From Deuterostichococcus epilithicus (Eukaryota > Chlorophyta > Trebouxiophyceae > Prasiolales > Stichococcaceae), in the NCBI GenBank assembly GCA_033439295.1, contig JAVTLE010000008.1, forward strand, positions 806,001 through 870,000: a DNA stretch of 64,000 nt. Direction: 5' to 3'. The notes beneath the pieces are model-generated. The model saw only the letters and a program-made list of their open reading frames with translations, searched no databases and was not told the origin of the DNA. Each line of letters opens with the position of its first letter. Positions within the stretch are counted from its first letter, which is position 1. The translations under genes were made by a program, and so were the position numbers. Below, piece after piece: positions 1 to 64,000 of this stretch.

Positions 1-3000
1 ACGTGGCTGTCCCCCAGCGCTGCCGCGATGTCGTTGCCACTTGGCAGCAGCGTCACAACGCTGTCCGCCTTGTTCTTGGCGGGCCGGCAGGCCAGCACGC
101 GTGTCATCAGGTCCGTGACTGTGCACTGAAACTCACCAAAGCTGAGCGTCTGGAAGTCCCGGTGCACCATCTGCAGCAGTGGCACACACCGCAGGGCTGA
201 ACCGTGATGGCGTAGGATGAGTGAGTACCGGCCGATAGAACGTCTGGTGTTGGCAGTAAATGTATTTGCAGCGGCCCTGCGCTGTGCGGCAATCACGGTC
301 AATGATCAGTCCGGCAACCTGTCCGTCAGCACCTGTCAAAGTGACCATAAGTTTGTGCGGCCCTCTGGACACGAAGTTCGAGACCAATGCTCACCTGCTG
401 ACACAGGGCCTGGTAGTGCCGATGTAGCGGGCCTAGCTTGCAGACCCGGAGGGCGGCGCCACAGGTGCGACCGCCGCCGGCGCCCGCCAGTTGCCGCCCA
501 CCCACGCGCTTGCTGCCGCCAGCTTTCGACTGCCGGGCGGCGGGCGCGCTGCTGAAGGAGTCGTTCGAGTCCTCTCGCTACACGGCACGGTTGCCGGTCA
601 TGTTGTGCACATGACAAGTTGGTTGGCAGCACAGCAGCAGCCAAAGAACTGATATTCACAGTAGCGCCCTGTCCAAGACAAAGCGAGCTCTACATGATCC
701 AGACGCGCACGCTGTCACAAGAAGAGGATGGTATGTCAAACTCTCACTCGAAGGAAGAACTCTGTGGCGGTTGAGTTGTTGCTGTCGCTGCCGCTGGTGG
801 TGGCCGCCTCGCTCACGTCGCCTGTGCAGCGCGCAAAGCCGCCATTGAGTTGGCCGCAACTTCGTGCACATGATTACGAGCACTGGAACTCCGCACTTCG
901 TTTTGCTGGAAATTCTGCTGCCGTGCCGTAGTGTGAAAACGGGTCAGCAGCCAGTCCGGTCTGCTGACCTTAGTCAGGACCACCAATCCGCAGCACGCCC
1001 TGCATTTATGTACTTCACGATGAGCCGGTGTTCCCTGCCATGCCTTCTGAATGCCGCAAATGCCAGCCTGGCAATAAACTGAGGGCGTAACGCACCGATG
1101 AACTGGTACGCGGCGATGAGCGCCACTTTCTGCTCAGCCGGCAGCGCCCGAATGGCCTGCACCGTCTCGCTGCCATCGGCGCAGGCGCCGCCCACGAGCG
1201 CGGCCACAGCGCGGCTCACCTCGTCTGGCCCCACACGCCGCCATGCCATTGGCTTTCCGCTGCCTGCGTCGACGGGGTGCCTGATCCATGCTCAGGGCTC
1301 CTCCACGATCCCCATATCCATGCGAGCTCCATCAGACACCCCACATGGCCGGGCCAGAGAAGGGCCACTCTTTGTCCTGCCGGTCTCACTAGCAGTCGAC
1401 CGATGCAGCAGCCCTCCCTGATCTGTGTATCATGCCCACCTGCCGTTGACGCTGACGACGTGACCTCATCCACCAGGATGTTAAGCGCAGCCTCGCAGGC
1501 GCTGAGCACCTGCCGCACATCTCCGCTGGCGGACGCCATCTGCACCGGGAACCTCGTGGCATCACACAACAGCACAGCGTGACGCCTTTTCAAGGCAGGC
1601 ATTCGACTCCAATTCCAACCTGGCAACGGTGGAGCCGTGCAGGCAGCTCCGGGCTGCATCTGCAGGACCGCATTGACATGCCCACCGGTATTGCAGGCTC
1701 GAGGTCATGCGAGCAATTCACTGCACCTTCGCGGCGCATAGCGTGAGGGCGTGCGGCTCGAAGACAGGTCCCGGCAGCTGCTCCAAGCGCTGCCGCAGGA
1801 TGGCGCTGAGCTGCTGCCGGCTGTAGGGTTTGAACTCCACCGTCTGCGGATCGCCCACCTGCGCAGCAGAGTGTAACTTCCCCAAATGAGCTGAAAGATA
1901 CCAACGGGGTTAAAGCCATTGCAATTGTTCCTAACTCTCCCTATTGTAGGGTGTTCGCAAATTGAAGCTGGACTCCTGCATTCCAGCAATGCTGGGCCAC
2001 AAGTCTCAACGTTCGCTGATTCACGAACTCGCCTATAGGGCCGTATCGCTGTAATCGGCCGATTTGGACTTTCTCGCGTCCCCAGATGAGCGAATTCGCG
2101 AAGTCAGAGTCGCGGTATCGCTTTGTGGACCCTACAACTTCGGCATGCCCAACACCTTTTCCACAACCTCCGCCTGTCCCTCTCTGAACCTTGACCTGCT
2201 CCAAATTTGTTCACAAGGCCACACCAACATGTAGGTTGATGTCCTGAAACCTCAGGCAAGATGTCCAAAGGTACCTTGATATCCAGGTCGGCGAGACGGC
2301 ACGCTATGAGGTCCAGCGAGTTTGAGATGCCCAGCAGCAGTAGCCGCGAGCCCGGCTGCCTCGCCATCGCCAGCAGTCGCCCCAGCGCCTGCCGCGCATA
2401 CGAATTGCTCAGGAAAGCGGATCGGCCATGCAACTCAGCATCCAGCACTGACGAATGCACTCCAATGGCCGCCAGATCCACCACTGCTTTGTAGCTGTGG
2501 CGTCTCGAGCCACACGCGAGCACTAGGAAGGCGGCAAGGCCGCGACAGGGTGCAGCAGCGGCCCACCCGCAAGTCGACCGCCCGCTCCAGCAGGCCATCG
2601 AGCTCGTCCAGGATGACGATCCACTGCCCCGGCTGCGTGGCGCCCTTACGGTACCTTGCAGTGCCTGCGCCACAATGAACGGGTTAGCACCTCGCAACGA
2701 GAAGGCCGTGCAGCAGGTCAAACAGATCCCAGAGGCGGTACACAACCATCGGACGACCTCTGCAAGGCACAGGAGTCACATTGGGGCTGTGTTTATGACG
2801 CCAAAGCCCACCTGCTCTGACTTCTGCATCGGCCAGCAGCTCCTGCACTCGCTTCTCGGCATCTCTGCAGCTCGCCGCCCTCACCGGCTGGTGCAGCGGC
2901 TGCGCCTTTGCCTGCAGAGAAGCGCCCACCCATTTGTCATTCTGCTCAGGGGCACACTCGAGGCATATGCAGACGATTACATCCGCAAAACACCACCGAT

Positions 3001-4064
3001 GCCACAGCAAACCATGCAAACTTTCACGGTGTGATCATGATGCAGTCAGGCACCACCCAGACAGGATTGATCGCTGCGCCTCATCACTCGTTGGGTTGTT
3101 CCCCATTCGTTTGCAGCAAACACAGGGCGGACCTGCACGGCGCTGCGCCGATTGATGTGCTCCATGCCGCTGACCAGGCGGCCCATAATGGAGCCGCCGT
3201 CCGTAGACATGCAGTTGATGCTGATCAGGCCCGGCAGCATAATGTGCCTTGCTTGCCGGTGGTTTTGCAGCCGCGCAAACTCCCGCAGCACCACCGCCCG
3301 CACCGTCATGGTCTTGCCTGCAGACAGGCATGCACACGACTAATTTTGAGTGGCGCCTGCCAAGTGGGCTCTGCTGCGGCTGTCTCGAGCCGCATGTGCA
3401 GAGGCGCATTGGGAGGTGTAAGGATATCTTCAGCGCCCTGCTCTTCACCCGCCTCGCACGCACTGTCTGCAGCCGGGCGTGAGCAGCCGTGCATCGCAGG
3501 CCCCACCTATGCCGGGTGTGCCGGCGACATAGCAGAAGCCGCCCTGGCCGCTGAGCATCGCCTGCCATACCGCGGGCTGCAGCTGCTCCATCTCGCGCTC
3601 CCGGCACAGCGGCAGGTCGTCTGCTGCTGTGTTTGACACGTGCAGCACCGCCTTCACCCTCCGCACCTGCCGACACAAGTGACGGGCAAGCGTCGCCATT
3701 TGAAAGCTGAGGAACAAGACGGGGCACGAAACCATGTGCCGGCACTGCAAACGGGCTACAGAATGTCTATAGCATACTACAATCACCTTGGCTGCGTCTC
3801 CGGCATCGAACCAGTCCGAGTCACGCGCCAAGCCGGGCGATGCGGCCCGGGCGGTTGGCTCACTATCCGCCGTAGGGCGGCCTGCGCATCGCAAAGGCAT
3901 CTTTATGCATCGAAAGGGTCTTGCCGATGTCGACCGGGGCTGCGGGACGCCGGCACTGCAACATGCATTGTTCGAATCACCGTGATTTCGAACTCGATCC
4001 CACCTTTCTTCCGGGTGCCCGCCGGCGACGACGGCGCGGCGCGCTTGCGCTTACCCACTGTCAT
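1..4064 (-). CDS. CDC6: CDC6-like replication licensing ATPase, 3' end outside window
   Basis: This AAA+ ATPase would help ORC load the MCM helicase at origins in the nucleus. The likely start is the ATG at 4064 (MTVGKRKRAAP, a basic nuclear-type N-terminus). An exon at about 3700-3507 ends inside Walker A (GTPGIG). The next begins at 3317 with KT, so an intron splits the P-loop with matching phase, and it continues to the CDC6-typical INCMS block. Walker B (VILDELDGLL) lies near 2590-2630 and the sensor-1 block (LLGISNSLDL) near 2300-2340. Then come FKPYSRQQLSAILRQRLEQL (about 1740-1860), SGDVRQVLSACEAALNIL (about 1470-1530) and a C-terminal winged-helix region (about 970-1250 and 1-200). 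The last part, including HRDFQTLSFGEFQ, runs off the window. INCMS and the sensor-1 block favour CDC6 over ORC1. Several exon borders are approximate, and 200-970 and 1880-2255 are poorly resolved. It is head-to-head with the CCDC103-like gene. Confidence 0.82.
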
Positions 4065-4399
4065 GATGCCGACCGCAGTAGGCAATGCGCGAGGTCGATA
4101 GCAACCTCGCACAGCAACCCCCTCGGTGCGATTTCAAAAAAAGCCGCTGAATCTGATGCGGCAGCCGCAAGCTTGGTCAGCTTGAGACGCGGATCATGCT
4201 AATCACTGAAAAGCACATCGATCGTCGCAATGGCTGTAGGAGGTATAGATGTGTGTTTTGGCAATGTGGTTTGTTAGTGCCTCGTTTTCACTGGTGACTT
4301 GGTTCACGCCCCTCTGGGTCTGCGCGCCCCACAGCATCGGGATGTTTGCAAGCACTTTCTGCGTTTCAGTCATCGAGGGCTTCGGGAATGCTGTGCAGT
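4065..4399. promoter_or_regulatory. Divergent upstream region of CDC6 and the CCDC103-like gene
   Basis: About 335 bp between head-to-head genes. No conserved protein block is visible, and no clear TATA box. Part may hold the unresolved first exon of the CCDC103-like gene. Confidence 0.4.
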
Positions 4400-5774
4400 G
4401 CTCGTAAACCATTTCGGGACTGCAAGCTGTGCAGGAGGCGCTGCAGGAGTCCAAAGCGCAGGTGCGCACTTGTATGTAACTGCTTCTGTTCAGCTGCTGC
4501 TGTGATGGGCTGGTGAAGTGAATCAGCTGATGCGCTCCCTAATATCACAGGCCATCAACTCTACCAAAACGCGGGCCATGTCGCAGCGAGTGGACTACGA
4601 CACCTTCGAGAAGATGGTGGGCCAGGGCCGTTACAGCATGCCATTCACACACTTGGTTGTACACACGGTGGGTTTCAGAACTCATCAAGGCTAGACTCAT
4701 CAGTCCTTTCGCTTTCAGGTGTCGGTGGCTCATCTGAACCCTATCCAGGCGCCGCCCCTGAAGCGCCCTGGTGAGGACATGCCGTGATGAGTGCAGGCTG
4801 CACGGCAGCCCGCTCGCCCATCTCAAAGCAGTTGTTGTTTTGTGCCCTGAAGAGCTCCGGTAGGTTCCGGCATGGTCGTACGGATCCGACGGCAAATGCA
4901 TCGCCAGCGGGGCGGAGCCTGTGCCAGGGTTCGCTTGCACAATGAAATGGCAGAATGCAGGGCAAATGTCATTGTGGGGTGAGCGTGCAGGGTGAGCGTG
5001 TGGGACTCTGGTGCTGACCACTGGATCGTCTGGGCAATGCGCCAGGGAGATGGCGACAGCGGTCACGGCGCCTGCCAGTGACGCCGACTTCAGGCGCGAC
5101 TGGCGGCGTGCCTGCCACTCGCCGGCGCAGCGGTGGGCGTACTTACAGCTGTGCTGTGAACACAGCCCCCAGGTGAGCAGTCGCGGCTCTGGATGAACGC
5201 CTCTCACAGATGGGGGAGTGTAGACATTTCGATGTCTTTCATGGCTGCAAAAGGCGTGTCAACCTTGGCGGCAAGCAAGGCCGAACGCAACTCGTGTTGG
5301 TGTGTTCTTCTCACAGAAACTGCAGACTCTCTTCAAGACAGAGCTGGACGGCACCTCCTGGGCGAGATGCTGGAGGCCATCGAAAGTACGTGGCCAGCTG
5401 TGCCTCGGACGGCACACACGGTGCCAAATGCGTGTGCCAACCCCGCCATCAGGCTCAGCACAGGGGAGCAGTCGCAAGCCCCTAGCAGTGCTGACTCATC
5501 ACGGCCTGCTTCAGCCATGGCGCCCGCAACTCAGGCCAATGCAGCAGCTGCCGTGTTGGGTCAAAGCCCTGCAAGCGGTCCAGTGCCGGCTGCGGCACAG
5601 GCAGTGCTCGGCGGCGTGATGGACAACGGCGCCAGCGGCAGGGTCATTGGTGCGCGTGACGCTCAGCACGAGCACGCCCGCCAGGTGCTGGGCATGATGC
5701 AGGCGCTCACGAGGGCTGGGGGGTTCGCCCTGGCGCGGCAGCACATGGGTGCAAAGGGGCAGCGGGCAGCCTAG
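4400..5774 (+). CDS. CCDC103/DNAAF19-like axonemal dynein assembly factor (RPAP3_C domain), apparent frameshift
   Basis: The conserved pieces are a short helical segment (LQAVQEALQESKAQ, ending at about 4466), then RVDYDTFEKM (4549-4614) spliced to VSVAHLNPIQAPPLKRP (about 4720-4771). The latter resembles the short conserved block after the coiled coil of CCDC103. An RPAP3_C domain follows: DADFRRDWRRAC to HSPQ (about 5082-5171), LQTLFKTELDG and LLGEMLEAIE (about 5317-5390), and VLGMMQALTRAGGFALA to the stop at 5774. CCDC103 (Chlamydomonas PR46b) helps assemble outer dynein arms on cilia. FKTELDG and LLGEMLEAIE sit in one exon but in different frames, as if one base were missing near 5355-5360. 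This is either a sequencing error or a disabled gene. The first exon and start codon are not resolved. A different RPAP3_C protein is possible. Confidence 0.62.
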
Positions 5775-6076
5775 TCCATTGTCGGGCGGTTAAGGGAGCA
5801 GGCTGCGGATGGCTGCAGGGAGGCGAACTGCTTCCAGCACTCGGTTGCACAGTGCGACGACCTCAGAACCCTCGCAGCAGCGTATGGTATGTCCTGAGAA
5901 GTCGCTTGTATGTCCGTGGCGGCAGATGTGTGAACACCTAGAACACCCAAACAACAACCCGCCCTACTCCTTAACATGCGCTGCACGCCCTGCCAAAGGA
6001 TGTGCCACAAAATCCCCCCTTGCAATCCGGAAAGGCTCCACCGAAAGTACTAGAGCACGATTTCCAGGCTGGTCTC

Positions 6077-9000
6077 CTACGCCAAAGTGGTCCGCTGCCC
6101 GGCCTTGGCTGCCCCATTGCTGCCCCAGCTGGGATCGCGGTTCTGCCGGAAGCGGTTGTAAACGGCGGTCAGGCGCGCCGCCTCTGCGCCAGACACCGAC
6201 GGCCGCGCCGTGTTGAACGCCGATCGCAAATGCGCGTTGGTGATGACTGGCACGCTCTGCGGCGCGCCGGCGGCCGGCGAGCCCGGCTCAGCAGCCGACT
6301 GCGCGTCAAGGGCCTCATGCACCGCGGCCAGCTGGGCTTCCGTCAGCAATGCCCGCAAGTCGGCACCTGCGCCGAAGCCACATGGAGCCACGTTGGCCGG
6401 AGGCTAAATCGCGCACTGGTCAGCCACGGGCTTGCCCAGACAGTTCTGCAGACAGGGTCTCACACAGCACGGCAGCGCCCGGAGGCCCGTCCAGATTTTC
6501 GACCCATTGGTGCTGCTGGCCATTCCGCCCTGCTCATGCTTTGGCGCCAGTCCAGGCGGCCCTCTCATGTCACCGCCACGAGGAGGCAAGGACTCCAAAT
6601 GGCCAGGCCAGAGGCGGCAGTCCCAGGCGACCGACACGATCAGGGCAGGTATCCACCCGTGAAGCCCTCCGCGCCGGTCGCCATCGCGTCCAGCTCCACG
6701 TCCGGCGCCAGGCGCAGGCGGCGCGCCAGCGCACGCGCAATTGCAAGTCGCTCCGCGGCATCCGGGAAGCTGCACAGCAGCAGGCGGTCCAGGCGACCCG
6801 GCCGCAGCAGCGCAGCATCCAGCAGGTCGGGGCGGCTGGTGGCGCCCACCACCGCCACGCCTGCAGCAAGCACATTATCGCTCAGGTCTCTGGCCTGACA
6901 GCTGCGGGAGGCAGATCGTGGTCTGGGGCGGAGACGGCAGCGCCATGAACAGGAGACCGGCACGGCTGCCGGCGTTCGCAAGCAGCCTCTTGGACGGTTT
7001 GAGCTCGCAGTTGCTGACAGCGATGCTCATTTTCAAAAGGCACTGCAAGCGCCTGCCATGCAGGCGCTACATCCCATGCGAGTTGCACCTTTGAGGCCCT
7101 CCACGCCGTCCAGCTCCGTGAGCAGCTGGTTCACGACGCGATCGGTGACGCCCGTGGAGTCGTGGCCCCGCTGCGGCGCGATGCTGTCGAACTCGTCGAA
7201 GAACAGCACGCACGGCGCCGCAGCCGCCGCCCGCCTGGCGCAAGCGTGCCGCAACGTGCTCAGTTGGAGACGACTCGCTCTCTGTCACATGCAAGCGCAC
7301 CCAGGCGCACAAGCATGGCACGAAGGAACACTGAGCCATTGCCGCCTGCTGGTTTGGTGACTGAGCCGCGGCGGCCGTCCCGCGCACCTGAACAGGTCGC
7401 GCACGGCGGCCTCGCTCGCGCCGATGTACTTGTTGAGCACCTCGGGCCCGGACACCGCGATGAGGCGCAGCCCCGCCGCCGCGGCCGCCGCCCGCACGGC
7501 GTGCGTCTTGCCGCAGCCGGGGGGACCGTACAGCAGCGCTCCCGTGCGCAGGCGCAGCGGCGCGGAGGCGACCAGCGCAGGGGCGCGGGCGGGGAGCTCC
7601 AGCGCCTCTCGCAGCGCGGCCTTGACCTCGGCCAGGCCGCCCACCTCCTCCCAGCCCTGCAGCGACAAGGGGCGCGACAAACCTTTGCCCTGTCGCGCGG
7701 CGGGCCAGCGAGGTATTTACTGGGTTGCAGAACGAAAGCAAGCCCCCGAGTCCGCCACATGCCGTGGAGCGCCAGGGCGGAGGGGCTGCCACGTGAACCC
7801 GCCCCAACGTGATTGCAAACGAATCTGTACACAGAGAGTACGGGTTAGCCCCTGCGCTCGCGGGGAGCAGAGCCACTTGCTGGCACCTTGACGCCGGCGC
7901 CGGCGTCCGCGGGCCGGCCGACGCCCCAGAACGCCGCCGGGCTAAAGCCGCGGCGCGCGGCCGCCAGGTCCGGCTCGCCCAGCTGCAGCTTGCTTTCCGC
8001 TGCTGCGTCCTGGGAGCCCAGCAACAGCCGCCGCTTGGCAGAGGGGTGCGGCAGCGGCGGCGGCGGCGGCGCGGCCAGCGGCGCCGCCAGCGAAAGGCCT
8101 CGCCGGGCGGCAGCCAACTGGGCGCGGTCCAGCAGCGCAGCCATGTCCGCCGCATCGTACCCCTCCATCTGGCCCACCGCGGCCTACGAAGTGCGCAGAC
8201 GCTCTGCCGTCTCGGCATCGACTTCAGGCTGCGGGGCCACCGTCATGACGAAGCCCTGTCACAGCTGCATGCTGCCTGGACCGTGCAAAGGTCAATCCTC
8301 CAATGAAGTCCATACATCAGACGGTTTGGCTCATTCAAGTGGTTTGCTCTGTTTCCGTTTACACCCGATGTGAACTCTGGTGCACCTGCAGGTCGCCCTG
8401 GGGCAGCGACATGCCGCGCTCGGCCAGCTCAGCGGCCAGAATGGCCTCCCGCTGCGCCGGACCCGGGGCCGGCAGGGCCACCACGGCGTCCAGGCAGCCC
8501 GCGGCTCGCAGCGGCTCGGCGAGCTCGGCAGCGTCCCCGCATGTCGCCACTACCACCACTGCGGCCACAGAGCGGCCGGTCTGCCACAATTTGCACGCCT
8601 AAACTGTGCGTTTGGCCTGCTGCATCGAGCATGCAACCAGGCAGGCTGCCAGCGGCTCTGAAATCGCTTGCCCATCTTGACATATTGGCTCCCAATACCC
8701 TGCTGCAGCATGCCTCTTGCAACCCAAATGTGGCATGGGTGGTGCGCCGCATGCAGAGTGAAGGGGGTTCTGCTGCGCAGATTGCAAAACTTGCAACGGG
8801 CAGATGTAGCCCCGCCGTCCGATGGCGGGTCGCGCCTGGGACTCGCAAGACACTCCGCGTGGCCTGTCCAATCCAGGCAGGGGGATCAGGTAGAGCAAGC
8901 ACCTGGCAGCGGTGGGCGCGACGGCGAGCGCAGCGCCGCGAGCGTGTCGCACAGCCAGGCCACCAGGGCGCCATCGCCCGGGTCGACCATGCCGGGGTCT

Positions 9001-12000
9001 CCGCCGGAGGCCGCTGCGGGGCACACCACCTGCAGCCCGTCCAGGATGAGCAGCGACGGCATGCACGCCACCGCCTCCGCCACCTTTGGATGTAAGCACT
9101 TCATTGGTGGACTGGGGACACTTGCTGCCGTCAGACACCATATCCTTACAGATGTGGTGCTCGAATATTGCCTGAGGACCTGCCAGACGGCTACATAGGA
9201 GACAGAAGAGACTTGACACCAAGGGTAGCTGGTAATCGAAAGCAACGCACACCCTCGAGCTGATGGCCTTCTGCACGGACCCAGCCGAGTCGCCGGCAAT
9301 AGCAGCGCAGTCTAGGTACACACCGTGCGCCCCGCAGCCGCGGCGCACGGCGTCTGCCAGCCAGGCCGCCAGCGCCGTCTTCCCAGCACCCGGAGCTCCT
9401 GAGGCACCAGCGACATGATCGGCTGTCAGTCTCAAACCGTCCACCAAGGCAACGACGATTCGAGGCTAATGTTTCAACTCCTCTTCGGTGCATTCAAGGG
9501 ACCGAAAGCTGCCACATCTTTAGTGAACCGAGCTGAAGCGGCACACCAGTAATTAGCAGGCCGGCGCCCGGCGGCGGGGCACCCACAGCTGCCAGGGAGG
9601 CGCGGCTGCCAGGAGCCAGCAGTGGTGCCGCCCGCCGCAGCGCTGTTTCTGCTGCAGGACGCAGCCAGGCGGGCCGCCCCCGCAGCGGCGGCGGCGCATA
9701 TGGCGCCGCGTCCACTTCCTGCGCGCTCAAACCAAGTCCTCAGGGCTTCTGTGGCTGCCTCTGTCGACGCATTCAGCGGCGTCGCCCCGAGCTCACTTGG
9801 CTGGCAAGTTGTCGCGTCTGGGCTGGCTGGCGCGCAGCTACTGCAGCGCTCCAACAACAGGCATGTCACAGATGGACTTGCCACTGATTTGGCAGACGTT
9901 TCGAAGGCGCCCCACCTGGAGGGGCACGGCTGAGCCCAGCTCGATCCTGCAGCCGTCTGCGCTCGCTTGCTTCTCCAAGCCCGGTGCCTGGATGTCGCCA
10001 GCCCGGATGAGCACAGTCACACCGCCGCTGTCACCTCCCAGCACTACCCCCGGCTGCAGCAGCACGCTGAAGTTTGCCAGCGCGCCGGTGGCAGGCTGCT
10101 GCAGCGCGACGACCGTTCCGTCCTACAACAGCATTTCATGGCTGCGATTAGCAGATCGAGTCTGATGCCTCGATACTTACGCACAGTTTGATCGCAAACC
10201 TGGAATGAGAGCCGCAATGCTGATATTGCCTAGCAAAAGCGGACACGACGCAATGCAGCCAGGGGGTACCTGCAGGAGGACAGCCTCAGCCGCATCGCCA
10301 CCCGCAGCCACTGCCTGCGCGGCTAGCCACGCCGAGAACAGCTGCAGAACCTGTGTTGCGCTGGGCGACCTGAGCCAACGCTGCTGTGCGCTGCTGTCGC
10401 TCGTCGTGCCTGGCTGCCTGTCTGAGCTGAATACCGCCGGTGCTGCTAATGCTGCTGCGCTGTTGGCGAGCTGCGCCGCCGTGGCGGCCGTGCCGGCGGC
10501 ACGCTGGGCTGCCTGCGAACCATTGGCAGCGGCTGGCGCAGAGGCACCAGCTCCGCTGCCAGACTGGTGCATGACGAGCGGCAGCAGCGAGATGCGGCGC
10601 GGCAGCGGCCGCGACGCGGTCTCCAGTGCCTGTAGGCGAAGGTGCCGCCGCGGCGCCGTCTGCAGCATCGCGATCGTCGCTGGCGCCAGCACGACATGGC
10701 CTGCCACCACAGCGTCGCTGACCGCCAGCCGCAGCTGCTGCGTCCGGCTGCACCTGCAGCGACGCAGAAGCTGCCTTTGCACTCAGACCATGTGATAACT
10801 CTCAGCTGTAATGCCATGGGTTGATGAAGAGATGCTGGCAGCATGAGAGAAAGCCTCACTAACAGTTCTCGAATCTGCTGGTCAGCAGTGCGGGGAGCTG
10901 ATGACCAGGTGAGCTACCATGGGACCCACTTTCTGTGGCAGCTGGTGAGCAGCACAGCATCACCCGGCCGCAGGCGCTGTGCCGCCGCCGTGGGCGACGA
11001 CACCCACGCCAGCGTTGTGGCCCAGGCCAGCGCGCCCTCCCACTCTGCTGAGTTGCCGCCCGGCTCTGGGCGTCCGCTACCGGTGGCGGCATCTGCGCTG
11101 CGCAGCGGCACCATTGCCTCTGCGCCCGCCTCCTGAAGGCGGAAGGGAGGCGGCATGAGGCTTCAGCACTCGTTCACCCTAGCTGTGGCAGCGGCACAGT
11201 CGCCGAGCGACCCCAGGGCACGATATGCATGGAGCCCTGCCGCACGAGCATTGCTGAACTTAGCAGGTGAGCACCCGAGCACCCACCTGTATCCGCAGCC
11301 AGACGGGCGGCATCGGTGGCGGCGGTGTGGGCTGTGCGGCGGCCGCCGCCCCGCTTTCGACAGCACGGATTGGGGGCGCGGCGCTCCGCCGGGGGCGCGG
11401 TGCGACATATACCTCCGCCCCCTGCACCAGCCGCACCAGGTTTGCAGGGTCCGCCGCCGACACTTGCAGCGTCAGTGTCGTGTTCCTGCGCACCCAGAAG
11501 GGGAACGGCTGGCCGACCGCCACGACGCCGACCTGCGGTGGCAGAAATCAGGATTCACACGTTGTTAAGCAGCCTGCAACAACCCATGCATTGCACAGCA
11601 TGCGGTGTCGCCGTCCTGCCAGCGCCTCAGACCAGCCGCAACCACCACCACGCCAGCAAACCTGGACTGATCATCCCAACGCATTCCGGGGGACACCATG
11701 TCCGAGGCGCACGCCTGCTGCACGAGCAGCAGCTTGCCTGATTGAGCATCTGGTCCGTTAGATACTCGGCATTGGCTTCCACGACCTCCCAGTCGTCAAT
11801 ATTGGCCGGCTCCACAGTGGCGGACACCGCCGCCGGCACATCCGCCACCGCCTGGACGTCCACCGCCTGTGGACACAAGAATGATGCAATCGATCGACTG
11901 ATGCCTCCAGCCCTTGACACGCCGTCAACGTGCTGCACATCCGGGCTGCCTAGCGATGCAGCTTGTTGATGATGTGTGGATCATTGCTGCTGTTGGACAG

Positions 12001-12568
12001 GAATCCGTGCGGTAGCGCACCAGGCCATCGGGTATGCCAAGCAGAGCCGCCAGCTGCGCCGGCACCTCGATGGCGTTGTGCCCTGCGGTGGACGCTGCGC
12101 CCTGCCAGGCGACGTGCCACGCAGGCAAACGGCCGCTGGCAGCCCTGGCGCCTGCGCAGCAGCGCATCAGATGGTCTGTAGCCCACAGCAGCAACCTGCC
12201 AGCATGCTTCATGGCACGGCGGGAGATGTCAGCACCGGCAGCGAACCTGCCGGCGTCGACTTGGTCAGCTGCAGCGTGAGCGGCAGCTGTGCGCCATCAA
12301 TTAAGCGGTTCACAAGCGCCGGCGGGAGCGCAACCCAGCAACTCTTCTCGCCGGTTGTGCGGACCGTGAGCCTGGATGACCTGCGCACATCCCGGACATG
12401 CGTGAACCCGTTTGAAGGTGATTACGAGCCTCTGCACATGCATGTTCGATTTCAGATGCAAGCATGCGCCACAGGACGATGCGGTGACGGCGAGGACAAC
12501 ACAGATGAGACGCACGACACGTACCTGGAGGTCTTGTCCGAGTCGACAAACGACTCGAAGAACTCCAT
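6077..12568 (-). CDS. PEX1: PEX1 peroxisomal AAA+ ATPase
   Basis: PEX1 pairs with PEX6 in the motor that pulls ubiquitinated PEX5 out of the peroxisomal membrane. Exon 1 is 12568-12525 ([14 protein letters not shown] plus 2 nt); it joins in phase to exon 2 at 12380 ([18 protein letters not shown]). The N-terminal domain continues with [20 protein letters not shown] (about 12010-12075) and [20 protein letters not shown] (about 11740-11800). D1 has Walker A GAPGAGKT (about 9370-9400), but its Walker B reads [10 protein letters not shown], without the catalytic Glu, as expected for the weak D1 of PEX1. D2 has GPPGCGKT (about 7500-7545), [13 protein letters not shown] (about 7175-7215) and [20 protein letters not shown]. 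The C-terminus ([27 protein letters not shown]) ends at the stop at 6077. At least a dozen introns are present; the mid-gene exons between 9800 and 11600 are only roughly placed. It shares a 442-bp upstream region with the SRRM1-like gene. Confidence 0.9.
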
Positions 12569-13010
12569 GCCAAATGCCAAATGCCTTGCACCTATGTCAA
12601 TGCACCGATCCTAGTTTACAATGTGACATGGCGTGGTTTGCCAGCAGACCTGCCACTGCTCACGCATGTACATCTTGTAGCAATTGTCAACATGTGCAAT
12701 GGCTGCAACGAGCTCCCAGAGCTCTGCGCTGTGCTGCGTCAGCTTTCGTGCGAGGGGCATGTCGCTTGCACAGCTTTCAACCCCCTGCTAGAAATTGCAT
12801 GCCGAATTTTCGCCGTTCGGCAGTGTGATTCATCCATTGCATGCTATACAGACTAGCCGCCTGGCTCATGCGGACAGCCCGGCGGTGTATAGAGCGAGCT
12901 TCGGCCGCATCGAGTTGGCTCGCGTCACGCGATCTCTCTGTTTGCTGGTAGTCAGGAGCTTTCTGGCCCGGTGCAGGCGCCCCTTGAGTGTCCAGCGAGC
13001 TGCGGCAACC
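12569..13010. promoter_or_regulatory. Shared upstream region of PEX1 and the SRRM1-like gene
   Basis: 442 bp between two well-supported start codons on opposite strands, so it should hold both promoters. Open frames here have no recognisable similarity. No specific element is identified. Confidence 0.5.
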
Positions 13011-15610
13011 ATGAGTGCGGGCATCAAAGGCGTCAGCGCGTCCCAGGATGCTCGATACATCAAGTGAGTGCGCAGCGCTGGCTGTCGCATTTCATGTTGG
13101 ACTGTCAGACGAATCGTCACCTGCCATTGTGCACGACCCCGCATCATGTCTGCGGCAGCAATTGTCTGACAAGCCCGGCTGCGCAGTGCGCACAACGCCG
13201 CCGCACCAACAAGAGACCGCAACCTGCATTGCCGGCCGACTGCTGGCTGCCATGATGCCGCCGCGCAGCAAGGAGAAGAAGCTCCTGCGCACGATGAAGT
13301 TCCCCAAGGAGTACGAGCTGAAGGTGGACCTGACGCGCGTCAACTGGGAGGTCATGAAAGTCTGGATCGCGCAGCGCGTTACCGAGCTCCTGGGCATGGA
13401 GGACGATGTCCTCATCGGCTACGTTTACGAGCAGCTCGAGGGCCACAAGGCGAGGACGGTTGCTTGCCTTTGTGCGTTGAAAGGGCGTGAACAGTGCTGC
13501 ATGTCAAGGACTGCCCTCCAGGCTGGTCATGTCCTGGCTGCGGCCTTGCGGTCGCTGGTGGCTGCTCGCAGGCATGGCTGCGAGACCAGGAGGCTGACGT
13601 TGCCGAGGCTGTGTTTGTGCAGACGGTGGACCCGAGGCAGCTGCAGATAGCACTGACAGGGTTTCTGGAGAAGAACACCTCGCTCTTTTGCAAGGTGAGG
13701 CGTGCGCTGGCCTGCGCGTGCCACTGCCGCATTGGTATCCGTAACGATCAGCATCAATCTAGCTGTGCACAAGACGTGCTTGCAATGCTGCGTGCTCTTG
13801 TGGCGGCAGAGTGCCTGCACCGAGGAACTCCGGATTGACTGCATGTCGCCTGCTTGTTGCATTTCTTGTTTGTCGGACATGTTCCTTGCCCATTCCGCCT
13901 GAAGTGCAAGGGCGCAGCACCTCGACTGTGCGACTGCATGACCCCACGAGCACTCAACCCGGTGTCACCGCTTCCTGCCAGGCCACGCAGACCTGTGACA
14001 CGCTGCGCCCGCCTGCCGTGAGCAGGAGCTGTGGGTGATGCTGGCCAGCGCGGCGTCCAACGACAGCGGCATCCCGCAGGCCATCCTGGACGCGAAAGCG
14101 GAGGAGGTCCGCAAGCGCAAGGAGGTCCAGGACGCCATCACCGTGAGTGCCCGTCCTGCTGCCGCGCTCCCACGGATGCAGGCGCTTCATGCCACCCCCG
14201 ATGCAGTTCGGTGTAAAGCCTCGTCAGTGGCTGTGGGCCCACTGTGGAACAGAGGCGATGCCAGCTGGAAGCTGCCCCCTCCGGTGTCCCCCAGCGTCTG
14301 CAGCAGGGACGCTGCTGAATGCTGGAGCAGCGCCGCGCATCCGGGGAGCTGCTGACGCGCGCCCGTCACCGCGGCGCGCAGGCGCGGCTGCAGCAGGAGC
14401 AGGCGAAGCGGGACGAGGAGGCGAGGGCGCGCGCGGAGGAGGAGCGCAAGCGGCGGCAGGAAGAGCGGGAGGCCGCCGACAAGGCGCGCGGCGGCCGCTC
14501 GGACCGGGACCGGGACAGGTGCCGCCACCTGGCTGACGCGTCTCGCACAGTTGGTGGTGCAGTCTGTGGCGCGGCACCGAGCGCAGTCCCGCACGTTGGG
14601 TGTCAAGCTGGGACCGGGTGACGAGGCTGTAGGATGCAACGCGGTTGTCATGCTGAAGTTTATATGTCACGAGCAGGAGCAGACGTGGACGCGATGACCA
14701 CGACAGACGGCATGACCGGAGAAGGTTAGCACCCGCTCCACCTACGACTGCATGGCATTAGCTAAGGACTGCACCTAGGTGCTGATGCGCTTCGCATCGA
14801 CTGGCAGGCTGCGCATCATCTGATCGTTCCGCATACTCTGAGTTTTGCGCCAGACGATTGCGTTGACTGGATGTCAGCCTGCCCTTCTGTCACAACCCGC
14901 ACACCTTCCCATGCAGATCCCACAGCCCAGACCTGGAGGCAGAGCGTCGGCGGCGGCGGGAGCGGCGCAGCCGCTCCTGGTCGCCAGCGGGGGACGACCG
15001 GGCNCTGCCACCGCCGCCGTCGCGGCGGCCTGCCGCGGGCGACGCGTTGCCGGGCTTCGTGTCCGCGCAGTCCAAGGAATCGCTGCCCAAGGCCGCGCAG
15101 CCGATCGAGGGCGAGTCGGAGGGGGAGCGCAAAAAGCGGGAGAAGCAGGAAAAGAAGGTGAGAGTCTGGGCTAAGGCTAGGAACCTGTGTTGCACAAAGA
15201 TTCAGCCAGCAGCATGCCAGCAGCCTCGTCCGCTGGCTGACAGCGTCAGGTTCGTCATGTTGCTCGTTCTGTCTTTGAAGGCACATCCCTCAGGGTTGGC
15301 ATTCCCAGCGTGAGAGAGCCATCGGACGGTCAGGGTCGACCCTTCCTGGCACCTGATCCCGCAGGAGAAGAAGCGCCTGAAGAAGGAAAAGAAGAAGGCG
15401 AAAAAGGAGGCGAAGGACCACCGGGGGAAGCGGTCCCACTCGCCGAGCTCCAGCAGCGATGCGGAGGCCGGCGACTACGCCGAGGCGGACGCAAAGCGGC
15501 GCAAGCTGGAGGACGACCTGCGGCAAGCGGCCCTGGAGAAGCTGGATAAGGCTGGCGCTGAGGTCGAGGGGTCGGAGCCGGTGAAGGGTGACCCCGATAC
15601 GCCAATATAA
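13011..15610 (+). CDS. SRRM1: SRRM1-like PWI-domain splicing factor
   Basis: A complete 7-exon model with matching phase at every junction: 13011-13063, 13269-13449, 13623-13694, 14026-14142, 14331-14518, 14926-15157 and 15365-15610, giving 362 residues. The N-terminus (MSAGIKGVSASQDARYIN) and the PWI fold (VNWEVMKVWIAQRVTELLG, then LQIALTGFLEKN and ELWVMLASAASNDSGIP) match SRm160/SRRM1, a nuclear coactivator that binds RNA through PWI. The rest is highly charged: a K/E/R-rich helix, an R-rich segment with SRSWSP, and a KKEKKKAKKEAK tail. It is much shorter than animal SRRM1, which has long RS repeats. Exon 2 ends at AAG followed by GC, so that intron is probably GC-AG; a GT nine bases later would also keep the frame. 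The ambiguous base at 15004 falls in exon 6 and does not affect the frame. Confidence 0.9.
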
Positions 15611-16059
15611 TCACAAGGGTTGTTTCGCTACGGTCTTTGTGCAGTAGGTCAAAGGCGCTTGACATGGCGGGCGCCGCCAAGCTGGCAGTCAGGCTTCTGG
15701 AATGTTGGAGACCTGAGCTGCTGGGCTGGAAAGGCGCAGCAGGCGGCGGTTGCAGACGCAGCCTTGCGGCAGTGTTGGCGTTGGAAGCGGCATCGCTTGT
15801 CTCATGAAGGCCGACGGCGGACGCCTCAGGCTGATCACGGCAGTGCAGCATTCCAGGCTCTGTGCATCAGTTCTCAGGGGTGCGCCCACTGTGGCGCCAC
15901 AGATGAGTAATTACTCACCATTGTTCAAACGTGAACCGGCTGTCGCGTTCACATATGTAGCTCATTGACATTGCATTCCTTAGCAGTCACTCTTCACAGT
16001 CCGCGGTCAGGCTGCACGGCCCTCCAGAACAATTTGCTCACGAGCTTCAGTCGGCCATC
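15611..16059. other. Intergenic, SRRM1-like to Mpv17-like
   Basis: 449 bp in tandem between the SRRM1-like stop and the Mpv17-like start. It should contain the 3' UTR and next promoter. I see no coding block, RNA gene or repeat. Confidence 0.5.
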
Positions 16060-17386
16060 ATGCGAGGCTTGCCCCTGTCGCGGTTCCCCTCCGGTATGGG
16101 CGGCATGAGGCCACGCCCTCAGCAGCGAGGCAGATCCACGAGTGCAGCCGGTTCCAGCGCAGGCTCCGCACCGGTGAGTCGGCGACCCATCGAAGAGATT
16201 GCTCGGCCATGGTAGGTGCAGGAGCTTTCGGCCGATCCAATCCCAATATTATCCCAATATTATTACTGACATGCAGGCCAAGGGCAATGCGTATCTAAAG
16301 GCAGGCATTACCTCCGGCGGGCTGAGCACGGCCGGAGACTTGCTAGCCCAGATGCTCGCAAAGCGGCATGCACAAGTGAGCTTGCTTATGACATGCCTGA
16401 CTCTGCAACGCTCACCTCTGTGGTCGCTTGGTAAAAACACATCAAACTGGAGGCTTCACTGCAATCGCAATCCTTCCGCATCCGCCAACGGCACCAGGTG
16501 TTGGGCACGGCAACCCGGTTGCCTACACTACAGGTTTCTTTCCCCATGCAGAACCAGGGGCTGCCTGGACAGGACATCGACCTGATTCGCACTGCGCGTA
16601 TGGCCACTTTCGGGCTGCTGTTCTACGGCCCGCTGCAGCACCGATGGTACGGTCTGCTGGCCAGCAGGTTTCCAGGGACGTCCACGCCAAACTTCCTGTC
16701 AAAGGTGGGTCTGCTGCCGTACTGCTGCCGCACTGCTGAGACCCTCCAGCCACAACGACCGCTGCCCATGAACGAGCTGTGCGCGCACTTTACTTGCTGA
16801 CAGCCAGTGACGGCAGGTCAGTCTAGCGAATTGAATCGCAGCTGCAGCCTGCCAAGGCCGGAGAGCTTTCGGCTTGCAGGTGGCGCTCAATCAGTTTGCA
16901 CTGGGCCCCGTGGTGCTGGCGACATCCTTTGCCTGGAACCTGGTGCTGACAGGGCAGGCCAGCAACTATATGAACAAGCTCCGAAATGACGGACCGCCGT
17001 CCATGGTCAATGGTGAGATGCGCCTGCAATGTGCAAGTGCACGCTTGGCGCATGTGACGGGGTTGAGTCTCAGTAGAGCCTCCACCATCGTACACCGAAG
17101 CACAAGATGTATGCTTGTTCCTCGTCATCCAGTGTGATATATGGAAGTTGAGGGTGCAAAGTCAACCCTGCAGGGTGGAAGTTCTGGGTCCCTGCATCCG
17201 GCGTCAACTTCTGGCTGGTGCCGCTCAGATACCAGGTAGGCGACTGCACGTTTCCAAACTTGTTGGACATGGTCTCATGGCGCCGGTCGACAAGTCTAAG
17301 GCTGGGTTGCTGGGTTGCAGGTGCTGTACATGTCCACCTGCGGCATGCTGTGGACAGGATACCTGAGCTACGCCTCCAACAAATGA
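16060..17386 (+). CDS. Mpv17/PMP22-family small membrane protein
   Basis: A six-exon model with matching phases: 16060-16173, 16277-16375, 16552-16704, 16880-17012, 17174-17235 and 17321-17386, giving 208 residues. Family signatures are GLSTAGDLLAQ, RMATFGLLFYGPLQHRWY, the WKFWVPASGVNFWLVPLRYQ block and a final MLWTGYLSYASN. Members are four-helix proteins of peroxisomal or mitochondrial inner membranes, some reported as non-selective channels. The first exon is basic and serine/arginine-rich and could be an organelle presequence. I cannot tell which organelle. It lies one gene away from PEX1, but nothing shows a functional link. It converges with the CPBP protease gene over 342 bp. Confidence 0.88.
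16241..16262. repeat. 11-bp tandem repeat, two copies, in intron 1 of the Mpv17-like gene
   Basis: TCCCAATATTA is repeated exactly twice just before the polypyrimidine-poor 3' splice site at 16276. Confidence 0.9.
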
Positions 17387-17728
17387 TGCGGCAGGCTGTT
17401 CACCAGTGACGATGCTGCGTACGACGGACAAGATTCTAGCGCTGCACGTCAGCAGCTGTGACACAGCTCCGCAACAAACTTGTTTCGTGGTTTGAAAGGT
17501 TTCGAGATACTGCTGAACTGTCGTTGAACTATTAAATTGCAAACACACCGCCCTATGCACACAAACTGACGTTCAGTGCGAAGGCAGCATTTGCTCAACC
17601 ACTTAGTCACCGCCCAATCACCGCCCACGTGTGCTGCAGCATTTCGTTCAAGCCAGACGTCATACGGTTTGTCACCTCAGAACCTCCACACAAGTTTGTA
17701 CACAAGCACGAAGCGGTTTGACGGACGG
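17387..17728. other. Convergent 3' region, Mpv17-like and CPBP protease
   Basis: 342 bp between two stop codons facing each other. It should hold both 3' UTRs; nothing else is visible. Confidence 0.5.
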
Positions 17729-20335
17729 CTATTTGAGCAGCTCCTCCAGGTTCACGCCCTGACTGGTTAGCAGAAACAACAGCGACAGCACGGCGCCGTT
17801 CCAGGTGCCGTGGATGAGCATCGGCGTCAACAGGTTGCGCGAGCGCACGTACGAAAAGCCCATGACCGTGCCCAGGGCCACGAGCTGCGGGAAGTCTTTC
17901 GCGCTGAGGTGCGCCGCGCCAAACAGCACCGCGCTGGTCAGCACGGCCAGCTGCGTCGGCATGAGTTTTGTGAGCGACGTCAGCAGGAAGCCGCGGAACA
18001 CAGTCTCCTCCAAGATCGGGGCCAGCACCGCAGTGGTGGCCATTAGGCTGAGGTATGTCGGCACGTTGAGGCTGATGAGGTGCGACACCGCATCCACCGT
18101 GCCCTTGCCGCCCACCTCCTGATTATGTACCACAAAGGAGCTATCGCGACTTCAAAGTATACTGTTCCGGCATGCATCCACTGTGTCCTTGCCGCCCACC
18201 TCACGTAAAAATGCAGCGAGAAGATACTGGACGAGAGGGCAAGTGAATGCAGTGTGTGGGTTGCCTCTGCCGCCCACCTCCTGCTGTGTTGAGGCTATTG
18301 AAACTGAACAGCATACGTGCGCGGGCTGCAGCCGGATTATAGCGTTCGGACGTACAGACTGCCTGTCCCATCAGCAGGACAGCCCACCTCGTAGCTGATG
18401 GCCGACAGCGCAGTCGCCACGAGCGCGATGATGGCCGGCGCCGCGACTGTGCCCAGCAGCGCCCACACCAGCCAGCCATCCCCTTTCCTGAACGGGTTCC
18501 TGCGCCATGCAGGGCGGGGGAGGCGTCTCCATCGGTTCCTTCGCGTGCCATGCATCGCAGCTGCAGCGGCATAAATCGACAAAGCATGGCATGCTTGTCG
18601 CACAAGCAAATAGTTTGTGCCTGCAGACGTGTGGAGCACTCACGAGAAGCTGACTCTGAAGAAGTCCTTCGACAGCGGCCGATGATTGCGGGTCGCAAAG
18701 CCAACGACCGCCAGGCTGAGAACCGTCTCCAGGACCTGCAACAGAATGGCATGCACATGAGCCGCAACTCCAGCCACATGCAGCAGAAACAGGGCTCCAG
18801 CTCCTGCACTCGAGGAGCAAATCCCACCTGGTGACCGACTGCATAGTATGCCCAGTCGAGCTGTCCATAGTCTGACGAATCCTGCAGCACGACCGCACAA
18901 ACGACGAATTCAAGATCGCATCTGCGCAGCTCGGGGGACCGCCCTGTCGTCAAAGCTGCCACCCCCAGCGCCAGCTGCACACGGCAGGTCAAGCGAAGGC
19001 GCTCGTTTCTCAGAGCAAGCTGCGCATGGCTGAATGCTTAGGTGTTTTGGATGTCACCTTGCTGCCGAGTTTGAAGTACAGTGCCGGCACCAAGAGGAAA
19101 GCCGTGCCCAGGAACGTCGCCGCCCACAGTGCCATGCCGCCAAAGGTCTCCTTGCCGCCCCACGGCACATCCCACGGCTGCGTGTACGCCTTCAAGTCGA
19201 AGATGCCCCACCTGGGGCCATCGTCGTCAGGGTCCTGCAGCCCCAGGCGGCAGTCAAAGGGATGTCAGTCGTCTCTGCCTCAAGGCACAGATCACAGCAA
19301 CACTCGCGCCTCCGGCAGGAGCCTGGAAGCACCGTTGCCTCGGAAGATGATGAGCAGCAGCAACCCACCAGAAAGTTGCAGGTTATGTGCGGCAGCATTC
19401 AGTTGCAGGTGTCGGCTCACCTCGAGAGGGATGCCATCTGCTGCGCTGTCTGGCAGCGGCTCCCTGCGCCGCACGATCTGCTCTGCTGGCCCTGTGTTGT
19501 AGTATGTCCAGAGGCTGAGGAGGCCGCTCAGCGGCGACTGCTGCGCTGTGTGTCCGGCGTCCTCTGCTGATGCCTGTAGGTCATCCATCAGTAGCATTGT
19601 GCAGTGCTGCTACCTTGCTTTGCCAGCAGCTTCACAGGTGAAGCCCACCACACAGAGCGGCTGTATGATGCCCATGAAACCTGCAGAGGCCTGCACGGGC
19701 ATATGGAGGGCCACTTTGGCACCTGGTCACGCTTGCCGCCGCCGGGGGGTGTCGATGGCACCCGCGGCTTCTCCTGTTCCTGCTGTTGCCCTGCGCCAGA
19801 TGTGCAGCAAGCACGAATGACATCCACGAACTCGCTGACGACCTTGAGTACGGCTGCCGCAAGCAGCGCTGCACCTGTTCTGGTACTTGCAAGAGGGCTG
19901 CACGCCCATATTGCGGACGCATGCGGTGCGGCACCACAGCTGGCTCATGCTGCATTGCTGCGATGCACCGAGCAGCCGCTGCATATGCCTGTACCCGACT
20001 TCGCTATGCAGTCAGTTCCGTGGCGCCTCTGCAGCCCCCTCACTGACAGTTTCTAACTTGCAGGCTCTTCCGAGGAAGCAGCCGTGTGCAGCAGGGCGGT
20101 CGCAAGATCGCGTCAGCTCAGACTAACAGGACTCACGCTCTGCGCGCACACAGACGCTCCGCCGGCTGCCGAGGTGTTGCGGCCTGTCACAATCCAGAAT
20201 GTTCGTTAAGATGACAACGAACTTCAGAGCTAGCAAGGTGCTGCACCGAAAGCACGCCATCGTCGGTTGCGGTTTACCTTGCTGCAGCGCACCGCCGAGC
20301 GGCGAGATGTGCATGCACAGCTGTCTGGAGGACAT
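17729..20335 (-). CDS. CPBP (CAAX/Abi type) intramembrane protease, probably plastid
   Basis: The C-terminal exon has the three catalytic motifs of the family: EETVFRG, FGAAHLS and HGTWNG, in hydrophobic segments, with the stop at 17729. Upstream exons encode ISYE preceded by WLVWALLGTVAAPAIIALVA (about 18390-18510), VLETVLSLAVVGFATRN (about 18650-18740), DSSDYGQLDWAYYAVGHQ, and WDVPWGGKETFGGMALWAA (about 19058-19234), which resembles plant chloroplast members. N-terminal exons 20335-20278, 19874-19723 and 19573-19421 keep phase with each other, and MSSRQLCMHISPLGGALQQG could begin a transit peptide; this part rests on phase alone. These are metal-type glutamyl proteases embedded in the membrane. 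The intron before the catalytic exon carries degenerate copies of that exon's start. Confidence 0.8.
18088..18390 (-). repeat. Degenerate copies of an exon start in a CPBP-protease intron
   Basis: The motif GAGGTGGGCGGCAAGG that opens the catalytic exon (18119-18103) recurs at 18202-18187 and, less well, at 18280-18265. A shorter GAGGTGGGC lies at the donor of the same intron (18391-18383). Copies one and two agree at 27 of 29 positions over plus-strand 18090-18118 versus 18174-18202. Spacing is 84, 78 and about 110 bp. Confidence 0.8.
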
Positions 20336-20989
20336 GGCGCTGTGTTGGAGGCGCGACTATTCCGCAATGCACCGAGTGTTGCATGAAGTGCAATTTGGGC
20401 GTGTCTGCTGCAATCATGGTGCCGGTGAGTAGGACCACTGCACGCTTGCAATCCGAATTGTCACGCGACTGAAGAGTCCGCCCGAGCCGAGGTCCTTCGA
20501 GTCTCTCAACTCTGAACCTGAAGAAAATCGTCCTGTTTGTCGAAAGCTTGCCAAGTCTAGCACGCTAGCCAAAATGTTGTTGAGCATGCATAGGCTCGCA
20601 GCCGGGTCAAGTAGTACAGAAGGCCACGTGGAGGAGTGATTTGGTGTTCGATACAGGAAAAGCCTGACACTGTGACGTCCTGTTGCTTCTACAGTTTGAT
20701 GCATGCAGTTGTTTTTGGATCAGCAGCCAGCATTGTCAGCTGCTGTCCGACAGCTCAAGTCTAGGTATGTCTGCAGCTGCAGCGCCGGGCAAAACAGGAA
20801 TGCATGCAGTGCGGCGCAGCCCGCACAAAGTGTACCGTTTCCTCATGCTGAGACACCGCAAGGTGATGCCGATGCTCGGTCTACCGGGCTGGCAGCAAGG
20901 ACTTTGCCAAGCTCAAACGTAAACGAGCTGGCTGGTCCAAGGTGGTGGCAAACACGCCATCAGCTTGCGCCATGGCCGCTGCCCCGCGC
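20336..20989. other. Intergenic, IF-2 3' end to CPBP protease 5' end
   Basis: 654 bp with no recognisable protein or RNA. If the first exon of the protease gene is wrongly placed, its true start could lie here. Confidence 0.4.
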
Positions 20990-23900
20990 TCAGCCGGTGG
21001 CCGCCTGCTGCACCACCTCGTGCGAGTGCGCCGGCCGGTTCTCCACGGTGAAGCACTTCACGATGTCGCCCGCCTGGCAGCCGTGCCAGCCGTCCAGCAG
21101 CAGGCCGCACTCGGTGCCCTTGCCCACCGTGTCCACGACCTGCTTCAGCCGCTTCAGTGACGCCGCCCGCCCCTCGTGCACCACCTGCACAGCCGGCGCA
21201 GGGTCACGAGGTTGCCTGACGCTCAACAGGCTGATGCCCGGCCTCCCTGGCATTTCGCATGTGCCCATGCGACCTCAGCGAGGTGTCGCCTGCTTGTCGC
21301 GCTTCCGCATGCATCGCCAGCACGCGGCAGGCTGGTCGCATGCAAACAGCGTGCAGCTGATGATGCGGACGGCTCCGGGACTCGGTTGTCGCAGTCTGGC
21401 CGGCGGTGTAGGGTTTTGCGGCGCACCTCGCCGCCCCGCAGCACGCGGAACTGCATGGCGGCCTTCAGGGCGCCCTCCGACACGCGGCAGCCCGCCACCG
21501 CACCGGCCGCCTCCCCCTTGCCGCTCCTGATGGGGAACACCTGCACGCGCGCCGCCGCAGTTCAGCGCGCCGACCGGCCTGCCGGCCCTGCGCTTTCCGG
21601 CTGCGGCAGGCTCCGGCAACCGAGCGCCCGCAGCACGTGCCGTCGCACCAGGCAGGCGGACAGCGCTCGAGCGCTGGACCTCCACGACATGGCACGGTGG
21701 CAGACCGCCACCCTGGATGACAGGAAGCATCCGTCGACAACACGTGGCTCTGGAGCGGCTGTGGCAGAAGCGCAGCACCTGCAGCACGCTGGCCTCGCCC
21801 AGCATGATCTCCTGGTCCACGCGCGCTGCGCTGCCCGCCATCAGGTCGCCCACCTGTACGAGATGGAGGCGCGGATTGTCAGCTGACGTCATGTGGACTC
21901 GGAGCTCCAGGAGGTTCGGGAGAAAGTCGTGTCGCCAGCGCCATCACGGCAGCCTGGACAAGCGCTGAACGTGCGGGTGCTCCGAGGCACCAGGAAAAGT
22001 GAACCTCGCGGCACACCGCAGTCAGTCTGCGACTCCAGGGGGCAGAGACACGATTACAGCGGGGCTTTCGGGGCGGCTGGCTGACACACCTCCTCCAGCA
22101 GGCGGTAGATGATGCGCTGGGAGCAGATGGGGACGCCCAGCTTCTTGGCCTCGCCCTCAATGGCGCCGCCGGGCGCGCGCACGTTGAAGGCCAGTATGGT
22201 GGCGCCGGCCGCCGCTGCCAGGTTCACGTCCGACGCCGTGACGGGGCCCACGCCCGAGAACAGCAGCTTCACGCGCACCTGGTGCCGCAGCAGCAAGTGG
22301 TTATATTATTATAGTCGATCGGCCACCGGGCGTCGATGTGAAGACTTTGGGACACAGAGACTGAGGATCCGCCTCCTGAACGATGCCTGCTATTTGCAGC
22401 CACCAGACAGAACTACATATTCGCCGGCAAACAAAAAAAAACAAAAGGAACGAAACATATTTAGGAACGCGAGCTGCTGCCGTGGACAGCGGCACAGCCC
22501 TCCTTGCAGCTCCTGCTGTCACATGCCCATGCTCGAGTCGAAGGGCTCAAGGGTCAAAGGAGGCCTGCTGGTGCACACCTTGTCACTGGACAGGCGGGCA
22601 ACTGCATCGCAGACGGCCTCCACGGAACCGTGCACATCGGCCTTCACCACGACGGACAGCTGCCGCCGGTCCAGCCCCGCCTCCCCATCCGCCTCCTGTC
22701 GCAGGACAGGCGAATTTGGTGTTACTATATCTTCAATTGTTACCAAATTTTACCAAGCAAGGTTTGCCACTGCTGCGCCAGGGAGCGGGCGTTGGCCGGC
22801 ATCAGACTGCTGCTGGAGGACAGATCTTCCCGATTTAGAGGGCTGCTTGCCAGCAGCTTTGAGGGACCACTGAAGGGCCCCAGGTATGCCCAAAGGCCTC
22901 GTTTGGAAGGCGTTAGGGTTGCAGTGCGGGAAGCTGCGAAATGAGAAGCGCACCGCCGCGGCGTCGACGGCAGCGTCCGCGGCCTGCTGGGAGGCCACGG
23001 CGGCGGCGGCGCGCGCGAGTCGGTAGTCCTCCGCCCGCAGCGTGCGTGCACGGCTCACCCGCTGCGCCCGCTCCTCGGTGGCCACCGCCTGCGTGCACGA
23101 GGGGAGCGCAGCTGGCCACCTGGCCGTTTTGTGACTCGTACCAAGGTGCTGACGCAGCTCATGTCATTTGGCCTGAAGCCTTTGGAGCTGGGATGACCCC
23201 CACGCAAGCATTGTGCCGGCGACACCATGCAGTGTGTCGGCATGGTGACGAGTTTGCGCCGCGCGGCAGTCCGCATTGCAGGTGGAAGAACAAGGGCTGC
23301 ACCATGAGCGCATCGCCGGCCTGCGGCATGCCGCGCAGACCGCTGATCTCAGCAGGCTGCCCCGGCAGCACCTCCTTCAGCGCCTCCCCGTGCGGCGCCC
23401 GCAGCGCACGGATCTGCACGACAGGTCCCATTCACCGAGGTTCGAACGTGCGCTTCCCGTGTGTGCACCAGCAGCGATGGTCTTCACTCTGGGCCCCTGC
23501 AGACGGCCGCACCGCGTCCGCGTACGGTAGGTGGCCCAGGAATGGAGCAAACGTTTTGCTGCCGAGGATTGCTGCCCACGCCCACCGCCATGTGCCACTG
23601 CACGGCCTGGCCGCAGCATGAACCTGTCTCGTGCGAGATCGGCTGCAAGCGGCGGCGTAGGGGTGCACAGCAACGGCTCCGCAGGGCGGACAGCGGTTCA
23701 GGGCTCAAGCTGTTAAAACCAGCACCTTGCCCCACTCGTTGCCAACGACGACGGGCTGCCCCGGGCGCAGCGTGCCGCGCTTGGCGATGATGGTGGCGAC
23801 GGGGCCCTGGCCCTGCACAAGGCGCGCCTCTACCACCACCGCCTCTGCATCGCGGCTGCGGCTCGCCTTCAGCTCCATCATCTCCGCCTGTGGTTGTCGG

Positions 23901-26900
23901 AAGTCAGGAAAGCGATGTCGGATGCGGTCAGGGTTTGGCATGCGACTCCCTGACCCCTCGTGACTGTTTGTACGTGAGTCGCTCCGACATGCGGACTGCA
24001 CCCGGCTTTGATCTCTCTGACCGCCGGTCGCGTCTGCAGCTGCATCAATCGACAGTTGTCTGGCCGCTCTGACGCTCGAGCACCGAAGCAGTGGTTCCCG
24101 CATGACGAGGGGAGCACACCTGCAGCAGCAGGGCCTCCTCCAGCTCGGGGAGGCCGACGCCGGAGGGCGCGGCGGTGCGCACCAGCTGCACAGCGCCGCC
24201 CGCAGACTCCAGCTCCACGCCCTCCGCCTGCGGACGCCACAGCCCTGAGCTGCTAGGTGTGACATCCCCAAAACGACAAACATGCGCAGGGCGTCTCCAT
24301 CCTCTAGCCTCCAGGCACCGTTTCCGACCGCCCAGCGGTCCCGTGTAGGTGCGCCATACACGACAGCACCGCCCGAGTCTGCTGCCTGCAGGTTTGCTTA
24401 AATGACTTGAACCTGCGCCCGATGCCGGAGCAGGACGGTCACATGTGTTGCACCACTGCACCAGCGACCTTCACATCTTCACTGCGAGGCGCACCAGCAG
24501 CTGTGCCTCGACCTCCTCCGGGCGAGCGTTGGGCAGGTCGCACTTGGAGAGCGCCACCACGATGGGGCAGCCCGCCGCACGCGTGTGCGCCAGTGCCTCC
24601 CGCGTCTGCGGCATCACGCCATCCTCTGCTGCCACCACCAGCACCACCTGCGCATGCGGGCGCCACTGGTCTGAGACCTGCCGCTCCGCTCTCTCTGGAT
24701 GGCTGCCGCCAGCAGCTGCGACTTTGGCCGGAGAGGGTGTGTTCCCGGGGCGGACCCGCCCGAGTTCTACTCCTTGGCAGCAGCATAATGGCCGCAGCAG
24801 GGGCATCGCACGAAGGCCTCACCAGGTCGGTGACGGCGGCGCCGCGGGCGCGCATGGAGGAGAAGGCGGCGTGACCAGGCGTGTCCAGGAATGTCAGTGC
24901 CGCGTTGCTGCCGGGCATGCACACCGTGAAGGCGCCCATGTGCTGCAGTGTGGGGAACAAAGGTCAGTCGGCAGCATCGGGAAGGACAGAGTCAAACGCA
25001 GCCGCCCCGGGGAGGGCGAGGGGGGGGCAACATGGTGATAGCGCGCTTGCAGACATGACATCATCCAAGAAGCATGCCTGGCTGATCTGTGCTGCACTGG
25101 CATGGAGTCAAGGAAGGCTTGCCCTGCCCACGCAGTGGACGAATGTGGATTCCTGGGCAGCACGTGTGTCTGGCGATGTAAAGTGGTAAGGCACACCTGC
25201 GTGATGCCGCCGGCCTCGCCAGCGGCGACGGATGTTTTGCGCAGTGCATCCAGCAGGCTGGTCTTGCCATGGTCCACGTGTCCCATGACCGTCACAACCG
25301 GCGGCCGCTCCATCGCGTCTACGTCCTGCCCTGCTTGTCCGAAGACATGCCAGAGGTTTCGGTTTCCAGAGAGTTCCACTGCCGCGCAATCGCTGCTGCC
25401 AGTGACGGGGCGGACAATCTGCGTTCTGGGCTGTGCGATCCATGGTGCGCACGAAACATCAGTGGCCGCCAGCAAGAGGGTTGCTGCCGAGCGGGTGCTG
25501 AAACTCACGCAGCGTGTTGGGCGAGAAGATGACGATCTTGCCGAACTCCATGGCGGCGAGCTCCGCAGAGTCGGGTCGCACCACGTCCTCCGGCGATGAC
25601 GGCGCGTCGCCGATCTCAACCAACACCTCCTCCAGCTTATCCATCGGCACCTCTGCGCATGCCAATTTCTGCTGTTACAAAGACCTGTGCTGGATGCCGA
25701 GCAATGCATGCCAGCAGGCAGGTGTGTGAACCTGGCTGGGCAACACGTGCAGACGGTGTGCGTGGAGCGGACTGGGCTTATCCGTTCTGCCATGGAGCCG
25801 CATGGCTCAAGCCCGCCAGGCGCGTTAGTGGCAGAGCACTCACCGAGCCTGTCTGCCAGCGACTTGACGGTGATGACGTCCGGCAGCTGCACGCTGGCGT
25901 CCTCCTGGGGGGGCGCAGGTCGTGGTGGCGGCTTTGCCTTCTTGGGTGGCTGCTGCTGCAGCAGCGGCTGCCGCTGCCGCTGCTGGTCTGCATCGTAGCC
26001 ATCGCCCTGCCAGCCGCCTGCAAGCCTGCCGCCAGCCTGGCGGTTCAGCCGGCCGCCATGCGACGGCTCCTGCTCCAAGGCGCCTTCGCGCCAGCGGCCG
26101 CCGCCGCTGCCGCCTTGCCGGTCCTGCTGCTGTCGGCGGGGCGGCACCATGGCATCGGACTCAGCAAAGCCCGCCGCACGATCTGCTGGCGCGCCGCGCT
26201 GCTGTGCAACGCGGTCGTGCTGAGCCGGCCCACCCCTTGGGTCGAAGCCGTCCCGCTGGCTGAATCCGACCCGCTGACTGTAGCCATCTCGGTGGCGCTG
26301 GTCAGCCCAGGGCGGCCGGGTATGGCCGTCGTGCTGCGCCCCGCGGTCTGCTCGCTCAGGTGGCCCTCGCGGCTGCCGGCCATCCTGCGGGCCGTGCTGC
26401 CGCTGGCCGAAGCGGCCTACGCCGTTGCGGGGAGGGCCGTCATGGCCGTGCGGCTGGTATGGTGCTGGGCCGCTGCTGGCTCCGGCATCGCCGTAGCTGC
26501 TGCCGCCATAGTTGCCAGCGTGTGCAGCGCCGGGCCTCCGGCGCCTGCCATCCAGCCCATCAGAACGGGTCTGGCCAAAGCCGGCGCGCCCTGGCGGCAT
26601 GAAGGGCCGGTAGTTGGCCGGGGCACCGGAAGTACGCTCCTGCGCCTCCCCATCGCCGTTCCTCTGTAGTTGCTGCATGCTGCCGCCACCGCCGCTGCTG
26701 GTGCCGCGATGCCGCCGCTGTGATGCGCACTCTGCACAGGCGCCGGCGCCATTCAGGTACTGCCCAGGAGCTAGGGGCAGCTGCGAGCCGCACACGCGGC
26801 AGAGCCGGTGCTGCAGCCCGCCTGCCGCTGAGCTGCTTGCACATGGTGTCGGCGCTGCATTCGTGCCAGCGCCAACATCGCCGCCACCTGCGAGGGCAGG

Positions 26901-27341
26901 GTGCAGCAAGCTCAGCTCACAAGTAGCGCAGACGAGAAGTGGAACTGCGCACAGGTCGAGCCGCGCACAGGTCGAGCTGCGCACAGGTCGAGCGAGCCAG
27001 GTGGACACCGGAATGTCCATGCGGCCGCCTTGACCCAACGGTTGCGGCAAGTTCAATGCAACACCACCAAGGTGCTAGCGGGTTGCATACGCACCTGTGT
27101 ACGGTCTGGGAGTGTGATGCTGTCTGTCGTAGCCGCTGCTACCGCGATTGGCACCGCCGGCCCTGTAGCTCCGATGTTGGTGGAGGCTGCCGCCGGCAGC
27201 GTCCACACGGCCAACGATGGCGGTGCCAAACTGACGAAGAGACACGAGCGCTTTCAGCAAGTCACCCGGGACTTGACTGACAGCGCTTGCGCAGGCCGGC
27301 GTGTGCGACAGTCGCAGACCTACATCCGGTAGTCGAGACAT
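20990..27341 (-). CDS. Organellar translation initiation factor IF-2, probably mitochondrial
   Basis: This GTPase places initiator tRNA on organellar ribosomes. The G1 block reads [19 protein letters not shown] (about 25250-25310); then [17 protein letters not shown] (about 24840-24890), [19 protein letters not shown] and VALSKCDLP (about 24520-24650). Domain II blocks ([20 protein letters not shown]), [17 protein letters not shown] and [19 protein letters not shown] follow, ending with [12 protein letters not shown] at the stop at 20990. Upstream of G is a MTVKS-like bacterial N2 region ([29 protein letters not shown]). The probable start at 27341 ([19 protein letters not shown]) looks like a presequence. 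It is followed by an unusual CxxC...CxxC zinc-ribbon-like segment ([13 protein letters not shown] to CAECAS) and about 250 residues rich in R, G and Q. Bacterial and plant organelle IF-2 normally lack the ribbon. Mitochondrial assignment rests on the pre-G region. Confidence 0.88.
26946..26993. repeat. 16-bp tandem repeat, three copies, in the 5' region of IF-2
   Basis: YGCGCACAGGTCGAGC is present three times in a row with one variable base. It probably lies within the first intron of the IF-2 gene, between the presequence exon and the zinc-ribbon exon. Confidence 0.9.
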
Positions 27342-27767
27342 GCTGCAATGGCGAGGCGGGTGGCCTCAGCACAAAGGAGCACAGTCAGCGCATGGTGGAT
27401 CGATGATACATCATCGATTCGAATTTGATTGCGCAGACGGAGCCTGCGCTACACAGGCGGGCGCTGCCTCCGCGAGTGCCGCCAGCAATCACGTAACTAA
27501 GCTAACTAAGTTGGACTCTCAGAACTCCAAGAATCTCCAGGAACGAGCCTTTCACCGCAATGCGCAGCGGCCTCATCCTCCTCTTCGAAAGTTTTGATTG
27601 GTGCGTTCCCGCAATCCTACATGTCAAACATCATGTCCAGCCGACTGTAAACCTTTTCGAAAACTTGCAAGTTGCAGCACGTGATCGCTGAGGACTGCAG
27701 GTTAGTCGGTCACGTTGTCCAAATCGACTATGCTTACTGGTACTAGAGTTCAGAAAGTCTCAGTAGA
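27342..27767. promoter_or_regulatory. Divergent upstream region of IF-2 and the SYP7 SNARE
   Basis: 426 bp between two start codons on opposite strands. It includes short AT-richer stretches but no motif I can name. Confidence 0.45.
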
Positions 27768-29619
27768 ATGAGCCTGGGAGACATAGTCAGTCGGTCGGAC
27801 GCCATCTTGAAGAAGTGAGCACCCTGCTGACCATCTCGTCCTCTGAACGCCCGCGACACCTGCACACATTCCTGGGCAGCTATATTTCGCTGCAGATGTA
27901 GATTTAGACACAAAACAACGCGCCCTGGTGCACGGCCCTATGTGGTCCCTGTCCTGTCGAGATTTTGAAATGCCACAGTGGCTTTGAGCTGCGCTGCCAT
28001 GGTGGCGCAGGTATGAAAAGTACATCGTCAAGGATGACAAGCGGGCAGAAGCGGGCGACAGGGGTCCAGATCCATTCATGGACGAGTACGTCTTTATCGT
28101 GCAGCAGGCGGATGAGCTCACCACGGTGCGCCCAGGCATCGCATGGGTGACTTGTAGCAAGCAACCGCCATTGGACTAGGGGCCCCTCACGTTTCAATCA
28201 AAGTGAAGGTCATGTCCCAATCTCGGAATGTTCGTCGTCTTGCAGAAAGCACAGGCAAACGCCGAGGAGCACAATCGCGCGCTCAGGGCTGCTGTCAATG
28301 CAGAGATCAGGCGAGTGCCGACATGCTTCCTGCTGGGAACCATGTTCAGTCTGCGATTCCAGCTCAGAATTGCCGCTGGTGCACGGCTTTTCCCAACTAT
28401 TCAAATGCGACCGCACCGACCTTACAGGAGAGCAAAGACGGCGTTGCTGGAGGGGAACCTCGAGACGCTCCTCAAACTCGTGAGGAAGGGCAAGAAACTC
28501 ACATCGGAGATCATTCAGGACCGCCGGCAGAAGGTGCGAGATCGGCCAGCTGCTTGAAATCTTTCTGCAAACATAAGATTGAGGGGTTAAGTTTCAATGC
28601 AGACATCCAATGGCTGCGCAGGTGGAGAACCTCCGGTATGTCATCCAGCAGGTGCCTGACGGCATCCATGGCGCACGTTTGTCGCCAAGCAAGAAGGTGG
28701 GGATCACGTTCAGGCTGCTGTCTGTAGGACGGCCATCATGCTTATTGGAGGCTGCTGAGAGCCATTTCAGACGTTCTGAGCAATGTTCGACCGCCGAACG
28801 TGCAAGCAAAATGAATTGCGCAGCGCTGTGTGGCTGCAGCCCTATGCGGTGGGCGGCTCACCAGGCGCAAAGCCGGAGATCAGCATCGAGGCCAGGTGGC
28901 ACCCGGAGCCCTACTTTGAGCAGACAGCAGAGTCCTCAAAGTTTCGGCAGGTGCGTCGATGGGGGCCGAGACGTGTGACCCGCGCTTGCGGTCCCTGCCG
29001 CTGGTGGCCTGCCGTCTTTAAAATGCTGAGTGTACCTGGTGATGCTTCGAGAGTGTTCAAGAGGAAGACTATGTACCACGAGTTTGAACCGTTTCTCGTG
29101 CAGGAGTGGGAGGTCAGCAAGGTCAAGCAGGACAGGCAGCTGGAGAGCATTGAGCGGGGGCTGGGGACACTTGGCGAGGTGGTGCTGGCCATGGGCGAAA
29201 ATTTGGACCACCAGGACGTGCTCATCGATCAAGTTGGCGAGAAGGTGAGGAGAGGGAAGAGGACTTTTGGAACAGACACTGACCATTTGTGCTCGCGGCG
29301 TTGGGTTCCTGTTACTTGTGCCGGGTTTCAGGCGTGTGAATTCTAGCAAACTAAACCGGTCTGGATATGGTTGCGCAGGTTGACGATGTCACAAAGCAGC
29401 TGAAGACCAACAACAAGAAAATCCACGGTCTCATCACACAGGTGCGGTGTCACGCTCATTGCGCATGATCGGCGGTAATGCTGCAATGTCTGCACTGGAC
29501 ATGAAGCAGGGGGACATGTACTGCAGGTCCGGTCAACGAAGCACTTCTGCGTGGACGTCATTCTGATCTGCGTCCTGCTCTCCATCGGTGTCTTTATTTT
29601 GAAGTTGTACAAGAAGTGA
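27768..29619 (+). CDS. SYP7-type Qc-SNARE (syntaxin of plants 7)
   Basis: A tail-anchored SNARE of the plant SYP71/72/73 group, which acts in ER, plasma-membrane and cell-plate fusion in land plants. It starts MSLGDIVSRSDAILKKYEKY, matching the SYP7 N-terminus. Then come AEEHNRALRAAVNAEIRR, AKTALLEGNLETLLKL and FEQTAESSKFRQEWEVSKVK. The SNARE motif follows, with the zero-layer Gln in GENLDHQDVLIDQVGEK, continuing VDDVTKQLKTNNKKI. One C-terminal membrane helix (FCVDVILICVLLSIGVFILK) ends in LYKK and the stop at 29619. At least eight exons (27768 onward; 28009-; 28244-; 28434-; 28616-; 28841-; 29104-; 29381-; last about 29527-29619). The junction at about 28313 only keeps frame if the intron begins GC (ATCAG, then GCGAGT). 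It is head-to-head with IF-2 and convergent with GluRS. Confidence 0.9.
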
Positions 29620-29920
29620 CCCACATCAGAGAGCTTCACTGGTTTCAGTTTGATCACCTTCGGTGTTCAAATCTGTGTTTTGTGTTTGGTTTGCCCCTGT
29701 AGATACAGAAAATCGAGCTGCTATCCCACTACGAGCAGATTGTCGCACCAGTGCAACAGCAGGGAGTTTAGGCTGGAGGGTTTGCTGTGCAGCAATTCAG
29801 GGAGGCGATGGCCCATGTCATTTCCGCCTGCTGCACTTGCCACAGCAAGTCGTGAGGCTGCGACCGTCGTTCCGCATGCCCACATCGCTGGAGACCGGGA
29901 AGCAGCCAGTGCCACACTGC
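29620..29920. other. Convergent 3' region, SYP7 and GluRS
   Basis: 301 bp between facing stop codons. No gene or repeat is visible. Confidence 0.5.
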
Positions 29921-35062
<5,142 letters not shown>

Positions 35063-38000
35063 ATGGAGCAGCGGGCGCTCGTGCCGGCGGCGCGGGGCCC
35101 GCTGCCCGCATGCCGGCTGCCGGCGCGCCTGAGCAGGGCGCTCGAGCAGCCGGCGGTCGTGGCCGCCGCGGTGGCGTCCATGCCGGACAGCGTCGCGCGG
35201 GCGTTGCAGCTGACTGTTACGGCCATGAACGAGCAGTACCGCCACCAGGTTGCGCTGCCGCCGCTCGCCGGCGTGGTGCTGGAGCACGTGGTCCGGGAGC
35301 TCAAGCAGTACGGCCCAGAGGCGGAGGATGTCCCCAACCGCCTCGACAACGCCTGCAGCGTGGCGACGGCGCAGATTGCCTCAGGGCTGCCAGTGCCCGC
35401 TGGCGGCAGCGACGTCGACACGCGCAACTTATGCTGTCAGCAGGGTTCGTCCGCAGCATTGCTGACACGAATTTGGGCCTGCTCAGACCGGCTGGAGCGA
35501 CAGCATCGCCGTGCGGCTGAAGGTGCCCGCGCCGCAGCCGCTGAAGTGCTTGGTCGGGCATGAGCCGCCCCTCACGTTCGTCTACGAACAGGTGGGTTTC
35601 CTCTTATCACGGCTGCCCCCGCACGGCATCAACATACTGCTGCACGTCTCGTGTCCCACGACCCTGCATCCAACTGCGCATCAACATTGGCGGGCCGCCA
35701 ACATTGGTGCCTGCCTGTGGCGGCGTTCACGGCACCCCGCAGCACCCCGCCTACCAGTGTCAGGACGGTGCAGGTTTCTGCCGAGATGCATTTCGCCTGA
35801 CAGCGGCTCCCCGCAGCTGCCGGGAGGGTCATTCTTCAGGCTTTTGACCCTTGGGTCCTGCTGCCCAGCCACGGGATATGGAGGAACCGCCAGCTCAGGG
35901 CCGGTGCGACCTGCCTGGTTCACAGCGTATGGCCACAGCGCGGTGGGCGGTGCAGGGGCTGTGCGGTCTGCTTGAACGGCGCCATCGATGGCGAGGCATT
36001 TCACCCCCTGCTGGAGACGCTGGTGTAAAAAGGCTGCTGGCGGCAATGGCGGCAAGCCTGGAGATGGAGGTTGGCGGCGGAAGCGACCTGGCCAGCTACC
36101 GGGCGTTGATGACCACATCGGGACTGCTGGTTCACACTCAAATTGGAAGTGCGCCAACGCGGCGGCGCCGTCGTGCGACCTCTTCAGCGCCATCGTCAAG
36201 GGCGCGGTGCGCTTGCAATTAGTCAAACAGCACGGCTGGTGTGCGCTTCAAGTGTTCGCTGCTTGGCGTCCTGCACCGCGGCCCGGCTTTCTGTACTCTG
36301 TGCCCACACCTTCCCGTAAGTCACAGTTTCACATTACGAAGGTTTTACGGCTTCATGCATGTCCTAGGTCGTGAGGCTGGGCATGTCGCCGATGCTGTCG
36401 GGGCTGCTGCCGGACCTCGGCGAGCTGGTGGAGGGCAGCGGCCACCCCGTGCGCACTGTGCTCTTGGGCTCCTGTGAGCTGCTGTGCCGGCTGGCAGCGC
36501 GAGAGGCCGCCTTCTATCCTGGCGTACTGGCCTCCCAGCAGGTGGTTGTTGTTGCCAGGGTGCAGGTCGGCTGATGGGACACCTGCAAAGGCGGCGACGT
36601 GCTGCCGTTCCTGCTCAGTTGCTCCAGCGTCACTTGACAAGTGGATCATCAATGCTGCTGGTTTACCGGCACCCAGCTCGCCAGCGGAACGTCTGCTTGA
36701 GTCGTGTGCACATCGTCCCGGCCTCGGCGATGCATTCCGGGTGCACTGCCGGGCCGCCTGGCCTGCATTGACGCTGCCCACTGCTCAGTTGCGCATCATC
36801 GGTAGCCCATCGGATGCCTGCTCCCAAATTGGTGCAGCAGGACTGCCCCATTTGCTGCTGTTCATCCCGCAGCATCCCATCCAGGCCTGATGCATGCTGC
36901 AGGTGCCGCAGTTGATGGCATCTACCCTGGAGCAGCTGCTGGGCGACCAACTCAACGCCGCCGGCGTCGAGTGTCCTGTGTTGCGGCTAAAGCCACCGTC
37001 GCAGTTGTCAACCACGAAAGCGGCTGCCGCGAGCTCCTGAGGCCAGGTGACAGGTACTGGTCATGCGACCCTCCACTGTCAGATGGCACATTCTGTGAGC
37101 CGCGTATGTTTTGAGGGGCGCGCTCGCTGATGTTGATGCTGTACGCCCTGCAGGCAGCATCGTCAGCGTTGGCTCGTCAGGGCCTCAGGCTGTGCTGTGC
37201 TGCTGTGACGCCCGTATGCCTGACGCCACAGGTGGCGGCGCCGGCGTGCCTGCTCTGGTGCAGCTTTTGGCGCGGGGCCTTCGGCTTAAGACCCCTGCGG
37301 CGCAGCAGGCCATCAGCGCGGCGCAAATGGTGGCGGCAGCCATCCAGGCCTGCTCAGGCGGCAAAAATTTTGCGCCGGCAGGTCTCAAGGCGGCGGGACC
37401 AGCGACAGCGGGGACAAAGGCGAGCAAGCCAGCGGCCGCGGCGGCGCCATCAGCCGAGGCCGTTCAGGCAGCGGAGGCAACGGCGGCGTCTCTGCTGGAG
37501 GTGAGGCGATTGTGTTTGGCTGTGTCCAAAGACAACTTGCATCTCCGACATGTGGGCATGGCGCAGCAGCAGTAAGCACGCGCCGTAGCCGGGCAATGCA
37601 GCGAATTGCCCACGTTGAAAGCCTGGATGACGCGTGCCTTAAGCCGGCCGACCTCATTGCACGATCCTTCAATCCACCTTTCTTGTTATGCCCTCACACA
37701 GGACGAGGAGAACGAGCAGAGGCAGCAGGCGCAGCGGCAAGCTAGGGTTGCCAAGAATGTGCGGCCACGTGCCAAGAGGACGGCCGCCCAGCGGCAGAGC
37801 AGCCAGGAACGGGCAGCGACGATGCCACAGCAGCGCCGCAGGCGGCTGGCGGCGATGCTGCGCGGGGTTTGGCGGGCGCATCTAGCAGCAGCTCTGACGC
37901 CCACCCTCCAGCGAGACGACTGTGCAGGCAGCAGCGCGGCCGCAGAAGCAGATGCGGCTGCGGTGCAGCTGCAGGGCGCCAGCCCGGCGGACGGTAGAGC

Positions 38001-38361
38001 ATCCAGTCGAACTCACGACGACTGGATGCGCTGCCCCAAAACTCGGGTTTTGGTACCGGCTCCGCTCATGTGCTGCATTTCCCGTGAGCCTATCAACCTG
38101 CGATTGCCTGGTGGCGCTACGGGCTGCCGCCGTCCACGACTCGGCTACCGAGATGGCAAGGGCCGGCCTGGTGCCTCGCAGGCGGTTATGCGGTACCCGG
38201 TGCTGTGCGTCTATGGGCACACCCACGAGCGCGCCGCCATCACCGCCTGGCTGGCGCCGCATGGTACGTCGCCCAAGACGAACGAAAAGGTTGCCAACAA
38301 GGAGATCTTGGTGCCAAATCATGCGCTGAGGAGCGTCATTGCGACTGTGTGCCAGACTTGA
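35063..38361 (+). CDS. U-box E3-type protein with C-terminal U-box and helical repeats
   Basis: The C-terminal exons give a U-box: DDWMRCPKTR (ending about 38050) joined at phase 0 to AVMRYPVLCVYGHTHERAAI (from about 38189), then WLAPHGTSPKTNEKV, LVPNHALRSVIATVCQT and the stop at 38361. Upstream pieces look like armadillo/HEAT helices: LLPDLGELVEGSGHPVRTVL (about 36400-36460), VPQLMASTLEQLLGDQLNA (about 36901), GVPALVQLLARGLRL (about 37240), then an E/Q/R-rich linker. The start at ATG 35063 (MEQRALVPAARGPLPA) is a choice, made because the same frame is closed just upstream. Exons between 35430 and 36370 are not resolved. A U-box at the extreme C-terminus is unlike plant PUB-ARM proteins, which place it first. 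Function as a ubiquitin ligase is inferred from the domain only. Confidence 0.6.
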
Positions 38362-38814
38362 GGCGTTGGTCCGATACCCTGATGGACGATCGTGGAGACA
38401 TTGAGAGTGATGCGCAGCATTACATGATGTGTGCAATGCATGATTGGAGTTATCCACGTGACAGGCTGATGCTCTTCAGAGAGCAGAAAGAGGAATTGCC
38501 TACCACCTGTCCAGCCTCCCTCCACAGCCGCGATGGCACGTGGTCACAACCAAGTCTTGGCTGCTGCAGCACCCCGAGACCTTCAGCTCGGCGTGTACGA
38601 GCGAGGGGGTATTTAGCTAGTCATGCCAGGGTTTCAGGGCCTGCAACCCAGCAAGAATAGGTAGTACCCAATCCTTTCAGGCGCAGAGGGCTTCAAACTC
38701 TCGACTTGCGATGCCTGACAAGTAGGGATGCATTAATGTGGCACTCCAGCTTTCAGCTTTGCGGCATTGCCAATGTCAGGTCGCATCTTCGCCTGAGGGC
38801 GCTGAATGCGCAAA

Positions 38815-38819
38815 TTACA
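38815..38819 (-). terminator. Candidate TGTAA poly(A) signal of MEMO1
   Basis: TGTAA on the minus strand, about 130 bases after the MEMO1 stop at 38950. Confidence 0.4.
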
Positions 38820-38842
38820 GTCAGTCGGCTTGAAGTCCTCAC

Positions 38843-38868
38843 ACAGCCCGTCTGGACAGCCCGTCTGG
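38843..38868. repeat. 13-bp tandem repeat, two copies
   Basis: ACAGCCCGTCTGG occurs twice in a row between the U-box gene and MEMO1. Confidence 0.9.
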
Positions 38869-38949
38869 GCGTGGCCGTAGTCTCAGGAGCCAGCTCCACA
38901 CGATGACGGTCGGCTGTGGTATAAGCGCGCGTCGCGTCAGCTGCTGTAG

Positions 38950-40930
38950 TTATGCGGTGGTCACCACGGCCGCCGCATAGCTGACGCTGGAGTCAGTGAT
39001 GGTCGTACACCGGCTGGACTGGTCGTACTTTGTGAAGTTGACAGCGTGCCGCGTGCCGCTATGCCGCAGCATCTGCCAGGAGATGCAGAATGCACATCAG
39101 TGGCAAGCTCCACCAAAGATGCATACGGCAGCAGGACAAGCAGCGTGCAGAGACGGAGTCTGGCGAGAGTGATAGGGCACCTGTAGCAGAACGCTGATGG
39201 GGTGGCGACCGCAGATCGTGTTGCCATACTGCCTCAAGTATTTCGTGAACTCGTCAGGGTCGCCCTGCAGGCAAGTGGACACGAGCATCATACCCCTTTG
39301 CTTCAACGACTTCAAGCAGCAATGAGTGGCTGCAGCAGCTTTCACACCATGCAAGTTTTCCTGGACGTCCATGTTCACCGACTCTATGATGTCCATGCCA
39401 GCACGGTCCAGCCAATCGATCGAGTTGTGAATGGGACCCTGCGCACATGGATCGGTAAGGGGCTTACTTTGGCGCACTCAGCGCTTTGCAGTTGACGTCC
39501 AGTAGCACATCTGCAGGCTCATACCTTGTGCTCGTCGTAGAACGTGAAGTTGAACCGGTCGCCCCAGTGGCAGAAGTCCGAGGATATGATGAACAGGTTG
39601 CCCGGATCATCTAAGTACCTTGACAGCGCCCTACCATACTCCGCCTCCCTGCAATCTTGCCGATGCAGAAATCTCAGATGTAGATGTACGTTGAAGCACA
39701 GCTGCTGCAACCAGGGACTGCTGGTGCACAATGTGGCACAGGTCAGACAGCACCAAGCGTCAAGACATGTGCGTAAGACGGACCTCTCAGACGTCAGCGC
39801 GCCAACCATGATCGGCACGAGCGTGATGCGCTGCGACCTGCTCCGTGCACAACCTTCTCAAACCTCAAAGTACAGAAGTCACCGCTCAAGCAATGGTCAA
39901 GTCACAGGAATGCCCGCGGCTTGCCTGAAGACATGTGCAATGAAGGGCATGTGCAGCTCCAGGCTGTGTTCTGCCTGCAGGCAGCGTCAAAACAGATCCG
40001 CTTTGGTAGTTGTGGTCCAGCGCAGTTGCCCCTGAAGATGAGCAGACACACTTCCACGCAAGCACGTTGACACGTCAGACCCACCTCATCTGCGCCCAAG
40101 CTCATGGTCTGGAACAGACCGCTGGCTTGCAGCTGTGAGTACACATCTCGGTCTATGTCCACGCTGCCTGCGCGTGGCGCTCTCGCTGTCAGTCTGGCGC
40201 TGGCGTCATCCCTCCCCTTTCCCCCAAACCCCCTCCCGGCATGCACATTCATCTGTGGCAAGTGTGGCGACGGCAATAGAGGCATACCTACAGGCGTCTC
40301 ATACGACGCGGCCTTGGACAACAGGCAGTCCGGCGTGTACATGTGGTGCGAGGGGCCAAGCAGGAACACTCGCTTCCTGCACCAGCATCGAGCGCGTCGG
40401 CGTCGCACGGCGGCAGCTGTTGTAATTGGTCGCACGGCGTCGCACGGCAGCTACACTTGGCGCACCGACAGCAATCATGGCAATGATGCAACCGGGCGTG
40501 CAGGTACAGGGCGCGAATTTCCAAAGAATGTCGGGTCTCACACGCTGGCGGGATTTATGGGCTTGTATGCGTACGCCATGACATGGCCGCAGTAGCGGTA
40601 CCCGGCATGCCTGCGACGCGGTGCTTGGTCTCAGAGGTTATGCTAAGTGAGGGCATCAGGCTGTACATGAGACAAGCGGAGTAATGGTAGATATATCTTA
40701 CGGGCCGATGATCGCCCGCAGGGGCGCTGCCTCAGGGGCATCAGCGTCCTGGAGCCACTGGTCGATGGCCCGGGACAGCGCGTCGCCTGTGAGGGTGCAA
40801 CGATGCTTCAGCTTTCGCAGAGTCTGTGCTGGAACCGACGCCTAGTATGCGTTCAGCGTCGCTGCGACTCACCGGACGCGTCATACCAACTGCCTGCATG
40901 CGTTGCCTGGCGATGTCGTGCCTTCGGCAT
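38950..40930 (-). CDS. MEMO1: MEMO1-family protein
   Basis: Related to human MEMO1 and to extradiol-dioxygenase-like LigB folds; human MEMO1 binds metal and affects cell motility and redox, while the algal role is unknown. It starts MPKARHRQATHAGSWYDASG (ATG at 40930), then ALSRAIDQWLQDADAPEAAP and RAIIGP, spliced in phase to HAGYRYCGHVMAYAYKPINP. Then RVFLLGPSHHMYTPDC, QASGLFQTMSLGADEVG, IMVGALTSE, LFIISSDFCHWGDRFNF, KYLRQYGNTICGRHPISVLL and SSVSYAAAVVTTA, with the stop at 38950. The three site residues of the human enzyme have counterparts: His of HAGYRY, His of GPSHH and Cys of TICGRHP. About nine exons. COG4 follows in the same direction 245 bp upstream. Confidence 0.92.
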
Positions 40931-41174
40931 GCTTACCTGGCGCGCTTGCCCGCTCGCGCACTGACCAATGGTGTGCTGCTCGACTGATGGTGACTCCAAA
41001 AGGGCTTGTGTGATGCAAACGCGGTTGCTTCGAAACTCTGGTGCAAAATGCGCGCGGCTGATCGACGACAGTGGCAGAGGTTGCAACGTCAGGGCCTGCT
41101 TTCCCTTGCTCAGATCGCGATGGCCGTGTTGACATCCTTAACATCAACGCACAGCATGCTCCTTCAGCAACTCA

Positions 41175-44100
41175 TCACAGCGTGAGCCCCGCAATCTCGT
41201 CTGGCGCAAAATCCACCCGCTGCCGCAACACATGCCGCACGTCTTCCGCACCTAGGCGCCAGCCCATTGGGCCGCCCACCTCACCCCAATACTCTGTTAC
41301 CTCCTCCACCGCTTCCAGGCTCAGCAACGTCGCCTTCTGCGACAGCAGGCGTCACCCAACCGATGTGAGAAATAGCTCCGAGCACCACAGATTGAAACCA
41401 GAATTGTACCAGTAGGTGCACTGGAGGACAGAACATCAGGCGACGTCAAGAGCCGTCCCTCAGAAGCGGACCTGCGTCAGCTCTGCGAACTTGTCGCGCA
41501 CGGGCCGCTGTGTCAGCTCGCCGGCGTAGGCGACCAGCGCGCGGACATCGCGATCCAGCTGCAGCCCGCCCAGCTGGCTGAAGCGCTTGGTCGCCAGGAT
41601 GGCGTCCACGCCTGCGCATCAACACATGTTGGGGTCGACTGCTGAGAGGAGCACGTGCCAAGATAAGTTTCCAGAGCAGAAGCAGGCTGCGGTTCAGGCG
41701 CATCACCACAGGTCCGACTTGCCGAAGACGGAGTGCAGCAAATCTACCTGGCGCAAATTTTGAAGGCATGCATTCGACTCACGCTTGGCGACGTCGGTGA
41801 GTACGAGAGCGACGAGCGCGTCGTAGTTCTTGGGCGTCAGCAGCTGCTGCAGGCCCGACAGCGCCGCGTCGAGCGCCCCCGCCAGGCCCTGTACCCACGC
41901 TTCGCTGACGTCCTCTCCGCCATACTCTGACACCTCGTAGCTGATGCTCGCCAGCCCGTCCAGCGTCGGTCTGCGGCGAGTACAGTACGAGTAACCAACA
42001 GGTTGGCGCTGCCCGCTGAGCCGCAGAATCACGAGCGCCAAGAAGTATGCTTTGGCGCTGGAGTCACTGGAAGCAGTGAAGTAAGCTAGGGAGGGCGCGA
42101 GACGCGCCACGAGTCACTGCCACCAGCTGTTCAGGACAACGCAATCCATTCCTTCACCAGCTGCAAGTGGAGCCTCCCCTGACACGTGAGCCGCCATGGC
42201 ATGTTTCTGTTACCCCTCAACACCGGCAGGCTGCTGCGCACCGCAGGCGGGAGGCCAGGGCGCCGGCAAGCGCCGCCAGCGCCCACGAGGCGAGCGCGCT
42301 GAAGTCTGCCGAGGTCTTCGCCAGGTCCGCCAGCACGGAGCGCACCTGCTCCCGCTCCCCCGCGCCGCCGAAGACCTGCATCGCGCCGTCCTCCAACTCC
42401 CCCCGCAGCTTCAGCACGTACCTGCGACAGGAGCAGCTCACAGACTGGTCGATGCGACACATTGTATGGGGTACAAACTGCTGCCGCGGCTTCAGCACAC
42501 TTGGCCTGAGCGGCGCACTCCAGCGTTCCGACCATGCAAAGCTGCTGCGACGACAGCAAGTCCTTGGGTCGGAAGGCCTGAGGTCGCTGCCTCCAGGGCA
42601 CGGACGCCATCAATCCGTACGGATGTGTTGCAGGCCGCCAGATCGAGGCTCCGAGACTCACCAGGAGCTGACTTCGGCGTCGTTGATGTACGCCGCCTGC
42701 GTCGCCGCCGCGCTGGTGCCGGACGCCACGGCGTCGGCTGCGTGCGAAGCGTCCGCCTGCAGCAGCTTCGGCGCCACGTTCTGCAGCCATGCAGCAGAGA
42801 CTAATGAGTCCTGTGCGATTTTAGAACCTTGCGTCACACCCACAGATAGGTTCTGACATGCCCCATACGTTGCAGCCCTTGCAGCACTTCACAAGATGTC
42901 ATCGACCTTCGATGGACACCTCTGGCCCATGCCGGCCTGTGGCATCTGCCGCAATCACCTCCAGCTTGGAGCGCAGCTGGGGGCTGACGGCGGAGCCGAG
43001 CAGCGCGTTGGCCTGGCCCAGCACGGCGCACACACAGGCGGCCGAGGCGGTGCCCAGCGCCCGCCGCCCGCAGCGCGCCAGCACGAAGAACACATCGTCC
43101 ACCTGACATTCGTACCACTTTTCTTGGTTCAGGCGCTGTCCAGCAGAGCGCCTCGCAAGGCCCCGGCGCACTCTGAAATCGCTTGCCATGGCAGCTCAAG
43201 CCGCAGAGCAGCACCTTGTCCCGTCATGGGTGCCGACCTTGGCCATCATATCTAGCCGTCACACCATGGGCTGCAGATTGCGTACCATGCTGCTGGTGAG
43301 GCCGCCGGGCAGGTGCTCCCGGATGGCGATGGCCTTGTGCACATCCTCCTCCATCACGAACTCCTCCATGGCCACGTAGTAGTTTAGCAGCTCCCGCACC
43401 GCAACGTTGAAGGCGCCGCCCCTACGAGTTGAGATTGCTTATTGTGTCTCTCACTGGAGCTGGAATGGCGGCAGCGCTGCAGCATTGCAGCCGATGCCAC
43501 ACCGGCGGCCAAATGGCAACTTCTCGTTTCCTGTTGAAGCCAGCAGCCCGGCTGATGTCTCACAACTTGACCCTGGCAGGCACCTGAAGGCATTGTGACG
43601 GGCGGCGGACAGCGGCGCAGGCGCGACGGCATCGCCCATCTTGGCCAGCATGAACTGGTTGTACTCCTCCGCCCGCTGCACCAGCAGCAGCATCTCCTCC
43701 AGGAAGCGTTCCACCTGCGGTGAGTTCACCACAAATGCCTTGCACCCTTTCGACTTCGAGCACAGACAGCATATGTCTCTCGCTAGCAGCGACACCTCCT
43801 CCAAGCCGCCGTCCACCCGCGGCAGGCATCTAGAAAGACTCTCTTTCCGCCCTCTGCACCGCAAACATCACGACTCTGTCCTGCTTCTGCTCTTTCTCAT
43901 AGACTGTGGACGTGCGGCAGACGCACCCTGTCATGCATGACCAGGAGCTCTCCTGACATGGCCTGGCCTTGTCGAAGCCTGTCTGCATAATGGCAGTATT
44001 GGCCTGTCCTGTTCACACCTCTCGCGGGTCGATGGCGGCGGCGTCGGGAACACCAGCGACGCCCTTCTTCTGATTGATGCTTTTCACCATGCGGCCAAAC

Positions 44101-46019
44101 TGCCGGATGCTAATATACCGCTGCAGGATGCGCGCTCCGGCCGCATCACACTGCACCCAAGACGACTCGGAAGTTGTAAGTAGTGCACCCCTCCAAAACG
44201 TGCAGCATGGGGGACAAAGGATCCTGAAATTGGTCACAAAGCTCGCACACCTTCAGCGCACCAAGCAAAGAGTCCCTGCGTGGCTGGCAGGAGTCGCACT
44301 TGGCCGTGGAGCTCCGAGATGACGCTCAGCAGCGCCTCGGCGCCAAAGGCCGTCCGCAGGAAGCCCTCGTTTTCCTCCACCGCGACCGCAACGTCCTTGA
44401 ACAGCGCGGTAGCCGCCTCCACGAAGTCAGAGCCGCCGTCTGTGCCTGTGCAGCAACGCAGGTGGCAGCAACTCTCTAGGTTTCACCGGCAACTGTGGCT
44501 GTCCAATGCGCGGTGGCCGTCACTGCACTGTGGGGGTGGCCTGATGCTTGAGACGTGTGGAGGGGGTAGCAGCAGCCAGCCGTGCTGCTGCAAGCGCGAG
44601 CATCAGGCTGCGCACCGGCCTCGACAAGAGTGTTGTAGCCCTCCTGCGCCCGCTCCGAGATCAGTCGACACAGGTACTGCTGGAATTCCTGGAGCCCCTC
44701 ATCCTGCACCACACGCAAGCGGAAGGGTCGGGCCACCGCGCGGGGCATCGAGATCAGATGACATTGCAAAAGGCGGTGACTTGTGAATGCACAGCAACAA
44801 GAGCGCCACTGCCCAGGTGCAAGCCCGACCTGCATGCGCAGCGGGCGGTACAGCCGAGTGAAGCGCACGACGTCCTCGTGCTTGCGGCCCGCGATGGCGT
44901 CCGCCAGCTTGGCTCGCACTGTGCCACCCAGCTTCTGCTTCGCCTCCATCAGGATCTGCGGCGGCACACGCTGCAGCTCGGATCCGCTTGGCTTGACGCC
45001 GGTGTCAAGGGCTGGCCTGCTCTGCCTGCCATCGGGCGGGATCCTCCCGCCGTGCACATATCTGCAGGCGGGTCCTCATGCCGCCTCGACCTCCAGGAAA
45101 CAAATTTGTGCATCTGCACAGCACAGACAGCGAGTGCTGCTGACCTGCTCCTGCTCAACCGCCTGCTGGCCATCGCCATCGCGCACGGGCCCATACTTGT
45201 CCTCCAAGTCCATGAAGGTGTCGACATATCCGGCCGCCGCCTCAAAGTCGCCGCTGTCGAGTGCCTCCCTGCGGTTGTGATGCCACGTCAAGCGCTGATT
45301 GCGCATGGTGTGGCGGCGTGACGCAGGGCTGACGTGAAGGGTCCGTCTGGCACGTGCGCTGCATGCATTGATCCATGCTGGGCATGTGCGAAAGCGAAAA
45401 AGGGGCATGTGAGCAGCGGCGACAGCCGTCTGCTCTCACCGGACGCCGTAGATGCAGTTGCTGCGGTCCACGATGACGTTGATGGTGGCCAGCGTGTCGC
45501 GCACGTGCGACTGCGCGGCGTCCAGCTCGCGCACCTTGCTGCTCACGCGCTCCGACAGCTGCGAGGTGTTGGCGACGCCCGCCGCCAGCGATTCCGCGTC
45601 CGCCCGCACCACCTCCAGCATCTGCTCTCAGGAATGGCGGTCCATGACAACATCATTCAGATCATTCTCGGCCTGTTGCCCGCCGGCTGGCGCCCAATGT
45701 GATGTTGTGCACAACAGGCAGCATTACGGTGCGGCCCCATCCGCCAATAGCCGAGCCGCCCCGCAGGCTTTGACCCCGATCGATTTCCAGGCGTACCTCC
45801 GCCGTGGAGCTCTGCAGTGTGACGAGGCTGCCCTCCAGGGTGCTGCGCTTGGACAGCAGGCCCTCCAGCTCCGCATTGACAGAGCGCTCTTTGGCCAGCA
45901 TCTCGTGCAGCAGGCGCGTGATGTCGTTCAGGTTGGTCAGCTCCCGCAGGCTGGCGAGGCCCGTTTCGTGGAAGCCGAGGGGCGGCTGTGCCTGCAGCGG
46001 CGACGCCGGCTGCGCCATA
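41175..46019 (-). CDS. COG4: COG4, conserved oligomeric Golgi complex subunit 4
   Basis: A lobe A subunit of the COG tether for retrograde traffic within the Golgi. The start at 46019 ([20 protein letters not shown]) leads into the coiled coil [20 protein letters not shown]. Then [20 protein letters not shown] (about 45480-45540), [34 protein letters not shown] (about 44360-44400), [40 protein letters not shown], and [20 protein letters not shown] (about 41800-41860). The penultimate coding block is [20 protein letters not shown] to FAELTQ. The last exon ends [20 protein letters not shown] and DEIAGLTL with the stop at 41175, matching the COG4 C-terminus. About 15 introns. An in-frame ATG at 46075 is an alternative start. 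It is head-to-head with V-ATPase B across 641 bp. Confidence 0.9.
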
Positions 46020-46660
46020 ATTCCTGCGGCGCGCCGACCGCTGCAGGAACGTGCGTCAGGTGGCTCGCATAGCAATTAGGGCACACCTGGACTCCCGTAT
46101 CGTGCTGTTGACGTTGCTGCGACCTGGTCAAGCTGAAGCGCGCTTGCGACAGTCAGGTCGCGCGAGGCTTGATCGATCGAGTGAAATTTCTCGGTCAAAT
46201 TCGCGTGCAACGGCGCGACTACGATCCGCTCGTTGCAAAGCACGATCGAAGCAATTTGTCGGATTGCAGACTGGCGAACATGACGACTTGCACGGGTGCA
46301 ATGGCTTTGCGATGCAAAGGGCTTTGATGTGGGGTTGCGAGACGCTGGTCACAGCATCTCCCTCTGACCACTTCGAGGTTCGAGCAGAGAGCACGGTCGC
46401 AGTGCAAGGCAGGATTGCACTGCCAGGACGTGCGTCAGAGCATCCAAACCGAGTGTCGTGCTGCTGGGCGAGCTGCACACCCCGACCCACCCTGGGTCCG
46501 TGGATAGTCACGGCATCGAGAAATAGGTCAGCTCCGATTTCACCGGTCGTACACGAATCGCAGGCCCAGTCAAAGTCGCAGTAGCGAGTTTGTGTTGATC
46601 AGCGTCTCAGGAAAGCGCGAGTCCCTCCCGTGCCGCGCGTCAGAGCCTTCGCTTGCCGAG
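46020..46660. promoter_or_regulatory. Divergent upstream region of COG4 and V-ATPase B
   Basis: 641 bp, expected to contain both promoters. A COG4 start at 46075 is possible. Nothing else is recognised. Confidence 0.45.
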
Positions 46661-50862
<4,202 letters not shown>

Positions 50863-50933
50863 TGTGATTCTATGAATAGACGTGCAGCCTGAATTGATTG
50901 AGGGATGCTTGCATGAAGGTTATTTAAGAGTGA

Positions 50934-50938
50934 TGTAA
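50934..50938 (+). terminator. Candidate TGTAA poly(A) signal of V-ATPase B
   Basis: TGTAA, the usual chlorophyte poly(A) signal, lies 72 bases after the stop codon. Most other genes here lack a copy near the stop. Confidence 0.5.
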
Positions 50939-51300
50939 TGGATCATTCAAATGCGAGGTATCAAGAAGGGAGATCTCAAAAGGAGAGATGTTGCGCTGCT
51001 CTTGCAGTGTCAGCATATCACCAGGGTGCACACAGAGATTAGGCCAGGGCAGCGTAGCTCAATAAACTCTCCAGCTTGTGGCATGGACACCAGCAGCGCG
51101 TGAGTCCGGCGCCTCCGCAAGCATGCTGGCGGCCGATAGAGCACCTGAAGCATAAGGGCGCTAGGCCTGGCATGGCGGAACTCACGCACATCCTCGCCCA
51201 CGACTCGTCAGGCGAGCCATCTTGCTTGTCCAAGCATGCCGCGCACCTCCTTGCCCAAACTTTGACATGGCCCTGCACATCATGTCGTGGCGCACCGGCT

Positions 51301-51348
51301 GCACTGCCGCTGCTATGAGCCCCCTGCACTGCTGCTGCTATGAGCCCC
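51301..51348. repeat. 25-bp tandem repeat, two copies
   Basis: GCACTGCYGCTGCTATGAGCCCC occurs at 51301 and again at 51326, immediately before the decayed V-ATPase B fragment. Confidence 0.85.
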
Positions 51349-51413
51349 GCCGGCATTACTGAAAAGACGCTGGACGCATTTTGACCAGCGCGACAGCGCC
51401 AAGGACGTCTGAT
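51346..51413 (+). pseudogene. Decayed copy of the 3' end of V-ATPase subunit B
   Basis: This 68-bp stretch aligns with the last codons of V-ATPase B (about 50800-50865). AAGACGCTGGACGCATTTTG parallels AAGACATTGGACGCCTTCTA, and CAGCGCGACAGCGCCAAG is identical in both. The copy has an in-frame stop and no obvious remainder of the exon, so it is a non-functional fragment about 0.5 kb downstream of the parent gene. Confidence 0.8.
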
Positions 51414-51644
51414 CAATGGTCGGGGGAGAGGCATATTGCAGTGAGCTCGCAGGTTTATATTCAGGGCAATACCAGGCGCGCCGTCATGCAAGCTGTTTGT
51501 GAAAAAGCCAGACCATCGCAAGCTGCAAGTAATTTTGTGGAAGAACGTCAAGAACCAGCCACTGCGGACCCATATCCAGAGTATTGCTGTCGCCTCCTCC
51601 TGCAAAGATGAGCAGCCGATTGCAGTGCATGACCATCCCTATTT

Positions 51645-54600
51645 TCAGCTGAGCCCGACAACCTTCCCAGTCTCGAAGTCGATATCGATCTGCAAACAAA
51701 GAACCCGTGAGTCAGGGCATTTGCACAGAAGCGCAGCGGGATCATGCAGCCTCTGGCAGCCTTGGCACGTTCATAATTGCGCAAAAGGCCGGCAGGGCAG
51801 GCACTCACATCGTAGAAGCATGGTCGCGTCGGCAAGCCAGGAATTCCTGCACAGCAGCAGATGCATTGCTCTGATCTCATGTCTCGAAAACCACAGAACG
51901 TGGCATGCTGACAGCAAGATGCAAGGCAAATGTGCGGTCTGGGGTACCTGGCATGTCGCCCACCAGGGGGTACAAGAACCCGGCGCCGATGGAGGCACGA
52001 ACCTGCGCGCCAGCAGCGGTGCTGAAGAACCGCTTTCCGGGGAAGCCCAGCAGGCATCAAACCAGCCCAGCACAGCATGCTCAGATCATACACATGCAAG
52101 GCGGCAATGCGACCACGGCAATGCCCTTACCTCTCGGATGGGCAGCACAAAGCCACTGGGGGCGCCCTTGACGGTGGCGTCCGCGCTGAAGGAGTACTGC
52201 GTTTTGGCCATGCAGATGGGCAGCCCCGCAAAGCCCTGTCGCGTGTACCGCTCGATCTGCGCCTCCGCCTGTGCCGAAAAGTCCACGCTGCCGGCGCCGT
52301 AGCTGGCCGCAATCGCCTCGATCTTGGCCTTGATCGGCTGGTCCAGCTCGTACAGGAACCTGTGCGCCGCAGAAATGAGAACAATCGCTAAGTATGGTTC
52401 CGGCTTGCGGCCGCAGGATTACACTCACCCTGTTAGCCTCGAAAGAATGCCCCAGGATCTATAGTCATGTGAGCGGCCGCCGAAAGAGCCGTCCAGTAAC
52501 TCTGATGAAACGGCAATCCTACCGGTACGGCTGCGCATTGTCAATGAATCCGTTGCAGCACGGATGTCCTGGAACCCACGAAAGCTGCATGTAGGCAGTG
52601 CAGGCACCTGAAGTCGCTGGGCTGCTGGCTGGCCTTGATGACGGCCTTGGCGAGGTCCAGCGCGCCGGCGCCGCCATAGGCGTGGTGCTCCGCCACCATC
52701 GCATCCGCCGCGCCTGCAGTGTCGGTCGCCACCCTCGTTGGCAGAGTGTTCCAGGAGCTCAGTTCACCTTATTTGACTAAGATCCATGCAAAAAGAAGGA
52801 ATGCCTTTCCTCCAGAGAGGCTGTTGGCTGAGAGGCTGATGGCTGCAGCAGCGTGGCGAACAGCGGGTCTCAGCAAGCAGCAGCACCTGCGTCTAGGGCG
52901 GCCTGCCGCACGGCAGTCAGCTCTGCCTCGGTGTCGCTCGTGAAGCGGTTGATGGCCACCACGACGGGGACGCCGTACTGCCGGCTGTTGGCGATGTGGC
53001 GTGCCATGTTGCAGCAGCCGGCGGTCACCAGCTCCACGTTCTCGGTCCGGTATGCACCATCCAGGGGCTTGCCCGCGGTCACAGGCGGCCCACCGCCGTG
53101 CATCTTGAGCGCCCGCACTGCGCGGTATTGAGCACATGAGACGATTAGGTGACCGTCTGCATCGCCAGAGCCCCTCCCAAGGCATACCCCAGGCACCACA
53201 GCATTGCATGACTGACAGGCCGAGCAGCAAATGCACAGCTCTGCTGCATCCCAGAGTGCACAAGCGGCAAGCAGGCAAGAGGCTGGTGCTTTGGCAGAGT
53301 ATGTCGCATTTTGACCTGTGGCGACGACGACGACGCAGCTGGGCTTCAGCCCGCTGGAGCGGCACTTGATGTTGTGGAATTTTTCGGCGCCGATGTCAGC
53401 GCCAAACCCGGCCTCCGTCACCACCAGGCTGCCATACATAGGCACAAACCGGTTGACAGTCAGCTCATGTGGGTGGGACAGAGCAGGACTGCCAGAGAAG
53501 ATGCTAGGCATGTGACGCTTTCTCGGCAAATCAAAGAACATATCAAGGTTTGACTAGACGTAGCAATTAAACAGCACAGGCTGAGCTGGATTGGGAAGGT
53601 TGCATCTTACCCATCGGGGCCCACGAGCTTGAGTGCCAGCAGGTCTGCGACCACCGACGAATTGCCATGCGCGATGTTGGCAAACGGCCCTGCGTGTCAG
53701 AGCCCTTCTCAACCACAGTCCGCGCTTGCTAACCATATGCACGATTGAGCGCTGAAAGCTATCATGCTGATGATAATGTGCTTTGGCCCAGCCTGACACT
53801 GAAAATCGGCGAACAATTCCGTTCACACAGCCCCCTTGCAAGCATGCCGCATGCCAGCAGAAGTGGTGCCGAGGGACGCACCGGCGTGCACAAGGACCGG
53901 CGTCTCCTCCAGGCTCTGCATGAGTGTTGGCTCCAGCGCATCCTTCATCAGCACCGTAAGCGCGCCGCCCGCCCCCAGGTCGTCTGCCGTCACTGGGTCC
54001 CCCGCCTGCTGGGCAGGGGTGGAGGGCAGCATTGAAACCATGTGCGGAAGGAAGGGCGGTCGCATGAACGCGGTCACAGCAGCTGCTCAGGCTAGACTGC
54101 GTGTGCTCAGTGAGGACTACCCAAAAGCACTGCCCTTGGTTGCATCTCTGCTTGCAGAAATTATGTTCAGAGTGTGCGTGGCAGCCGCGGCAGCCGGCAC
54201 CTTGGAGGTGCCGATGACCATGGCGCCAAGCCGGGCGCGCATGTCTCGCAAACTGGTCGCCAGCGCCAGCACTGCCATGATCTCGCTGCAAAACACGCAG
54301 GCGGACGCGTCGCCAGAAAACCCGCTGCGAGCTGTGAATCACAGACGCGATTGACCTGCGCGTGTGGCTGTGCAGGTGCGCGGCAGCGAACACGATTCCT
54401 ACAACACCCAAATGGGCAGGACCACAGGACGTGCTGCGCACAAGCCATGGCCAAATTACTTGCGCACAGCTGGCTGGCACCGCAGCCTACAGCGGTGCAT
54501 TCCCAGCAGCCTGATGGTGCGGTGTCAAGCAATTCCGCAAGCGGCACTTCCGCAAGCGGGTCGGCACCTGGCGACGGCAATGTCGAAGCCGGTGGTGCGG

Positions 54601-56220
54601 GTCATGCCCTTCTCCGTGGGCGACTGCCCCACCGTGATTTGGCGCAGGAAGCGGTCGTTGGTGTCCAGGACACGGCGCCAGGTGATGGCCTCCGGGTCGA
54701 TGTCCAAGCGCACAAACCTGCAGCAATTTGCAACCGGACTTGCGCAAGGAAATCAGGAATTGCCTCCGGGTCGATGTTCAAATGCATCAGCCCGCAGCAA
54801 ATGCGCTTGCGGACGCGCTGATGAATGAGCGTACATGGCGCAACGTGTCGGGAGGCAGATGATGCTTTCCTAGGTTGAGAGCTTGGCGAGTCGCAAGGGT
54901 GGCCCCGGGGGAGGGCGGCGCATGAAGGGTTCTTCTCTTCTGCAATCTCCACAAAGCCACGATGTGCATCCAGCGGACAGACCTGCTGCGCTCCTCCTCG
55001 GTGAGCTCGTCGGGGTCGGTCTTGTCGATGCCCAGCTTCTTGAGCCGCGCGTGCATCACAGGCGCAAATGACTTCTTGCCCTCCCTGCGGCATGGCACCA
55101 GAACAGAGGTTTTGACACCCTGCACGGCTGGAACGCTGCACGCATGATTGCGCCGTGCCAGGCGAGGATGCAAGAGCTCACTTGTTGGGCGGGCACAGGC
55201 GCCGGAACAGCGCGGCATCTGTCTGCGTAGTCTCGTGGAACATGCGCGTGTCGATCGCCGCCGCCAGCAGGTTGTTGGCGGCAGTGATCGCATGGATGTC
55301 GCCGGTCATGTGCAGGTTCATCTCCTGCCAGCAATTTGTCCAATACACGGATGATAGGTACGTTTGCATGGACACTGAGACTGTGAGACTTGATCCAGGG
55401 CATCAAACATAGGTTCATCATGACCGCAATGACCAGCCCACCTCCATGGGGATGACCTGCAAGCACCATGTCACGTTTGAGGTTGAGGTTGAATATTGAA
55501 TATCATCTGCAGGCTGCAGTGCCGGCTCAAGCGAGGCTTGCCCAGTGAAGCCGCTCCCGTGCCTTGGCGGCTCCACGACAGGCGCTTGCAGTGCGCAGTC
55601 GGGGAGGGGAACATGCAGTCACCTGAGAGTAGCCGCCACCAGCCGCGCCGCCCTTGATGCCAAAGGTGGGCCCCTGCGACGGCTGCCGCACGCACGTGAT
55701 AGCTTTCTTACCCAGGTGCGCACCGAGCGCCTGGCTCAGGCCCACCGTGGTGGTGGATTTGCCCTCACCCAGCGGCGTCGGGCTGATGCCGGCCACGACC
55801 ACATACATGCCATTCTGCCGGTCCTTCAGCTTGTCCAGCACGGACAGCTTGACCTGCATCAAGCCATGACATCCGATGCCATCCTTGCAGCATATAACTG
55901 TACGCTCTTCTACGCTCCTCATTCAGCATGCGCTGTGGTGCTGCACGCATGGTCAATGAAAGCGCCACTGGTCAGTATCTTTACCTTCGCCTTCGTGGTG
56001 CCATACAGATCGTAGTCCTCGGGTCCCAGACCGATGCCCGTGGCGACCGTCTCGATGTGCACCGGCTGAACCTACATCGTAGAAGATTGGGTACGCCAGG
56101 TCAGCTTCACGCACCTGCCTGTTTCGACATGTCTCAATGTTGAAATAGACGCTGCACGCGCACCGACTGCGCGATGTCGATGTCGCTGGGGACGGGGCTG
56201 AGGCACTCCAGCTTCCCCAT
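51645..56220 (-). CDS. 10-formyltetrahydrofolate synthetase (monofunctional FTHFS)
   Basis: It makes 10-formyl-THF from formate, THF and ATP. It starts at ATG 56220 ([19 protein letters not shown]), spliced in phase to [20 protein letters not shown]. The P-loop is [20 protein letters not shown] (about 55720-55790), then [60 protein letters not shown] (about 54655-54715), [76 protein letters not shown] and [20 protein letters not shown]. The end is [13 protein letters not shown] with the stop at 51645. The N-terminus resembles the cytosolic plant enzyme, without a clear presequence and without the dehydrogenase/cyclohydrolase domain of animal C1-THF synthase. The intron upstream of the RLDIDPEAI exon holds a decayed duplicate of that exon's start. 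Confidence 0.94.
54687..54835 (-). repeat. Tandem duplication of an FTHFS exon start, second copy decayed
   Basis: Two copies about 74 bp apart. The working copy has the acceptor ctgcag followed by the [12 protein letters not shown] exon. The copy at about 54761-54810, inside the upstream intron, encodes [11 protein letters not shown] in the same orientation, and its acceptor reads ctgcgg, so the AG is lost. The shared core is CATCGACCCGGAGGC. Confidence 0.85.
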
Positions 56221-56755
56221 CGTCCGGTAATGGTACGCAGCACTGCTGGAATGCGGACGCGCAGACGAATGGATCAAGGGATCAGGCTCGGATTCAAATC
56301 CAAATGGCCGCTTGGGTGTCAAAGCTGTGCTTGTGACAGACCAGATAACCGGTGTAAGGCTGCCAGAGTCGACAGCCCTTGGTGCTGAACCGGTTGCTGG
56401 CAGAACAAACCGCCAGGGGGATGTCAGGAGACCTTGCGCGCGCAGGCGCAAGCGGACGAGAGCCAGTCCTGCAACGTTCTGTGGCAATCAGTGCTGTCTG
56501 GGTTGGTTGTAAGATGTGATCGCCAGAGAATCAGCATGTCATCAAAATGCATCTGGCCGAAAATGAAGCCTTCGAGAGTCCCATGTCAGCGAGACAGGTG
56601 CAGACACAAAGCACAAAGCAGCGTCGCGTTGATCAACTTACACCTTGTTTGGTTGCTCGCAAGCCTATCAGTGATCCATAACCGCGGGATCGACGTTGTG
56701 GTCCGGGTGCTCTGGGTCATCCACCTCTGGGACGCCACACGCGATCGGGACGGCC
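56221..56755. promoter_or_regulatory. Divergent upstream region of FTHFS and the SICKLE-like gene
   Basis: 535 bp with no conserved block. The frame of the SICKLE-like start stays open upstream without a better ATG. Confidence 0.4.
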
Positions 56756-57695
56756 ATGCAGGCTGCGGAGGATCGAAGGAAACGCCTTAAGATGATGCGA
56801 CAGGGTGGAGCCGGTGGCCATGTGGTGGACTCAGCGCCAGGTAAGATATCGCCGGGTGCTGCGCTTGGCGCCACCCTGACCTCTTGAGCTTTCAAACGTC
56901 ATTTCAGTCTGGTGAGGGATCGCAGGACCATCCAGTGCGCTAGCAAACCCGCTGGCCGAGCCCGCATCAACTACACCGGCCACACGGCCAAGTTTCAACT
57001 TTTACAGGTGCGCCGTCCGCCGGCCGCACGCTTGATCTCGAAGAATGTCGTGCAGTGCAACCTTTCAATTCGATGAATCCTGGAGTGCAGCGACCCAATG
57101 GCTGCGCTGGACGCCAGTCCTGCCCCCCGGCCTGCCACCCGGCCTCGCGCAGCCCCACAGCACCATGGCGGTGGCGACAGCGTGCCCAGACCACAGGCCC
57201 CACCTCCAGGTGCGATCGTGGCTGTGCTCCTTTCGAAGACTCACGAAAGACACATTGAGCCGAGGCCATTGCGGTGTCGACAAACGATATTGCTTTGCAA
57301 TGTCATCAGCAACCCAGAATCGTTGATCGCAAAGTCAGGAGCGTCATTCAGGCTCGCGCCCCCCTGCAGGTGGGGTCAACCAGTGGCGGCCGCCGCCGCA
57401 GCCGCGACCGCCGCCGGCACGGCCAGGCGCGACAGGCGGCTGGCAGCCCGCTGGGCAGATGACGCGGCCCACGCTGCCGCAGCATCAGATGGCCATGCAG
57501 CGGCCGCCATATCAGCAGCCGCTGTTTGTGGGCAGGCCGGCTGGCCCGCCGCAACACCTGAGCGTGCCGCAGCAGGGGGTGGGCCCCGGTAGGCCGCAAA
57601 GCGGCAGGTTCCCGCCTCGTGGTCCGCCCCCAGGCAGGGGTGGGCCGCGACCAGCTGATGGCGGCAGAGGCAGGGGCAGAGGCGCCGGCAGGTGA
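56756..57695 (+). CDS. SICKLE-like proline/arginine/glycine-rich disordered protein
   Basis: A four-exon model in which every phase fits: 56756-56840, 56926-57007, 57091-57209 and 57370-57695, giving 203 residues. The N-terminus MQAAEDRRKRLKMMRQGG is followed by LANPLAEPAS and RPSFNFYSDPMAALD. This order (charged ERxxRLKxMR start, L-NPL, FxFY-DPMAA) recalls plant SICKLE-type hydroxyproline-rich proteins, which affect miRNA accumulation and splicing in Arabidopsis. The rest is disordered: P/Q-rich (RPPPQPRPPPARPG, QRPPYQQPLFVGRPAGPPQ) and a terminal GRGRGRGAGR tail typical of RNA-binding proteins. The homology is recalled from short motifs, so the family call is tentative; the gene model itself is firmer. 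Confidence 0.68.
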
Positions 57696-58403
57696 ATCGT
57701 GTGCACAGCACCTCTTCACTGACAGACCCGCCAGCATGGTGCCGGTTGGGGTGCACGTCATACTGCGGCGAGGTGTCACGCATAAATCGTTTCATGTGCA
57801 CACTGCAGGCATCAGCAGCAGGGCTATGGCGGCGGCGGCGGGTCACTGGTAGTGCCGTGCAGCCCATCGATGCTGGAAAATCCCTGGTTGCGGCTGGAGG
57901 CAGGAGTGTGATATTCGCTCCTGGCATTGAGCAAACCAGCAAAGCCGGCCCCTTCTTTGCTCTGAAAGGTGTGGGGCACCAAGCTGCTGGAAACACCTGT
58001 GCAAGTTGCTCGCTGGACATACAGCGAGTTTAGGCAATGCAGCAGGTTGAATCTGGTGCACCAACTTTGCTTCACTGCAACTACGCACGCGGCATATATA
58101 CAATGCAGATTTGCGATGTCCGCAGGCAGCGGAGTGTGATGATCGGTGCCAAGGTCATCTGTGTACTGAGCCGCAACGTGTGGAGGATGGGATGTCAGCT
58201 GCTAGGTACAGCATTATCATCAATATGTGAGAGTTTCACGATGCTGCAAAGTGAGCGGCAGGTTCTGAGGGTCTGTAAACCAGGTGCAAGTTTCAATCAA
58301 GCCATCCCCTGCAGGGTACCTATCAGCTGCGATCCCCATTCTGATGCTCCAATCCCTAACCCCGATCTCCTGGTTCCACAGAATCCTGTCGGCTGCCGCA
58401 CCT
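57696..58403. other. Convergent 3' region, SICKLE-like gene and PGM3
   Basis: 708 bp between facing stops. I see no gene, RNA or repeat. Confidence 0.45.
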
Positions 58404-61400
58404 TCATGAGCTTCGGAAGTTGTTCAGCACCGATAACACATGCTGCGCCACTGCTGCTGCCAGTTCGTCCGCTGCTTGTTGCGTGCCGGCCTCTGCATAG
58501 ACTCGGACCACGTCCTCGGTTCCTGACGGCCGTGCGAACGCCCGCCCTGCAAGGCAGTTAGCACGTGATGCTGCATGTGCCAATGCCAAATGGTGTCCTG
58601 CCTCCGGACCGTTCCTGAGCCAAGCACTGCGCTCAAAACCTGTCAAGCGCCATCACCTGAAGGGTAGGCAGCCACTGCGCCGTCGATCCGCGGCTGCAAC
58701 GGTTTTGGCTGCAGTACCCGCGTCTCAGAGGCATCAGGTTTGACCAGCGTGCGGTCCGCCACCTTGACCTGGTTGAATTCCATGCATGAAAAGTAAAGTT
58801 TCAAGTTTGCCAAATGCAAGTGCACCCGCTAGGCCGTATGCACAAGGACAGGAGCTGATGATCAGTCGAAACATCGCTCAGACTGCAGGAAGGCAGAGAG
58901 CATGCCGGAGCGGCTAGGGATCAGAAGGACGTCAGATGGAACGATTTGGGAGGGAACTGACCTTGAGCTGCCGGCTGGGCAGGTCTGTGTACAGCGCCGC
59001 CCAGTCCCGCATGGACATGCACAGCAGCCGCAGCGCGGCCTCAACGAGCAGTAGGCCAGACAGAGCATCGCCGACCGCCTGTGGCCACAGATATGATGGA
59101 TCATTCACATCGAAAGGTTCACGAAGGGCACGCAGTGACCTTGGCGGTGCCATCTCAGGGTTTATGATGCTTGAAAGCTCCAGCTGGTTGCAGCGGATGC
59201 CGAATACGCCAGGCGGCCGGCATAGCATGTGCTACCTGGTTCATGACTCGGGAGACAGCCAGCAGCTTTGCGGCTGCTGCGGCGGCCTTGCTGCCGGGCG
59301 ACGCATCGGCTGTTGCCTGCTGGCCACAGAGACGTAACAGAAGGCCATTGATTGCATGTTTTTGGGTTGTTCCGGATTGTGCAGTGCTACCGGTTCTACA
59401 GTGTTCGTGCATGTTATACTGCAGCACGTGCAGACGGCAGCATGCCTGCAGGTTCTGCAGGGCGCTGCTGCTGAAGAGCACTGTGCCGTGGCCATTGGCT
59501 TCGAAGTAGATGCCAATGTCAAAGTTGTGGGCAGCCGGGTGCAGGTGCTTCACCCCTGTGGGCGTTAGCACCACCTCGCAGCCCATGACGTCCCTGCACC
59601 GTGCCGCAAGCGAGGTCGGCAAGGAGGCACCACAGCTCTAGCAGGCCACATTAGCTAGCACATGCATCGAGCAGCACCAGGCAGCATGCGCGGCTTCTCA
59701 GCAGTGTCCTGCCCCTCGGGCGATATTTGAGGAGTGCCGGCAAACTCGACGACGGGGTCAGCACTCACCGCAGATATCTCGTGGAGCTGCCATTGGCATA
59801 AGCTGTCTGGACGACGCCCAGCTGGTCACAGACGAGGTGATCGGGTCAGCAGCGAACGCATGGACGATCCCAAGATGCGCTGAAGCTGAACCTTCACAAG
59901 ACCTTCCTGGCTTACGAACCTGCAATGCAGTGGCACTGACCCGCAGCGCTGATGCATCCTTGTCCTCCGCCAGGTCAGCCAGCAGCCCCATGACGAGCTT
60001 TGCTGCAAGTGCCGCTATCCTGCAGGAGCGTCAAAGCACAAACGCTCAAATGCGCTGCTGACATGGCAGTGTCCGAGGGCACCAACAGTGCCAAGCTGTG
60101 CAGCGCTCCAACAGACACGTGCAACCGAAGAGCAGCATCACCTATCGCCATCATACAGCTCGACGCTATCCGCCGCGGGCGAAAAGTAGACCACGCGATC
60201 GGCGTCGCCATCAAAACTGACACACCTGCGGCACAGCAGCAGAGGCCCATGTAAGCGATTTGCTGGGAAACCGGCAGGCTGCACATTTATTGTGCCAGAT
60301 GTGCACGTTCAACCAAGCAGCAGACACTAGGCTGATAGAGGCCAGCAAATGACAGCGCCATGCACCTTGAACCATCGGGCGCTGACGCGAAGTTTGCAGG
60401 GCGTGTCCGCTCCTTCTGAACGAAGTCTGCGCCGCAGCCCTTGTTTAGCTGTCCCTCGCCGCCATTGACCAGCTTTGGCCGGAGGAATGCGCCCGCAGGC
60501 TCCGCCGCCATGACAGCGCAGAGGCGCTTCAGTGCCGTGTGTCCGACGCCATTTGCACAGTCCACCAGCACCTCCTGCAATGGTCGTCAGATGTGATGGT
60601 CAGCACAGGTAAATGAGGCCATGTCTGATCTGTGCAGTGGCAACACTGACGCATTGCTGCCACACAAAGCTGCTTGACCCGGCCGGTCTGAGCTGGTCAC
60701 ACACTCGGCCGCACGCAGCTGCATGATGTCAGGTAGCTGATGGGGATGCCAATGGCATGGATCAAACACCCCTCACCTGCGCCTCCAGCGGCGGGCGGCA
60801 GCCGGTCAGCAGCTCGGTAAAGCCTGCTGCCAGCGCCGCGATGTATGCGTCCGCCAGTGGCTGCTCGTGCTGCCGTTCGTGCTCCATGACCGCCCAGTGC
60901 AGGCACGGCGTTGTGTGCTCGCCGAGGGAAACTGCTGCAGGCTCATGTGAGCCGGCATTGCAACCTGCAATGGCCGCCTCCAGCAGGCCCTGTGCGCTTG
61001 GCCGGTTGTCATGCGCGAGCAGGACTGTAGCTCGAGCTGCAACCGCAACAGGTTGCGAAGGTAAATCGTTCCAGCGTGTCAAATTTCTGCAGACACTGAA
61101 TGCCATGATGATGTGGATAGTGCTGACTGCAGTTGGGCAAAATCACCCGAGGTTGATATGCCCTTGGAGTCGTAAAGATTGCTGATTGCGGCAGCAAACT
61201 CTGCTGCTGTGGCCGCCTGGGCCAGGCTCGTGGAGTGTGCCTGCGCATGTGGTCGCCCCAGACTCAGCGGGGCATGCTAATACCACAGCCATGACGCATC
61301 ATGCAGCAGGAGCTTCATTGCAGCCGTCAGGCAGCTGTGCACAGCACTGCGAGAAATAGTGACACTCTCACCTCCCAGGCAACCGCCAGCATCTCGCCTC

Positions 61401-61765
61401 CCGGGTCCACCAGCTTGACGCCATTGTCCTGGACTGGGTTGTGGGACGCGGTGATCATGACGCCAGTCGTGCGGCCGAGCAGCCGCGAGCGCGCCGCCAT
61501 GAGCGCCGAGCACCTGTGCAGCCACTTCTGGTCACTGGACATGGCGACTTGCTCCTGTGTGGTGACAGGCTCGTGGAATGCATGCAAGCGGCTGCGGCGG
61601 TGCCGGCGCCAACGCTGACCTGAAGACGGTGGACGGCAGCAGGCTCGCCTCCGTGCGAAACCCCGCCGTGCCGTAGCTGGGGCTGTAGCCGGGCGGCTTT
61701 GGATACGCCTCGGCCTGCTGCTGCACTGCAAGCTCCCAGGTGCTCAGCGGCGAAGGTGCCGCCAT
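58404..61765 (-). CDS. PGM3: Phosphoacetylglucosamine mutase (PGM3/AGM1)
   Basis: It converts GlcNAc-6-P to GlcNAc-1-P on the way to UDP-GlcNAc. Start at ATG 61765 ([20 protein letters not shown]), then [14 protein letters not shown]. The phospho-serine loop is [20 protein letters not shown] (about 61390-61450). Next are [30 protein letters not shown], the metal loop [14 protein letters not shown] (about 60170-60220), the sugar loop [11 protein letters not shown] (about 59470-59505), and the phosphate loop [19 protein letters not shown] (about 58490-58550), ending [10 protein letters not shown] at 58404. The S-H-N-P and D-G-D-A-D-R order and the FEANGHG loop distinguish it from ordinary phosphoglucomutases. 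About 13 exons, with some borders between 58800 and 60200 approximate. Confidence 0.93.
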
Positions 61766-62356
61766 TGTGCTGGCTGTGGGGCTGCTGTTTGGTTTTGTGT
61801 TCGCGTCTCGAGCAATAAGCTTGATTCAATTATAATGAGCAAAATCGACGCAGCGTCGCAGTGTTGCTGGAAGCTCCATAAGCTCCACAAGCTCCACAAC
61901 ACAGAACGCAGATTGCTGGTTGGACAGATTCCAGTTCAATCGAACGTGCAGTGCTGCACGGACAGTGAAAGGAAGAGGTCGTGAGTGCGGGTTGGTGAGA
62001 CCGCCGAGCGTACTCGCGACCTGCAAATCACACTGCCAGCTGGATTTGGTCAGCATGCATGGCATTTTCGAGAATCGAATGGTTCAGTCTGCAGTTGTCA
62101 CCTGCGAGTGGCGAAAGTTCTCCGACGGTCTAGTCTGTGCAGGAACATCGACCGCCTCTCGATACGCTGCAATCGCAGCCTATTGTACAAAGAGCTTCAG
62201 CTCTAATTGAACCGAAGCTGGACGGTGATCGTTGGTAGCATTCTCGCAGGCATCTTAACCACTCGCTCTTGCCGGTAAGACCTGGTCTACGAGCACAGCT
62301 TAACATTCTGGGGACCTTGGCTCTCAGTATGCTGGCAGCGCTCCGGCGCGGCAGCC
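61766..62356. promoter_or_regulatory. Divergent upstream region of PGM3 and the capping enzyme
   Basis: 591 bp between two opposite start codons. It contains the 9-bp triple repeat near PGM3. No named promoter element is visible. Confidence 0.45.
61871..61897. repeat. 9-bp tandem repeat, three copies
   Basis: AAGCTCCAY three times, about 105 bp upstream of the PGM3 start codon, in the region shared with the capping-enzyme gene. Confidence 0.9.
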
Positions 62357-64000
62357 ATGAATTCGCGTAAGCGAATTGCTTCGGAGCTGGAAGCTTGTGG
62401 CGACCCCGCCGGGCAGACAGACAGCAAGCGTCCCGCGCTGCAGGTGCTTGCATACTGTCGAGTACACGTACGGTTGCAGGCCTTTTTTCTCTCATTCCGT
62501 GTGCACGGCGCCATGTGCCATGAACAGAGCCTGACGCCGCCCGTGTTCAGCAGGCGGAAGGGCATGCCAGCGGACCTTCGACAGGTGCGGCAGCGCAGCC
62601 TGGACCGCCGCCAACCGGGCCGCGCATCCCGCCTGGATGGCTCGACACGCCAGCCATGGCCGGCATGTGGGGAAAGCTCATCCCGGTCAAGGCAAGCAGA
62701 TAGCTTTGTCGCTCGCTGCAAAACCGTTCTGCTGGATGATATCGTCAACGCTGAGTGTGGAAGGCCACCACGAAACAGCTGGATCACACTATGGTCTCGA
62801 TCAAATTCTCATGTGCACTGATTTACTATGCTGCAAGTGCAGGTGCCGCTGGGCGCAAAGTACAACGAAGTCATACCAGAGCACAAGCGCTTCACTCCGC
62901 AGATGCTGGTGACCAAGCTGCGGGCAGAGGGCAAAGAGGTGGGGAGACGGGGAGATAGCAATTTTCAGGCCGCATTTGCCACACAAAAAGAATTCGCAAA
63001 CCCTGTGCCTGCGGCACTTGTAGGCAGCTTCGTCTCCTCGCGTCAAAGCCTGTCACTCTGCTCTGGCAGGTGGGGCTTGTCATCGACCTGACAAAGTCCT
63101 GGCAGTACTACAGCGTAGAGGAGTGGCTGGGCGTGGCGCATCACAAGGTGCAGGCTCCGCTGCGGGAATGCACCAAGCGCCTGGCGGACGCCCTGGTCTG
63201 CACACAGCATGGCTGTGGCCAGCTGCTGTGTCGTTCTTAGTCATCGCAAGGTCCCATGCGCATGATGCCCAAAGCTTACGACCAAGTGCGGGAGCTGATC
63301 TGGTAGGGTCGCACATAGTGCTGGCAGTGGAGCCCCTCTCCAATAATAAACCCCTGCTGGTGGTGCGGCGCGCAGGTGCCAATGCAGGGGCGGGGGGCGG
63401 TGCCGGAGCCAGAGCTGGTGAACCACATCTTTTGGCTGTTCCTCAACTACATGCAAGAGTACCCGGACCAGCACATCGTGGTGCACTGCACGCATGGCTT
63501 CAACCGCACAGGTGGGCTGCGCGGGCGTTGGCGCCGGGCAGGGTTTGAACCCGCCATGCTGGCTTCTGCCTGTCGCGTTCGCACGCACCTGGAGTCGCCA
63601 GGTTGTTTGTCAGGTGGACCTGTCGACCAGAAACAGCAGCAACCGTTGGATGCTGCTGCACGCAGGGTACGTGCTGGTCAGCCTCATGCTGCGATACATG
63701 CAGCACCTATCGGTGGTGGAGGCGGTGACGCAGTTTGCGAAAATGCGGCCGCCCGGCATCTACAAGGAGGACTACGTGCAGAGCCTCTTCGCCTACTACC
63801 ACGAGCGCAGGTGTATTGCTGGGGTTCTCGAAATGCTACTCCCTGGCATAGGATATGAGCTTCTCTGGCAGGATGATTTGATCAGTTTTGAGAAGGCTGC
63901 TTGCTGGCAGAGTAGCTCGGTGAGGTGCACTTTCTTGCGGCCCTGCACGTACCCTCTGGCACAAAGCTGCTGCCTCCTGCGACCTCTGTGCGGATCAGCG
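62357..64000 (+). CDS. mRNA capping enzyme, N-terminal RNA triphosphatase half, 3' end outside window
   Basis: Six exons with matching phases: 62357-62443, 62599-62691, 62843-62938, 63070-63147, 63376-63511 and 63666-63810. The protein starts MNSRKRIASELEACGDPAGQ. The phosphatase domain follows: PPGWLDTPAMAGMWGKLIPV, VPLGAKYNEVIPEHKRF, VGLVIDLTKSWQYYSVEEW, the catalytic HCTHGFNRTG (Cys, Arg), VLVSLMLRYMQHLSVVEAV and MRPPGIYKEDYVQSLFAYYH. This is the cysteine-phosphatase type of metazoan and plant capping enzymes, not the metal-dependent fungal type. The guanylyltransferase domain should follow beyond 64000. The intron after 62691 starts GCAAGC, a GC-AG intron. I see no exon between 63811 and 64000. 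Confidence 0.9.

Follow-up and report, generated by a model that had tools for sequence, protein, structure and literature searches.

Probable lengthening, rather than creation, of a green-algal CPBP-protease intron by a local duplication spanning its 3′ splice junction

The last intron of a CPBP (Rce1-like) intramembrane protease gene in the green alga Deuterostichococcus epilithicus has the same short string at its donor site and at the start of the exon that follows it, with further copies in between. Was this intron created by the duplication of exon sequence, or was an intron that was already there made longer? Intron growth is rarely open to direct observation, as intron sequence is quick to decay. 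Exon edges are good markers of duplication in this regard: selection maintains one copy while the other, in the intron, decays, and the breakpoints can be read. Finding exon-derived repeats in an intron does not in itself prove intron gain. In the current study, we analyzed the locus within a window (the whole stretch of 64,000 nucleotides under analysis, part of one contig) and compared it with other stretches of the same genome (46.8 Mb in 21 contigs; GC content, 0.61). The reading that we prefer, at a probability of roughly 0.6, is that the intron was lengthened, not created, through a local duplication that spanned its 3′ splice junction.

The gene is identified by the translation of its last exon, which matches Pfam family PF02517 with an E value of 3.1e-23 (82.3 bits against a cutoff of 22.4). 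The five exons considered here (Table 1) are separated by introns of 176, 92, 144, and 269 nt. The donor of the last intron is GAG/GTGGGC (the slash marks the border of exon and intron) and its acceptor is CAGGAG, so that the last exon may start with either GAG or GTG; AISYE-EVGGKG and AISYE-VGGKG are both compatible with this acceptor. Among the matches listed (59 bacterial loci), the bacterial relatives L008, L010, and L018 align over the exon junction with no large insert, and such relatives cannot serve as a guide to the age of the intron. Two other CPBP loci match only from exon residue 22 onward, and because the match starts there, these paralogues provide no test of the junction.

Table 1. 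Features of the CPBP-protease gene and its last intron (positions in the window), and survey loci that were not counted as exon-edge cases
Feature	Position or locus	Strand	Basis or remark
CPBP exons	19234-19058, 18881-18828, 18735-18644, 18499-18388, 18118-17729	minus	spliced reading frame; earlier exons left out
Exon before last intron	18388-18499	minus	ends AISYE; reading frame
Last intron (predicted)	18119-18387	minus	269 nt, GTGGGCTG...ATAATCAG; spliced reading frame
Last exon	17729-18118	minus	starts with the repeated string; PF02517; in frame with upstream exons
Copies of GAGGTGGGC	18390-18382 (donor), 18280-18272, 18202-18194, 18118-18110 (exon start)	minus
Donor-site copy of GAGGTGGGC	18382-18390	minus	9 nt; shuffle P of 0.14 alone
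Inner copy 3	18262-18283	minus	CAG plus 19 nt of exon start, 20/22 identical; perhaps a fossil exon start with its 3′ splice site
Inner copy 2	18174-18202	minus	first 29 nt of exon, 27/29 identical; 84 nt upstream of exon start
Intron segment 5′ of copy 3	18281-18333	minus	resembles segment 5′ of used acceptor
Intron 3′ end	18119-18179	minus	partner of 18281-18333
Uncounted, first 20 loci: possible	L083, L084 6424
Uncounted, first 20 loci: intron only	L075 9411, L085
Uncounted, first 20 loci: coding	L076, L079, L084 4535
Uncounted, first 20 loci: unclassified	L069, L071, L072, L075 2086
Uncounted, seven replicate loci: intron only	L087
Uncounted, seven replicate loci: coding	L088 4429

The sequence-only reading had described one string shared by donor and exon start with two copies between them, and this was borne out. 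On the minus strand, the last exon starts with GAGGTGGGCGGCAAGGGCACGGTGGATGC, and the four copies of GAGGTGGGC lie 110, 78, and 84 nt apart; seven exact copies of this string occur in the window, three of them elsewhere, compared with a shuffle mean of 1.00, and 0 of 100 dinucleotide shuffles reached seven. The match is also longer than had been claimed. Exon start and copy 2 (the 84-nt pair) share 29 nt at 93% identity, while exon start and copy 3 (the 162-nt pair) share the exact 16-mer CAGGAGGTGGGCGGCA, and here the match covers the acceptor CAG too. The 13-mer GAGGTGGGCGGCA occurs at 13 sites in the 46.8-Mb genome, 3 of which lie in the region of this intron. When each inner copy was compared with the exon, the shuffle P was 0.001, and chance appears to be a poor account of these two. 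For the unit at the donor, the match is the 9-mer only (P = 0.14); chance remains for this string alone, and we are inclined to leave it as a coincidence. The same reading had the intron “filled with repeats,” which was too strong, as the copies make up 57 of its 269 nt (29 + 22 + 6), and Tandem Repeats Finder, run over positions 16500 to 21000, reported three arrays and none inside the intron. Past the copied edges, the inner copies are unlike the exon (P = 0.53 and 0.30; in another test, 0.60 and 0.99), nor do copies 2 and 3 match each other there (P = 0.12; 0.22 in a second test).

The 162-nt pair extends to the intron side of the junction as well. Its alignment runs from 61 nt in the intron, through the CAG, to 19 nt in the exon (−61 to +18), over 71 columns at 76% identity; on the side of the copy it takes in 53 nt of intron, and the CAG is present in both members. 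With the intron side scored alone and anchored, P values were 0.41, 0.0055, and 0.009 at 40, 60, and 80 nt, to be read as after-the-fact values from a set of 33 such tests in total, and 0.007 and 0.006 at 70 nt. Under a stricter local scoring, no match was seen on the intron side (P = 0.59). The two members are not adjacent: 80 of the 162 nt are recovered, and 82 nt lie between the members, 23 of them belonging to copy 2. For the 84-nt pair, the corresponding values were 0.68, 0.38, and 0.0025 at 40, 60, and 80 nt (0.12 and 0.058 at 70 nt), and its best alignment starts at the exon boundary, without extending 3 nt or more into the intron. A further comparison on the intron side, of the 80 nt preceding copy 3 with the 84-nt unit, gave P = 0.0017 (one of five tests; it uses the same sequence as the tests above and so is not independent of them). 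That the 162-nt pair crosses the splice junction appears supported, if not proven. Since the pair seems to do so, an intron end with its acceptor probably preexisted.

From these observations, we infer the following order of events. An older intron of ca. 107 nt would have ended at the CAG now at 18283-18281; the end of that intron, together with the start of the exon, would have been duplicated in place at an offset of 162 nt, and the spliceosome would have switched to the downstream acceptor. The former exon start would then have become intron sequence and decayed, with the protein unchanged. One more event may have left the 29-nt copy 84 nt upstream of the exon, in which case the intron would be an old and decayed example that went through two events or more. 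The ancestral length is what remains when the extra stretch is subtracted with copy 3 taken as the former exon start, and it falls within the range of the three neighboring introns (176, 92, and 144 nt). The use of the downstream acceptor, and the survival of such duplications because they are spliced out, belong to the same inferred sequence. More generally, short tandem duplications would arise through replication or repair, and each one that crosses a 3′ splice junction would lengthen the intron by one unit.

A comparable duplication was described by Ma, Lan and Niu in 2016 (PMC4974935); according to the accessible text of that paper, an intron in the potato RdRp gene arose from a duplication crossing an intron-exon boundary. 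As in our case, the 3′ side of an intron was duplicated with the 5′ side of the next exon, and the 3′ splice site is present in both copies. There, however, the duplicated exon part remained exon sequence and a cryptic donor gave rise to a second intron, as shown by RNA reads and phylogeny, whereas in the CPBP gene a single longer intron would have resulted and the copies are far more decayed. Among the matches listed in our literature searches on junction duplication and intron length and on intron gain in Trebouxiophyceae, which covered few subscription journals, only the potato paper, in the text available, reports the pattern.

The CPBP intron is one case among several. We surveyed 264 kb, made up of the window plus a further 20 stretches from its contig (L066 to L085), for ungapped direct repeats 40 to 400 nt apart with a score of at least 16. 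There were 28 local direct rows, against 0, 1, 1, and 0 at four larger distances, and 1 inverted row against 0. Since 20 of the 21 stretches measure 10 kb, the distance controls, at 4 to 8 kb, had less sequence to draw on than the local search. The counted survey used a loosened low-complexity filter, the stricter filter having hidden the 84-nt CPBP pair. A replicate on 40 kb from four other contigs (L086 to L089), for direct repeats only, gave 8 rows against 0, 0, and 0. The rows collapse to 20 loci in the survey and 7 in the replicate, and 14 of these 27 (9/20 and 5/7) were classed, by eye, not blind, and with no expected fraction, as cases in which the neighboring intron holds a copy of an exon edge; the same by-eye classing gives 11 exon starts and 3 exon ends. 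The remaining loci are listed in Table 1. A hexamer coding score failed to separate exons from introns and was dropped. Local direct repeats are in excess across the genome, and many of them are exon edges in introns. We reason that exon edges are expected to stand out if duplications fall anywhere, selection removes those in coding sequence, and both sides of intron-only copies decay.

Exons of 10 of the 14 cases have a protein-family match, two of these being weak. Single-exon matches were found to glutamyl-tRNA synthetase, V-ATPase subunit B, formate-tetrahydrofolate ligase, trehalose-phosphate synthase (two introns), and 4-alpha-glucanotransferase (two introns), and weaker ones to GrpE and PP2C; most NCBIfam scores fall under the whole-protein cutoffs, as expected, because only one exon was compared. 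The cases in L074, L077, L080, and L088 gave no convincing protein-family match, and PDB searches of these four returned nothing useful. In 13 of the 14 cases, all but L086b, the best alignment extends into the intron by 3 nt or more. The P values from these alignments of 15 pairs (0.002 to 0.006) are optimistic: the cut point is the best of up to eight, the null of 500 single-base shuffles was not likewise maximized, and exon and intron sides were scored together. The longest of the alignments quoted here is that of L080 (118 columns at 81%, spanning 128 nt of a 130-nt offset); a trehalose-phosphate synthase intron in L066 gives 80 columns at 90% (81 of 92 nt), a 4-alpha-glucanotransferase intron in L089 gives 73 columns at 81%, and in the ligase case the aligned span is 67 nt of a 74-nt offset. 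Scoring of the intron side alone at 70 nt in six sister cases was clear for the ligase and L077, borderline for L074 (0.053 and 0.057), and mixed for L080 (0.18 and 0.021), with no match in the V-ATPase case (0.83) or the first synthase intron (0.65, with the anchor inside the exon). Because the intron side alone is clear in only two of the six, the cases differ in standing; junction-spanning duplication is well shown in some and only likely in others.

Several of these loci have an arrangement of their own. In the trehalose-phosphate synthase gene (L066:8858-9230), both introns that flank one exon hold a copy of that exon's edge, and the exon end with its donor is present three times, at offsets of 92 and 201. 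In the 4-alpha-glucanotransferase gene (L089:8270-8870), each of two successive exon starts has a copy in the intron before it, and one of the copies keeps a CCGCAG acceptor string. Within the window (47528-47761), the start of a V-ATPase subunit B exon has a second copy 215 nt upstream, and between the two lies a third, partial copy of GGACGCCGGTGT. The minus strand of L072:5418-5725 carries a stretch with TTGCGCAG, or a close variant of it, in three diverged copies spaced ca. 130 nt apart, and at L086:4876-4962 a GrpE-like exon appears to end GAG/GCAAGT, which is a GC-type donor.

Could the CPBP intron instead have been gained outright, by repeated rounds of tandem duplication of an AGGT-containing exon segment? 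This model (Rogers 1989) is reviewed, together with repair models, in PMC3443670, and the accessible text of PMC4974935 cites a fission-yeast intron spanning AGGT-containing tandem copies. The locus has one feature of the model, an AGGT-containing string at both donor and exon start, and splicing from GAG/GTGGGC to GAG/GTGGGC with GAGGTGGGC common to both would yield ISYEVGGKG. The 3′ end of the intron also resembles the end of the preceding exon at 80 nt (P = 0.0005) and at 70 nt (0.019 against genomic sequence and 0.002 against shuffles), but this likeness is missing at 40 and 60 nt (P = 0.11 and 0.095) and in a local test (P = 0.37). The sequence after the donor has no resemblance to the following exon (anchored P values of 0.98, 0.84, and 0.94 at 40, 60, and 80 nt). 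Set against the model as the available part of that review presents it, the greater part of the intron body has no match in the flanking exons. The duplicated unit, moreover, seems to hold an intron 3′ end already; since intron sequence with a CAG appears to form the 5′ part of the 162-nt pair, a 3′ splice site is probably earlier than the duplication. In the CPBP gene the GT sits three bases past the acceptor AG, not directly after it, and because GT directly follows AG in only 3 of the 11 exon-start cases of the survey, AGGT is not required by the general process. The AGGT origin put forward by the sequence-only reading thus holds in part: local duplication of the exon start is supported (P = 0.001 for the copies), while creation of the intron de novo, given the stretch after the donor and the 162-nt pair, is not well supported. 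We consider AGGT-driven creation unlikely and weakly supported at best.

Somewhat less probable still is that short copies were inserted at double-strand breaks inside an existing intron, a route that has been proposed for recently gained introns in Daphnia. The accessible text of PMC4202315 describes direct repeats within such introns, some of these repeats being common to the adjacent exon as they are here, and the 29-nt CPBP copy is short and begins at the exon boundary. The Daphnia repeats shared with exons measure only 4 to 12 bp, compared with 22 and 29 nt in the CPBP intron and up to 118 columns in a sister case. We would expect templated repair to yield inverted copies too, and the single inverted row beside 28 direct ones in 264 kb argues against repair of that kind. 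Likewise, 12 of the 13 sister cases have a tandem-like aligned span, at 55 to 98% of the offset; the span falls to 20% in L088 and to 49% and 35% in the two CPBP pairs.

We give little credence to the notion that the inner copies are kept for a function, as alternative acceptors, a recursive splice point, or a 78-nt in-frame cassette (VGGRGNPHTAFTCPLVQYLLAAFLRE). Copy 3 does retain CAG/GAGGTGGGC, which brings an acceptor and a donor string close together, and the spacings of 78 and 84 are divisible by three, with the cassette open. Yet either inner acceptor, used alone, leads to a stop codon, copy 2 is preceded by ACGT rather than AG, and an open frame of 26 codons is, by our own reckoning, not rare. 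As candidate splice sites, the inner copies may possibly see alternative or recursive use. The open stretch between them (18200-18277) is in the frame of the exon and is flanked by acceptor-like and donor-like strings. The stwintrons of Lipomyces, attributed to duplication of a donor element in the accessible text of PMC7138796, are similar in that a splice element was duplicated inside an existing intron; they differ in that the CPBP copies comprise the 3′ junction and exon start.

An introner or dispersed mobile intron was rejected, as the sole match to the intron in its own genome (in a search that skips very common words) is itself, and so was a structured RNA, no Rfam family reaching its gathering threshold within the window.

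If the preferred reading of lengthening by duplication across the junction is carried beyond the CPBP gene, the sampled rate is 14 cases in 304 kb (about one per 22 kb, by our own classification), of which 10 lie in the 240 kb outside the window. It is possible, and we offer this tentatively, that short tandem duplication across splice junctions is a main engine of intron lengthening in this genome, affecting some two thousand introns if the sampled rate holds, and that the fossil acceptors it leaves beside donor-like strings could serve as alternative or recursive splice points. Such a genome would make it possible to measure the frequency of junction duplication, to see which of the acceptors prevails, and to determine what share of the events gives a new intron as opposed to a longer one.
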